DNA of 64,000 bases from Anthracocystis setariae (taxonomy: Eukaryota; Basidiomycota; Ustilaginomycetes; Ustilaginales; Ustilaginaceae): positions 186,001 through 250,000 of the forward strand of contig CAKMXJ010000016.1 of NCBI GenBank assembly GCA_928724745.1, read 5' to 3'. Below the pieces are notes generated by a model. It saw nothing but the letters and a program-made list of their open reading frames with translations. It was not told the DNA's origin and did no database searches. The number at the start of each line of letters is the position of its first letter. The stretch's first letter is position 1. Both the position numbers and the translations under genes were made by a program. Positions 1 to 64,000 of this stretch are shown here, piece by piece.

Positions 1-950
1 TCCTTGCTCCCACGATCAACACCGTAGGCTGGTATGCCCAAACCTATCCCAACGAACAATTCACCGGCTTCCAGCTCATGCCGCAAGTCGAAGACATCAA
101 GCGTCAACATGCTCACTGCAACGGAGCCGTCAACTTTATCTACGATGCCAGCGTCATGCCATATCAATCATGGGTCGGATACACTGCAGAAAACAACACC
201 AAGGCGAAGGAAGTAGCGCAAGTCATGCAAAACCTGCTCGAACTCAGTCGAGATGATGCGGGCGATTTCACCATCGCAGAACTTCGGCTTCGGTTTGGAC
301 ACGAGATGAACTACTACATCGGTGCAGGCGTGTATCCGCCCGCGACAAATGCGGCTGATCCCGGTGGTGATTATCGACAAGCGTTCGATCAGGTCGCGCT
401 TGCATGCCGTGATCTACCGAACGAGTACAGCGAGAGGATCAAGATGTTTTGGTGTCCCAACATCGCGTCCACCTCAAGCGGGGCGGTCAAGGAATACCAA
501 ACGTACCTGCCCAATCTCGACTATATCGATTACGTAGGGATCGACTACTACTGCCCCTCACTAGGCAATTTGAGTGCAGCTGACTTTGTCACCAAGATGA
601 AAAAGGTGCACGACAGATGGGCGTCGCGTACACGACCGTTTATCCTGGGCGAGACAGGCTTGCATTTCGATGAGCACGACGGTGGCGGGATAGACGCCAA
701 GTTGAAATGGCTCGATGTTATCACATCCTCGCAGGCCAGGAGCGGGTTGAGCAATATGATTGCCCTGACATGGTTCAACTATGAAAAGGATCTCGATTAC
801 CGGTTACTCTACATCGGCGACAACGAAACAACCCAAAACCAGCCTTTCGTCAACTGGCTCAATAGCAAACTCAGCAAAACCAATACATCCAGCAACACTC
901 GAGACTCGAAGTCCAAGGTGAAACAATTCTGGAAGACGTTACTCGGCTAA
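1..950 (+). CDS. GH26-like glycoside hydrolase, 3' part (5' end outside window)
   Basis: The reading frame is open from base 3 and the start lies outside the window, so about 315 C-terminal residues are visible. Clan GH-A features are present: RFGHEMN (Glu codon 303-305) fits the general acid/base, and FILGETG (Glu codon 651-653) fits the nucleophile at the end of a later beta strand. Between them lie FWCPN and DYVGIDYY, and a late aromatic ALTWFNYEKD segment follows. This order matches GH26-type endo-mannanases and related beta-glycanases, which are usually secreted and cut plant or fungal cell-wall polysaccharide. A signal peptide would be in the missing part. The tail after the catalytic domain is Ser/Thr/Asn-rich and then basic. 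The substrate cannot be told from sequence alone. The gene converges on PRP17, with 58 bases between the two stops. Confidence 0.72.
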   Translation, partial: LAPTINTVGWYAQTYPNEQFTGFQLMPQVEDIKRQHAHCNGAVNFIYDASVMPYQSWVGYTAENNTKAKEVAQVMQNLLELSRDDAGDFTIAELRLRFGHEMNYYIGAGVYPPATNAADPGGDYRQAFDQVALACRDLPNEYSERIKMFWCPNIASTSSGAVKEYQTYLPNLDYIDYVGIDYYCPSLGNLSAADFVTKMKKVHDRWASRTRPFILGETGLHFDEHDGGGIDAKLKWLDVITSSQARSGLSNMIALTWFNYEKDLDYRLLYIGDNETTQNQPFVNWLNSKLSKTNTSSNTRDSKSKVKQFWKTLLG

Positions 951-1008
951 CCACACATCACACATCTCTGCATGATGGACATTATATGATACCGTAGAAT
1001 TTCAAGAG

Positions 1009-2955
1009 TTAATCCCACAATTTGATCTCGCCATCCCAGCCGCCGGTGATGACCTTGGATGTCTCGTGCGGCAACCATACATGGCTGATCACCGCCTCCT
1101 TATGTGCATTCCTCAATCGCTTCACCAACCTCGCCGATTTCCAATCCCAAAAGCACATATTCCCCTCACCATCGCCACTCGAAACCCACCTCCCATCGGG
1201 ACTGCATCCGACCTGACATGCAAACCCAGCCACCTGATGACCCCTGAACACCTTCTTTCGATTCTGCTTGAACCCGTCTGCTGCGAACGTGACGATCTGG
1301 TTATCCATCGACTGCGCCAACACCCATTTTTGCGATGGCGACACGCACACTGCGGGCATCGAGTGCATGCTCGGATCGGCGATGTACTTGATCACCACGG
1401 GGATGTCGTAGTCCCACACGCGCATGGTCTTGTCATCGCTCGTTGTGGCGAAGCGTCGATTTCCATCGACAAACGTGATCGTGTTGACGGCGCCAAGATG
1501 CGACGCGTATTCCTGTGTGACGCTGTGCGAATGCATGTCCCACTGATACACCTTCTTGTCCGACATGCCCGTCAGGAAGGTGTTCTGCTTGTCATCATCC
1601 GGATTGAACGTGACACAGTTGGGCGTCTTCCCGTTCGAGAAGCTATCGAGACACGCGCCCGTTTCGGTATCCCAAAGCTTAACCACACGATCGTAGCCAG
1701 CGGAGAGAAACCGTCGTCCGTCGTTGGAGAACGCAATATCCCGAACCGCTTTAGAATGCCCCATAAACGTTCGCAAACAATTCCCCTCGTGGTACACATC
1801 CCATAACTTGACCGTTGTATCCAACGACGCTGACAGAAGCAAGTGTCCTGAGCGGGGAAGCAACTTGAGCGTCGAAATCCCCTTGCTGTGACCGCGGAAG
1901 GTGTGGATGCATGATTTGGGCAGGAAACACTCCTGCTCTCCCGCCTCGCCCGACAGATTGACATCCACATCGGTAGGTACGTGCATGTACGTCCGCCCTT
2001 GGTAGTCGTACATGCTCTTCCCGTGGAACACGCTCGTCTCGGTGATCGTTTCCTCCGCGTCCGTCTTGGTCCTCTCGACAGCCGCGGCGAGTTTGTCCTT
2101 CTCCCTCTGCTCTGCCTTCGCCTGTGCCGCAACGAGCTCCGTCTCGGATACACCTACATTCCCACCAAGCTTGCCTGCGCCGAGCAACTGCGTGGCAACA
2201 TTCGCATCCTCCTCCCTCCTCGCCCAAGGTCCTTCATACGCCCCCTCGCCATCGACCACCCCTGGATCGCCCGGCTTCTTCCCCTTGTTCTTCTTCCGAT
2301 TCTTGCCGCCGCCGCCGCCGCCTAACGCACGCACCTCGATCGCGCTCATCCCGCCGTTCAGCGTCGCCGCATTCCGATCGCCCACAAACTCGCCGTGACG
2401 CAGCAGACTCGGGTCTCTCGCATACCCGTACACGTGGAACGTACGTTGCTGGTTTCGAAAATCGAAATCCAACACCGCTGCATCCTCGACGTGGCCCGTC
2501 AGTGTGTTTTGCTGCGCACCGAGACTGGACGCCGCGAACGGGTTCTCGGGTCCGTATTTGGGCGCGCTGAGTTCGGCGTAGGGGATGTTGACGTGCATGG
2601 TGGTGTCGTCGGGTCGTGTGAGGAGGGCCGTGGACGCGGAAGTGTTGTCGATCACTTTGGGGGCTAGTGCAACGGCGGTCGACATGGATGAGGTGGAGCG
2701 GCTGGGGGCCACTTCGGGTGCACTGGCGGTGGCGGCATTTCGCGACTTCTTCGTGGGTCGGGTGTTTGAGCTGGCTGGACTTTTTTGCAGTGCCGAAGAG
2801 GAGGATTCGCCTTTGAGCTCGTTCAGTCCGAAGGCATCCGCGGGGTCAAAGTCTAAAGGTTCCGAGGCAGCAGTCGGCTGATGAGTTATGGCACGCGAAC
2901 CCGAGGTCTCCGCAACATCGCTGTCGTCCGAAGCATACCCTGCTAACGAGTCCAT
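1009..2955 (-). CDS. PRP17: Pre-mRNA-processing factor 17 (WD40, second-step splicing factor)
   Basis: A 648-aa protein. The N-terminal half is polar and low complexity; a conserved segment with RTFHVYGYARDPS and, later, SMYDYQGRTYMHVP precedes a seven-bladed WD40 propeller over about residues 345-648. The order and these linker motifs are those of PRP17/CDC40, which joins the spliceosome for the second transesterification step. Clear WD units include SASLDTTVKLWDV, SAGYDRVVKLWD and a last repeat ending GGWDGEIKLWD directly at the stop, as is usual for this family. The start MDSLAGYASDDSD is a typical PRP17 N-terminus, so the first ATG is used. The gene is intronless and divergent from the SGD1 homologue, with 257 bp between them. 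Confidence 0.93.
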   Translation of the reverse strand: MDSLAGYASDDSDVAETSGSRAITHQPTAASEPLDFDPADAFGLNELKGESSSSALQKSPASSNTRPTKKSRNAATASAPEVAPSRSTSSMSTAVALAPKVIDNTSASTALLTRPDDTTMHVNIPYAELSAPKYGPENPFAASSLGAQQNTLTGHVEDAAVLDFDFRNQQRTFHVYGYARDPSLLRHGEFVGDRNAATLNGGMSAIEVRALGGGGGGKNRKKNKGKKPGDPGVVDGEGAYEGPWARREEDANVATQLLGAGKLGGNVGVSETELVAAQAKAEQREKDKLAAAVERTKTDAEETITETSVFHGKSMYDYQGRTYMHVPTDVDVNLSGEAGEQECFLPKSCIHTFRGHSKGISTLKLLPRSGHLLLSASLDTTVKLWDVYHEGNCLRTFMGHSKAVRDIAFSNDGRRFLSAGYDRVVKLWDTETGACLDSFSNGKTPNCVTFNPDDDKQNTFLTGMSDKKVYQWDMHSHSVTQEYASHLGAVNTITFVDGNRRFATTSDDKTMRVWDYDIPVVIKYIADPSMHSMPAVCVSPSQKWVLAQSMDNQIVTFAADGFKQNRKKVFRGHQVAGFACQVGCSPDGRWVSSGDGEGNMCFWDWKSARLVKRLRNAHKEAVISHVWLPHETSKVITGGWDGEIKLWD

Positions 2956-3212
2956 AGCGACTTGTTCTCTCTGTTACGAGCCGATGATGGACCAACTCCA
3001 CAGTAAGGGCTTGATGTTGTGAGAGAGGAGGAGTGGAGAGAAAGAAGACATCTCTTGAAATCTCACTTCTGAACGCTGCACTACTACTGCTGCTGCTCCA
3101 CCTCCGACATCCGAATTTTTCCACCAAATTTTGCCTTGCATAAACCATTTCTTCCCGCTCTCTTCCTCCTTTCTTCACGCATCATCCAACAACCAGGAAT
3201 ACCATCACAAGC
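2956..3212. promoter_or_regulatory. Divergent promoter region PRP17 / SGD1
   Basis: 257 bp between two start codons on opposite strands. The SGD1 side is a pyrimidine-rich leader ending in an A/C-rich stretch just before ATG. No specific operator is recognisable. Confidence 0.55.
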
Positions 3213-6200
3213 ATGCCGTTCGATCCGCGCACCAAATCGCGCAATACCACCGCCCTACCCGCCGCGCTAAGGGATGAGCTCGGTCTGCCAGCTCCGAACG
3301 CCAAGCGCAACTTCCGCAGGGATGCGCGAGGCAAGCCCCAGCTCAAAGCCATCGGCCGTCCACAGAGTGCCGTCAACGGCGCAGCCAAGGGTGCACCTAG
3401 AGGTCCAATCAAGAGTTTGAGGAACCAGGAGAAGGAGCAACAAGAACGACAGCAACAAGCGAAGCAGCACTCTAGACAGCAACACAAGGATATCCACAAT
3501 GTCTCAAAGTCGTCTGCGATCGCCAGCGGATCGTCCTCTCATCGAAAGCAGCCACGAGAGCAAGAAAGAAAGCCATCGCAGAAGAGGAAACACGAACAAC
3601 AGCCTGAAAAAGAGCTCAAACTCATCAAGAAGCCCAAACAGTCTTCGCAGCAAACAGCGGAGGAGGAAGTGGAAGAGGAAGAGGAAGAGGAAGCTACCTC
3701 GCAAAGGGTCCGCATGAATCCCTTCACAGGCGAGATGGAAGCGGTCGAGTCTTCCACCAAGAAGTCGTCCTCTTCCAAGCAAACTGCGCTCGAGAAGATG
3801 CTGGCCAAGGTCGAAGCTGGACCATCATCGTCTAAGGGAAAATCCAAGGTATCAGATGCTTTGGGTGGGGGGAAGAAGAAGAGCAGGCATCGCATGACAC
3901 AGCAAGAAAAAGAGGAGGAGGATGAGATAAGGTGGCTGGAGTATAGTTTGGGAAAGAGTAGGCAGGGTGAGGATGTGGTCCGTGATGATCTCGATGACTT
4001 TTTGGATGATCTCGATCGGTTCCAGGTTGGTATGTATGATGAGAGTTCGAGCGAAGAGGAGGATGAAACAGAAGCGGAGGAGAGCGATTCCGGTTTGGAG
4101 GACATGTCTGCGAGCGAGGAGGATGGAAGTGTGGTGGAAGAGACTGAAACGAGCGAGGAAGAGGAAAGCGAGGACGAAGAGGCGGACGAAGTGGATTTGA
4201 TGGACGAGGAAGGGTTGTACGACTTCGACTCGAATGATGAGGACGATTACAGCAATTGGGATGCTGCTATGGCCACTACGGACGAGGAAGATCAGAATGA
4301 CGAAGATGAAGAAAGGGATGAGGCCAGCAGCGAGGATGACGAGGAAGATTCCGAGGTCGAAGAAGCGCGTGCACTTATTGCTGGGTCCGCCACCGCTGCG
4401 GCACCGGCTGCTTCGACATCTTCGTCATTGGAACAAGGTGCTCCTGCTACAGCAACCAAGTACATCCCACCCGCCCTGCGTGCCAAGCTTGCTGCGGAGA
4501 CCTCGGCCTCTTCTTCCACTCCCGCATCCACACCATCCGGCTTAGGTGCGACCGAGGTTGAGATGGACCCTGTTGCCGCCCAAAAGCTACGCCGTCAAGC
4601 TCAAGGTCTCCTCAACCGTCTCGGTGATGCCAACATCGACACCATTCTCACCGAATATGAATCGCTTTACCGCACACACCCGCGTGCCCACGTCACTTCG
4701 ACCATCACCCAACTCATCCTCGACACCATCACGTCGCGCACGAATCTCATCGATACCTTTGTCATCCTCCACGCCGCCCTGGTGGCCGCTTTGCACAAGA
4801 TCGTCGGCGTCGAATTTGCCGCCTACTTTGTGCAGAGACTGGTTGAGGAGCTGACCAAGCACTACGACATTCTGAGCAAGGACGAAGGCAAAGCAGGCGA
4901 AGAGGAGGAAGGCAAGGGTAAAGAGTGCCTGAACCTCACGGTTCTGGCCTGCGAACTGTACAACTTGCACGTGGTCGCCTGTCCGCTCATCTACGACCTC
5001 ATCCGAATGTTCTTGGGCCAGCAAGAGGGCGAGAAAGCCGAGGGAAGCGTAGGCGAAGCGGACATCGAGCTTCTCCTTAAAACGATCCGTTCATGTGGTC
5101 ATCAGCTGCGATCCGACGATTCGACGTCGCTCAAAAGCATCATCGCGCTCACCCAATCCCGAGTGTCTTCCTCCTCTTCGAGCCGCACCAAATTCATGCT
5201 CGAGCGCATGACTGAGCTGCAAAAGAGCACCAAGGGCGCCAAAGGCGGTGCCAACGATGCCTCGAACCCGAACAATCCCGCGGGGCAACTGCTCACGCGC
5301 ATGAAAAAGTACCTTGGCGGCATGTCCAAGAAACGCACCGTGAAATCGTACGAGCCTCTTCGCATTGGACTCAAGGATCTCAAGGATGCGCACAAGAAGG
5401 GCAAGTGGTGGCTCGTTGGTGCTGCCTGGACCGGCCAAACCGACCAGACCGATGCCCAAGGACTCACCAAGCTTCTGCCCATGAAAGCTCGCGCCAACGT
5501 CATCCAATCGTCCTCCTCCACTTCGGCAAAGACCGAGGTGGATGAGCAGCAGGAGAAGCTGCTTTCGCTGGCTCGAGCACAGGGGATGAATACGGATGCA
5601 CGCCGGACCGTGTTCGTCACGCTGCTCACTGCCGAGGACTACAAGCAGGCGGCGGAGAACGTGCTGATGCTGAAACTCAACGAAGTGCAACGTCGCGAAG
5701 TCATCCGTGTGCTCGTTCACTGCGTTGGATCCGAAGCCGTCTACAATCCCTACTACACGCTGATCGCACACGAGATCTGCAAGAACCACCACGGCATGCG
5801 CATCACGCTCCAGTACTGTCTCTGGGACTTTCTGCGCGAGATTGGAGAAAAGGAAGTGGGCGGCGAAAAGTTCGCCGCTGCGCTGTTCGATGCGGGCCAA
5901 GGAGGGGCAGGTGAAGATGCGCCGAGACACGTGGATCCACGTCGAGTCGCAAATCTCGCCAGAGCTTATGCGTGGTGGTTGACGCACGACTGTCTGTCGC
6001 TGCAGGCGTTCAAGACGGTAGATTTCACCATGGTCCAACCGCGTCCCGCAGAGTTCATCGGGCTTGTCCTGATCCACATCATCCTCTCGTTGCAGAGTAC
6101 GAGTGCGGCCAAGACGCTTCATCTGCCCACAGTGACGGCAGAGCTCAACGAGGATAGGATTGTCAAGTTCCTTCACAGCAATCTGCTCGGTGGGAATGCG

Positions 6201-6443
6201 GATTTGAGCAAAGGATTGCTTTTCTTCCTCAATACCAAGTTGGACTCGAGGGCGCAGAGTTTCCTTGTATTGGGTGGGAATAAGTCGCTGAAACGCAAGA
6301 TGCAGCCTCTGTTGGATACGGTCAAGCTAGGGTTAAGGTGCATGGTCAAGACTGTACAGGGCGTTGTGCAGCAGCTGGAGGGGGTGGGTGCGGATCCGGA
6401 CCAGGTCGAGGTGGATATGGATGAGTCCGATGGTGACTATTAA
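3213..6443 (+). CDS. SGD1: Nucleolar MIF4G/MA3 protein (SGD1/NOM1 family)
   Basis: A 1076-aa intronless protein. Residues 1-140 are basic and Gln/Lys-rich. Residues about 150-390 are very acidic (long Glu/Asp/Ser runs). KYIPPALR near residue 415 is a signature preceding the MIF4G domain (about 450-700), and an MA3 domain covers about 795-910 (TVFVTLLTAEDYKQAAENV). This architecture is specific to SGD1 of yeast and NOM1 of animals, nucleolar proteins needed for 18S rRNA processing and 40S subunit formation; yeast SGD1 was also found as a suppressor of glycerol/osmotic defects. The extended N-terminal acidic region is longer than usual but typical of basidiomycete nucleolar proteins. The start has an A/C-rich context and is the first ATG after the leader. 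It converges on the ROK1 gene, itself a 40S assembly factor. Confidence 0.9.
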   Translation: MPFDPRTKSRNTTALPAALRDELGLPAPNAKRNFRRDARGKPQLKAIGRPQSAVNGAAKGAPRGPIKSLRNQEKEQQERQQQAKQHSRQQHKDIHNVSKSSAIASGSSSHRKQPREQERKPSQKRKHEQQPEKELKLIKKPKQSSQQTAEEEVEEEEEEEATSQRVRMNPFTGEMEAVESSTKKSSSSKQTALEKMLAKVEAGPSSSKGKSKVSDALGGGKKKSRHRMTQQEKEEEDEIRWLEYSLGKSRQGEDVVRDDLDDFLDDLDRFQVGMYDESSSEEEDETEAEESDSGLEDMSASEEDGSVVEETETSEEEESEDEEADEVDLMDEEGLYDFDSNDEDDYSNWDAAMATTDEEDQNDEDEERDEASSEDDEEDSEVEEARALIAGSATAAAPAASTSSSLEQGAPATATKYIPPALRAKLAAETSASSSTPASTPSGLGATEVEMDPVAAQKLRRQAQGLLNRLGDANIDTILTEYESLYRTHPRAHVTSTITQLILDTITSRTNLIDTFVILHAALVAALHKIVGVEFAAYFVQRLVEELTKHYDILSKDEGKAGEEEEGKGKECLNLTVLACELYNLHVVACPLIYDLIRMFLGQQEGEKAEGSVGEADIELLLKTIRSCGHQLRSDDSTSLKSIIALTQSRVSSSSSSRTKFMLERMTELQKSTKGAKGGANDASNPNNPAGQLLTRMKKYLGGMSKKRTVKSYEPLRIGLKDLKDAHKKGKWWLVGAAWTGQTDQTDAQGLTKLLPMKARANVIQSSSSTSAKTEVDEQQEKLLSLARAQGMNTDARRTVFVTLLTAEDYKQAAENVLMLKLNEVQRREVIRVLVHCVGSEAVYNPYYTLIAHEICKNHHGMRITLQYCLWDFLREIGEKEVGGEKFAAALFDAGQGGAGEDAPRHVDPRRVANLARAYAWWLTHDCLSLQAFKTVDFTMVQPRPAEFIGLVLIHIILSLQSTSAAKTLHLPTVTAELNEDRIVKFLHSNLLGGNADLSKGLLFFLNTKLDSRAQSFLVLGGNKSLKRKMQPLLDTVKLGLRCMVKTVQGVVQQLEGVGADPDQVEVDMDESDGDY

Positions 6444-6547
6444 TCGCACTCACTCTTCATTCATGTCGATTCACTTGCTGTCCCACTTGCACTTTGTGAT
6501 CTGGATTCTTTCGTCTGGTGTGGTTACAATCGGTGTTTTTTTTCTTT

Positions 6548-8344
6548 TCATTGAGCCTTATCCTCGGCGAGTTTCCTCCTCTTACTAGCGTCGACCATCT
6601 GTCTCCTCCTATTCGCGTCCCTCCTGCCGACACTGGAAGCAGCACTCGTTCTGATCTGCTTCCTGTCGGGCGCCTTTGCCTTGAGCCTTTTGCGTTCCTT
6701 CTTGCCGGGCGCCTTGAGCTCCAACATCCACTGAGGAACCTCACATCCACTGCCCCTCATCACATTGACCACCGTCTTGAGATGCGCAGCATCGTCCTTG
6801 GTAAAGTAGGTAATCGCCCTACCCTGCCTACCCGCCCTGCCCGTGCGTCCGATTCGGTGGATGTACGACTGCACCGACTGCGGGAAGTCGTAGTTGATCA
6901 CGAGTTGTACACCCTTAAAGTCGATACCTCTTGCCATGAGTTCGGTGCAGATGAGCACCCACACCTCGCCACGTTTGAACGCACTGATGACGCCCTCGCG
7001 CTGAACCTTGGGGCGGTCGGAGTGGATCACGTCAACATGGAGACCGTCGTATACCAGCTCGTGGAAAAGATCCTTGGCTCGCTCGATGGACTGGACGAAC
7101 AGCAACACCGGTGGTTTCAAGCCGCCCTCCTGCATCAGCGAGCGCAATGCGTGCAACTTGCCATCCTCCGACCCAACGAATTGAAGCTCCTGCTTGATCG
7201 TCTCGGTAGCAGAATCCTTTGTGCCTACGATGACGCGACATTCGTCCACCATGAACGTCTTTGCCATCTCCTCGACGCCCGCGGGTAGCGTTGCCGAGAA
7301 CAACGCCTTGCGCAGCTGAGCATGACTGCACGCAGCCAGAATCGAATCCGTCTGCTCCAAAAACCCATCCTCCAACAACCGATCCGCCTCATCCAGCACC
7401 AAGTGTCGCACATTGCCCAAATCCACCTCCTGCTTCTCGATCGCATGAACCAGTCGCAGCGGCGTCGTAATTAGCACATCAAACTTCTTGCGCTTGCTCG
7501 GATCCACATGACTCACCGCATTCGCATCCGACGTCTTGGTCAGCACGCAGATGCGAAAGTTCCTACCTTCGCTCAGGCGACGCAGTTGGTCGTAGATCTG
7601 TTGCGCCAATTCGCGCGTGGGCGACACGATCACCGCTCGGAAGCCTTCCTTCTTGGGAGCGCGCAGATGGTGGAGAAGCGGAAGGAGGAACGCCAGCGTC
7701 TTACCGGAACCAGTAGGAGCCCCCGCAAGGAGGTCACGATTCGACAACAATACCGGCATAGCACCCTTCTGGATCGCCGTGGGGACTTGCCAGCCCCATT
7801 TGTTCAGGTTCGTTCGCAACCATGGTTCCACATTGAACCGAGTCTCGAGCTCGCCCCACGACGCCATGGGTAGCGGCACATCGGTTCCCTTGAGCTTCAG
7901 CTTATTCTTCTTGACAAATGCGGATAGCGTCGACTTGGTCACTGGCGCTTCATCCTCCACCTCCACCTCTTCCTCATCCTCATCCTCGTCCTGATCCTCC
8001 TCATCGCTATCCATCTTGGTATCGGACGAGTCGTCGGCCTCGCGCTGCTTTGCATGCTTGGTACTCGATCTGCGTTCTCTCTCGACCGCCGACTGTGTCG
8101 CCTTCGCCTTCGCCGCCGATCCGAAGAAATCCAACCCATCCGGAACGATCAGCTTGGCCGGCACTTGACCAGCAGCAGCGTGTGTTGCCTTTCGCTTCTT
8201 GCTATTCGGCCTACTCGTCGAGGCAGAAGACGACGAGGCGTCATCGCCAGCAGCGCCACCACCTGCAAAGATGTCGACATCGTGGCGGAAACGCTTCTTG
8301 TCAAACCGCGCACCCCCACCGGCGAGCGTGCGAAAGATATCCAT
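6548..8344 (-). CDS. ROK1: DEAD-box RNA helicase ROK1 (DDX52)
   Basis: A 598-aa DEAD-box helicase. The order is Q-motif region with PTAIQKGAMPVL, motif I APTGSGKT, Ia PTRELAQQ, Ib TTPLRL, II DEAD, III SAT, and the C-lobe motifs with ARGIDFKGV and HRIGRTGRAGRQG. The opening MDIFRTLAGGG and the post-helicase VVNVMRGSGCEVPQWM are hallmarks of ROK1/DDX52, which acts in early cleavage and release steps of pre-18S rRNA. I place the start at 8344 (MDIF), not at an in-frame ATG 51 codons upstream, because the family begins MDIF and the upstream residues look like leader. An acidic tract (about residues 110-130) precedes the helicase core. The C-terminal tail is Lys/Arg-rich, as is usual for nucleolar helicases. 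Confidence 0.92.
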   Translation of the reverse strand: MDIFRTLAGGGARFDKKRFRHDVDIFAGGGAAGDDASSSSASTSRPNSKKRKATHAAAGQVPAKLIVPDGLDFFGSAAKAKATQSAVERERRSSTKHAKQREADDSSDTKMDSDEEDQDEDEDEEEVEVEDEAPVTKSTLSAFVKKNKLKLKGTDVPLPMASWGELETRFNVEPWLRTNLNKWGWQVPTAIQKGAMPVLLSNRDLLAGAPTGSGKTLAFLLPLLHHLRAPKKEGFRAVIVSPTRELAQQIYDQLRRLSEGRNFRICVLTKTSDANAVSHVDPSKRKKFDVLITTPLRLVHAIEKQEVDLGNVRHLVLDEADRLLEDGFLEQTDSILAACSHAQLRKALFSATLPAGVEEMAKTFMVDECRVIVGTKDSATETIKQELQFVGSEDGKLHALRSLMQEGGLKPPVLLFVQSIERAKDLFHELVYDGLHVDVIHSDRPKVQREGVISAFKRGEVWVLICTELMARGIDFKGVQLVINYDFPQSVQSYIHRIGRTGRAGRQGRAITYFTKDDAAHLKTVVNVMRGSGCEVPQWMLELKAPGKKERKRLKAKAPDRKQIRTSAASSVGRRDANRRRQMVDASKRRKLAEDKAQ

Positions 8345-8692
8345 CGTGCGCGCACCAACGTTCCCAAGTGAATCGTAGGTAGGATGTGTGTCTGGTTGGA
8401 ATGGTGCGAGAAGCAAACCGTGCAACAAGGCCGGGCAAGGGGGGGAAGTGGGGGGTTTTTCGAAAAATTTAGGTTCGAGTGGAGTTTCTTCCCGCACAAC
8501 CTGTTCCGATTGCCGACATTCAATGCTGATCTAACATCAGGCTCCGATTGGCCCTCCGACATCCTCCAAGCATACACGCATGTGACAAAGTCTGATCAAC
8601 GTTCTACCAAGTTCAAAAGAGAGATGCAACTAAAAAGACAGTAATGAGAAGGGATCTCTGGAAGGTGGGAACGAATCTCAAGGTGGCAGGGT
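8345..8692. other. Intergenic region, ROK1 leader / F-box gene 3' flank
   Basis: 348 bp between two minus-strand genes. Contains the ROK1 leader with a run of G and T on the plus strand; I see no gene or defined signal. Confidence 0.5.
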
Positions 8693-11044
8693 TCAGTCGA
8701 AACTCCATACCTGAACGCGCTCCCTTGCGTCTCGTCTATCTGCAACCGCATCGTCCACATTGTCAGCTTGTCCATCTGCATACGTTACAATGCTGACGAT
8801 CTTATCGAAAGCTGTTGAAACCCAATGAACCACACCGCCCCTTGGCTGGCGCTCAAGCACGCGGCTGCGAACAAGCTGACCGAGCGACGGTCCAAATCGT
8901 CGAGTGTGCAAGCATTTTGGTTGGCCGACCGATCTCTCGTTTGCAGTGCTGGTGTCGTGATGGTCGAGGTCCATTGGCGTGCGAAGCGTCAGCACGTGCG
9001 TCATACATTGTGCTGCTTCTTCGCCTTCCTCCTCTTCGACAAGGATGGAGCTGATCGACCTAGCTCGTGTTGTTTGAGCTGTGGAACGAGCATTACGCAT
9101 GACGCTGGCAATCGAGTCTGTCTCGTTAGAGCGATCACCAAGACTCCACACCATCACACTACCGTCCGCACTCCCACTGACACATCTTCCGTCTTGCAAC
9201 GACACTGAATGCACGCTGCCAGTATGACCATGCAAGCTACGACGATGGATTAGTCGGAGACCGCCTCTCTGCGACGTGGGCGTAGCCGTTGCTGAGCGCG
9301 CGACGAAGGGCTGCTCAGCTTCGAAGCCGCGTCGAGCGAAGGTTGTGGCACCGAGCAGCTCGTACACCTCGATCCGGTTATCGGTGGCGCCGACAACTAC
9401 GAATGGATCGTCGTAGGTCAAGCTTGTGGTCCTGCTGAGCGCGGTCGACGGGCTATTTCGATCACCGTTGTCGTCGGCCAGGTGGACTGTTGCGTCTCGT
9501 GTCAATGCAGCCGAAACAACGTGGTTGGCAAGCATCGATCGTCCTCTCAGGTCGATTGGCGTCGGTCTGAACGGGTGCTTGGCGGTAGCATGACGGCCTG
9601 TCACGCGTGCAGGCGACGGCGACGCCGCGTCCAGACCTAAATGCACAACAAGCTCTTGGACCGAGACGCTGCAAGACGCAAGGTAACTTGGTGTAGAATA
9701 TGCAAGTGTTACTCGGAATGCTGCCTGCTCCGCTTGGTGATGGCTTGAAGTTGGCTCAGTGGATGAGCAAGATGAGGAGCGACGAGCTCGCTTTGCGACG
9801 TCAAGGTAGGGGAGTCTCTTCAACCGCAACGCAGCTGGCCAGGAGCATCGGTAGCTTGACATGCGCTGTATTAGATCGGGGTGATCTGAGGATGTAGCGA
9901 GGCAATAGATGGAAACGTCGAACTTGCTTGAGCACAGCACGAGGGCTGGAGAATGCAATGCAGCCATGGCGACGTGATCTGCGGACGAGTACGCTGATGG
10001 ACGAAAGAACGAGTCTTCATCCACCTCGAGGCTACCTTGCCCAGTCAACCTTGACTTGTGCAAAGAAAAGATGCTGACATGCCCAGTGGAATAAGCTACG
10101 AGAATCCTGGCGACGGGACCTAGAGATGGGCTTTCGTTGTTTGGCGCCTTGCGCTTGCGGCTCGAGCTATGGTCGGGTAACGCATCTGCAGGTACTGCTG
10201 CGTCGATTGCGATTTCAGTGATTCGAATGTGCGCCGATGCATGCAGCTGTGGTAGAGACAGGACACTGTGCAATTGCGGAGAGGCGAAAGTTGCTATCGG
10301 AGTCCTTCGATACAGGTCGTTGGGGATCTGTGTCGATGATGAGTGCGATGGACCAGCACGCATCGGTTCAGACTGATAGACACAGATGCTCGGGACAGCG
10401 AGCCTTGGGTCTGGCTCAAACGACGAGGTGGTAAAGATATAGTTATGCGAAACACGGACTATCGTTTGCGATGTCGAGGGTGTCGAGTGCGTGCCTTGAC
10501 TGACATTATCCTGAGGCTTGGATGTTAGGAGCTGCGAGACGGCAAAATTGCCGCCCTGCCAGTTGGTAGAGACACGATAGAGCTGTTCCCAATCAAGCAA
10601 ATGATCTCTGCAAGTGTGCCGGGAGCCTGGTTGGAACAGGGACGATAGAATGTCGCCACCTTGTGCATCGCTCGACGCCACTGGTACTGATGCTGATGTT
10701 GAACTCGGATCTTTATCGTAGAAGCGTTGAGGTAGACTTGGAATGCGTCTGTTGCCATCTCCAGCTCCGGCGTTACGAGATGACAGCTGTTGGTGCAAAA
10801 GCAGAGACTTGAGCTCTCTAAGTGTTGGTAGGATTGCTGCGCTTGATCCATGGGTGCTGGAGCTCCTACTTGCTGATTCGAGCGTTGGCTGGACGAAAGT
10901 GACGTAAAAGAGGCGTTTCCACAGGTGGCGGTCCTTAGCTAGAATGCGCAGGTGCGAGTTAACCGACTGTACACGAGCAAGATCTTTTGCATCGAGATAA
11001 GTGAGAATATAAAGTATGGTCTCGTCTGCAAGCAGATGATCCAT
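8693..11044 (-). CDS. F-box protein with WD40 repeats
   Basis: A 783-aa intronless protein. The N-terminus is a clear F-box (ETILYILTYLDAKDLARVQSV, about residues 8-50, ending in HLWKRLFYVTF), which would bind Skp1 in an SCF ubiquitin ligase. The middle is poorly conserved with Ser-rich and basic stretches. WD-type blades are recognisable near residues 605-640 (LHGHTGSVHSVSL ... SGSADGSVMVWSL) and at the extreme C-terminus (ERVQVWSFD). Other blades are weak, so repeat number cannot be fixed by eye. By general F-box/WD logic it would select phosphorylated substrates for ubiquitination. It is not a clear CDC4, MET30 or GRR1 orthologue, so I give no symbol. Long non-WD insertions between blades are the odd feature. 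Confidence 0.78.
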   Translation of the reverse strand: MDHLLADETILYILTYLDAKDLARVQSVNSHLRILAKDRHLWKRLFYVTFVQPTLESASRSSSTHGSSAAILPTLRELKSLLLHQQLSSRNAGAGDGNRRIPSLPQRFYDKDPSSTSASVPVASSDAQGGDILSSLFQPGSRHTCRDHLLDWEQLYRVSTNWQGGNFAVSQLLTSKPQDNVSQGTHSTPSTSQTIVRVSHNYIFTTSSFEPDPRLAVPSICVYQSEPMRAGPSHSSSTQIPNDLYRRTPIATFASPQLHSVLSLPQLHASAHIRITEIAIDAAVPADALPDHSSSRKRKAPNNESPSLGPVARILVAYSTGHVSIFSLHKSRLTGQGSLEVDEDSFFRPSAYSSADHVAMAALHSPALVLCSSKFDVSIYCLATSSDHPDLIQRMSSYRCSWPAALRLKRLPYLDVAKRARRSSSCSSTEPTSSHHQAEQAAFRVTLAYSTPSYLASCSVSVQELVVHLGLDAASPSPARVTGRHATAKHPFRPTPIDLRGRSMLANHVVSAALTRDATVHLADDNGDRNSPSTALSRTTSLTYDDPFVVVGATDNRIEVYELLGATTFARRGFEAEQPFVARSATATPTSQRGGLRLIHRRSLHGHTGSVHSVSLQDGRCVSGSADGSVMVWSLGDRSNETDSIASVMRNARSTAQTTRARSISSILVEEEEGEEAAQCMTHVLTLRTPMDLDHHDTSTANERSVGQPKCLHTRRFGPSLGQLVRSRVLERQPRGGVVHWVSTAFDKIVSIVTYADGQADNVDDAVADRRDARERVQVWSFD

Positions 11045-11852
11045 GATGAGCCTTGAACAGAAACCGCGGTAAAGCGTGTGGAATCGGGGGACGTCGTCTC
11101 TGCAGTCAACCGTTGGTCAACGTCGCGCTTACCACTACCATTGTGCGCTATAAGACCGTTGTGGTGCGTGACAGTGAACCGAGTACCTTGGCAGATGGAT
11201 GTGAAGGATGACGACAAGAAGCTGATCCAAGTCAAATGTCGAGGGATATCGAGGGTCAAAGTGGCGCAAGCAACAAACGAGGATGGGCGTATCTAGTGTG
11301 TGAGAAAGAAAGCTGCACGTCTCTCACCCTACAGTACATGTACTGCATAGTATTGTGGACCTGATGCGAATTTGATGGTCGATTGGCCTTGTTCTGATTT
11401 CACACTACACTGAGGATCGAGGAACGAGGAACGAGGAACGAGGACTGAGGATGGAGCACTGTGATTGCTGCTGCAACTGTATTTTTCGGACAAATCCGAC
11501 GCCGACCTCCACGTACAGGTACAGTGACACTACTACTGTGAGTATACCTTTTCCAGTCTTACAGCGGCGTCTGCGGCATCGCGCCGGTTGCTCGTTATCC
11601 GTGTCCGTGCGAATCGATTGGGCTCAAGATTGCTACAACTCGGTAGATGCCATCCTCACCCTCATCCTCATCCTCATCCTCATCCTCATCGCCATTACCA
11701 TTGTCATACTCCTACACTCAACACACACAAACCCCGATCATTCAGTCGTCGAGTATCGACCGACCGACAAGCTAGGCTGCGCGGCAAACCCCCGCTCCAA
11801 AAGAAAACAATTGGTTGAGCAGAGCAGTCGAGCAGCTGAGTGACTGCTCAAC
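11045..11852. promoter_or_regulatory. Divergent promoter region, F-box gene / CaMKK-type kinase
   Basis: 808 bp between opposite start codons. It contains short direct repeats of GAACGAG at about 11417-11445 and a (CCTCAT)n tract at about 11651-11690. The kinase side is an A/C-rich leader ending immediately before ATG at 11853. No gene is apparent. Confidence 0.5.
11651..11690. repeat. (CCTCAT)n microsatellite
   Basis: About six copies of the hexamer CCTCAT in the leader region of the kinase gene. Confidence 0.85.
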
Positions 11853-14354
11853 ATGTCGCAATTCATGTCGGGTTCTCCCGAAGATGACAAACAACTGCCC
11901 TCGCTCATGGAACAGAAGCACACAGCGCAGCAGCCAACAGCCCCAACAACGGCATCCGCAACAGCTACAGTTGAATCAACCCAACCACCATCCCCCTCGC
12001 CACCTCGAAAAGCATCAAGCCAATCGCATTCTCATGCACACGGCTCTGCAGCACATCAGAATTGTGCCTCGATTCATCACCATGCACATGGTCATTCTCA
12101 ATCGCACTCGGCCCGCACCTGGTCCTCAGCCTCGAGCTCCAATCTCAGCGTTCCAACCCCTGCACAAGAACCACCATCGCGCTCCATGTCCCGAACCCCT
12201 TCCCACGAGTATCGCGAAACGCTTGATGCCAAAAGCAGAGACCTCGAGGATGGTTCTAGAATCATCAACCAGTACAAGATCACCGATCTCATCGGTCGTG
12301 GCGCTTACGGTACCGTGCGCAAAGCCATCCTCACCGACGACCCCAGTGTACAGTTTGCCGTCAAGGAATTCGGAAAGACACGTCTGCGCAAGACGCATCG
12401 TGCTGCCAACTTTCGTAAGGCTGGCAGGGGCAGAGGTCCTCGAGCCAGAGCTGACATCAACCGCAACGACGCAGCAAACCGCAGCGAGCCTTCTCGCAAC
12501 CAAGACGGCACAAAGGATGACCCAGACGAGCTCAAGGATCCACTCACTCTGATCCGTCACGAGATCGCCATCCTCAAGAAGCTTCATCATCCTCACGTCG
12601 TCAAGCTGTACGAAGTGCTCGACGATCCAAGCAAAGACAGCCTCTACATGGTGTTCGAGTACTGTCCAGACGGTACCGTCATCGACGTCAAGCTCAACGA
12701 ATCGGTCGAGCCTTTGCCACAAGATGTCGCTCGGCTCTACTTTGTTCAGGTGCTCATGGGCATCGAATACCTCCACGAGAACGACATTGTCCATCGCGAC
12801 ATCAAACCGGACAACCTCTTGCTAAGCCAAGACCGCAAGTCGTGCAAGATTGTCGACTTTGGCGTTTCCGAGATTTTCGCCAAGCCTGGCGATGATACCA
12901 TGCAAAAGTCGGCCGGCAGTCCTGCCTTTATGAGTCCTGAGCTGTGCACCGCCGGCCATGCCGAGTATCACGGCAAATCGGACGACATCTGGTCCTTTGG
13001 CGTCACGCTCTACTGCATGGTGGTCGGACACCTTCCATTCAACAAGGACAACTTTTACGAAATGTACGAGTCGATCAAGAACGACGAGCCCGACTACCCC
13101 GACCATCTCTCCGACGACCTCAAGAATCTTTTGCACAAGATGCTCGCCAAGCATCCAGACAAGCGAATCACGGTACCCGAGATGCGCGAGCATCCGTGGA
13201 CCAAGGGCGTGCAAGACGGTATCCTGCTGTCCAAGAAAGACAATCTCGAAACCGTGGTGTCCGAGATCACCGAAGAAGATCTCGACTGTGCCATCTGCAA
13301 GATCACCAACATCTTTACGTTTGCACGCGCCATTTCGCGCTTCAAGAAGGGCGGCTCGATGCAGAGAGCTCGTAGAGAAGCTTCAAGATCAACCTCAAAC
13401 GGTAGCAATCCTGATACCAACTGGTTCCCTCCATCTACACCTAGTCGGTCCAATACCATGGACAGTGGAAAGTCGTCGCTTGCCGAAGTGTCTCCCATCA
13501 CCGAGGAACCCGAAAGCCGCCAAAGCGTCGTACAAGACAAGTGGGCCAAACCGCAACAGCTTGGCGTCAGCGTCGGTAGCGAGCAAGATGGACGCCAAGC
13601 GGTGCAGGAGCTTGAAAACGCTGCGGCGTACATGTTTGAGTCGCCACAGATGCAGACGTTCGAGCTTCCGACGCAAGAGCCGGGTGGAAATGGTCCACTG
13701 CAGCGAAATCGCTCTGGGCCTGTTTCGACTTTGCACAAGTTATCCGCGCGGGGGGAGGAGGAGGAGGGAGAAGCGCCGGTGATCACCATGGACTCTCCGC
13801 GCAGTGCATCGCCGGTGTCCGAGTCGGCCCACACGTTCAGCGGCGGCGATGCGGGAAGGGTGGAGGAGAACGTAGAGCGATCGGCGACGTCGTCGGGTGA
13901 GTCGGGCGGGAAGGGTTATTCGGAGGACACGCCCAAGCCGGACGAGGCGCTCGCTGCGAATCTGGCCAAAATGATGGGCAAGCGCGAAAAGGGGGGGCGG
14001 GAGGAGGTAAGCGAGCAGATGAGAGCAGAGGAGATGCATCCAATGCAACCAAGGAGGGTCAAGACGGTTGAAGAGCATGCGGCTGAGTTGGGAAAGGAGA
14101 AGAGTAGGAGTAAGAGTAAATCGCTGGTCAAGCTGTTGCCCGATCAACCCACGTTTAAGAGTCCGTACGTCGAGACGATCGCGACGCCGCCGGGTGCGAG
14201 TGAGTTCTATAAGCAGAAGGGCAGGGTAGATACGCAGGACAAGGAGGGGAGGGGGAGAATCCGTACTTTGCCGGAGTTGCCGTCGATGGGGACGAGGGGA
14301 TGGGAGATGACCAGGAGCGCGGTGGCAGACAGCCTGCTTCGTATTGAGGAATGA
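11853..14354 (+). CDS. CaMKK-type serine/threonine protein kinase
   Basis: An 833-aa protein. The kinase domain covers about residues 142-449: glycine loop IGRGAYGTV, catalytic Lys171 in AVKEF, Glu237, HRD (Asp316) in HRDIKPDN, DFG (Asp335), and APE replaced by SPE in FMSPEL. A basic insert of about 55 residues, rich in Arg and then Asp, sits between the VAVK lysine and the alpha-C helix; this insert is characteristic of Ca2+/calmodulin-dependent kinase kinases. Just after the kinase domain, DLDCAICKITNIFTFARAISRFKKG resembles the autoinhibitory and calmodulin-binding segment. Fungal relatives include fission yeast Ssp1, Aspergillus CmkC and the budding yeast Snf1-activating kinases. It would therefore phosphorylate AMPK/Snf1- or CaMK-type kinases. 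The N-terminus is Ser/His/Gln-rich, and the 330-residue tail is disordered and acidic-basic. Confidence 0.88.
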   Translation: MSQFMSGSPEDDKQLPSLMEQKHTAQQPTAPTTASATATVESTQPPSPSPPRKASSQSHSHAHGSAAHQNCASIHHHAHGHSQSHSARTWSSASSSNLSVPTPAQEPPSRSMSRTPSHEYRETLDAKSRDLEDGSRIINQYKITDLIGRGAYGTVRKAILTDDPSVQFAVKEFGKTRLRKTHRAANFRKAGRGRGPRARADINRNDAANRSEPSRNQDGTKDDPDELKDPLTLIRHEIAILKKLHHPHVVKLYEVLDDPSKDSLYMVFEYCPDGTVIDVKLNESVEPLPQDVARLYFVQVLMGIEYLHENDIVHRDIKPDNLLLSQDRKSCKIVDFGVSEIFAKPGDDTMQKSAGSPAFMSPELCTAGHAEYHGKSDDIWSFGVTLYCMVVGHLPFNKDNFYEMYESIKNDEPDYPDHLSDDLKNLLHKMLAKHPDKRITVPEMREHPWTKGVQDGILLSKKDNLETVVSEITEEDLDCAICKITNIFTFARAISRFKKGGSMQRARREASRSTSNGSNPDTNWFPPSTPSRSNTMDSGKSSLAEVSPITEEPESRQSVVQDKWAKPQQLGVSVGSEQDGRQAVQELENAAAYMFESPQMQTFELPTQEPGGNGPLQRNRSGPVSTLHKLSARGEEEEGEAPVITMDSPRSASPVSESAHTFSGGDAGRVEENVERSATSSGESGGKGYSEDTPKPDEALAANLAKMMGKREKGGREEVSEQMRAEEMHPMQPRRVKTVEEHAAELGKEKSRSKSKSLVKLLPDQPTFKSPYVETIATPPGASEFYKQKGRVDTQDKEGRGRIRTLPELPSMGTRGWEMTRSAVADSLLRIEE

Positions 14355-14700
14355 GGCTACTTGGGTGGGGTGGTAAGGGGAGAGGAATTTGTAATGGAAT
14401 TCTTTTTGCAAAATCGGCAAAGGTTTGGGGATGTGAGTTTTGGGCAGTTGCAGCTCTTGTGAGTGTTTGTGTTTGTGTGTGTGTGTTGAAGATTGCTTGA
14501 AACTCATTGTGTGCATGTGTGTAGGGAGAGGGATGATTTACATTGGTGAGGGAGAATTGAATGTTGATGGTATTGGGATTTGATTGGTCTCGCATTGACG
14601 TTCGTAGGGCTTTTTAAGGCTAAGATAAAGATAATGAGGATTGATTCTCTCTCCGACGAAAGGGAGCACGACTTTATCTACAAGTTGGGGGGTGGGGGGA
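14355..14700. other. Convergent 3' region, kinase / MBF1
   Basis: 346 bp between two stop codons. T/G-rich on the plus strand with a short (TG)n stretch near 14460-14485. No gene; both 3' UTRs and polyadenylation signals must lie here. Confidence 0.5.
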
Positions 14701-15159
14701 TTACTTCTTCTTGGGCCCACCTAGAGGAGCGCCGATATCTTTACCGCGCAACTTGACACCGAGGGCTCTTTCCATCTTTGCCAAGATCTGAGGGTTGGGG
14801 ATGGCCTTTCCGGACTCGTACTCCTGAACGACTTGGGGTTTTTCGTTGATTTTGGTGGCGAGATCTTTCTGGGTGAGATTTTTTTCCTGACGTTTTTGCG
14901 AGATGGTTTTGCCTACTGTGGGTGCTACTTTAGGAGGTGGGGCGACTTCGTTTTCGCGGTCGAGTTTAGCGATACGTTGGTGATCTGTTCCGATATGACC
15001 TTTGTTAGTTCCAGCGGTTACTTTGCGATCGTTCTCGGTGATCGCTCCGACCTGTTTAGCACGCTCGTATGCGGTGGGACCCGAAGTTCCCCCTCCTCCG
15101 CCAGACGGTCGAACTCCTCGCCCAATCACAGTCTTGGAATCCCAATCCGTATTCGACAT
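14701..15159 (-). CDS. MBF1: Multiprotein-bridging factor 1 (transcriptional coactivator)
   Basis: A 152-aa protein. Residues 1-75 form the MBF1 N-terminal domain beginning MSNTDWDSKTVIG, and residues about 85-140 a cro/C1-type helix-turn-helix (KTISQKRQEKNLTQKDLATKINEKPQVVQEYESGKAIPN), followed by a basic GGPKKK tail. Length and layout match the family closely. MBF1 bridges bZIP activators such as GCN4 with TBP and also limits ribosome frameshifting at collided ribosomes. I start at 15159; an upstream in-frame ATG at 15297 would add 46 residues with no resemblance to MBF1. Confidence 0.95.
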   Translation of the reverse strand: MSNTDWDSKTVIGRGVRPSGGGGGTSGPTAYERAKQVGAITENDRKVTAGTNKGHIGTDHQRIAKLDRENEVAPPPKVAPTVGKTISQKRQEKNLTQKDLATKINEKPQVVQEYESGKAIPNPQILAKMERALGVKLRGKDIGAPLGGPKKK

Positions 15160-15612
15160 CGTGTACGTAAATGTGTGCTCCTTCGGTAGTGTATTTATGT
15201 GTGATGGTACTAAAGCAAGAAAAGTGTAGTTGTCCAATGCGATGACCCACATCTTGAACAAATTGACGCACCGCCCACACTCGCCTGAGCTGTGCACAAA
15301 GTGAAGTCATCGATCAGAAGCCTCCACAGCAACGCTCGATTTTCGACTTCGAGCCCGCTTAGGTAAGCCTTCCCATCCATTCCACGCACTTCGGCGTCTT
15401 TCTTTTCCACTTTGGCACTACAGTGGAAGATCTAACATCGCTTTCCCGATATCCGGACCCCCGAAACATCGTCTGCACCACTGGCGAGCACCCCCAGCAT
15501 CTCCACAACCAAAACACAGACCAAACAAGAGATGGTTTGAACCCAGATTATCACATATTCCCTGCATGAAAGATAACGAATGACCCATCAGGACCCCTGA
15601 AGCAAACGTGTG

Positions 15613-15677
<65 letters not shown>

Positions 15678-15838
15678 AGAGAGGAGAGGGAGAGAGAGAG
15701 AGAGAGCGTGTGTGTGGGAAGACCACCAAAGTCGAAACCAAAGCAGATCTTCTCGTCCAGCGAGGGCGAGGCGAAGCGACGAGCAGAACACATGTAGAGG
15801 CATGACCACCTTGTCCTTCTGCACAGCATGGCAGTATC
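15160..15838. other. Intergenic region with long (GA)n tract
   Basis: 679 bp containing the MBF1 leader and the 3' flank of the histidine kinase gene, both minus strand. The main feature is a 90-base (AG)n microsatellite. Short ORFs here are the repeat read as Glu-Arg or Leu-Ser and are not genes. Confidence 0.55.
15617..15706. repeat. (AG)n microsatellite, about 90 bp with two GGA interruptions
   Basis: Nearly uninterrupted AG dinucleotides on the plus strand, broken by two or three extra G bases, followed by a short (TG)n. Confidence 0.95.
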
Positions 15839-18800
15839 TCACGACCTGCTCTCCCTTCTGCTCAACTCAAACTCCCTCTTCCACGCCTCCAAATCGCCCT
15901 TGAGCTGCTTGGGGCTCACGGGCTTGGTCATCCACGCATCCATCCCGCACGAGTCGATCCCCCTCGCCTTATCCTCCTCACTACTCAACGCCGTCACCGC
16001 GACAATGTAGCTCGGATGGTTGTGCGCTCGCATCTGTGAACACGCCTCAAATCCATCCTGCACCGGCAACGAAATATCCAGCAACACCACCGATGGCTTG
16101 AACGAGATAAACTTGCTTACCGCTTCCGCCCCATCGTGTGCCTCTTCATACCGAATGTCCAGCCGCTTGCACAGCGTCGTGAGCAGTCTCATGTTGATCG
16201 GATTGTCTTCGACGACCAGCACGCGGAATTCGTCCTTGCGCAGGCGCACGTCCGTGTTGATCTTGGCGGGCACAAGCTTGGTGGGCTGAGTGGTGACCAT
16301 AGGCAGAGCCACATCCTTATCCAAGCTCGTAGGCGATTCCACGATGCTCTCGGCTTTGGTGCCTTCACTCGATGGCGCGCAACTCGCGTCTCCGTTGCTG
16401 ATGCTACCGCGCGTGGCATCAGAGGAACCGTGCCGATGGCTGGACGCCCTTCGCGGGTAGCTGCTCGTTCCATAATCAATGGTACTACCGCGATGTTGCG
16501 GGTTGGTTCGCACAGTGTTCGCCGTGTGGATCAGCATAGGATCCTCGTCCAACAAAAACGTCTCCATCAGTCGCAGCGAGCTCGGCCCGTGGGGCATGTT
16601 CAACGGCAGCACCGCTCGTCCATCCAGCTTCTCCACGCCGGAATCCACCATCAGATGCGTTGAACTGATCACCACAAATCGCGCATCAGGCTTGATCTGC
16701 GACAATAGCGAGTTTTCCCCCTCGTCGAAAGAGGCAGCGGCGCGCTCGGGCAGCACAATGCAGTCCGCCTGCGAATAGTCTCGCGTCAACTCGATGCCTC
16801 CCAGCGACATGAAGTGTTCGCAGATCGCATTGGCCAATCGACGCAATCCGCGCGTTTCGAGCCCATAGTACGCCATCTTGGAGACAGCAAACTTGGAAGC
16901 GGCCGCACCTGCACTCGAGCTATTACGACCATGCACTGCAGATGCCCTTTCGAGCGGCATGCACATGGTGACACGGGTGCCCACATTGACTTCGGAAGCC
17001 ACCGATAGCTTTGCTCCAAATTTTTGCAGCGTCGACGACACGATTGTCATGCCGAGACCGATACCGTCGCGGAACGAATCTCCCTTTGTGAAAGGTCGGG
17101 TGAGCTGGTTGGTGCAGAAATCTTTGGTCATCCCGATACCCGTGTCGGCGACTTCGAGTTCGATGGCAGCGTAGCCTTCCGAAACATGCGTATCGACTTC
17201 ATCCAATGCTCCTGGCGGTGCGATGCGGATGTTGAGTTCAACATAGCCTTGCCGTGTGAAGCGTATGGCGTTGGACACCACCTTGCGTACCACATCCTGA
17301 AGCGCCTTGACATCCACTACCCACTCAAAGTCGCGCACTTCGGGACTGGCTTTGATAATCAGCTCGACACCCGCAAGCAACCCTTCCTGCGCCTTGGCCG
17401 AATCGAGCTCGAATTGATGCGATTGAAGCTCGAGACGCTGAGCAAACTCAAACTCTTCATCCGCCACGGATTCTACAATCTTGACTAAGTCAGCTGGGAT
17501 GCGCTTGACGGCGGGCATGAGACCACCCTTGATACCCGACAAGTTCTGGAAACTGAGCAGATCGTCGATGTAGGAGTTGAGCGTGAGACCGGAAAGCGAG
17601 ATTGACTCGAGCAACGTTGCCAGCACACCGTCGGCAGACAGGTCGATTTTGACTGCATCGTCTTCGTCTTCGTTGCTGATCGCAGCACGTAGATACTCGA
17701 CGGCCCCCAGAGCGCCATGCAGCGGCGTTCGGAGGTTGTGCTGTACGTGACGCAAGAATTCAGCCTGGAAGAAGTCAACCTCGGAGTACTTTTGGCGCAG
17801 CAAGCTTCCGAGCGAGACCTGCATGGTACTTTCGACAAAGTAGCGTTCCTGCTGGTCGAAGCATGCTTCGTGGCTGAACATGATGAGAAACATGATGGCG
17901 GGGCGCGCCTTGGCTCGGTTGTAGCACGCGCAGACCGCGTACGAGCTGATGGGGGTATCGAGAGGGAGCAGGTCAGCCCAAGGATCTTTGGTGTGTTCCG
18001 ACGAAGGCGCGGACGCGTCGTCTTCTTCATCGTCTTCGTCCGACGTAAGGCTGGGTTCGTTCTGCCTGCGGTAGAACTGGCAACGAATGTTCATATTTGT
18101 GTCGGATGCCATGCGTGCCAGTGGTGCAGCGAAGGCGGCCTTGACGCGGTCCACTTCGTCGGGCATGTGCGGTCGACACTGGTCTGGACCGCTGAAGCTT
18201 AAAAGGGAAGGGGGCGGAGAACCTTCGTGCAGATCGACAGCATGGAGCGTGGCACCAGCATCGGCGGAAGACATGTTGCGGCTCATTCTTGGCGAGATGA
18301 TGGGCGAATCGGGGTCGATCATCGTGGGAGTGGAAACCGCCTCGGAGGGCGGCGTGTCGGGCTCGCCGAGCGCTTTGTCTTCGAGCAGATGCCAATTTGG
18401 AAGTGTTGCATGAGAGGAAGCGGTGGAGTTGCGCGGCGAAACGCTCTTGGGGGCTTGACGCCTGAAAAGAAAGTTGCTAACGTCAAAGGCGGCCACCGCA
18501 GCTGCTCCTAGGCATTCTCGCAACTCGCGACAGGCCTTGTCGATGACAACGAGCGAGTATTTGGAGTATCCTTCGTCGCCCGACTCGCTGCTGCTAGAGT
18601 GCGGGGAGGCATTGAAATGGCGGAAATGGGCGTGCAGAGAGGCATCCTCTAGAGAACGGATCAAGGAGCTGGTGCGTTGTTGCATTTCGGCCGCTTTGGC
18701 ATTCATGAGGCTTTGAAACTCCTTTTCGAGCGCATCGCCGGCCATGTTGCCAATCGAGTAGAGAAGATCGGCGTCCTTGTCGTCGAAATTCTCGCGCGGA

Positions 18801-19714
18801 GCTTCGTCCATGATGCAGAGGCGTCCGACCTGAACTCGACCTTCGATGCCATTCAGGTTGTAGGAAAGGAAGAGAGGTGCGGAGGCGTAAAAGTTCATGG
18901 GTTTGCCCTTGGCATTTGTGACGGTTCCTGCCAGCGTGGAAGGACAGGAGCGGAAACGCCAATCCTTTTTGGTGTTGCTGATGACGAGCACCTCGTCGTC
19001 GGGCAAGAGCATGGCGTGGGAACACAAGGTGAGCGTTCGGGGCACGATCTGGACGGAAGGATCTCCACCGTCTTGAGCAAGAATGAGCATGTAAGCCTCG
19101 TCGGGACTCTCGACCATAAAGGAAGCGTATTCACACTTGAAGACCGCCTTGGCGTGCTTGATGTAGAGCGACAGCGCCTCACGCTCCTGGGCGCTGGTAA
19201 GACCATGGCGTCGAAGCGCCTCGGCCACACGACGACGTGTTCGGCGAGGCAAGGGTGGTGCAGCGAGCCAGCCATTCTTGTTGTAAAAATCCATGGAATC
19301 CATCACACTTTCCGAGTCGAGCTTGACGTAGCGATGTGCCTTGGAAGCGCCCAAGGGTTGGCAGAGCTTGGGGGAGGGGGTTTGTTTGGAGGAAGCGGCA
19401 TCTGCGAGGGCGGAGTTGGCAGGATTGGAATGGAGGAGAGTTGAGCTTGAAGAAGCGGAAGGAGCAACGTAGGTGGTGGTGCCATTTGGATGTTGGAAGT
19501 TGGGGGTGGAAGGAGACTGAGGTTCGACCGACTCATACCAAGTGCCGAGCTGGTATTTGCGGATCCATGTTGCCCATGCGATGGGACAAGAGGGGGCCTC
19601 GACAGCCTCGGCAGCAATCTTGCGAGCGGCAGAGTCAGATGATGTGGTAGATGCGCTGGGCGAAGTGGGTCGGACGAGCGACTGGTGGAGAGGGTGAGGG
19701 TGCAAACTCGACAT
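15839..19714 (-). CDS. Hybrid histidine kinase with GAF domain and receiver
   Basis: A 1291-aa intronless protein. Residues 170-335 form a GAF-like domain (VGRLCIMDEAPRENF near its end). Residues 645-720 are a HisKA dimerisation domain with phospho-acceptor His659 in the atypical H-box VQHNLRTPLHGALG. Residues 780-925 are HATPase_c: N-box Asn815 in VVSNAIRF, G1 DTGIGM about 857 and G2 GIGLGM about 885. Residues 1163-1280 are a receiver with acceptor Asp1213 in VVLLDISLP and conserved Lys in MTKPVSP. There are no membrane segments, PAS or HAMP domains, so it is probably cytoplasmic. Between 360 and 645 is a low-complexity insertion with acidic patches. Such kinases feed a YPD1-type phosphotransfer protein in multistep phosphorelays; the signal sensed by the GAF domain is unknown. 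The closest subclass cannot be fixed by eye. Confidence 0.9.
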   Translation of the reverse strand: MSSLHPHPLHQSLVRPTSPSASTTSSDSAARKIAAEAVEAPSCPIAWATWIRKYQLGTWYESVEPQSPSTPNFQHPNGTTTYVAPSASSSSTLLHSNPANSALADAASSKQTPSPKLCQPLGASKAHRYVKLDSESVMDSMDFYNKNGWLAAPPLPRRTRRRVAEALRRHGLTSAQEREALSLYIKHAKAVFKCEYASFMVESPDEAYMLILAQDGGDPSVQIVPRTLTLCSHAMLLPDDEVLVISNTKKDWRFRSCPSTLAGTVTNAKGKPMNFYASAPLFLSYNLNGIEGRVQVGRLCIMDEAPRENFDDKDADLLYSIGNMAGDALEKEFQSLMNAKAAEMQQRTSSLIRSLEDASLHAHFRHFNASPHSSSSESGDEGYSKYSLVVIDKACRELRECLGAAAVAAFDVSNFLFRRQAPKSVSPRNSTASSHATLPNWHLLEDKALGEPDTPPSEAVSTPTMIDPDSPIISPRMSRNMSSADAGATLHAVDLHEGSPPPSLLSFSGPDQCRPHMPDEVDRVKAAFAAPLARMASDTNMNIRCQFYRRQNEPSLTSDEDDEEDDASAPSSEHTKDPWADLLPLDTPISSYAVCACYNRAKARPAIMFLIMFSHEACFDQQERYFVESTMQVSLGSLLRQKYSEVDFFQAEFLRHVQHNLRTPLHGALGAVEYLRAAISNEDEDDAVKIDLSADGVLATLLESISLSGLTLNSYIDDLLSFQNLSGIKGGLMPAVKRIPADLVKIVESVADEEFEFAQRLELQSHQFELDSAKAQEGLLAGVELIIKASPEVRDFEWVVDVKALQDVVRKVVSNAIRFTRQGYVELNIRIAPPGALDEVDTHVSEGYAAIELEVADTGIGMTKDFCTNQLTRPFTKGDSFRDGIGLGMTIVSSTLQKFGAKLSVASEVNVGTRVTMCMPLERASAVHGRNSSSAGAAASKFAVSKMAYYGLETRGLRRLANAICEHFMSLGGIELTRDYSQADCIVLPERAAASFDEGENSLLSQIKPDARFVVISSTHLMVDSGVEKLDGRAVLPLNMPHGPSSLRLMETFLLDEDPMLIHTANTVRTNPQHRGSTIDYGTSSYPRRASSHRHGSSDATRGSISNGDASCAPSSEGTKAESIVESPTSLDKDVALPMVTTQPTKLVPAKINTDVRLRKDEFRVLVVEDNPINMRLLTTLCKRLDIRYEEAHDGAEAVSKFISFKPSVVLLDISLPVQDGFEACSQMRAHNHPSYIVAVTALSSEEDKARGIDSCGMDAWMTKPVSPKQLKGDLEAWKREFELSRRESRS

Positions 19715-20330
19715 GATGGGAGACGAGTTGTATTATGCGCGAGAGCGGCCGAGACTGATAGAGGGCATGGGGGGTAGGGAAAAGTGTTGACTGCTTGAGG
19801 TGGCAGTGGGCCGAAGATGGATATCGACAGGGTATCTGAATAGATGTGTGCAGGATCAGCAAGCAAATATTGAGGCTGAGAGCTATGGAGCAGGTATGCA
19901 GTTGGCGAAAGACGGAAGTGTCAAAAGGAGATGGCTAGTTGCCAAGACTTATTAACATGCCGTGGAGGGTGCTTGGCAAGACGACCAAGGTTTGGCTAAC
20001 GTCCGACGCTATGGTGACGAGGCCGATGCGATTCAACGTGGGCGTGGGACGTGGGCGTGCTGGAGCAAGAGTTGAAGCAATAGAAGGATGTGGAATCCTG
20101 AAGAGTCGAAGAGGCGAGGGCCCAAATTGTTGGAGGTGAACACGATCGAATCGATAGTCGAGTCCAGCTTCAGGTTCGACGAAAGATCCAAGATGCAAAA
20201 GTGTGAAGTGTGATGCCAAACGTCTTGGTGATCTTGGCCTGAAAGCGACGATAGAACTTGTTTGTACTGCGTACGTATGATGATAGAAAAGAGGTAGAAG
20301 ACCAGACAGAAGACGACAATAATGATGATG

Positions 20331-20368
20331 AGGAGGAGGAGGAGGAGGAGGAGGAGGAGGAGGAGGAG
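20331..20368. repeat. (AGG)n trinucleotide tract
   Basis: About twelve AGG units on the plus strand. Confidence 0.9.
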
Positions 20369-20504
20369 ATTTGTCGTGAACGGCGTTCGGCTGTGCTAGA
20401 AACCCTCAATGAACTGGCGAGAAAAAAAAATGGAAAAAAAAAATAAAAATAAAAATGGAGAGCAGCGAAACAGGAAAGCCAAATATGTCACATTGCAATA
20501 CACG

Positions 20505-20540
20505 TACAGTGCAGTGCAGTGCAGTGCAGTGCAGTATAGT
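20505..20540. repeat. (CAGTG)n / TACAGT-type short repeat
   Basis: Successive GTGCA units bounded by TACAGT and TATAGT. The same family of short motifs recurs in other intergenic regions of the window. Confidence 0.75.
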
Positions 20541-21022
20541 CATTATAGTGCAACCACAGTCCAGTACAGTCCCACCACATATGAACACATTCACACTTGC
20601 AACAATATGCGAGTCAGCGATACGCCCGCTCGCAACTTTATTCGATTCGGAAAGCTCAACTGAGCCATTGTGTGGGTGCACACGCCGTGTTACCGCTACA
20701 GAGTGGGCTCCGAACAGTCACAGAGTGAGTCGCGTTTTTTTGGATTTGAAATTTTGGACTTTTTCGGCTTTCAGGTAGTTGGGCTAGCGATCTTGATGAC
20801 CGTCGGAGCATGCAGCCGGTCAGCCTTTCTTCTGATTTGCTGTGCCCAACGCGCCAAACGGCGATACACTGCAAGCTTAGCTGGATGACATATTGTGATT
20901 CCCATGCGCCAAATCAAAATAAACCGAAAGCCGTTTATTATAGATTGATTGATTGATTGGTTTTCAATGAAACCTGCAACCTCACTAAGCACATGAGGAC
21001 GGTGCTCAAAACGCAACTCAGA

Positions 21023-21023
<1 letters not shown>

Positions 21024-21055
<32 letters not shown>
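21024..21055. repeat. (CTG)n trinucleotide tract
   Basis: About ten TGC/CTG units in noncoding DNA. Confidence 0.9.
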
Positions 21056-22039
21056 AGGCTGCCGATGCCGCAGTTCCTAAGGAATTGCATACCAGAAAAG
21101 GGCATGGTCCTAATGCCACAGAGCAGTAGAGCTTATCTATAGCCGAATTCAAAAAGGGCTTCTCCGGAGGTTGCGTACCGTAAAGTACACGATTCGAAAT
21201 CTGAGGTGCAGTCAGCTCATGCGTGCAAGCAAATTTTTCCTTGCCGAGCTTCGAGAGCTCTATTCGGTACTTTGCTCGGCACGTGGCTCCGTCTGTTCAG
21301 TTCAAGTCCGATCCCGATCCCGATCCTGATCCCGATCCCGCTGCAAGAGAGAACCACCAGCCAACGGAGCATCCTCCACCATGATCAACTGAAAATTGTA
21401 TCAAGCCTCAACTATGTACGAGCAGAGCTTTATTTTTTTTTAAAAAAAGAGGGTGTGTGTGCGCTGCATACAGTAGAAGGAGGATGGATACTGTATGGAC
21501 GGCGTAGAACGGACTTAAGCTGCACGACGAGACGCCACGTCGGTACCGCTATGCCAAGGTTGTGTCGTACTGTACTGTATGGCTGCAGTATACTGTATGA
21601 TGCAAAGCCAACTCGACAGAATTGTTCTGCATATCCAACTGAATTGTTGCCGAAGCAGCCTTTCTTCTTCAGTTCCAAGTTACAGTTTACAGCACCATCT
21701 CCCGATGAGCAACAAGTTAGCCTCGAATCGATCGCTACGAATCTGCAAGAAGCAGCTGGAAAGAGAGAATTTAGTAGACTGAGTTTTTTTTTTTTTTTAT
21801 ATTTTTTTTTTTGCGGATTCGCATGGGCCGGCTAACAATTCAAAACTCCACACGTGCCTCAAAACTGAGCCAGCGCCAAGACTGTGGTGTGGCGGGCCTT
21901 TTTTTTTTTCTTCTTCGGCTCGCCCGACATCCAATTCTCGTTGGAACGTAGAAAGCTTCCCTCTGCTCTCCTACCAACATTACCATTTTACCACGACACA
22001 ACGATCCAACGTCACTCTCGTCTCAACAATTCACCTTTC

Positions 22040-23737
22040 ATGAAACGACCAACACACCCTTCAGGAGGACCGCTGCAAAAGAGACCTAATACCGAGACAA
22101 ACCAACAGTCCATCGACGACGACATCGAAATCACGGACGCTTCCACCATGTCTTCGGCCCCACAGCAACCCTCTTCCCAAGACTCTAAAGAGTTCTTCAA
22201 GCCCATCGGCGAGTACGTTGCCGACGATGACCAGAACCAGGCTGATCTTCCGGATGGCGCTGTCGGTGAGCCCGAGCAGAAGATGGTCGAAGAGATCAGC
22301 TCACTTTGCATGGAGTGTCATCAGGAAGGTACCACTCGCATGCTCCTCACCTACATCCCTTACTTCCGCGAAGTGATTGTCGTCTCCTTCTCCTGCCCCC
22401 ACTGCGGCAACCGCAACAGCGAAATCCAGTCTGCAGGCCAGATTCAGCCCAAGGGTTGCTTGTACACCGTCCACGTCACCAACCCCGTCGACCTCAACCG
22501 TCAGGTGGTCAAGTCCGAATTCTGCACCGTCAAGATCCCCGAACTGCAGATCGAGATCCCACCCAAGAAGGGTCAACTTACCACCATCGAGGGCATCGTT
22601 TCCGACACTCTGCGTGACCTTGAGCTCGACCAGCCTCTTCGAAAGCACATGCAGCCCGAAGCGTACGGCAAGATCGAGCAGATCTGCGACAAGTTGAGAC
22701 ACATCCTCGGCGAAGAAAAGGCTTCCGAAGATGATGACGACAATACCAAAATTGACGAGGTCAACTCTTCCGGTTTGCGCAGCTTGGGTCCCGTTGGTGG
22801 TAGCACATCCACGATGAGTGCCGAGCAGAAGGCCAACCGCAAGGTGCCTGCGTTTTCGATTCGTCTCGATGACCCCTCTGGCAACTCGTTTGTAGAGTAT
22901 GTGGGTGATATTCAGGGTCGCGGCATGTCGGACGCCAAGTGGAGCAAGCGCGACTATCCACGAACCAAGGAACAGAACGAGCTCATCGGTCTTTCGGGTC
23001 CCGCCGCCACCGCCGCCACCGACGCCGCCACCGACGCCGCCGATGGTGTCGATGGTGGCGACGATGAGCAAGTGCACACCACTGGATTCGACAAGGAAGC
23101 AGGCGAGACCGAGTTCGACAACGAAGAAGTCTACACCTTTGCCGGCACGTGCTCCTCGTGCAACGCGCCGCTCGACACACGCATGAAAAAGGTCAACATT
23201 CCTTACTTCAAAGACATCCTGATCATGTCGACCAACTGCGAGAACTGCGGGTACAAGGACAACGAAGTCAAGTCCGGCGCGGCGATCTCTGAACAGGGAC
23301 GAAAACTCACGCTTCGCGTCGAGGACAAGGAAGATCTGTCTCGCGATATCCTGAAATCCGAGACGGCAGGATTTGCGATTCCCGAGATCGATCTGCATTT
23401 GGCACCGGGTACGTTGGGTGGGAGGTTTACGACGTTGGAAGGGTTGTTGCAGCAGGTGTATGATGAGTTGTCCGAGAGGGTGTTGATGCGTGGCGATTCG
23501 TCGACGCAGGCCGAGAATTTTGAAGGGTTCTTGGGAAAGTTGAAAAACGTGATCGCATGTGACGTGTTGCCGTATACGGTGGTGTTGGATGATCCGTTGG
23601 CGAATTCGTACATTCAGAATCCGTATGCGCCCGATCCGGATGAGCAGTTGGAGGAGGAAAGGTATACTAGGTCGTACGATCAGAATGAGGATCTCGGGTT
23701 GAACGATATTAATGTGGATAATTACCAGCAGGAATAG
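22040..23737 (+). CDS. ZPR1: Zinc-finger protein ZPR1
   Basis: A 565-aa protein from this start. It carries two ZPR1 modules, each a C4 zinc finger plus an alpha/beta domain. The first finger is CMECHQEGTTRMLL ... CPHCG with IPYFREVIVVSF between the Cys pairs; the second is CSSCNAPLDTRMKKVNIPYFKDILIMS ... CENCG. Each is followed by RQVVKSE/RDILKSE and FTTLEGLL-type motifs, and the protein ends with NEDLGLNDI, a conserved ZPR1 C-terminus. ZPR1 is an essential chaperone for folding of eEF1A. Modules are separated by a low-complexity Ala/Thr/Asp insertion. The start is uncertain: 22148 (in CCACCATG context, protein MSSAPQQP...) is equally good, since family similarity begins only at FFKPIGE. An even longer frame from 21884 runs through the T-rich leader and is unlikely. 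Confidence 0.93.
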   Translation: MKRPTHPSGGPLQKRPNTETNQQSIDDDIEITDASTMSSAPQQPSSQDSKEFFKPIGEYVADDDQNQADLPDGAVGEPEQKMVEEISSLCMECHQEGTTRMLLTYIPYFREVIVVSFSCPHCGNRNSEIQSAGQIQPKGCLYTVHVTNPVDLNRQVVKSEFCTVKIPELQIEIPPKKGQLTTIEGIVSDTLRDLELDQPLRKHMQPEAYGKIEQICDKLRHILGEEKASEDDDDNTKIDEVNSSGLRSLGPVGGSTSTMSAEQKANRKVPAFSIRLDDPSGNSFVEYVGDIQGRGMSDAKWSKRDYPRTKEQNELIGLSGPAATAATDAATDAADGVDGGDDEQVHTTGFDKEAGETEFDNEEVYTFAGTCSSCNAPLDTRMKKVNIPYFKDILIMSTNCENCGYKDNEVKSGAAISEQGRKLTLRVEDKEDLSRDILKSETAGFAIPEIDLHLAPGTLGGRFTTLEGLLQQVYDELSERVLMRGDSSTQAENFEGFLGKLKNVIACDVLPYTVVLDDPLANSYIQNPYAPDPDEQLEEERYTRSYDQNEDLGLNDINVDNYQQE

Positions 23738-23845
23738 CGCGATCAGGGTTGATGGAGGTATATCAATCTTAAGAGTTGTAGGAGTACGATGAATAGCATT
23801 GCATTGCGATTGCAGATTTGTCTGATGGTTGGGTATGAGTACGGT

Positions 23846-25510
23846 TTACCAAGATGAGAAGTCACCGAAACCGCCATGGTTGGGGTTTGGCTTTTTCTTG
23901 TGGGGTGGGGCATTTGAACCGGTTGGGGGAGCTGTGGTGGTGTTGAGGTATTTGCCGATGGTTGAGGAGCTATTGGCGAGCAATTGGGATTCCTTGTTGG
24001 TCGTATCCGAGCTCTGCTTTTTACTGGCCAGTTCGGTTCCCAACCATGTCGTCCTATCGTTATCCCTACGCCTCTTCCTCTCCAACCTCCTTTGGTACTC
24101 GGCATGGCTGACATCGTTTGACGTCTTGGACTGGACCTGATACTTTTCAAACGGATCTTGGGTCACCAAAACATCGACAATTTTGATCGTCCTCAACGGT
24201 CTATCAGTTGCCTCATCACTGGGCACCTGTTCCAACGCCGTCAACGTCGTATCCTTGTCGCCATCCACGAGTCTGCCAAACACGGTATGTTTTCCATCCA
24301 AATGCGGAGTCGCTCTATACGTGATGAAGAACTGACTTGCATTCGTCGCCACACCGCGATTCGCCATACTCAAAACCCCCCTGCGATCATGCCTATACGC
24401 ACCCGTCTCGCCATACTCATCGCGAAAATCACTGCCCCAAATACTCTGCCCACCGCGGCCCGTACCCGTCGGATCACCACCCTGGATCATAAACCCGCGA
24501 ATATTGCGGTGGAAGATAGTGTCATCGTACTTACCCTGCTTGCACAGTTGGAGAAAGTTGTAGCACGTTTTAGGCGCGCGATCGCAGTGAAGCTCGAGAT
24601 TGAGCGGGCCAAAGTTGGTGGTGAGACGAACGTAGGCTTTTTCGCGTGGATGGCGCGATTTGATGTGGGTGAAGATGAGTTCTTGGTCGTCCAGAACAAC
24701 GCGCTGGATGGCTGTGCGAGGTGTGAGCGACGACGAAGTGAAACTGGCGGCTGCCATACCTGTCGAATTACCCGTAGCTTTGTTTCGCGAGTACGCCGTC
24801 GAGGTTTCTTTGACAGCTGGAGGTTGTGACGCGGATGCAGCTGATGCTTGCGATTGGGATGTGGCACGTAGCTTATCGAGTAGCTTGCGTGTAGCTCCCG
24901 TAGCGCTGACGTTGACTTGTTCGGCACTGTCGATGCCCTTGTCCGCCAACGTCAGAGCGAGCCCCTCTGTAACATGATGCATCGAGCTCGGGTATCTCAC
25001 TTGGGGATGTTCGGGATCGTGCACAGTAATGATATCCGCCTTGGTAAACGTCTGGTCTGTGACAAGATCCTTCATGTATTTCGGCTTTACGTTCAACCTC
25101 TGCACGGTATCGTATAGAAACACATTTCCACTCGGCCTGATGGCAACCAAATGCGAATGGTGTCCAAACTCTTTGAAGGATACGGGATCGTGAAAGTTGC
25201 CATGATCGTTCTTGTGAAAGTTGAGCCGCACCACTTGATCGAGATCGAAGGGTTTTGCTGTAACCGGATGTGTGGCGTACTTGCGCAAGTAGGGGATGAG
25301 GTTGGTGAGTTCAAACGCGATGCCGCAGTCGGGAGAGCAGACGGGGATGTTCCATGGTTGGAAAGAAAGGGCGCAGCAGTCGTAGGGGACCGGATGCAAG
25401 ACATTTTCTTCGAGTGCGCCTGTTTTGCCAGAGGATGCACCGTGTGCACCATGGACGCCTGAATGCTCGGCAGCACTGAGGAACGGTCGATCAGATTTGC
25501 CGTGACCCAT
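23846..25510 (-). CDS. CYP8: U-box cyclophilin (PPIL2 / CYP8 / Cyp60)
   Basis: A 554-aa protein. The N-terminus [18 protein letters not shown] is followed by a divergent U-box (about residues 35-105) with [12 protein letters not shown], then [19 protein letters not shown]. The peptidyl-prolyl isomerase domain spans about 295-450 ([58 protein letters not shown]). The C-terminal GFGDFSSW is shared with human PPIL2. Members are nuclear, associate with activated spliceosomes, and combine a ubiquitin-ligase-type U-box with an isomerase fold. I start at 25510, where family similarity begins; an in-frame ATG at 25696 would add 62 unrelated residues. The usual active-site Trp is Tyr/His-like in this subfamily, so isomerase activity may be low. 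Confidence 0.93.
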
Positions 25511-26293
25511 ATTGCAAAGCGGTTGCGCGATCAGCTCTGTGAGATTGGGATCAGAACCGAGCTTGTGAATGAGAATGGATGAGGTGGTGAGATCACCATT
25601 GCCAAGCAAAGGCGAGATGATGGTCAACAACAAGATTCTTGGCAGCACCGGTGAATTTTGGTTGGACCCTCGAATTGGCGGGTGATGCTCATACACTACA
25701 CTATTTCCTCCACCGGTTTAAACATTGTCAGCTTGTCATAATCCAATCCAATCCGCCTCATGTTCGATGTTAACTCGAATCGCTGCCAAAACCTACGAGT
25801 ATATCATGTCGAAGCGAGTATACAAGGTGAGCCTTGGTGCAGACGAACAAGATACCAGCCAGAAAAACAGAGCGAGTAGTAGTGGAAAAAAAATCAAAAA
25901 GAAAAAGATTAAAATTATATAAATGCGTAATTCGTCCGATTGCGGAATATGAAAACGTGTTTCCGTTGAATGTCCCACCTTTCCACCTTTCCACCCTCTC
26001 TCATTAACACCATATCATCATCCCCATCGCATCGCATCGCATCGCATCGCATCAATTAGGCTTGTCCGATTCATCACCCTCACTATTCACACAACTTGCA
26101 CACAACCAGCCTCTCTTGATGCGCTCCTCATAGCACCAATTGCGTCCCATCCGAACTCGACCTCCCCCTTCCTTGCATGCAGCAAGACCAGGTCGAGCAC
26201 ATCCCGCTCCAATCCCTCGCTCCCACATACACTTTTCATAGACTCACCAACCTCCAACAACCCATACAACATCACCTCCACCACTCAGCCACC
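25511..26293. promoter_or_regulatory. Divergent promoter region, CYP8 / phosphate transporter
   Basis: 783 bp between opposite starts. It contains an A/T-rich stretch with TATATAAATG at about 25914-25923, a (CGCAT)n tract at 26025-26053, and a C/T/A-rich leader ending ACCATG for the transporter. No PHO4-type CACGTG is seen. Confidence 0.5.
26025..26053. repeat. (CGCAT)n pentanucleotide repeat
   Basis: Five to six tandem CGCAT units. Confidence 0.9.
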
Positions 26294-29092
26294 ATGAAGT
26301 TCTCGCACTCGCTCCAATTCAACTCTGTCCCCGATTGGGCGGACAAGTACATTGCCTACTCGAATCTCAAAAAGACCATCTACATTATGGAAAAAGAGCT
26401 TCCCTCCCAGCCCAACTCTGGCTACACCGACCTAGAGAACGAGTCGAGCGGCTTGCTGCGCGATCCACACACCAGCGAGACCGACCGCACCTTTGTGCCC
26501 CTGCTCGATAAGGAGCTTGACAAGATCGTCGATTTCTACCTCAACAAGCAGGCCCAACTCAAGGCAAATCTGCACACCCTTACCGACGACCTCGAACGCA
26601 CCGAGAACCAAGACTTTGGCTACGATTCCGACGATGCCCTTAGCGATGAGGACGACGATGACGATGATCTCATCGACACGGTGCGTACGGGAAAGCTTAG
26701 CGTCAACCGTCGGCCCAGTTTGGAAGACGTCTTCACTCACCCGCGCAAGTACAACGAGGCTTCTCGTCAGCAGCAACGCATGCGCGACGGAGGTCCCTCG
26801 CGATCCAGAAAAGACAGTCGCGCTACTACCGATGATGCAAGCGCAGCTACCCGTCCACCCAACAGCCGCGCTCGTTCCAGCCAGATGCTCGAAGGCTCCG
26901 TCGATTATTCCGACAATGGCGACACTTCCGGGTTTGCCAAGCGCGCACGCAGCGTATCCAACGCCAGTCAGGCTCCCACCTCCACCCCCACCGGCACCGG
27001 GTCCAAAGCACGCTGGGGCAGCTTCTTCGGCAAGAAGCCCGTCCGTCGTCGCTCTCTCGGCCTCATGGTCCCCGGTGGTGGTGGCGGCGGTGATGACCTT
27101 GTCACGAGCCAGACTAGCGATGCTGGCGATAGCAGTTTCGGCGTTTCGGGCGAGATGCGTGCCATGTCGATCTGGACGGCGGACAACGATTATGCGATCG
27201 ACATGCGCATCACGTTCAAGAAGCGCATCACCGACCTGTTTGTAGCCATGTCCGAACTCAAGCAGTTTGTGCAGCTCAACGAGACGGGGATGCGCAAGAT
27301 CCTGAAAAAGTACGACAAGATCACCAAGTCCGACCTCAAGGATCGCTACATGAACGAATCGTTGCGCAAGCAGCCGCCGTTTACGCGCGAGACCAAGAAG
27401 AGTCTGGACGAGTGCATCGAGGTGCTGATCCAGTTGTACGCCAAGGTGGTGACCGCGGGCGATGTGGGTGCGGCAGCCGAGCAGTTGAAGACGCATTTGC
27501 GCGAGCAGGTGGTGTGGCAGAGGAATACGGTGTGGCGCGAGATGATCGGCATCGAACGCAGGGCGCAGGGTGCGGCGCTTGAACGTACAGTGATGGGCGG
27601 AGGCAAGAATGCCGAGTTCGAGGTCGACAAGCCGGTGCGATTGCGCACGCCTTGTGGTGCCATGACGGTGCCCGGTTGGGTGAGCATGAGCACGCTCCAC
27701 CTGCTCGTCGCTTTCACCGCGCTGGTGGTGCTGCTGAAAGCGCCGGGCTTGCGCTTCTTCAACCGCGTCGAGGAGCAGAACTGTCTGGCGATGCTTGTGT
27801 TCTGCACCATCCTGTGGGCGACCGAGGTGATTCCGCTGTTTGTGACGTCGTTGATGGTGCCGCTGCTCGTGGTGACGCTGCGGGTGGCGAGGACCGACGA
27901 TGTCAAGGATCGTCGCATGACCGCACCCGAAACGACCAAGTGGATCTTTTCGCAAATGTTCGCGCCCAACATGTGTCTGCTGCTCGGTGGGTTTACGTTG
28001 GCGGCGGCGCTGAGCAAGTATGGCATCGACAAGATCTTGGCGCAGAAGATCTTGAGGTTGGCGGGCACCCGACCGAGTGTGGTGTTGTTGGCGCATATGG
28101 GCGTGGCGTGTTTTGCGTCCATGTGGATTTCAAATGTAGCTGCGCCCGTGCTCATGTATTCGCTGATCCAGCCGATCCTGCGTACGCTGCCGTCCAAGTC
28201 GCCGTATGCAAGCAGTCTCATCATGGGCATTGCGCTTGCGTCCAACATCGGTGGACAGACATCGCCGATTGCATCGCCGCAGAATCTCATCGCACTGCAG
28301 TACATGAAGCAGCCCGTGGGCTGGTTGCAGTGGTTTGCCGTGACCATCCCCGTGTCGGGGCTTTCGTTGGTGGTGATCTGGTTGATTCTGCTGTGGTCGT
28401 ATGGCGCTGGTAAGGGGACGGTGATTAAGAAGCTCGGCGAGAGTGGCGATCGGTTTACAAAGATCCAGTGGTTCATTTCGGCGGTGGCGGTGGGGACGAT
28501 TGGATTGTGGTGTTTGGAGAAGAATTTCGAATGGGTTGTGGGGGATATGGGGATCATCGCCATCGTTCCTATGGTTTTGTTCTTCGGGACGGGGATCTTG
28601 ACCAAGGAGGATTTCAATACTTTCCTGTGGACCGTGGTGTTCCTGGCCATGGGTGGCATCGCACTTGGTAAGGCGGTGACTTCGTCCGGATTGTTGGAGT
28701 CGCTGGATGATCTGATTCAGGAGGTGGTCAAGGAGTTGCCGTTGTGGCAGATCTTGTGTGCACTCTTGGCGATTGGGTTGGTGGTGGCGACGTTTATCTC
28801 GCATACCATCGCCGCGGTTTTGTTGGTCCCCATCGCAGCGCAGGTGGGAGAGAGTCTCGAGACGCCACATCCAAGGCTGCTGATCATGGCCACAACGTTG
28901 GTGGCAAGTGCAGCTATGGGTTTGCCCGTAAGTGGATATCCGAACCAAATCGCCGTGTCAATGGAGGATGATCTTGGCGATCGATACGTCAGCGTTAAGG
29001 ACTTTTTAAAGGTTGGCATCTTGGCAAGTATCGTCGCCACTTTGATCGTAGGCAGTATCGGCGTCATCATCATGTATGCTCTCCAATTCTAG
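26294..29092 (+). CDS. SPX-domain low-affinity phosphate transporter (PHO87/PHO90/PHO91 type)
   Basis: A 932-aa membrane protein. The N-terminus MKFSHSLQFNSVPDWADKYI starts an SPX domain, which binds inositol pyrophosphates; it is split by an acidic and Ser/Arg-rich insertion (about residues 120-290) and resumes with the helix around DMRITFKKRITDLFVAMSELKQFV. From about residue 457 to the end is a DASS/ArsB-type permease with about 12 hydrophobic segments, including NIGGQTSPIASPQN and LPVSGYPNQIA, the paired re-entrant SNT/SPNQ-type motifs of this family. Together these define the yeast PHO87/90/91 class: plasma-membrane low-affinity phosphate uptake, or vacuolar export for PHO91. Which of the three it matches is not clear. 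Start 26294 is in ACC ATG context; upstream in-frame ATG 26177 is in the leader. Confidence 0.92.
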   Translation: MKFSHSLQFNSVPDWADKYIAYSNLKKTIYIMEKELPSQPNSGYTDLENESSGLLRDPHTSETDRTFVPLLDKELDKIVDFYLNKQAQLKANLHTLTDDLERTENQDFGYDSDDALSDEDDDDDDLIDTVRTGKLSVNRRPSLEDVFTHPRKYNEASRQQQRMRDGGPSRSRKDSRATTDDASAATRPPNSRARSSQMLEGSVDYSDNGDTSGFAKRARSVSNASQAPTSTPTGTGSKARWGSFFGKKPVRRRSLGLMVPGGGGGGDDLVTSQTSDAGDSSFGVSGEMRAMSIWTADNDYAIDMRITFKKRITDLFVAMSELKQFVQLNETGMRKILKKYDKITKSDLKDRYMNESLRKQPPFTRETKKSLDECIEVLIQLYAKVVTAGDVGAAAEQLKTHLREQVVWQRNTVWREMIGIERRAQGAALERTVMGGGKNAEFEVDKPVRLRTPCGAMTVPGWVSMSTLHLLVAFTALVVLLKAPGLRFFNRVEEQNCLAMLVFCTILWATEVIPLFVTSLMVPLLVVTLRVARTDDVKDRRMTAPETTKWIFSQMFAPNMCLLLGGFTLAAALSKYGIDKILAQKILRLAGTRPSVVLLAHMGVACFASMWISNVAAPVLMYSLIQPILRTLPSKSPYASSLIMGIALASNIGGQTSPIASPQNLIALQYMKQPVGWLQWFAVTIPVSGLSLVVIWLILLWSYGAGKGTVIKKLGESGDRFTKIQWFISAVAVGTIGLWCLEKNFEWVVGDMGIIAIVPMVLFFGTGILTKEDFNTFLWTVVFLAMGGIALGKAVTSSGLLESLDDLIQEVVKELPLWQILCALLAIGLVVATFISHTIAAVLLVPIAAQVGESLETPHPRLLIMATTLVASAAMGLPVSGYPNQIAVSMEDDLGDRYVSVKDFLKVGILASIVATLIVGSIGVIIMYALQF

Positions 29093-29211
29093 CTGCACAT
29101 GACAAGCTCTTGTTCAATTCATACATCTCCACAGCGTGAGTTTTTTTTTCTTCTTCAAATGCGGAAGTCAAGATTACAAAAACCAAAACTTCCCTTTAGC
29201 AAAGCAAAGCG

Positions 29212-30513
29212 TTACTCGAGATCCTCCGGACTAACCTCGTCATTTCCCGTATCGATGACTGGCTTGCTTGGTCTCCACACCATGACGATATTGTCCTCTG
29301 CTGCGGTGGTCAAGGCCCACTCCATATGGGGACTCCAACCAAGATCGGTGGGACGACTGGTATGACCGCCATGGACAAAGATCAACTCGGGAGGACCATC
29401 CTCTGCATCTTCTGGCGATTGTTCTTGACCGATCTTGCTGAGATCCCAAATGTTGACCCTGCGATCGGCGGATGCACTGGCGAGAACGGTGGGATGATGG
29501 GGTGACCAGCACACCGAGAGGATCTCATCGGTGTGCGATTCGAGCGAATGCAATTTGACCTTGAGATTGCGTAGATCCCAAACGCCGACGGTTTTGTCCG
29601 CCGAGCCGGTGACTAGGATGTTTTCGTTTTCGGGCGAAAAGGCGAGTGCGTTGACTTCGCCCGCGTGCGCCTCGACGCGATACTTGGGCGCCGAGGCGAC
29701 TTGGCGCGTATCCCAGATGAGCAACTGTCGATCATCCCCCACCGAGCCGAACAACGACTCGTGATGATTGTGCCATGCTACATCTTCGACAATGCTAGTG
29801 TGGCCCGTAAACACGGCGGTGGGCGAGAGCGTGTTGTTGGGCTTGGTGTAGTTGTTGATGTCCCAGTAGCAGACGGTGGTATCCTCGGAGGCGGCGAGGA
29901 TGTGACCTTGCTTGAGCGGCGACCAGGAGAGTCCATAGCCTTCCTTGTCTTGTCCGTCGAGGATGATGTCCGGACGACAGACGCCATCGGCCGAAGGCGT
30001 GTTGGAATGCTTGGTACGATCAAAGATGTAGGTCTTTCCTGTCACCGTCCGCGTGGCAATCAGATCCGGATTCTGGGGACAGTAGCGAGCGCGGTTGATC
30101 TCTCCATCATGGTTGATCTTTTGCACAATGGTGAGCCTGGCCGTAGTGGCAGAGTAAGAGCCGATCTCGCCCTTGTCCTCATCGTACTGCTTGAGATCCA
30201 AGCGACTCTCGGCCGAGTTGCTCGGACCGTCAGCACCGGTGGTGGGGAGTTGGACTTGAGCGATCTGGAGATAGTTTTGGTCCTGGTCGGAGGTATGCGT
30301 GCCGAGGAGGAGACGATGTTGGGTGTAAGACTGGCCGGCGGGGGATTCTTTGTCCGGGAACCATTGGCAGGTGAGCGACGGCCATTCGAGAGCGTGCGTG
30401 ACGACGAGATCGTAGAGGAATGGTGAGTTTTTCTTCCAGATCTTGTACTCTTCGTTTTGAAGCTTTTGCTGAGCAATGGCAGCTTCATCCTCGATCAGAT
30501 CGGAGGCGTCCAT
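29212..30513 (-). CDS. HAT2: Histone-binding WD40 protein, HAT2/MSI1/RBBP4 family
   Basis: A 433-aa protein. An N-terminal helix and CAF1C/H4-binding segment ([32 protein letters not shown]) is followed by seven WD repeats, e.g. [32 protein letters not shown] and [16 protein letters not shown], with an acidic C-terminal tail. This is the RBBP4/RBBP7 family, which presents histone H3-H4 to the HAT1 acetyltransferase, CAF-1 and deacetylase complexes. Smut genomes usually have one or two members, so HAT2 versus MSI1 remains a guess. It is divergent from a histone chaperone of the SET/NAP family about 1.2 kb away. The two stops at the 3' side (this gene and the transporter) are about 120 bp apart. 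Confidence 0.92.
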
Positions 30514-30601
30514 GTTGGGATTAGGGTTCGACTCGAGACGACGGCGGCAGGTGCCAAAAGTGGTCGAGGAGTGCAGAGCAGCTACAGCGATAGAGAGGAA
30601 G

Positions 30602-30647
<46 letters not shown>

Positions 30648-31677
30648 CTGCGATGGTGGAGGTCAGTCGGATTCTGAGGTTTGGATGTGGAAGATTGAGC
30701 CATTGCGGATCATTTACTCTGAACTGTCAATAATCATGGCTGCAGATGACTCTCAACCGCGAGAGCGCTTTCAATTAAAAAGTAACAGAACCGACGCGAC
30801 CTCACCAAGGGCAAAGGACGCACAGTTTACAGAGTTACAGTTACAGTTACAGTATGTCGCGAGTGAAACCCAACTTGTCTCGCGCGAGAAGAATGATTGA
30901 TAGCTGCGAATGGGCAGGACCGCGTCGCGTTGAGTAGATTGACCCGCCGTGAGGAATATTATAATATAATCGCAGTCTCTCAATTATTCCTAACGAGCCC
31001 CAGCGCCATGATTGTGAAGCTTTTGGTTCGCACATTGCGATCATAATATTAATATACTATGGCAAGGGGTACGACAAAGATCCGATTCTCAACGTTGTGC
31101 AGAAGTATCTCAGGCTACTGCAGTGTCAATCATCGTCAAGCAGAGATGGGGTCATTCAGCGGTTCGGCGACGGACGACGACCTGTGAACGTGCTCATCGA
31201 GTGACCACAACGTTCCATGCAATGAAAGACGCTATACTTTTTATAGGTGTGCTCGACGCCAAAAATGTCCGTGCGTCGTCATCCTTCTGCTCAGAGCGGA
31301 AAGAGTTTGTGTGGCGGCACTACGAAACCTTTGCCACACTGAAAAAAAATAAAAAAAAAAATCAACTCGCGACGCACAGACGGCCTTTGCAAAGAAGAAC
31401 TTCCACTCTCTCTACTTAATTTCGAAATTTTAGAGCTTTTTTCTTTGTGCCCTCAGGAGCACAGCGCCTCCACCAAGTACAAATTTTTTGACGCTTGGCC
31501 ACCATTTTTTTTCTCTTTTTTTGGTGCAGGCCGAGCACGCACTTTTTCTTCTCTCAGTGTGGATGGACGAACATTCTTGAATCTCGTTCCACTTCAATCA
31601 TCGTTACTTCACTTCCATCATATCCGTCCGTATCCCAATCCCTTTCTCTCACTCACTCAACACAAACCATATCCACA
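30514..31677. promoter_or_regulatory. Divergent promoter region, HAT2 / SET-type chaperone
   Basis: 1164 bp between opposite starts. It holds a (GA)n tract, (TTACAG)n at 30835-30850, two A/T palindromic patches (around 30955-30970 and 31043-31058), an A-rich tract near 31345, and a long C/T-rich leader just before the chaperone ATG. No gene seen. Confidence 0.5.
30607..30642. repeat. (GA)n microsatellite
   Basis: About eighteen GA units in the leader of the HAT2-type gene. Confidence 0.93.
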
Positions 31678-32445
31678 ATGACCGACGCCTACCGTCAGCC
31701 CGAAGCCAAGACCTTCTCGGATGCTCAGCAGCAGAAGGTGGATGCGCTCGTCAAGGAATTCCGCAAGGCCGATGTCGAGCTCATCAAGCACGAACTCAAG
31801 CTCAACGCTCCGCTCTACAAGAAGCGTGCAGAGATCGTATCGTCCGTCAAGGACTTTTGGTTCCAGGCTCTGATCAACTGCATGGCTACCAACGTCTACA
31901 TCGATGATGCCGATCACGAGGCTCTCTCCTACCTCTCCAACGTCGAAGTCGACCGTGACATCGACGACCCTCGTGCTGCTACCATCACGTTCACCTTCCG
32001 CGAGAACCCGTTCTTCTCCAACGACAAGCTCGTCAAGAAATTCTCCCTCGTCGACGGCGCCAAGTCGCTCGAGGACGAATTCAACTTCCTCGAAGAGACC
32101 AAGCCAGAAAAGACCCAGATCGACTGGAAGAGCGATGACAAGAACCTTGTCAAGCTCAAGCCCACCGTCGGCGGTCCCGACTCGGACGACTTTGAGCCCG
32201 GTTCGTTCTTCTCGACCTTCTTTGAGAACGAGGACCAGGAGATCGCGGGTGGTATCGGCCATGCGTTGATCATGGACTTTTGGCCAGGTGCCATCGACTT
32301 TTACACCGGTTCCGACGATCTCGACTTTGACGAGGATGATTTCGACAGCGAGGACGATGAGGAGGACGAGGAAGAGGACGACGACGCCGAGATTGATCTT
32401 GAGGACGATGAACCTCCCAAGAAGAAGTCCAAGGCCGATGCATAA
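31678..32445 (+). CDS. NAP-family histone chaperone, SET/TAF-I type
   Basis: A 255-aa protein. An N-terminal dimerisation helix (residues about 15-75) is followed by the NAP fold with FWFQALINC, YLSNVEVDRDIDD, ITFTFRENPFFSN and GSFFSTFFENE, then a very acidic tail (about 215-245) ending in a basic KKKSK motif. The short length and the position of the insertions fit SET/TAF-Ibeta or yeast Vps75 rather than the longer NAP1. These chaperones bind H3-H4 or H2A-H2B and work with acetyltransferases in the nucleus. I use ATG 31678, in a C/A-rich context, because upstream in-frame residues are leader. It is divergent from the HAT2-type gene, so two histone-handling genes share one intergenic region. 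Confidence 0.9.
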   Translation: MTDAYRQPEAKTFSDAQQQKVDALVKEFRKADVELIKHELKLNAPLYKKRAEIVSSVKDFWFQALINCMATNVYIDDADHEALSYLSNVEVDRDIDDPRAATITFTFRENPFFSNDKLVKKFSLVDGAKSLEDEFNFLEETKPEKTQIDWKSDDKNLVKLKPTVGGPDSDDFEPGSFFSTFFENEDQEIAGGIGHALIMDFWPGAIDFYTGSDDLDFDEDDFDSEDDEEDEEEDDDAEIDLEDDEPPKKKSKADA

Positions 32446-33073
32446 GCTCGTCGTCCGGTCTCGCTTTGGTGCCTTCCTCCATTGTCCTTGGATCCTACCC
32501 TCCTTCACGAATCGTTTTCGCTGCTTTTCATCAGCCAAGCCTCATGAATCAATAGTCCTTGTAATCTCTCTCTCTCTTCCTCTTTTCATTTTTCCTTGTC
32601 AAGCAGTATCGCTTGGTTTGTGCTCTTGCTAGTTCCGCACTCGTTCACATTGCCTTTTTTTTCCACTCCTGGCTGCTTCATTCCCTGTAGACGCTTAGGC
32701 CATCCCAATGGGCATGTGTCTTGTCACACTCACCGGTCGGGTTCAGTTTGGAAGTCATCGGCGAGTGCACACGACCATGCCCATCTGTACCAATACCAAA
32801 GTTTTGTTTTTCTCCCCTTCCCTTCTTTTCCGAGTATTGCATCTTACAAGGACCAAGCGGATCGAAGCCCGATGCAGTACGATTCTCTCGCACGAAATCA
32901 TGTCAGCTTGGGTTTCTTGGTGATACCCAACATCGGCGCTATAAAGCGGGTTTGGGCGGGCACGTTAACCAGTGTCTCAGCCGCATCTGGTCGCAGCAAC
33001 AACCGACGGGAATGGCCGTGGGAGGAATTAAGTTTTCGCTTGCAGATCCCACTAGCTTAGGTATGCCGGTTAG

Positions 33074-33113
33074 GAGGGGGAGCGGAGGGGAGCGGAGGGG
33101 AGCGGAGGGGGGG
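33074..33113. repeat. (GGGGAGCGGA)n decamer repeat
   Basis: Three to four tandem decamers. Confidence 0.9.
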
Positions 33114-33384
33114 TCGTAAGCGCTTAGCAGATCCGAGAAACTGAATGGGCGGTGGTGTCTCACCACATCTTAGCGCTCCCAGCTTCGCCCAACGCCACAA
33201 AGATCAACCGCGCACCGGCACAGAAGCCTGCCAATCAGGCTCGGCACCGCTTTCAACCGCATCACACCGAGTCGTAACACTGAGATTCCACAAAAGGCGG
33301 AATTAATAGTACACTCCGGTCGTTAGTAATGGGCCTCATAGTGCTTGCCTGGTGACGAGTAGTTTACGCGAGATGTCGTCGCGC

Positions 33385-33418
33385 CGCCTCGCCTCGCCTC
33401 GCCTCGCCTCGCCTCGCC
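33385..33418. repeat. (CGCCT)n pentamer repeat
   Basis: About six CGCCT units. Confidence 0.9.
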
Positions 33419-33670
33419 GCGCTGTATCGATATAGCCGCAACCGAGACAGGCAAACCCTTGGCTTAAAACCCTAGCTTGCCTTCCACGCACGGCGATGAT
33501 CCAACTCGTCCTACCGACATGTGCCAATTGAGTCGAGGTATGGCATGCGCGATAGGGACCAACCTTGACGCGCATTTGGAAGGCGAGTTCGTGCGGGACG
33601 CAACGGTAGAATCATGACACCAAAGCGGTTCGCTGAAGTGAAAGCAATTCTGGTTTTGGCTGCTGCGACA

Positions 33671-33710
33671 GCAACGGCGATGGCAATGGCAACGGCAACG
33701 GCAACGGCAA
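33671..33710. repeat. (CAACGG)n hexamer repeat, imperfect
   Basis: CAACGG and CAATGG units in tandem. Confidence 0.85.
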
Positions 33711-35464
33711 TCTACAATTGCTCACGGTCGTTGGTTGGTTTCGAATATTCTCTGTGACGAGGCTCAAGTGGTTGGCTAGATCGTGACGGTAAGACATTCA
33801 CAGAGACAATCGCTTACCAGCCTATCGAAAGTCAATTCGGTCGCAAGCGAGAGTGAGTGTATAGGCAAAGGCGGCGAAAGAAGGAGACAAAAATGGCGCA
33901 ACAGTAGTGAGTCACCCCAGCCAAGTTATAATAAGATTGATCGTCTTGTGCCGTCTTGCCGCCACTATGATTGTCTGTCATATCGCATTCTCGTTGAACT
34001 TGTGCGCCATTTGGAACGGGCGTAGGCGAGACAGACGTTCCCGTCGTAAGACCTAATTAATAATGAGGAAGCCCCATAGCCATCCATGCTGCCGGATGAT
34101 GCCCATTTCACTTACACTAGCTTGTTCCTGGAACGAGCGGCTATAGTCAGTCGTCGGCTACAAGCTTGCCGTGAGCATAAGCGGCGCTGATTCTTCCACA
34201 GCAGGCAAAATAGAAGAGAAGAAACAGCCAAGACCTACAGTAGCTGCCGAGGTGGCTAGAATTTGTTTCACACATCCACGACCCTGCGCCAGTACAGCAG
34301 AGCCCCTTCACCCACTCTCTGCTCTGTCTGCTGCAAAAAAAAAAAATAAAAATAAAAAAGAAAAAGAAAAGAAAATCCACATTCTGCTGCACTGCACCGC
34401 ACTGCACTGTTGCAGCCCTGTAACAAACCCACCTCAACCGCCGCCCACCATGCCCAACTCTCTTGTACTGTACATCACTAGACAGCACAATGCTGCACTT
34501 CCAGCATAGATGAAGCTCACAACAAATCACTACCAGCTCGAGCCGCACACGCCGTCAACACTGAAGCAACCATCGATGCAGTACTGTACGGGCGGAGGTG
34601 GGGTTTCCAGGGCGTCGAACTAAGGGTCTATTGGAGGAGGCGGAAGAATGGAATTTCAGAGAGGGATTTTTCCGAAGCCAAAGCGGCATTGAATGTGTGC
34701 GTGGCCAAAGTAGAGCAGACTACCATACCAGTAGATGCACGGGAAGCTGTTTCCGCTGCGTCAATCTGTCTTGGTTTGGAGTCATTATTTTGTGAGCCGA
34801 GACCTCCTCTTCTACTGTATAGCACTGTGGTTTTGCACTGTAACTGACTTGGTTGGGCGCAATGCATGACAGAGACAATCATGTGAGGCAAGCAAAAAGC
34901 TGCGCCTGACTCGCTACGTCGCGCAGCAATCACCGGAGCTTCAAAAAGTTCCTGAACCACAATTTCAGAATATGATTTATATTATAATATACAGTGAGTG
35001 GGTCACTGTGTACCATTTCAACTGTGCTGCAGCAACGGATACTGTATTTTCGCCTCTTTCAGGCTTGACTGCAGTGGGGCCAAGTGCGGGGTAAAATGGA
35101 AAAGTGTGAAAACCAGAAACCCACTCCTAGACTGTGGTGAGTAGCCTGCGCGTTTGGGTCTTGTCGATCCGCCAAATGATTTTCCCCATCATCAGGGCCC
35201 ATTTTTATTTTTTTTTTCTTTCTTTTTCTTTTTCTCCTCTTCCCCCTTCTTTGCCTTCTGTTTGAACTCGAGACGGGGTATCTCGTCTTGTTTTCCAGGT
35301 TTCAAACCAATGATCTGCAGGCAAATATTGCGGTCAGAGTGGATGTCTCAGACCGTAGCAGTGTGAGAAGCTATTCGGAGTTGCCATTTCTGTTCTATCT
35401 CTCCGCTTGTCCTGCAAAAGTTGAACGAGTGATAAAGCCGCTTCCACCCCACACTCCTCTCCTG

Positions 35465-35510
35465 TATAGTATAGTACAGTACAGTACAGTACAGTACAGT
35501 ACGGTACGGT
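35465..35510. repeat. (TACAG)n block
   Basis: TATAG, TACAG and TACGG pentamers in tandem. It is the longest block of the TACAGT family that recurs between genes in this window. Confidence 0.9.
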
Positions 35511-36508
35511 TTCCCATTCGCTTTTCAGCTTGAACCCCTCTCTCCAAGGCATGTTCGCAATGCCTCGGCATCTTGCTCGAGATTGCAGTCCAGTACGACA
35601 AGTACTGAAGTACTGAACCGGTACGGGTCCGATAGTGATAGAAGGATGATGAGCAACCCAACGGAGCCTCCGAGAGCATTAACATTAGAAAGGCAGAGAG
35701 GAATATGAAAGTCGTCTTTTTTTTTTTTTTGGCGTGCCAATTTGACAGTTAAGCGAGGACCAAATTTTCGACCTCCGCTCAACGCCCAGAAGCGCTCGAC
35801 TACAACTGCACTGCCAGATACAGGCGCAGTCAAACTGTGTGACACGCCTGCAAAGCACAGTGCAGTGCAGTGCAGAGACGAGTGACTGCTTGGACTGTAG
35901 CGCGCTCTACAGTAGATGTCTCGCTAGGCCAAGATGGTTGATTGCTTTCATGCAGCTGCTGCACCTTGTCGATTCAGCCGCTCGCTTTTCCAAAAATCCT
36001 CTTCTGCAATGCCCTCGCTCTCTGTACAGTATAGCAAATACAGTACTGAGCCATGGCTAGCTTCCATCTACCATCAACGCTGCCGGCTCCTCGCCTTTCC
36101 TTTCCAACCTCGAACCTAGCAAAAGCTTTAGTTAGTCGCATTCCTTGGCATCTCGACCCTTTTCTCTGGTTTCGCTCGTACCATCAGAAACCATCCTATT
36201 CGCCATCAACGACGCTTCACCATCTTTACTTAATCTCTCGATCCAAGCGCCGCAGCTGGACCATCCTCGAGGCCCCCTTTCCGATTTCCCCCTTTTAACC
36301 AACTGCGTTCCGTTTCTACTACGTAGCAACAATCCACTACCCTTCCAGCGACTGACTGGCTCCGCCCCAAGACAACGCCCATTCCTCCCCTTAATAATCC
36401 TTGGGTCCATCTCCTGGTATTCGAACCGCTTCCAAGTTTCGTATCGCTCACCTGCTCCTCCATCTGGCCCGCTCTTTCAAACCATTGTTTCAAGCATTCC
36501 CTCCCACG

Positions 36509-39500
36509 ATGCTTTCTTCTCAAGACAGTCCAAAGTCGGTCCCGACATCCTTGTTTCGTGAGACCGAACCGAGCGTTTCTCGCGCACCATCACGGCTAGC
36601 CACCTCTTCCACCGAACAAGCCGGCTTGTTTCGTGGTTTTCAAACTGATGCGTCCCCTACCTCGCTCACTATGCGCAACGGCGGTGCGCCCATGCACGCA
36701 ATGATGGTTCCCGGCCATGTCGTGCCGTCGACCGATCGTCCCGATCCTGACTCGCCCTTTTCAGATTGGGAGGCCTACATCGTCAAACGCTCACAAGAGT
36801 GGAACGACAAACGTGCCAAGGCCGCCGCTTCTTCTCCGCCGCTCAACAACACTCCTCGCATTGCGTGGGCTGATCAAGTTCGCAAGCCCGCACCAACTTC
36901 CCAGACCTTCACATACACCAAGGCCCGTGACCGTGTCGCCAGCCCACAACCTCCCCACAATTTCCCCGCATCCGCTCCACGCACTTTGCTTCGCAAGGCT
37001 TCCCTGGACATTTTTCGCACCAGCATCGATGTAGAACGCAAATCCCCCTCGCCCCCATCGTCCAAACGGCCAAGCATCTCATCGCCCATCCTGACAAAGT
37101 CCAGCCTCCTCACCAGCGTCCCCGCTCTGCCCAGCGTTCCAGCTCCGGCACCTCCGTCCGCTGCCATCTCGCCGAGCGACCGAACCATGCCAGACCTTCC
37201 CCACAACATCGAGTCGATTGCTCCGTCCGTTCGCAGCCTCTCGCCACCACCGCTTTCGTTTGGCGAGGACAACTTTTCCGCTGCGCTCCTCATCAACTTT
37301 GACAAGCGATCGTCCGCCACTTCATCTGCTTCTTCCGGTCGCGCTCCCGGTCCATGCGAGTTGATCGCGGCGCCTTTGCCTGCTCTTTACACCTCCGAGT
37401 ACACGGGGCCTCCTTCCATCGCTGACACCTACTCTATATGCTCGCGACGTTCGTCGTGGGCAAGCTCGATCGATTTGGACCCTGCCATCATCTGCACTCC
37501 TCCTCTTTCCAACGAGGACTTCCCACACCGCCCGCAAATGTCGCGTCCTGCTTTCCTCGCCGACTACGACCTCGATCAGAGCGATGAGAGTGAAACTGAA
37601 CAAGGTAGCATCTACACCGACCAAAACGAGACTCTTGCATCGTTTCCACCAGCTGCCAAGCTCACCGACCAGGCCATCCGAGTGCACCAGCTCGCTCCTC
37701 AGCCCATCTTTCAGCGTCTTGAAGCCGACATTCTCAGTTCGGTCGGCCATGGCGATCACAACATCACTCCGCGCCCGGGATCAAGCCTAGAAATCGCAAG
37801 CCTCCCGCGGGAGAAGGAACAAGTGCGCAGGGCTCGGGCTCGCCTCATGAGCCCTGTCTCGTTCAGAAAGGCGTTCGCCATCAGGAAGAAGAGCTCCGCT
37901 TCGGATGCATCAGGCTCACTTTCCAACGCTTCTTCGGCCAGCCTACAGAACGGCAGCTCGCAGGACACTGCAAAGGCCGGCGAGCCGATCAGAGAAGCTT
38001 CTTGGTCGGCAACTTCGCCAGTTTCGCCAAGCTCGGTCTCCCAGGACATGGCGTCGTGGGCCGCAGCTATTCCGGCAGAAGCCCCGCCTATGTCTCCCCG
38101 TGAGACCCCGGCGTCTCTGATCCCGGCCGCACCTGTCATGGAAATCTCGCCGTCCATGGAGTCAGCCTATCCTGCCACCCTCGAGTCGTCCGGAGGCTCG
38201 TCCAACACTCCACTCTCGCCGGCGTCCAGCAACTCGGCCTTCTCCATTCTCTCCGAAACGTCTCGTTTCTCGTCTCCCATCTCGTCGGCAGATGGAAGCG
38301 TATCTGGCAAGAAGAAGCATCGCATCGGAACTCCGGGCTTGACCAAGGTCTCAGCGTCGCCCTTCGGCACTGGTGTTTTGCCTACCCTGGACCCCCGTCT
38401 TGCGCGCGCCACCAACACTCTGCAGCGCTCGAGAGGCAGCATCAGCTCGCAAACTTCTTCTGTGTTTTTGAGCAACACCTCGTCCAACGGCCGACGGGCC
38501 TCGCAAAAGAGCAGCCGGAGTCGAATCACTGAATCGATGCGCAGTATCGCTGATAGGGTTAACACGCTTGCAGTGCCTGTCACGGAACAAAGGCGATTCT
38601 CGAACCGCAGTCTCTCGACCGACGACTCGATCGACAACCACAGCAACGCTTCCAACTCTTCGAGTTTCGCCAAGGTCGGTGGCTCGTCTGATGACGAACT
38701 GTCTTCCGTCTCGCCTAGCACGCTTCCGACATCCGCCGTCAAGGGTGTTCTACGTATACGGTCCTCGCAAGAGCATTCACTCATGCCACCCAAGAAGGAA
38801 GTCTCGTTTGATCTCTCGGCATCTGCAGGCTTTGGCACCCTTGCTGAGGACCAGAGTGACGAGGAGGAAGAGCTTCTCGAGCACGAGAAGCAGCAGGCTT
38901 CGTCGCCAGGATCGACCGATGAGGTTGCAGCCCCGGCTTCTCCAGCCGCTCCCGCTCAGGATGACGCCAACATCATCGCTTTCCTTTCTTCGTTCGGCCA
39001 AGATGTGCGTACGGTTGAGTCGCTGGAGCAGCTGGATAACGTGCACGTCGGTACCAACGAATGGCCAAAGCGAGAGGACTGGGCCTCGTTGCCCGCCTAC
39101 CTGATGGCATGCGCCACTGTCTTGCTTTCCATCTATGACGATGAAAGTGCTACGCTCGTCTACTCGGATGAACGTGCTCGTGCTTTCGTGTCCGACAGCG
39201 GTGCCAAGATGGTCGAAGCTCCACTGCTCAGCAGCAATCCGCTGTACACTTCCGTGGTCCGCGCGATTGTCCGCATCGCTGACTGGGAACATGCTCCAAT
39301 CTCGGCTGGTGCCTCTGTCATCTACGCTTGCGCCTGGGCCAAAGGAAAATTGGCTCCGCTGACCTTTGTTGGCTTTGCGCTTCTGCTCGCCACCCAGGGT
39401 GCTCAACTGAACGCTGCCTCCACAACGGAACAGCAAGAGCTCAGCGAGGTCTACACCAAAATCGCGCCTATTCTGCTTGGCTCTGAATGCACCCACCAGC

Positions 39501-40255
39501 GCATCCGCAATCTGCTCCTGTGGCGTTCGCCCAAGGCTTCGCTGCGTTTCACTGGCCTACTTCTGGTTCTGGGCCTCGTGGCTACCCGCGTTGACACCGA
39601 CCTGATTTTGTCGCTGCCTGGTCTCCTTGTCGGTTTGGCGCTGTTCGTGTGGCTTCCCATCCTTCTGCACCAGCCTGAGTGGGCCCCCGCTGCGCTCAAG
39701 ACAGTCAACCCCATCGATGCGCTGCTGTACGACGTGCCCACCGATGCTCAGCATGCCATCATCACCCTCCGTCGTCGTGCTGCGCGAGGTGAGCAGCTCG
39801 TACATGGCACTGACGCTGCCACCACCCAAACCTCTGCACTCACCATGCTCCCCACCCTCTCCCCTACCTCGTTCGACCACCGCATCTCGGAGCAAGAACT
39901 GCAGCACGCATCGGACATCTTGGAGTTTGCTCACTTTGCCAAGCACGACGGTCAAGCTGGTCATCTCATCGTGCTCGCCTCTCGCATGGTCTTCCGCACT
40001 CTCGCTACTGACGAGCAGCAATGCAACATCAGCCTGGCCGATGAGCTCGTTCGCGAACGAGCTGCAGCCAAGCCGCAGAGTTGCAAGATGGCTTTCGACG
40101 CTCGTCTCGACAAGGTGGTACGGCTCGACAAGATCGGGGCAAACGGGCTGGGCGTCAAACTCAGGAACGGGCAGACGTTCGAGTTGGAGAATGTGGACAA
40201 GAGGGATCAGGCTTTCAACCGCATTTTGGCGCTTGCTCCTCAGAGGTGGTATTAG
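36509..40255 (+). CDS. Uncharacterised large protein with membrane segments and GRAM/PH-like C-terminal domain
   Basis: A 1248-aa intronless protein I do not recognise. Residues 1-850 are disordered: Ser/Pro-rich, with many SP/TP sites and an acidic EEEELLEHE patch near 790. From about 855 to 1090 comes a folded region (NIIAFLSSFGQDVRTVE...) with hydrophobic stretches near 947-965 and two adjacent ones at about 1010-1055 (FTGLLLVLGLVATRV, LLVGLALFVWLPILL), then NPIDALLYDVPTDAQHAI. The last 130 residues look like a GRAM/PH-type lipid-binding fold (GHLIVLASRMVFRTL ... KVVRLDKIGANGLGVKL). The hairpin-like membrane pair plus GRAM tail suggests an endoplasmic reticulum or contact-site protein; this is inference. 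DUF3292-type fungal proteins have a similar segment. The start chosen is the first in-frame ATG after the leader's last stop-free stretch of low quality; a later ATG at 36671 is possible. Confidence 0.82.
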   Translation: MLSSQDSPKSVPTSLFRETEPSVSRAPSRLATSSTEQAGLFRGFQTDASPTSLTMRNGGAPMHAMMVPGHVVPSTDRPDPDSPFSDWEAYIVKRSQEWNDKRAKAAASSPPLNNTPRIAWADQVRKPAPTSQTFTYTKARDRVASPQPPHNFPASAPRTLLRKASLDIFRTSIDVERKSPSPPSSKRPSISSPILTKSSLLTSVPALPSVPAPAPPSAAISPSDRTMPDLPHNIESIAPSVRSLSPPPLSFGEDNFSAALLINFDKRSSATSSASSGRAPGPCELIAAPLPALYTSEYTGPPSIADTYSICSRRSSWASSIDLDPAIICTPPLSNEDFPHRPQMSRPAFLADYDLDQSDESETEQGSIYTDQNETLASFPPAAKLTDQAIRVHQLAPQPIFQRLEADILSSVGHGDHNITPRPGSSLEIASLPREKEQVRRARARLMSPVSFRKAFAIRKKSSASDASGSLSNASSASLQNGSSQDTAKAGEPIREASWSATSPVSPSSVSQDMASWAAAIPAEAPPMSPRETPASLIPAAPVMEISPSMESAYPATLESSGGSSNTPLSPASSNSAFSILSETSRFSSPISSADGSVSGKKKHRIGTPGLTKVSASPFGTGVLPTLDPRLARATNTLQRSRGSISSQTSSVFLSNTSSNGRRASQKSSRSRITESMRSIADRVNTLAVPVTEQRRFSNRSLSTDDSIDNHSNASNSSSFAKVGGSSDDELSSVSPSTLPTSAVKGVLRIRSSQEHSLMPPKKEVSFDLSASAGFGTLAEDQSDEEEELLEHEKQQASSPGSTDEVAAPASPAAPAQDDANIIAFLSSFGQDVRTVESLEQLDNVHVGTNEWPKREDWASLPAYLMACATVLLSIYDDESATLVYSDERARAFVSDSGAKMVEAPLLSSNPLYTSVVRAIVRIADWEHAPISAGASVIYACAWAKGKLAPLTFVGFALLLATQGAQLNAASTTEQQELSEVYTKIAPILLGSECTHQRIRNLLLWRSPKASLRFTGLLLVLGLVATRVDTDLILSLPGLLVGLALFVWLPILLHQPEWAPAALKTVNPIDALLYDVPTDAQHAIITLRRRAARGEQLVHGTDAATTQTSALTMLPTLSPTSFDHRISEQELQHASDILEFAHFAKHDGQAGHLIVLASRMVFRTLATDEQQCNISLADELVRERAAAKPQSCKMAFDARLDKVVRLDKIGANGLGVKLRNGQTFELENVDKRDQAFNRILALAPQRWY

Positions 40256-40632
40256 ACATGACCCTCTTTGGTTGGGCTTCTGTTGGTTTCAATTAGACCC
40301 AACTCAAGAAGTACGGAAATGCATGCGTTTTGGAGACGCCCACTGCACTTTGAGTACTTGCTCACTTGAGCTTGGCTGTTAACTTAGCTTCTTGAATCCA
40401 ACGATACCAAAAGCCAGTTGAACGAGACCGAAGGGCGAATACGTGAATCTGGTAGCATTTACTTTTGACGGCTGAATGGCTTTGCGACCTGGTGTAGTTT
40501 TGAACATTGGTGGTAACCCTTTTTGTGCACTGGAAAGTTGGCTTGATCCACACTCGAACGAAGCATGGGGGGGGGGATTTTGGGATTAACATATCCATGT
40601 GACCACCGAAAGCTACGTTATGACGGATGTTG
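40256..40632. other. Convergent 3' region, membrane protein / TRM8
   Basis: 377 bp between two stop codons. It includes a run of ten G at 40567-40576. No gene. Confidence 0.5.
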
Positions 40633-42037
<1,405 letters not shown>

Positions 42038-42625
42038 ATGGACAAGCTTCCCAGTGCCGAAGAGATGCGAGGTACGCACCCATCACCATCCGCCAGCCTC
42101 AACTTGACCCACAAATCACATACTGATAACCCCCCTCCCCCCTTCTTGCTTCCTTTCCTCTCCCCCGCTTCTGAATATGCTCATCATCCTCGAACCCGAA
42201 CCCGAACCCGAACTCGAACTCGAACGCGACCAAATGCTTTTGCGTCTCTTAATTCGTACCCTCACGACAACCACATCATTACTTGTGATCTGCATCGCAT
42301 GCGACTTTGGACGATGGCAGAGACGCTGGCGGCTCGCGAAGAAAAGATCCGCGAGTCATGGGTGAGAACCATGGAGGCACGTATCGTACGTGAAGAGCTA
42401 CAGAAATGTCACAAAGCAGAAGGCGTTAACCACTACCAGGTATGCGCTGATCTTGCCCACAAGTACCACTCGTTGTTGGCCGATGCAAAGGTAAGCACCT
42501 CAAACTGACTCCCACGCGCCCGGGTTCCAGCAAAACTGACCACAACCTCTCTTTCCCCCTTCTTCTACTTTTCTCTGTGATGTTTGCCACAGGTCAAGGG
42601 CTTCAGAGTGATCGACACTGCGTAA
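42038..42625 (+). CDS. NADH:ubiquinone oxidoreductase 12-kDa subunit (NDUFB10 family), three exons
   Basis: Proposed exons are 42038-42071, 42321-42490 and 42593-42625, encoding 78 aa. Introns start GTACGC and GTAAGC and end CAG, and the codon phases fit exactly (34 + 170 + 33 bases). The product contains LAAREEKIRESWVRTMEARIV and ELQKCHKAEGVNHYQVCADLAHKY, the signature of the fungal 12-kDa complex I accessory subunit related to NDUFB10, with the paired Cys of the twin-CX9C-like arrangement (KC and VC). It would sit on the intermembrane-space side of the membrane arm. Intron 1 (249 bp) carries a small GAACCC-type tandem repeat and has a weak pyrimidine tract; if translation instead begins at ATG 42315 the first exon would be noncoding. 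Both models give the same conserved core. Confidence 0.85.
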
Positions 42626-42925
42626 CACGATGCAAGTTGAACCACTCATATGTATTAGAAATCAATCGGGTTTGCATAAAGTACAAGGGCCCCACCTTAT
42701 GTATGAGCATGTGCTCTCTGCCAATACTGATTGAGCACCACACAGACTGAATTCGAGCCAAAGTGGAGAAAAGATGTGGTTGGCTAGAGGGTACAATTAC
42801 AAACACGGCGCACACTGCTGGGATGGCAACAAGACACCCATTCTAGTGATCGTCATGTCATGTGGCCCGATATCATGTGGAGGAAAACCGAGCGTCGAAA
42901 AGATGACCAGAAGAGAGGAGGAGGG
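42626..42925. other. Convergent 3' region, complex I subunit / prefoldin 2
   Basis: 300 bp between two stop codons; nothing recognisable beyond 3' flanks. Confidence 0.45.
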
Positions 42926-43651
42926 TTAGGAAGCGTACTCGCGCTGGAACTCTTGCAGTTCCGTCTCTTTCTGCTTGTACTGTTTGAGGAGTGTTTCCAG
43001 GATCTGCTTGAGCTGTTTGGCATGGAATAAGCCGTGGGAAGGTGTGGGAGGGTGTGTTAGTTTGATCTCATTCTACCGGGGGAGGAGAAGGGGTGGTGTG
43101 TGAACTTACGCCTTCGAGATTTGTTTGCAATGCAGGAAGGACTTCCTTGACTGTGCGTTCTACGAGTACGCCTCCGATGAGACGGAAACATTTGCGATCT
43201 GGATCGGCTTTCGAAGCTTGCGTTAGGGTATCAATCACCAACCTGTGCAGTATGTACCATAAGAGACGATAGCATCAGCATAACTGCCCTTCCGTTTCAT
43301 ATTCGGCAGCAGTCAAGGGAGGAAAGGAGTGACTGCGGGGGAGAAGGATAGATGGGACTCACTTGTGCTCATCAGCTTCGCCCTCGAGTTCACCGATCTT
43401 GGACGCGATGCCTTGCAGCTCGGATCGTCGGGATTGATAGATCTGCGCGGCTTCTGTGGTGCGGCAGTGGCGCGGTGGAAGTTGAATGCGTCGAGGGCGG
43501 TACCAACAAGAATCAATCATGTTAGCGATGAGCGGAGCACTTTGGAGCTAGTCTGCTAGAGATGCATCTTTATGGGAAGGTGCTTACCTTGTTCCGAGAC
43601 CTGCCTCTTTTGTGCTGCAGCTGGTGCAACTTTGGCTGTTGTTGAAGCCAT
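42926..43651 (-). CDS. GIM4: Prefoldin subunit 2, four exons
   Basis: Exons on the minus strand: 43651-43588, 43453-43363, 43242-43110 and 43012-42926, total 375 bases, encoding 124 aa. All three introns are GT-AG (GTAAGC, GTGAGT, GTAAGT donors; CAG acceptors) and the phases agree. The product has the beta-prefoldin pattern: an N-terminal coiled coil (AAQIYQSRRSELQGIASKIGEL), a central hairpin DRKCFRLIGGVLVERTVKEVLPALQ, and a C-terminal coiled coil (LKQILETLLKQYKQKETELQEF). RKCFRLIGGVLVERTVKEVLP is near-invariant in subunit 2. Prefoldin hands unfolded actin and tubulin to the CCT chaperonin. No long ORF covers it, since every exon is short. It is divergent from fimbrin, an actin-bundling gene. 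Confidence 0.93.
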
Positions 43652-43698
43652 GTTTTCCTTTTGCGATGAGTTGCGTTGCTCGGTTGCCGATGCTACTG

Positions 43699-43730
<32 letters not shown>
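43699..43730. repeat. (GAT)n trinucleotide tract
   Basis: About ten ATG/GAT units, just upstream of the prefoldin start. Confidence 0.92.
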
Positions 43731-44219
43731 GGTGTGTTCGAGCTGCTCAACGTGGAGAAAGGTGATTCAAGCTTGAGGATGCAAAGTGTTGGACTAGCAC
43801 TTTCTTCATCATGTTTGTTAAAGTCTTGTTGGCTCTGCACGTCAAGTGGCCAAAAGCTGGTTTTGATGAGAAGACTCGGTCTAACAGTTTGGAATTCGAG
43901 AAAAAAGACCGAACGATGCGTCACTGTAAAGTGTCGGAGATCGCTGAGCGCGAAATCTCAATCCAAAGTGGCAGAGTAAGCCCAACTGCAGCGCTGTACT
44001 CTACTACTACAGTACGCTACTGTTAGTGTAGTACTGTACTCCACCTTGACTTGACTGGGACCTGAAATCGAATTCACTCGATCCTTGCTCGATGCGTGTC
44101 ACAGAGTGTGTATGCTTGGGCTGTGCACAGTCCCCCTTTTCTTACAGCTTCGCATGAGCCGCCGCTTCCCTCCACTCAATCTCCTTTCTTCTTATCCTAA
44201 CCTCTGCTTATCTCGCAAT

Positions 44220-44253
44220 CCATCCATCCATCCATCCATCCATCCATCCATCC
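44220..44253. repeat. (CCAT)n tetranucleotide repeat
   Basis: Eight CCAT units in the fimbrin leader. Confidence 0.92.
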
Positions 44254-44352
44254 ACCACCAACGCTACCAATCTTGGTTTCATCCATATCCTCACCACCAT
44301 ATTCCAAGCACCGTCGTTAGGCGCCGATTCGCGCTCTAGTCCGTTGCCAAAC

Positions 44353-46203
44353 ATGGAGGCCATCAAGCTCCAACGCAAATACCCTCAATTCTCCCAAGAG
44401 GAGATGATGGGCCTCATCAACCGCTTCCGCACCCTCGATGTCGAAGACAAGGGCTCCATCCCCAAACAGGACGTCATCAAGGCTGTGGAGGATCAGGGCG
44501 AGGCTTCGTACGATCAGGTTCGTGAAACGCTCAAGGAAGTCGATCTGGATTCTTCCGGACGTGTCGAGTTGGATGACTATGTCGATCTGCTCGCAAAGAT
44601 TCGCGCCGGTCGCAACGCTTCGGCTGGTCAGGTCACCAAGGGTAAGGTGTTTGTCAAGGGCGCAACCTCCTCCACCCAGCACACCATCAACGAGGATGAA
44701 AGGACCGAGTTCACTCGTCACATCAACTCCAACCTCGCCGGTGACGTCCACATCGGTTCGCGCCTTCCCATCCCAACCGACACTTTCCAGCTCTTTGACG
44801 AATGCAGAGACGGTCTCATCCTCTGCAAGCTCATCAACGACTCGGTAGCTGATACCATCGATGAGCGTGTCCTCAACTTTGGCAAGGGCGGCAAACCGCC
44901 CAACGCCTTCCAGATGACCGAGAACAACAACATCGTCATCACCTCCTCCAAGGCTATCGGCTGCTCCGTCGTCAACATTGGCCCTCAAGACATCATCGAC
45001 GGCAAGGAGCACTTGATCCTCGGTCTGGTTTGGCAGATCATCCGTCGCGGTCTGCTCAGCAAGATCGATCTCAAGAACCATCCAGAGCTCTACCGTCTTC
45101 TCGAGGACGGCGAGACGCTCGACGAGTTCCTCCGTCTTCCACCTGACCAGATCTTGCTGCGTTGGTTCAACTACCACCTCAAAGCTGCTGGATGGAACCG
45201 CCGCGTCGCCAACTTTAGCAAGGATGTCTCGGACGGTGAAAACTACACGGTCCTGCTCAACCAGCTCAAACCTGACCAGTGCGATCGTGCGCCTCTGCAG
45301 CAGAACGACGTGATGCAGCGTGCAGAGATGGTGCTCCAACGTGCTGATGCCATCGGATGCAGAAAGTACTTGACTCCCGGATCCATGGTGGCCGGCAACC
45401 CCAAGCTCAACCTTGCCTTTGTCGCGCACCTCTTTAACACGTGGCCCTGCCTCGAGCCGCTCGAGGAAGCTCCTCCTGTCGAGATCGAGGACTTTGACGC
45501 GGAAGGCGAGCGCGAAGCTCGTGTGTTTACGCTCTGGCTCAACTCGCTCGACGTCGAGCCCGGAGTGTACAACCTGTTTGAAGACCTCAAGGATGGTACC
45601 GTGATTCTGCAAGCGTTCGACAAAGTGATCGCCGGCAGCGTCACTTGGAAACGCGTGTCCAAGCCCAAGGAAGGCCAGGAATTGTCGAGATTCAAGGCGG
45701 TGGAGAACAACAATTATGCGGTCGACCTTGCCAAGGCATCCAACATGCATATTGTCGGCATCCAGGGAGCGGACATTGTCGATGGAACCAAGACGCTTAC
45801 GCTGGGTCTGGTGTGGCAGCTGATGAGGCTCAACATCACCAAGACGCTCTCGTCGCTTAGCAAAGGTGGTCGCGGTGTCAGTGATGCCGACATGGTGGCT
45901 TGGGCTAACAATTTGGTCAAGTCGTCCGGCAAGTCGTCGCAAATCAGGAGTTTCAAGGATCCTCAACTCAAGACCGCGGTGTTCTTCTTGGATCTGCTCA
46001 ATGCGCTGCGTCCAGGTATTGTGGATTACAGCTTGGTCAATCAGGGAAGGACGGAGGACGAGTGCAAGATGAATGCCAAGTTGGCGATTTCCATTGCGAG
46101 AAAGCTGGGTGCGTTGATTTTCCTCGTGCCAGAGGATATCGTCGAGGTGAGGCAGAGGCTGATTTTGACGTTTGTCGGGTCGTTGATGGCCATTCAGTCG
46201 TAG
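44353..46203 (+). CDS. SAC6: Fimbrin (plastin), actin-bundling protein
   Basis: A 616-aa intronless protein. Residues about 10-75 are two EF-hand-like units (FRTLDVEDKGSIPKQDVIKAVED and LKEVDLDSSGRVELDDYVDLL). From about 115 to the end are four calponin-homology domains forming two actin-binding domains, e.g. FDECRDGLILCKLINDSV, FNYHLKAAGWNRRVANFSKDVSDGENY and LVKSSGKSSQIRSFKDP. This is the full fimbrin layout and length. Fimbrin cross-links actin filaments in endocytic patches and cables. ATG 44353 (MEAIKLQRKYPQFSQ) is used as start; the in-frame frame opens three codons earlier only with TTG. EF-hand 2 keeps its Asp ligands (DLDSSGRVELDD), whereas the first is degenerate. Confidence 0.95.
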   Translation: MEAIKLQRKYPQFSQEEMMGLINRFRTLDVEDKGSIPKQDVIKAVEDQGEASYDQVRETLKEVDLDSSGRVELDDYVDLLAKIRAGRNASAGQVTKGKVFVKGATSSTQHTINEDERTEFTRHINSNLAGDVHIGSRLPIPTDTFQLFDECRDGLILCKLINDSVADTIDERVLNFGKGGKPPNAFQMTENNNIVITSSKAIGCSVVNIGPQDIIDGKEHLILGLVWQIIRRGLLSKIDLKNHPELYRLLEDGETLDEFLRLPPDQILLRWFNYHLKAAGWNRRVANFSKDVSDGENYTVLLNQLKPDQCDRAPLQQNDVMQRAEMVLQRADAIGCRKYLTPGSMVAGNPKLNLAFVAHLFNTWPCLEPLEEAPPVEIEDFDAEGEREARVFTLWLNSLDVEPGVYNLFEDLKDGTVILQAFDKVIAGSVTWKRVSKPKEGQELSRFKAVENNNYAVDLAKASNMHIVGIQGADIVDGTKTLTLGLVWQLMRLNITKTLSSLSKGGRGVSDADMVAWANNLVKSSGKSSQIRSFKDPQLKTAVFFLDLLNALRPGIVDYSLVNQGRTEDECKMNAKLAISIARKLGALIFLVPEDIVEVRQRLILTFVGSLMAIQS

Positions 46204-46548
46204 GCGGCGGAATTCGATCGTTGTTGTATGCTAGCTAGCCCGCCCTCCAAAATTTCAATCGAGAATCCAAACTGTGGCATTTTATGGTGTGTTGTGGCAT
46301 GTGAGTGGAAAGCAAAAGAGCATTTCTCAGCGGTTGGTCGGGGTGAGTCTGTATGGATGAGGAGGTTTTGACAAATGTAAATATTGTTAGATTCCAGGGA
46401 AAGGTGGAGGGAAGGGGAAGAGTAACGCACTCTGCTGCGCAACTTTGTCGTTGCAAAGCTTGACCACCGACGGTCATCACTTGGATCTTTGGACGGTTGT
46501 TGAGGAGGGGGGTTTTTTTTTTTGGGACGATTCGTGCACGCGGCTACG
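46204..46548. promoter_or_regulatory. Intergenic region, fimbrin 3' flank and SPF30 promoter
   Basis: 345 bp holding the fimbrin 3' UTR and the leader of the interrupted SPF30 gene, with a G4/T10 run near 46508-46523. Confidence 0.45.
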
Positions 46549-46963
46549 ATGGATGAATCCGAACTCGAGCTGTACCGGGCGCAGCTCGTACAGGTCGAAA
46601 CTGCGATGTGCGCGGATGGGGACAATCAAGAGCTCCGTACGCTGAAGGGTGAATTGGAAAACTTGATCCGCTTGACCGAGTCCCTCACTCAACCCCAGCA
46701 GCCAGACGAACAGCAAGAGGAGCAGGGCCCGAGGTTTTCCACGGGACAAGAAGTGTTAGCACGGTACAGCGCCGATGGCAAGTTTTATCCAGCACGCATC
46801 GTTACGGTGGCCGGTCCCCAAAATGCTCTCATCTACACGGTGGTTTACAAAGGGTATGGGAATTCAGAGATGCTCCCCGCATCCTCGATAAAGCATCCAC
46901 CACCGCCGCCACCGGGATTGGATAGCGAGCGGGTCATCTCGCCACCCCCACCACCCACGTTGG

Positions 46964-46966
46964 ACT
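46964..46966. repeat. Target-site duplication ACT, left copy
   Basis: ACT directly precedes the left terminal repeat; the identical ACT follows the right one at 53818-53820. Confidence 0.85.
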
Positions 46967-46978
46967 CACATCGAAATT
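46967..46978 (+). repeat. Left terminal inverted repeat (12 bp perfect core)
   Basis: CACATCGAAATT. After 11-12 unlike bases a second matching block (GCGTCAGCGAC) follows, so the imperfect repeat extends to about 47000. Confidence 0.9.
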
Positions 46979-47415
46979 CGTGATGGTGAGCGTCAGCGAC
47001 GCAGGCTTGACACACGTCTCGTGCGTATGAATGGTGTCAGTGACGCAGACCTAACAGACCTGTGTCGTTGATCTGGGTCACACCGGTCTGTTCATTGCCG
47101 GAGAGACCGACACACTAGCTCTGTGCCACCGACGCAGAAGCTCATACCATGATCTGCGTCGTTGACGAAGGTAGCAACGACACAGGTCATAAGCTAGGCC
47201 TAAGAAGAGCGTCACTACCAACCCAGCTCAGCGACGCAGGTCATGGTATGAGCTTCTGCGTCGGTGAAGGCCGTCATCAAGACTTGGACAACTTGTGTAT
47301 CGCTTCAGCTGGTTGGTCTATGCCTTCGCTTCATGTAGTCTAGTTTTCACTTTGATCAATCATACCACTTTCAAGCTAATCATCCTCGTCATTGTCAGTA
47401 CCAGTACAATCAACG
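46979..47415. promoter_or_regulatory. Left subterminal repeat region and transposase leader
   Basis: About 440 bp with at least seven copies, in both orientations, of a motif close to CTGCGTCG[T/C]TGA (near 46990, 47038, 47060, 47129, 47153, 47232 and 47257). Two lie in a long inverted repeat. In CACTA elements, subterminal repeats of this kind are bound by the transposase; that role here is inferred. The transposase promoter must also lie here. Confidence 0.75.
47127..47266. repeat. Inverted repeat, 26-bp perfect arms within the transposon
   Basis: 47127-47152 and 47241-47266 are exact reverse complements. The pairing continues inward for about 13 more bases with two mismatches. The loop is roughly 60-90 bases, so a cruciform or RNA hairpin is possible. 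Confidence 0.92.
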
Positions 47416-50400
47416 ATGCCGCATGCTCTCCGTCTGTGTCGCTGCCGGCAATGCACCATTGGAGGTCAGCCGTACACCTTGGTGTCCTACAGCACTTGGC
47501 GGTGGCACAACATCACCCGGCCCAGGAGAGAAGAGCGAACGGAACCCCAGCCATCCTCAGCACAGCCGTCAACACAACAAGCAAGCTTACAGCATGGTTC
47601 GCAGGTCACAACAAGCAATACAAACGTTCCTGTTGCGACTGAAGATGTTTGTGCTGCATCGCAAACCCCACCCGCCGCCATCGTCAATATGGGAGGGTTG
47701 AGCGTTCGAGACATGGCTGATGAGGAAGAAGATGGCGAGGAATCAGAGGATGCAATGGACTCTTCCTCCGGGAGCGACACCAGCGAGGAGGAGGATGAAG
47801 AAGAAGATGATACGCCATCGATTCCGGCATCAGACCACCTCGGTAGAGCTCCGGATAGCACAGGAGATGTGATGGAAGACTTCGTCATGCAGCATTGGGG
47901 TCATCCGCCGCAGGAGGCACCACCACTAGCCTCGGCGGCATCGAGCTCATGTACGCCTTCCCCGTTGTGGACGAGGCAGCTGCAAGTCTTCGCCATGTAC
48001 CTCCAAGCTCATGCCAATCTGCCCGACAATCTCATCACGCTCATTGTTTCAGTAGTGTCTGCAATCATCGTAGCATTGCTTGAGACGGTGAAGCTTGCGA
48101 TCCCTCCTTCTTTTCCCGGCTATGATGTTGTCGAGCGCTTGGCATCATCCAAGGTCACCATTACGCCGGCAAGCATGCGCCGTGGAGTCGGAATACAAGA
48201 TACATTCAACCGTTACACAGTGTGTCCTGCCTGTGCTGAACTGTATCTCTGCAAGAACGATCCCAACCTCCTCCTCGCTCGGTGCCTCTCATGCAGCGCA
48301 AACATGCTTCATGGAGGGAAGCCCAAGCTTGTATACTCACACCGTTCGATTGCAGCAATCTTATCGACGGTGTTCCAGGATCGAGAAAGCGAGGACGCCG
48401 TGGAAAGCTGGAGCGAGTACCTTGTTCGGCAAGAAGGAGCAAGTGAGAGGGTCTACGATACCCTCTGGTCCGGCGACTCCTGGAGAGCCGACTGCTCCAA
48501 CCCTCACTGCGGTGCAACTTGCCGTAGCAAACACATCCCCTTCGTCGACCTTCGCATGCGGGTCAAGATCTCGCTGTTCATCGACTGGTTTACCGCTTAC
48601 AAGGGTAGTCACTCCGGTTCGCACTCAAGCGGCGTGATCCTCATGCGAATTGACAACATTCCATCCAGTCTGGTCTCGCGCGATCGTAGGTGTGCGGGTA
48701 TCTATCTCATTGGTGTGCTTCCTGGCCCGAAAGAGCAAGATGTCTACAAGCTCTACCCATTCTTAAAGCTTGTCACCGATGAGCTCGCCAAGCTTTACAC
48801 AGACGGAGTCACGATCAAGACCTCAAGGCATCCAGAAGGTAAGTTCATGGTTCATGGCTGTGTAGGAGTCTTCGAGAACGCACAGACTGACACAGAAGAC
48901 CGGGGAAACTATGGCACACGGCATTTGATCTTGTCTCGCTTATGCTAAACAGGTCTCACAGTCAAGGTCAAGCTTGGCATGGTGGTTGCCGACAGTCCAG
49001 CAAGGCAAAAGGTTGGCGGCATCTCTCAGACCAAATGGGCGGGAAAGGGCTGCCCGCGATGCCACTTCGACCTTGACGATCTTGGTAATCCCCATGCCAC
49101 AGCAGCCGAGCCAAGAGGGGAGTCTCATCGAGCGAACTCTTTGGCGTGCTTGCGAGAGAGTGGCCGACAACAGCATGAAGCTGACGGCGTGCGGTACAGC
49201 GTGTTGAACGAGCTGCCGTACTTCAGCACTCCAACAATGTGCCCGCCAGACTACATGCACGCAATACATCTTGGATTGTGCAAACGATTCTGGCACAAGC
49301 TGCTTGTGAAAGCCTGTGGAGCAATCGGTGGAAGGCTGGCCGCGGTTCAAGAGGTCCTCAGAGGAACATCGTTGCCATCAACAGCGCAAAGACCGGACCC
49401 TCGCATTGGCGATCGTAACGGCGGCACGCCAACCGCCCAGCAGTGGCTCACGTTGTTCAGGCACCAACTCATCTTCGGCCTCATGCAAATCTGGTCAGAG
49501 TCTCTCGGCGGAGCAAGGCAGCTTCACTTGCAATTCGAGCCTGCTCTCAAGGAACGAAGTCGCCGGCGCGAGGTCATGCTGGGTAGCAAGCCGGTGGAGG
49601 AAGTGTTCCTGTCGGCGGTGCTTCTCATAGCAATAGTTGACTACACGGAAAGGATCAGTTTCACGGAGAATGATGTACAGCGGCTTGCAGAGTTGATAAC
49701 GGCATTCAATAGGCATCAGGCAAACTTGCTGGGACCCGGGTGGCTGACCTACAATAGTCACATCACGGAGCACATTCCAGAGTTCATCAAGAAGTATGGT
49801 AATCGTAAGTATCTGACATCCCCCGCCATGATCACGGACGCACGCTAATATACTTCTGTTGATCTTTGATTTGCATGGCATTGACAGCAAGGAACTTCTC
49901 ATGCTACCCGTTTGAGAGTTTCATTGGTACAATGAACAGGTCACGCAAGAGCACGCGGAAAGGAGGCATATTGGAGGAAAGCATCATGCGGAACGAGAGC
50001 TTGAAAGGTGAGCTGGCAAAGGAGATTCGGACGTTGCCAAGCGAGATCCGGGACAAGATGGTGAAGTATGCGAAGGGATCAACAAAGAAGCTAGGAGATA
50101 TCACCGAGACGGCGATGGCGAGGAAGACTTTGGAGGAAACTACACACCGCCTTCTCATCGAGTCGCTCAATGCCTTCCCTGGATCGTCGCAAGGTAAGTT
50201 CAAGTCATTGTTGGATCTATCTTTGGGGCCAGAGGACATAGCAATCGACAGAGCAGGTACTCTTTTCCACAGTCTAGTCAAAGAGTTCTTCCCTGCTCCG
50301 GTAAGGATCTCATCAGCTGGTCAAGGCGGCAGCGTCAATATCGGGAACACATACGTCATGGTTGCCGTGCCGCAGTACCAGCTAGTTGGGCAAGTTCTCT

Positions 50401-50675
50401 GGCTTTTCAGGAAGAAGATCACGTTTCACGCTGGCGAGGAGGGTCAAGATATGTATTTTGCACATCTGCGGTTGATAGAGATGGTGGAGTTGGCGACGGC
50501 GCTGGGTTCTAGTCACCCTTGCTTGGATTTGATGGAGGAGATCGACATCAGGATAGGGAAAACGGAGGGTAACAGGCGAGAAGTGGTGGTGCCATTTGGC
50601 TCAATTCGGGCCCAAGTCTCAGTATGTCCTTTCAAGACCATCAACGGCAGCTTTTTGGGGCTCAAAGCAGTGTAG
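47416..50675 (+). CDS. Tnp2/Transposase_21-family transposase, three exons
   Basis: Exons 47416-48838, 48953-49804 and 49888-50675 give 1020 aa. Introns have GTAAGT donors and AAACAG/GACAG acceptors, and phases match. The N-terminus has a Cys cluster (LCRCRQC), then a long acidic stretch (about residues 100-145) and a hydrophobic spacer. CPACAELYLCKN...CLSC (about 270-300) is a zinc-ribbon-like set of Cys. The core includes VVADSPARQKVGG, CPRCHFDLDD, then PTMCPPDYMHAIHLGL (about 570), the D-x-MH motif of this family, and SCYPFESFIGTMNR (about 765), equivalent to the usual W.FPFER segment. It would cut and join the CAC ends. A further GTAAGT at about 50193 could mark a fourth intron, which I left out because the frame is open across it. 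No stop or frameshift is seen, so the enzyme may be functional. Confidence 0.82.
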
Positions 50676-51351
50676 ATAGCTTTGCTTTCATGTCATTCGC
50701 TTTCGCAATGTTGATGTTGATTGCTATCAATGAAAAATATGTGGTTCAATAAGACGTAAAACGACTTGAGCGGCGAGCATATACTGCTGGTGGTTTCCAA
50801 GCCTTGATGATGGCGACGACGCCTCTAACAAGCTCCTTCGGGGTCAGTCACTATAACAGACCTCTTGCTAGACTCCTAAAGTATCCAAATCAGCTTCCAT
50901 TTGCGTTCTTTGCAATCAAAATCGTTGACAAACACTTGAATTGAGCATTCCAGCGAGTACTACCATCATACTGACGCTCGATGATGGCGAGCAGAGTGCT
51001 TTTGTCACCATCGGGTATGCTGTTCACAGGCTTTTGAATCGGCGATCCACAGAAGCTACATCGTCGCAAGGAGAATTCTGACTAACATTTTGTTCGGCCG
51101 AAAAAAAAAAGAACGCCAAGGAAGCTGAGTTGGAACGTGCGCGTGTGCGGAAAGATTTTGGACTCAGCCAACTCCGCCAAGCGCTTCCTCTCCAACCACC
51201 ACCATCCACGCTCGCCACTCCGACTCTCAAACAAGCTCCAACCAGCATCGGGTGCATGTCCTGATGGAGCGATTCTCTTGTTCTCATCTTGACCAACTGC
51301 CGGCGTGCCTGCTGCTCAGCGGCGGTCGCTAGCTAGCGCTCCTGCGCTGGC
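50676..51351. other. Transposon interior, region between the two convergent genes
   Basis: 676 bp between the transposase stop and the accessory-gene stop. It contains 3' flanks, one A10 run near 51101, and short ORFs without features. Confidence 0.45.
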
Positions 51352-53239
51352 TTAGCGGCTGTCCAAGCGCGGGTCCAACTGGTAGTCGAAGCTACCTTGT
51401 CCACCGGATGGACTTGGTAGAGGTTGCTCACGGCTGCTCACGACGAGCTCGAAGGCGGGGTCGGTTCCCCATTCCGATGGCAAACGAATGCGGTTGACAG
51501 CGGTGTTGGCCTCAGTTCTCTCACGATTTTCCTGGACATCTTCGGTTGCTGCGGCAAATCTCTGGCGAAACCTGTTGGCCACCATCCAGCGGAAGACGGT
51601 GCCCGGAAGAGGCTCAACATGGTCAGGATCGGCGGGAATGGTAGCTCTGTTGGGTCGGAGGAGGGTGTGAGTGCGTCGTGCGTTTCGACCCTGCTGCTCT
51701 GCAATGCGCTGGTCGATCATACGAATGGCATCCTCAAGCTCTTGTGACCGCCAAGCAACTCGTTCTACTCGATGTGTGTCCCTCGATCGCTGCACAAACA
51801 TGGTTGTTCCTTGCTCGGTAAGTTGCTCGTCATCAACATCGGACTCATCTTCGGACATAGCTTCGAAAGGTAAGAAGTCGTGGTCACCAAACATTGCCTG
51901 GATGTCGGCGTTGTTGCGCCAGCAATCACGCCTGGCATCCCACTTGGTACGGCGGCGCTGCCCTCTTCGGTGTTTCTTTTTCCTTACTTCCTTTTCCTCA
52001 ACAGATGTCCTTTGTTCATCTCGATAGGTTCGCATCAACCGCTCCAACGACTCCCGACAAGCACGCCTGGCAGTGTCGATTCCAACCATGTCGATGTAGT
52101 CCTTCGCTGGCCTATCGGCCCTCAGCTCCGCCGACTGCAAGAAGCTTTGGATGGCTGGTGAGTTGCCCCCTTCGTTGAAGGGGTTGTTCCATTTGATCCG
52201 CAGAAGAGGTTGGCCATGGTCATTGTTGGGAGGGGGGATTGCGATAGGGAGGGAGAGGTGCAGATCGTCCAACACCCATCGCGGTACGGATGTACTGCAC
52301 AAACGCGCGATGGATGATGTTGTGTTGTTTCTGTCCACCTCCAGCAGTCCTGCGTCTCCGTTCTGGTGCAGGCAGTCGGGCGGGCGATGATGCAGGTAAG
52401 TCTCGGCGTTCAGCAGTTGTGTTTGAGGCGGTGGCTTCGCCCGTGGTGGCCGTCGTCAAGATTCTTTGTTGTTCTTGTTGCTCACGGATTGCTGACCACA
52501 GTTCTTCCATCTCTCCTTGTCTTCGCTCGTCTTGTTCCCTTCGCACAACGTTTGCAGCAAACAGGTCTTGGAGCTGAGCCCGCACCGTAACAAGCTCATC
52601 TTTCACTTGTCGAAGCTCGGTTCTCAATGTTCGAAGTTCTATGGCGCATCACGGTGAAGTTGGTAAGTTCCGAAACAATCGTCAGCACTCGTCTCCGGAT
52701 TCGTGTTGATGTACCTGATACTAACCTTCATATTCTTCTCGTTGCGGCGCAAAGGTGATACGACCCTCAGTCCCTTGGTCAACATCTTCACGGTCAAGGA
52801 AGGCAGCAAGGCCTCCGCGTTCCTCGATATGCAGCAGTTGTCCAAGATGAGTAAGGTTCTGGAGGACTTCGTCGTTGATGGTGGTGTCGCTTTGGTTTGG
52901 ATGGGCTGTGAGGTGCTGGACTTGGTCCCGCAGCTCGTTGATCTGGTCTTGGAGGGCTTGCAAGGTCAGTCGGCCCCTTCTTGCTGGTGGTCTGGTGGCG
53001 GTGATGGTGGTGCCCGCATGCAGACTTCCTGCTGTCGCCTCTCTTTGACTTTCCTCTTGCCTTTCATCTTGGACTTGCGGCGGGTATGATGATTCAAGAC
53101 TTTCGGCATAATCACGCGCGGCGCTCATACCCGCAATTGTATCAACCAACGATTCTGATCCTGCCGCAGTCCTCAAGACTTCTCTCTCGCGCCTTGTCGC
53201 GGCATCGCTTTTGCTTTGGTTGTTTCGTCGCTGGGACAT
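51352..53239 (-). CDS. Transposon accessory protein (coiled coil; SDESD-type conserved segment), probably frameshifted
   Basis: Starts at 53239 (MSQRRNNQSK). Exon 1 ends at 52726; an 87-bp GT-AG intron (52725-52639) joins it in phase to an exon with a long coiled coil (LRTLRTELRQVKDELVTVRAQL...). The frame then ends at 52220, while a second frame open from about 52455 to 51352 carries on with IKWNNPFNEGGNS, a basic RRGQRRRTKWDARRDCW segment and MSEDESDVDDE. The switch is by one base and lies at, or near, a run of six G at 52232-52237. A five-base run would give one frame of about 599 aa; a 133-bp GT-AG intron is the alternative. Basidiomycete transposons with Tnp2-like transposases often carry a companion gene with a WN...F region, Arg-rich stretch and a D-x-MSSDESD-type motif, which this resembles. 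Function unknown; DNA binding is plausible. Confidence 0.6.
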
Positions 53240-53433
53240 GGTGAGGTTGGATGGGCTTGACAACGGAGGTAAGTATTGATCAGGATGGTGTTGGTGTTGC
53301 TGATTGCTGTTTGCGATCGTGACTGCTGACCTTATATGTCTTTGCGATTTGACCTCACTCTTCTCATTCGGCTCGTTTGCTACACACTGACAATACTCTT
53401 GCATTCTCTGCTGCTGCTTACGATCGAGACTTG

Positions 53434-53712
53434 CTATTGACTGTTACAGGTTCTCATGTTCCGCTTTTGACCTTGTGATCGCTCTTGGCGTAGTCGTCGG
53501 TAAGTATTGGCGTAGTCATCGGGAACTATTGTTGCTTCGAGAAGCTGTACTGACCGCTTTCCGCACTCTTTTCCAGACAGTTCTTCCATGTCTATAACGT
53601 CGTATTGCAATGCTATATGGTGCCTCAACAAGATCTGATTGAACCCAGCTGTGAGCGCGAGGATCAGGTGGCGTAGGCAGAATTGCCAAACGGCGTCATC
53701 GGTTGACGCCAT
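53434..53712 (-). CDS. Small ORF near right end of transposon, unknown
   Basis: A 92-aa frame starting MASTDDAVWQFCLRH. It lies upstream of, and on the same strand as, the accessory gene and could be an upstream exon of it or nothing. It is mostly helical in composition, with a basic C-terminus. No family recognised. Confidence 0.25.
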   Translation of the reverse strand: MASTDDAVWQFCLRHLILALTAGFNQILLRHHIALQYDVIDMEELSGKECGKRSVQLLEATIVPDDYANTYRRLRQERSQGQKRNMRTCNSQ

Positions 53713-53805
53713 TTATGGACGCAATGGGTGTGGCTTAACAAGAAGCGTCAGCGGTTACGCACGAGAGATGGGTCATAAAGCAGGTCGCTGACGCAGCTCG
53801 AGTCA

Positions 53806-53817
53806 AATTTCGATGTG
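53806..53817 (-). repeat. Right terminal inverted repeat (12 bp perfect core)
   Basis: AATTTCGATGTG, the exact reverse complement of the left end. The inner shared block appears as GTCGCTGACGC at about 53784-53794. Confidence 0.9.
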
Positions 53818-53820
53818 ACT
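53818..53820. repeat. Target-site duplication ACT, right copy
   Basis: Matches the copy at 46964-46966. Confidence 0.85.
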
Positions 53821-54113
53821 CGCTTCAGCCTCCACCTCCACCTCATCCTCCTCCTCCTCCTGCTGCTGCTGCTGCGGCTGCACCACCCATGGACGAAAAG
53901 GCGCGCCGCAAGCATAGGAACGAAAAGAAACTCGTACGCAGAGAGGAGAAGACCGCCCTTCAAGTGGAGAAGGCCGCGAGCTGGCAAAAGTTCGCCAACA
54001 AGGCTGCGAAGAGCAAGGTGATCAAGAAGAGCATGTTTGGGACGAGCGACGATCCCTATGCCAAGGTAGGCGTGACAAAGTCCAATGCCAGTTCCAAGCA
54101 GCCATTGGGGTAG
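53821..54113 (+). pseudogene. SPF30: SPF30/SMNDC1 splicing factor, 3' portion separated by transposon
   Basis: The frame continues the Pro-rich linker (LQPPPPP, then a run of Ala) and goes into MDEKARRKHRNEKKLVRREE, then SWQKFANKAAK...VIKKSMFGTSDDPYAKVGV, the conserved C-terminal block of SPF30 (KWQQF...KSIF...P...KVGV in the human protein). It has its own ATG at 53889 and so may look like a separate 74-codon gene, but it lacks a leader and promoter of its own: the DNA just before it is the right end of the transposon. The CCTCCA/CCTCCT and GCTGCT tracts encode Pro and Ala runs. This half is needed for spliceosome contact. Confidence 0.87.
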
Positions 54114-54625
54114 GGTGCCGGGATCATGTTGAAATGGTATGGTGCTATTGTTTGGTCAGGGTGTTTGGTACGATTGCGATGGTGTGCGAGAGAATACTTG
54201 AGCAGCTGTGTTGTTCTGTTGAAAGACCTTGATGAGTAGGTGTTGGGCTATCGTAACTCGATTGGAATTGATGGATGTGATTAGAATGCTTGTGCGATCT
54301 GCGATGCAAGTCTTTTCTACGTCGCTACGAGCTTCGGATAGTCTTGATCGTGTAGCTTTGCTGTTCATGAACGATGCACTGTACTTGGAACGGCCAAGCA
54401 GTACACTTGGGACGCTTTTTGGCAAGGTGTTGGCACACGCAGCTGCATTCTCACGCGGTAATCGGTTACCACCGCAACAGCATAACCGGAAATCCCTCGC
54501 TTTCCGCCTGCGTTGCCCCGCCACACTTTACCCAACCGCATACGGTATGTACTGTACCTCGTCAAACTTCCTCCTCCTCCTCCTTGCGCCGCCTCAACCA
54601 TCATCTTGTCCTCGCTTCTTGAAAA
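54114..54625. other. Intergenic region, SPF30 3' flank and hydrolase promoter
   Basis: 512 bp. A C/T-rich leader with CTCCTCCTCC precedes the hydrolase ATG. No gene supported. Confidence 0.45.
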
Positions 54626-55588
54626 ATGACAGCAAAAGCATCGACCCAATTCTACACGCTACCTGATGGTTCTGGCTGTCAGATGGCGTACCGCTCACTC
54701 TCGCCTTCGGACCCTAGCCTTGCGTCCAAGGTGCCTCTCTTCCTCATCAACGGACTCTCGGCGGTGATGGTGGACTGGTCACCTCTGTTCGAATCTCTCG
54801 CCACCTCGCGTACCGTGGTGATCTCGGATCATCGTGGCATTGGCGAGAGCAAAATCACCGACGATTGGGATCAAGACCTCACGCTCGAATCCATGGGTAT
54901 GGATGTCATCCATCTCGCTCACCACCTTGGTTATAAAGAAATCCATCTGCTCGGCTTCTCCATGGGTGGCCACATCACTCAAGCTCTCCTCTCCTCGCCG
55001 AGCCTCTCCCATCCGCATCCCTCCGGTGGCGTACTGATCGGTGACAAAGTCGTAATCAAAAAAGCCATCCTCTCAGCAACCATGACCAAACTACCGCGTG
55101 GCGACGTCAACCTTGACGATCTCAACAAACACGCCGCCACCCTCCCCACCAAACAACAACGCAACGATTACATCACTCTCAATATGATGAAAGTCCAATA
55201 CCACGACCAAGCCCTCATCCCAGGCTCCGAAATCGAGCAAAAGTTTCAACACCGTCTCAACATTGTCCGCAACACAAATCGACCTGCCCCCATCATCGCC
55301 CAACAGTTCCTCGCCATCTCAGCCGCAGACCTTCGAAACCAACTCGATAGAATCCCACACACTCTTGCCATCATGATCATTCACGGTAAACGCGACCAAA
55401 TGGTCTTGTACGCCGAAAGCGAAATCATCCAAAATCACATCAAACACGCCCAGCGTCTCACCAATACCCCCTCAGACCAGTTCGGCCACTTCTGGTACGA
55501 CTACTTCACAATCCCCTTCTGGTCCACCTCCATCACTAACTTCCTAGACAATAACAAAATCCCCTCCTCCCCTAACTCCAAACTCTAA
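54626..55588 (+). CDS. Alpha/beta hydrolase family protein
   Basis: A 320-aa protein with the alpha/beta hydrolase fold. Oxyanion-side loop PLFLINGLSAVMVDW, then SDHRGIGES, the nucleophile elbow GFSMGG (Ser112), an acid in IIHGKRDQMV (Asp near 254) and a His in FGHFWYD (near 288), which form a complete triad. The cap region around 165-220 is helical. The fold covers esterases, lipases and C-C hydrolases; nothing here shows which substrate is used. No signal peptide or membrane segment, so it is probably cytosolic. The gene ends 90 bp from the stop of KHA1, facing it. A short Asn/Ser-rich tail follows the His. Confidence 0.85.
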   Translation: MTAKASTQFYTLPDGSGCQMAYRSLSPSDPSLASKVPLFLINGLSAVMVDWSPLFESLATSRTVVISDHRGIGESKITDDWDQDLTLESMGMDVIHLAHHLGYKEIHLLGFSMGGHITQALLSSPSLSHPHPSGGVLIGDKVVIKKAILSATMTKLPRGDVNLDDLNKHAATLPTKQQRNDYITLNMMKVQYHDQALIPGSEIEQKFQHRLNIVRNTNRPAPIIAQQFLAISAADLRNQLDRIPHTLAIMIIHGKRDQMVLYAESEIIQNHIKHAQRLTNTPSDQFGHFWYDYFTIPFWSTSITNFLDNNKIPSSPNSKL

Positions 55589-55636
55589 ATCACCCCCACA
55601 CACTTAGACTCTGTACAGTACAGTGGATTGCGGGAA

Positions 55637-55649
55637 GGGGGGGGGGGGG
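55637..55649. repeat. G13 homopolymer
   Basis: Thirteen G between the convergent stops of the hydrolase and KHA1. Confidence 0.9.
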
Positions 55650-55678
55650 TATCATAAAATTTGCATGCGAGATAACTC

Positions 55679-58532
55679 CTACCTCAACCCGACAAGGTTG
55701 ACACTAAATCCAGCAGCGATAACCAACGTACTCGCCCTGAAAGCATCTCCGAAACTGAGCGCAGTTGCACACTCACCAATAACCTTTGTGATCTCGCTAT
55801 TGAGCTGTCTCTCAGCTGCCGCCTCAGCACTCTGATCCGCCTTCATCATCATCATCGCCTTCAACTCATCCCGATGACTCTGTGTCGGATTCCTCCTACC
55901 CCTACCCACCACCACCATCGTCGGCTGAACCTCGGCCACCCTAGCCACCAACTCGCGCAACGGCCTAGCCGTACTAATCGTCTCGATAGTCACCCTACCA
56001 TCAAACCTACCAGCCTCGATCTGATCATGCACCCTCTTGAGCGCCAGATCATCCTCGAGCGTCGCTTCGAGCACCGATTGCATCCCACGCCTCAACTGGG
56101 TCGGATAGACCGTATCACCATTCGTCGCGCCCGCCCTGGTGACCGACTCGAGCTCGTGATGCACAGTAGCAGGCACAGCAGGCAACACCGACTCGCCCGC
56201 ATCCTCGGCCGAGATCCGCGCCAACCTAAGCACAACCACCGACAAGTTGCGATTGTTGGCGCCCAACCTCGCCACCAAGTCCAACGCCGCCCTATCGTCA
56301 GGTCCACCCATGAAGCCGAGCATGACGCGTTGAGTTCCCACGCGCGAAAGCAAATTCTGCTGCACCCCGCTTCCCCCTCCCCCTCCCCCCTCCCCCTCCC
56401 CCCACCCCCCGCCTGCCTCCTTGCGCTCGATCAGCACCCCCCACATCCGTCTCTGCCGTCTGGATAATCTTCCTAATCACGTTGAAATGCTGCGCCGAAT
56501 ACTTGCCCCTCCATCCGACCTCGCTCGTGGCCCCCGCTCCCCAGCTACCTCCAAACAACCCTTCGAGCGGACTCGAAATCGGCGAGATCGGCGACACCGC
56601 CGCACTCACGCCTTCCCCGGCCCCACCCAAAGCTGCTCCGCCCATCAGCGACAACGTCATGGGCAGGATGACAAAGTTCGACCCCGCCGCCTTGCATCGC
56701 CGCGTCACCGTAGTTGCAAACTCCTCGTGCGGGATCACCGACATGGTCGACTGAACCGGCAGACCATTGAGATGCGCAAACGTCGAAAACACATTGATGA
56801 TCGGATCCGCACGCATCGTATCCTCGGACTCGGACACCTTCATCACCGCCGACGTTCGATCGGTCAGCTCGACCAAACGCAGCGCATCGATACTGATCTG
56901 CGCCTGACCCCTCGTCGTCGCCGCGTACGCAGCGCCAGACGAAAGCACGGGCGTCTGCATTTGCGCCGCCTCCGCCTCGCTATCGTCGCCCTTGTCGCCC
57001 ACGGACTCGACGCTATCTCCACTCTCCGAGCCCGCCGTATTCGCCGCGGTCAACGTGGGCTGCATCAGCTGCACCAGCGTCATCAACCCAGGCAGATGCT
57101 CGAAACTGCTAAGCACCACCAACAGCCGCTTCGGCGACAAGCGCGAGCTCGTCTCGTGCTCATCCTCCTCGCACGCCTCCGCGCGCTTTTCGGAGTGCGA
57201 GCGCGTCCCGAACTGGTCCAATCCTGTGCGGCAACTGTCGGGATAAATCCACAGCGTCAACGGCGTGGTGATCACAGTGGAAACCACGGCCATGAGCACA
57301 AACATGGAAAACACCCTTGTATCCAAAATCCCAGCGGACAATCCGATATTCAACACAATCAACTCGACCAAGCCCTTGCACGACATCAACGTTCCGATCG
57401 CGGCGGCCTCCCTGCCATTGAACCCAAACGCCTTGGCCGCGGCCGCGCATCCAATGAACTTGGAGAAAAACGCAATCACAATGATCGCCACGGTATACGC
57501 CCACGCCTTGGCCGAATTCAGATCGCCGAGGTTCGTCTTGAGGCCCGAGAGCGCAAAGTAGATGGGCAGGAAGATGACCAGCACGAGGTCCTCCATCTTT
57601 TCGGTGAGCGCGATGGCGTAGCCGCCTTGGTGTGGGATCATGAGCCCCACGAGGAACGAGCCGAAGATCGGATGCACTCCGATCACGTCGGTGATCCACG
57701 CACTGATGAGCACGAGCAGCAGCGTGATCATGATCATGACCTGGTTCGGACCGTTTTCGAAGCTGCCCGTACGACGTGCCAGCCAGATGAACGCGGGTTT
57801 GATGAGCAGAAAGAGGATCAGGATCCAGCCGATGGCGCAGAGGAGGATGTAGAGCGCGGTGAGGCCCGAGTCGGCATTGACGAGCGCCACGGTGAGCGCG
57901 AGCAGGATCCAGCCGACCACGTCGTTACCTACACCGGCGGCGAGGACGATGACGCCGACGTTGGTGTACAGCAGCTTGGTCTCGGTGAGGATGCGCGCCA
58001 GAACAGGGAACGCGGTGATGGCCATGGCGACACCGGTGAACAGGATAAAGTGACCGAACGAAACATTGGGCTTGTCGATAAACGAATTGTAGATCCCGAC
58101 CGACACGGCTGCACCCATGCCGAACGGCACGATCATACCTGCGACACTGATGGCGGTGGATTGCTTGACGCAACGCCGAACGATGCGCACGTCCACTTCG
58201 AGACCGACGAGGAAGAGGAAGAGCACCAGACCGAGCGTGGACACGAGATTGAGGTACGGCAACGACGGTGGCGGGAAGATGTGGTTTGTGAAGCCCGGTA
58301 TGCGACCCATCGCGGTGGGGCCTAGCAGGATGCCGCCGATGACCTCGGCGATGACGCGCGGCTGCTTGATCTTCTGCAGCGCAAACCCGAGGACGCGCGT
58401 AACAATGATGATGATGGCGGCCTGGATGATGAAGAGTCGCAAAGGGTTGGACGTCTCGAACTCGGTCGGATCGGTGCCGCTGATGACGCTGTCGCTCTTT
58501 GCGCCACGCGCCACCAACGATTGCAGCAGCAT
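55679..58532 (-). pseudogene. KHA1: KHA1-type K+/H+ antiporter with single-base frameshift
   Basis: The N-terminal frame (58532 down to about 56443) encodes a CPA2 Na+/H+-exchanger domain: about 12 membrane segments over residues 30-440 with QPRVIAEVIGGILLGPTAMG, LVLFLFLVGLEVD and ND in GVGNDVVGW. A cytoplasmic region with RLLVVLSSFEHLPGL follows. The frame then changes by one base at a run of six C (56437-56442 on the plus strand). The other frame continues with VLIERKEAGGG, a Gly-rich stretch and a C-terminal USP-like domain (RVMLGFMGGPDDRAAL ... TMVVVGRGRRNPTQSHRDEL). With five bases in the run, one frame of about 950 aa results, the KHA1 layout; yeast KHA1 is 873 aa. KHA1 works in Golgi-type membranes in K+/pH balance. 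Whether this is real or a sequence error cannot be told here. Confidence 0.85.
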
Positions 58533-59706
58533 GATGACTGACGGTGCTGCGTAATATCGACGTTCGGTGGGTGCTGCGCTGAGAAGGGTTGGGGTAGATG
58601 CAAGTGTTATTACAATAATGAGGAGTCCAAGTTTGACACCGAAGAAAGCTGGTCAGGAAGATGGAGGAGGCTGGATGGTGGAACGTCGGCTGTGCCTCTT
58701 TTATAGGGTAAGCAAAAGGTGTCGAGCGTGGGGTATGTGTCTGGACTCGATTCGGGAGGGCAAAAGAGTGGGGGTGCGTGGAAGTGAATGACGACTGGAG
58801 TTGAATGCTAAAGAGGTGTTGGAGCGATCGTGGCTTGCCAGCGCAAGGAGGAGTAGGACAGGGGTGGGTGCCACGTTGTTGCGATAGTAGTGTACTATCG
58901 GATTAGCGATGGAAGCTCGCGGGGTATCTGATGTGCTCGAACGGTGAAGGTGAGTCGAGTTGCTGGCCGAGGATGTTTGTGTTGACAGCTGTGCGATCTG
59001 GGCTCCGACGATGCAGTGGGGGAAGGGTGAAATGAAGAGAGAGGGTCGGGGGTGCGGTAACGTACTGTACGGTTGACTGCAGCTCAAAGGGAGTGTTGGT
59101 GGTTGGCTAAAAAGAAAGGTTAGCGCAAAGGTTGAGGTGCACGCCACGATGCAATCAGCGTGTGGCGAGGTGGAGAAAGAATCAATAATAAATGCAAGCT
59201 CAAAATCCCGTTACGCATCCGTGCCAAGCCTCCCTGACTGCGCAGTCCGATTTCGTTCTTGTTTCCATGAACAATTGACTACAGAACAGTATACAGTAGA
59301 GTCACACACAATTCGGGTGCGCTTCCGAAACGAGGCTTGCTGGTTGTGTGCCCGAGGCGAAATAAATTGAGATGGGAATGTAGCAGTAGTACTAGTGTAG
59401 TAGTTGTTGTTGTTGTTGTTGTTGTTATTATGATGGTGAAGCGCCAATGAATCGGGTTAGAACCTTATGCGAGGGAAAAGGGAATCAATAAAAAGTGGTG
59501 GATGAGGGGCGCAGTTGAAGGTGCTGGAGCTGCAGCCTCGCAGTCAGGGGTTGAATCTTGCAGGTGCGGCGCTTTCCGATGCTAAAGTCTGGGCCTAAAT
59601 TCGGTGAACCCTTTTGTCGGTGCTCAACTCGACTGTTTTGGCATAAGCATGGATGGATGGTTGAGTGGATGAATTCTCTTGGCACGCATGGCATCTCGAG
59701 AGGGGG

Positions 59707-59714
<8 letters not shown>

Positions 59715-59743
<29 letters not shown>
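59715..59743. repeat. (GA)n microsatellite
   Basis: About fourteen GA units after a GCGCGC stretch. Confidence 0.9.
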
Positions 59744-59745
<2 letters not shown>

Positions 59746-61358
59746 GCAACTGCACAATCACAACCTCGGGCATTTCCAACAAAACAAACAGAACCAGAAT
59801 CTAACAGCATCGTTCCCAGCACAAGTCGATCCGTCAGCCTGCAGAATCGGGTACCGGCACAGTGTACCGATCGATTATGCAACAATGGCTACCCTTGGCA
59901 CACACAGCACACCACACAGGCTCTTTCTTAGGCCGAGAGGGCTGGAGAGTTTGCTGGCTCTCGGTTCGCAACACACTCGCAGGCTCAATGCATGCTAGCT
60001 TCACAAAGCAGACTACAGTACAGTACGTGAAACTCTCGTGAGGCTCGGGCGCAGCATGGTTGCAACACTTTGCAATACAGCATCCGACGAGGCAGGCCTC
60101 CTTAACGACTCGTTCCGGTGTCGTCTTGACACGCTTGAACGCTTCGCTTGCAAGTATTCATGTTAGTCGAAACCTTATTACGAAGCCATGCTTTGCTAAA
60201 GACATTCGACACACAAGTGATCGCTGGTGCGTGAAAACCCAACGCAACGAGATGGGCCAGGTCGACCCGTCTGCAGCTACTTGGCGTGCAGGTTTGCAGG
60301 CGTGGTTCAGGCTCGCGCACGCAATCAAGCAAACCCAGGACTGCCTGCTGCTGAGACACCAAAAAAAAAAGCTTAAATCCGTAGGCCCCCTTTGACGCTA
60401 CTTGTTCGTTGAAAACACGTGGGCTGCATCAAGCAACAAGACAGGTTCGTCTCTTCTCGGACCAGCCTAGGCCGAATTCAAACAGGCCGATACGCAAGCG
60501 ACACTGGTTGCATAACATCAAGTTAAGCTCAAAAGGTCGAGGCACGAGTCGGAAGACAGTTGGATCGTGCTATGAAACCTTCAGGGTTTCGCCTCCAATG
60601 GCAATGCAAGCTCAGATCAGGCCGACTGTTACAGTACAGTACAGTACAGCACCGTACCTCTCAATCATTGCATTACGAGAGAGTCGGTATGTCATCGTCC
60701 TTCTGCGATGCTGAAACCAAGCTGCAGGACAGACAGAAATGTTGACTACTATGCAGAACAGTTGTAGTACAGTATCCGAGTGGGAATAGCTTAGCATTTC
60801 ATAGCAGTTACAGTCTAGAACTATCCAATAAGATGCTACTCTATCTCTGTGTGTTCCAGACGGCGTTACTTTTGATCTCGACGAATCGTTTCGCAGCCAA
60901 GCTTCGGCTGTGTTTCCGAACATAACACAGTAGTAGTAGAGTAGTAGTTAGTATAAGGCTGCAGCTTCTTGCTACTTTTTATGCACAGAACGGTTCAGCC
61001 GACTCCAACCTCGAACGATGCAGCACGTCGCTTCAATTACTGCAGAACGTATCAGTACAGTACTGCACAGTCCAGTATGGTAGATTCATTTTCTCCGATT
61101 CGCTGCAAGGAACTGTACGAGATGGTTTGCTCGAGTCCATTCTAGAGATTCTAGAGCGGACGATGGAGAAAACGTCCGCGCCACGAATTCGAAGTTGTCC
61201 TGTAGAGAAGGCGGGTTGGCAGGGCTTCGGTTTGTTGCTTTGCTGCTGCCTTTCCAGCAGAGTGTGCGATGTGTCGTCGGGGAGCTTCAATCTCAGACGA
61301 TCAGGTTCACCCTCTTCCATGCATGCACTGCACGCTCTGATGTGGAGAGAAGGAGAGA

Positions 61359-61359
<1 letters not shown>

Positions 61360-61389
<30 letters not shown>
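61360..61389. repeat. A30 homopolymer
   Basis: Thirty uninterrupted A on the plus strand. Confidence 0.92.
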
Positions 61390-61390
<1 letters not shown>

Positions 61391-61619
61391 ACCCCCGCAG
61401 CACTCAACGCTGCTGCCTCAGGGAAAAGAGCGAACAGGGACGGTTGGATGAAATTTGGATGGAAATTCCCCCCCCCTCTCGTCTCGTGCACTGTGCGCCA
61501 TAAATGATGATGTCATTCGTCCTCCGATCTCAGCGAGAGGTCCTGGAAAGTGCGTCGACTTTTCCGAAACCTTGTTGTTGATTCAAGAGAGGTCGAAATA
61601 GACCGGTCTAACATAAACA

Positions 61620-62180
61620 GATCGTTCACCTCGTCGACTTGCTCGAGACCATCTTGCCGTCAAAGTGGTTGTCCGCGCCCTTTTTCCGCTGTGGGGATGA
61701 AGGATGGCTTGCCTGGTTATGGACAGAACAATTCGATTGGAGTCGCACGCACAGCGTCTCGACGGAGAGCCCGTGCCTCGGCTCGAATGTTGACAGCGCA
61801 CGAAGGGAATCATGATCAACGAACGTGAGAGGTTATCCACAATCATCTGGTCAACCACGAGACTGGAAACGAGTGCAAGAGTGTGGATCTTTTGGAAAAT
61901 GGAACTGTTTTCGTGGGTTCGCAAAACACATATCAAACGTCGTGAGTGCCAACTAATGGGATGCGTGGTGTTCGCCGTAAGGCGGTCCAAAGCTGAACAT
62001 GGATGGCTTCACCGTAAAAGCTATGCTGTACTGGTTGAGTAGCCCTTTGCTTTCAGGTTGTTTCGATGGGTCGCCTATCCTGTCGACGAGGAGGATGTGA
62101 ATGGTCTTTCCACGTGCGAGTTCAATGCTGCATACCACGATGTAGTAGAATGGGCCCAGACAGGCAAATCTAAGACGCTT
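61620..62180 (+). pseudogene. Possible intron-containing gene or gene remnant, unknown protein
   Basis: Coding-like segments lie in consistent order. One follows a CTAAC branch-like site and CAG at 61606-61619 (frame with LETILPSKWLSAPFF and WLAWLWTEQFDWSR). A second starts near 61829 (VIHNHLVNHETGNECKSVD...), ends at a GTGAGT donor at 61942, and joins in phase across a 115-bp intron to an exon from 62057 ending LFRWVAYPVDEEDVNGLS ... EWAQTGKSKTL and a stop. The first two segments are in different frames with no good intron between them, so the locus may be degenerate, or my reading may be chance. No family recognised. A small secreted or cytosolic protein is possible, but nothing proves expression. 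Confidence 0.3.
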
Positions 62181-63069
62181 TAGTGCTAGTGTAGTAATGC
62201 TAAGCGAAAAAGCGATGGTCAGCACTAGTACTGACAGCTCGGCCTTTCATCTCAAAGTCCGCCACCCCCCAACAATTGATCCCCTAGGGTTTTTCATCTA
62301 ATCTCGGAGTGCTTGTGAGACAGCGCTGTACAGCACAAAACACCGTACTTTCAACGCTGCATAACTGGCCGATATGATCATGCTGAGGCTTGCACTGGAG
62401 CTGTTTGCAAAGTTGACATGTCGGGCAAAGTCGTAGCCCTTGGACAACCAAAGCAGCGTGAGGATGGCCTGTGTGTAAAGATTCGCTGAAACGCCAAAGC
62501 TTAGCGTCCCGAAGAAAGACAGCAATTCTACGACTTTCTAAGGTCGAGGACATCGAGCTCACATCTCGTAGCCTTAACCTCTCCGGGTCGTTGGTCATCA
62601 ACGAGGAGGTTCATATCTGGCATTCTGGAGGCACCTCAAGATGCTTACGGCTTGTACATGATGTCGTCTTGATACCAAGGTTGTGAGGTTGTGGTCACGA
62701 TACAATTACATCACGAGTCTCGCCCCAAATGTACAAAAATAGATTCGTGTCACACACTCACAGTACTGTATCTGACAGTATTCGTAGTGGGTAGTAGTAC
62801 TGTAGTAGTAGCCTAACTTGCAGATGGCGCCCAAGTTGACACGGTGCGTCATTTTTATTTTATTAAATACGAAAACTCACCCACTCATCTGCGCTCAGCC
62901 GCTGCATGCTTAGCTGTCCTATTCCGAACTGGCCTCTCGCTTCGACTTTACAAAAGTCGACGCGTGCATCTAGAGTCGTGATCAGGCGGCACTCTACCTT
63001 TTGAGGCCTCAGCCTCATTTCCTGCGGCGCTTTCCCGTCTGAGAACCAAATTTTCCCTATATGGCTGGC

Positions 63070-63112
63070 CTGACTGACTGACTGACTGACTGACTGGCTG
63101 GCTGGCTGGCTC
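63070..63112. repeat. (CTGA)n to (CTGG)n tetranucleotide repeat
   Basis: Five to six CTGA units followed by four CTGG units, a step-wise change of one base in the repeat unit. Confidence 0.9.
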
Positions 63113-63238
63113 GGAGCTTGCATTGATTGCATTCATTATTGCAGTTGGATCGTTGTGCCTCGAAGTGAAGCAGCAAGTTGCCTCCACTGCTGCTGCTGCT
63201 GCTTCTGCTGCTCGTTTTCCACTGTTCCCTGCAACTGC

Positions 63239-63268
63239 AAGTGTAAGTGTAAGTGTAAGTGTAAGTGT
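63239..63268. repeat. (GTAAGT)n hexamer repeat
   Basis: About five units of GTAAGT/GTGTAA phase, each unit matching a 5' splice donor. Confidence 0.9.
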
Positions 63269-63428
63269 TTGGCTGACGCTCCCACTCAATTTGAGTCGCT
63301 CAATCTCTTGACGCTGCGGATGTCATTCGGCTCTCTCTCTCTCTCTCTTTCCAAGGTAGACGACTGATTCTCGCTGTTTGCTGCTGCTGCCGCTGCTCCA
63401 CTCGACGATTCGACGTTTTGCAGTGCTG

Positions 63429-64000
63429 TGCAGTGCTGTGCTGTGCTGTGCTGTGCAGTTGCTGTCCTGTCTGCTCCCCTTCATCTCGTCATTGCTCCAT
63501 CCCACCTTTCATCCTTCTCATCGCATCGCATCGTCTCGGTCCTTGTTTGGCCAACTGTCCAGCTTATTCACCTCTTCTCGCCAGCATCAACAACGAAATA
63601 CCACCATTCGCCAGTGTTACTTGTTCGTTCGTTCGTTCCTCTTTCTCATCCTCGTCATCCTCAGCTTGTCGGCTTGCTGCTGCCTGCACCCAGACTCGCT
63701 TTCTCTCTTCCCGCATCCCTACAGTCGACCACCTGGCATCGATACAGTCACCAAACACGCGCCTCTGTATCCCGCTAACTTTCCTCGTCGCAAACCAGCA
63801 CGACTCGGCCATCAACTGTCGTGCGCTCGTACTCCCACCTCGCTCGACCTTTGTGATTCAAGTTGTGGTGCTTGCGCTCGCTCTGCTTCCACTTCCAGCG
63901 TCGCACCTCTTTCGAATTCTTCTCAGTGCCTTCACGCAGACGGCTCAAAGCCGCTCTCTAGGCACAGTACAAAGCTCCCTTCACAACCATTCGTCAGCTC
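63429..64000 (+). promoter_or_regulatory. Probable leader/promoter of a gene starting beyond the right edge
   Basis: From about 63470 to the end the plus strand is strongly C/T-rich with few G and many CTC, TCG and CAC words, like the leaders directly upstream of other plus-strand starts in this window (e.g. 36100-36508). No long ORF begins inside it. Confidence 0.45.

Follow-up and report, generated by a model that had tools for sequence, protein, structure and literature searches.

The 64,000-nucleotide stretch of Anthracocystis setariae DNA analysed here (the window) contains the two halves of a gene for the splicing factor SPF30, with a DNA transposon between them (Table 1). The left half begins with an ATG at 46549 and remains open to 46980, ending at a TGA (46981-46983) after 144 aa, the last five of which (SHRNS) are the product of the junction codon and element sequence. 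It contains an SMN-type Tudor domain (PF06003 SMN_Tudor, 25.7 bits against a cut-off of 22.7 in a Pfam scan) and is identical to P0004, a relative of 250 aa, at 66 of 130 aligned columns. The right half is open from 53820 for 97 codons, up to a TAG at 54111-54113, with identity to the same relative at 48 of 65 aligned columns, and has an in-frame ATG (MDEKARRK...) directly ahead of the conserved C-terminal part. Joining the flanks with a single ACT gives 711 nt, equal to 236 codons and a stop; human SMNDC1 is 238 aa long. The order of parts (N-terminal region, Tudor domain, linker, conserved C-terminal region) is that of SPF30-type proteins; here, however, the linker is broken by the element at an A-N-T site in its proline-rich sequence, between the two conserved regions, and the Tudor domain and C-terminal region do not lie in one chain but have a stop codon and 6.85 kb of DNA between them. 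The coordinates of both halves, the element ends, the ACT duplication and the frame arithmetic given in a first-pass annotation were all reproduced when the sequence was re-checked, and its assignment of the halves to one protein held, with both matching full-length SPF30-type proteins.

Table 1. Features of the interrupted SPF30 locus (positions in the window)
Feature	Position	Strand	Basis or remark
SPF30 5' half with Tudor domain	46549..46983	+	SMN_Tudor profile, P0004 alignment, single genome match
Target duplication ACT, left copy	46964..46966	.	triplet varies among six copies
CACTA/EnSpm type DNA transposon with Plavaka-like transposase, 6851 bp, in SPF30 linker	46967..53817	+	six genome copies
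Left terminal inverted repeat CACATCGAAATT, 12 bp	46967..46978	+	
Subterminal inverted repeat, 39-nt arms, 95% complementary	47127..47266	.	
Transposase gene, four-exon model, 999-1004 aa	47416..50675	+	gene models, Pfam, homologues
Accessory gene region of element, several open frames	51352..53404	-	frame list
Right terminal inverted repeat AATTTCGATGTG, 12 bp	53806..53817	+	
Target duplication ACT, right copy	53818..53820	.	triplet varies among six copies
SPF30 3' half: end of proline/alanine linker and conserved C-terminal region	53820..54113	+	P0004 alignment, genome match

Protein searches, in which the best candidates by shared words were scored (7989 for SPF30 and 7997 for the transposase), recovered 101 SPF30 relatives; in 83 of them a single chain contains both the Tudor domain and the C-terminal region. 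Among the relatives that carry the name of a smut-lineage species, 12 in all, every one has the two halves in a single chain; an interruption common to relatives, which the first-pass annotation had named as evidence against its reading, was thus not seen. The closest relative found, P0001 (65%, 135 aa), comes from a contig of 1136 bases and is without the C-terminal region, owing either to the contig end or to a real cause, and 17 further relatives have no match to the C-terminal half. Within the genome assembly, the 5' half has a single match, the 3' half has one strong match (next E 0.012), one SMN-Tudor match was obtained, and no empty site was found with a 26-mer allowing up to 3 mismatches. 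Because two SPF30 proteins are listed for U. trichophora, a full-length query from this species was also used; of its seven matches at E up to 1, three are in the split locus and the other four have E 0.05 or worse. The second intact copy that the first-pass annotation had suggested looking for was therefore not found by the half, SMN-Tudor or full-length searches.

Six copies of the element with both ends are present in the assembly, their aligned pieces being 99.1-100% identical; the lowest value comes from a piece that has a 9-base insertion but not a single mismatch. Eleven of the 12 ends match exactly, the exception being the left end of copy C21, which starts TAC. Each copy is flanked by a 3-bp duplication (in element orientation ACT, ACT, AAT, ATT, ACT and AAT, all A-N-T). 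Since the copies have common ends but three kinds of triplet, ACT is a true target duplication; that it is part of the element is ruled out by the AAT or ATT bordering other copies. These duplications, the short terminal inverted repeats starting CAC and the tnp2-type DDE transposase indicated by the PF02992 score of the spliced model are those of CACTA/EnSpm elements. The spliced transposase also carries the PF18759 domain of Plavaka above the Pfam cut-off; however, the ends here are CACAT..ATGTG with a 3-bp duplication, while excerpts of the published descriptions give Plavaka elements TGT..ACA ends with a 2-bp duplication, or CATCA..TGATG ends with a 2- or 3-bp one. As its ends differ from these, the element is classified under EnSpm/CACTA, its transposase being Plavaka-like, and not as a true Plavaka element. 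Fungal EnSpm (CACTA) elements of the CMCT group are described for Puccinia in a portion of PMC12730594, and share with the present element the 5'-CAC..GTG-3' ends, the 3-bp duplications and a transposase resembling that of Plavaka. The present element differs from them in its smut-lineage host, its unclassified accessory region on the opposite strand and the absence of a TET/JBP domain from Pfam scans of three accessory frames.

The transposase model contains introns at 48839-48952, 49805-49887 and 50194 to 50241 or 50256. In its 1004-aa form it reaches 33.4 bits for PF18759 Plavaka (cut-off 26.3) and 30.8 bits for PF02992 Transposase_21/tnp2 (cut-off 28.6), while the unspliced exons each stay below cut-off (12.7 bits for PF02992 in exon 1, 22.1 for PF18759 in the exon 2 frame). 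Among the candidates scored, the best relatives are from Kalmanozyma (61%) and Sporisorium reilianum (56%). The accessory region has no Pfam family above cut-off. Copy C5 has 424 open codons over a part that is divided between two frames in the window copy, and a run of G near 52232 is one G longer in the window copy than in any of the other five.

Private substitutions number 13, 8, 4, 4 and 3 in the other five copies (32 in total), compared to none in the SPF30 copy. Of these 32, 30 are of the C-to-T type, with 20 of the 30 in TCG context. RIP-like TCG hypermutation is known in Microbotryum and Puccinia (parts of PMC10502011 and PMC12730594), and CpG depletion in repeats is noted for Ustilago bromivora and U. 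hordei in a section of PMC5106213. The five sister copies share with the Microbotryum and Puccinia pattern the C-to-T change at CpG, above all at TCG; however, the family has been hit only lightly and the window copy is unaffected. The SPF30 site is also the sole one of the six in a recognised gene. Reading frames that stay open across the break and agree between its two sides extend for 250 codons at SPF30, 177 at C17, 141 at C5, 109 at C4, 91 at C2 and 48 at C21. Random break points in the flanks of the copies (C15 excluded) gave a median of 492, with 82% reaching 178, and those at 2000-44000 of the window gave a median of 573, with 76% reaching 178. Because their open frames are low in the random range, the other five sites look mostly intergenic, although C17 and C5 could each still lie in a short gene or exon.

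In agreement with the first-pass annotation, a recent insertion into a once-intact SPF30 is well supported by the ACT duplication, the close identity of the sister copies, the lack of private substitutions, the undamaged halves and the uninterrupted relatives. The event is a clean one of an ordinary kind, in an interesting gene. A very recently active transposon of the CACTA/EnSpm type entered an A-N-T site in the linker and duplicated ACT, as seen in the sequence. Transcripts starting at the SPF30 promoter would now reach a stop soon after the left edge of the element, leaving a Tudor-domain fragment of 144 aa as the longest product to be expected, and the C-terminal region lies 6.8 kb downstream, beyond two transposon gene regions. 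Donors from 46870 and acceptors at 53300-53900 yielded no convincing splice pair that would span the element. Because of this, the stop and the distance of the C-terminal region, the strain most likely makes no full-length SPF30; and because the halves are undamaged and the element is without private substitution, the insertion probably represents a recent variant rather than a loss fixed long ago. Taken as a whole, we hold this reading with considerable confidence.

There are several potential alternatives to this interpretation. It is somewhat probable that the insertion, although real, is polymorphic, with an uninterrupted SPF30 kept in other strains or in another nucleus of the isolate, such that the species loses nothing. 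This is compatible with the main explanation, from which it differs in scope alone; the unsubstituted element copy, the undamaged halves and the whole gene in all 12 named smut-lineage relatives are in its favour, and nothing direct speaks against it, the single assembly having the filled site only. The element could instead act as a very long intron across which splicing still yields a near-normal SPF30. It lies in a linker whose length differs among relatives, and seven in-frame donor/acceptor pairs (for example, GTGATG at 46980 with AG at 53767) would give proteins of 198-258 aa, three of which (237, 238 and 243 aa) come close in length to the joined frame (236 aa). However, the only donors, GTCATC (five of the seven pairs), GTTGGA and GTGATG, look weak, and the intron would need to be approximately 6.8-7.0 kb long, with two transposon gene regions inside, compared to 48-114 nt for the introns modelled in the transposase gene; we regard this alternative as very unlikely.

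It is less probable still that SPF30 now works as two proteins, with the Tudor part expressed from the original promoter and the C-terminal part from a start in or beside the right end of the element. The break falls between the conserved regions, an in-frame ATG lies directly ahead of the C-terminal part, and a dynein heavy chain is already split in the lineage (U. maydis; part of PMC4540427); however, the insertion looks too young for traces of selection on the parts. Near-identical repeats may also mislead an assembler, and the extra G in the window copy could point in that direction; however, two collinear halves of a single gene lie on the same strand on either side of the element, whose ends are exact and whose 3-bp duplication matches. 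A random mis-join would not produce such a fit, and we consider an assembly artefact extremely improbable.

Human SPF30 is called essential in the title of Rappsilber 2001, which would make its loss striking; the title of Mier and Perez-Pulido 2012, on the other hand, places fungal Spf30 chiefly in filamentous fungi and in genomes rich in introns, which counts against this. An Arabidopsis loss-of-function mutant of SPF30 grows and flowers early, according to a portion of PMC12393150, which also counts against a striking loss, and in C. elegans knock-down of SMNDC1 causes synthetic sterility in sftb-1 double mutants (in a section of PMC6830814). It is unlikely, in our estimation, that this fungus lives either without full-length SPF30, as a natural knock-out, or with a two-piece SPF30 made by the transposon, a newborn split gene. 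Fission-yeast Spf30 helps exosome-mediated centromeric silencing (part of PMC5322907); therefore, if SPF30 is lost, this could in turn make it easier for transposons to move again, in a genome in which several have done so only recently. The literature search found no title naming a transposon insertion in SPF30, and did not pair the two. The locus shows, at single-base resolution, how a CACTA-type element very recently entered the one SPF30 gene that the assembly was found to contain, and offers a natural test of whether a smut-lineage fungus can do without a conserved spliceosome-assembly factor. If strains prove polymorphic, the filled and empty sites would form a ready-made pair for comparing splicing. 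In addition, the locus identifies a recently moving CACTA family whose other copies bear light, TCG-directed mutation.

The transposon that the first-pass annotation had described as splitting SPF30, with 12-bp inverted ends and ACT on both sides, was confirmed with its coordinates in the sequence of the 21.5-Mb, 36-contig assembly analyzed here, in which the window corresponds to C15:186001-250000. A Tudor domain of SMN type is retained in the 5' half of the gene, scoring 25.7 bits with PF06003 (cut-off 22.7). The two halves had been assigned to one protein, and comparison with relatives bears this out: both align to the same 250-aa protein (P0004), with 66 of 130 columns matching for the left half and 48 of 65 for the right, and of the 101 relatives found by profile search among the best 7989 candidates scored, 83 carry both halves within one chain. 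The smut comparison suggested earlier gave the same picture, as the gene is whole in all 12 proteins among these relatives that come from species we take to belong to the smut lineage (Ustilaginomycotina). These represent 10 species (Ustilago hordei, U. trichophora [two proteins], Melanopsichium, Jaminaea, Testicularia, Pseudozyma hubeiensis [two proteins], Parajaminaea, Sporisorium scitamineum, S. reilianum and Violaceomyces), and three of the proteins bear the database label 'related to splicing factor SPF30'. The C-terminal half was undetected in 18 of the 101 relatives, including the closest, P0001, which has 135 aa and comes from a contig of 1136 bases. The linker hit by the insertion differs in length among 11 aligned relatives. 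The two U. trichophora proteins (P0009 and P0012) differ from each other and lie on contigs of different length, representing either paralogues or two strains.

Features of the interrupted SPF30 locus, the element and related loci (window positions unless a contig is named)
Feature	Position	Strand	Description
SPF30 5' half	46549 to 46966, then into element	+	open reading frame
Stop of 5' half	46981-46983	+	inside transposon
Transposon	46967-53817		6851 bp
SPF30 3' half	from 53820, stop 54111-54113	+	remaining proline/alanine linker, then conserved C-terminal region
Upstream neighbour			presumably fimbrin-like gene (four CH domains, EF-hand pair)
Downstream neighbours			alpha/beta hydrolase; sodium/hydrogen exchanger
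Transposase introns	48839-48952; 49805-49887; one starting 50194		gene model
Insert in C4 copy	C4:42182-50357		terminal direct repeats 350/350 identical
Insert in C17 copy	C17:478767-488010		terminal direct repeats 435/435 identical
First large insert in C2 copy	C2:189516-197709		terminal direct repeats 357/358 identical
Second large insert in C2 copy	C2:201067-209254		terminal direct repeats 357/358 identical
C5 DNA methyltransferase matches	C19:538724-540152; C22:426197-426604; C11:576894-577391		family cut-off passed

The interrupted gene is the only SPF30 copy found in this assembly, which may be incomplete. The search for a second, intact copy that had been proposed returned none: the left half had one match, the right half four at E up to 1 (one strong, the next at E = 0.012), the SMN_Tudor family one, and a full-length U. 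trichophora query seven at E up to 1, with strong hits limited to the three at this locus; the empty-site sequence was not found with up to three mismatches allowed. The 5' part could yield a 144-aa Tudor fragment. Splicing across the element would be an unlikely rescue, because the donors of the seven in-frame donor/acceptor pairs look weak. The spf30 gene is not known to be essential in fission yeast, and budding yeast is not known to have one. An Arabidopsis loss-of-function mutant is reported to flower early (PMC12393150), and knock-down of the C. elegans relative to cause synthetic sterility in sftb-1 mutants (PMC6830814). Given these precedents, a single strain without SPF30 would be instructive but no great surprise. 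Mechanistically this is an ordinary insertion by an active CACTA-type element; what makes it interesting is which gene was hit and how fresh the event is.

Six copies of the element with both ends were found in the genome, three uninterrupted (C15, the window copy; C5; C21) and three broken by later insertions (C4, C17, C2). The four large inserts (8.2-9.2 kb) are read from their terminal direct repeats as putative LTR retrotransposons, and the C2 copy has an additional 204-base insert; since inserts with identical or nearly identical repeats interrupt three of the element's six copies, other elements have been recently mobile as well. Excluding all indels and positions 50855 and 51257, which are common to several copies, private substitutions (changes present in one copy only) are absent from the window copy, compared with 13 in C21, 8 in C2, 4 each in C4 and C5, and 3 in C17. 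This, together with the open, undamaged frames of both SPF30 halves, makes the insertion look young, in agreement with the recent event originally proposed. The transposase region also has four more distant relatives, on C7, C32, C9 and C20, at 64-66% identity.

Thirty of the 32 private substitutions in the other five copies (loci L041-L049) are of C-to-T type. Of these 30, 20 lie in a TCG context and 26 at CpG, a class that makes up 24% of all C and G positions (p about 1e-12, binomial). RIP-like mutation in Microbotryum and Puccinia is reported to target TCG (PMC10502011, PMC12730594), a bias that the five copies share, and CpG depletion is reported for repeats of U. bromivora and U. hordei (PMC5106213). 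In this smut-lineage genome the changes form a RIP-like pattern, if a light one, which the window copy has escaped to date. Over its full length the element shows hardly any depletion, with CpG observed/expected at 0.91 compared with 1.01 in the window. C5 DNA methyltransferase matches occur at three loci.

Read in element orientation, the 3-bp duplications of the six copies are ACT, ACT, AAT, ATT, ACT and AAT, each of the form A-N-T. Only SPF30 is a recognized gene among the six sites. In compatible frame, 250 codons are open through the break in SPF30 and 177, 141, 109, 91 and 48 at the other five sites, which look mostly intergenic because random points in the same flanks have a median of 492; short genes may be present at the C17 and C5 sites.

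When spliced, the transposase model (about 1000 aa) exceeds the Pfam cut-offs for Plavaka (PF18759) and Transposase_21/tnp2 (PF02992), whereas its single exons fall below both. Its 15 relatives among the best 7997 candidates scored include named proteins from S. reilianum, Kalmanozyma, U. trichophora, S. graminicola and S. scitamineum, and one distant tick protein. The CAC..GTG ends, 3-bp duplications and Plavaka-like transposase are shared with fungal EnSpm elements as reported in PMC12730594, while the Plavaka ends published there are unlike those of this element. The accessory region on the opposite strand had no Pfam match above a cut-off. A G run near 52232 is one G longer in the window copy than in the five others, which could be a sequencing error; an accessory frame open for 424 codons in the C5 copy corresponds to two frames in the window copy. 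The first 12 bases of the element end recur with a different inner sequence (CACATCGAAATTTGTCTTG) at C3:1227813, C3:1376587 and C32:612732, perhaps marking a sister family, and a 369-bp fragment (L011, C15:29488-29856) with 84% identity to the left end is perhaps a short non-autonomous relative.
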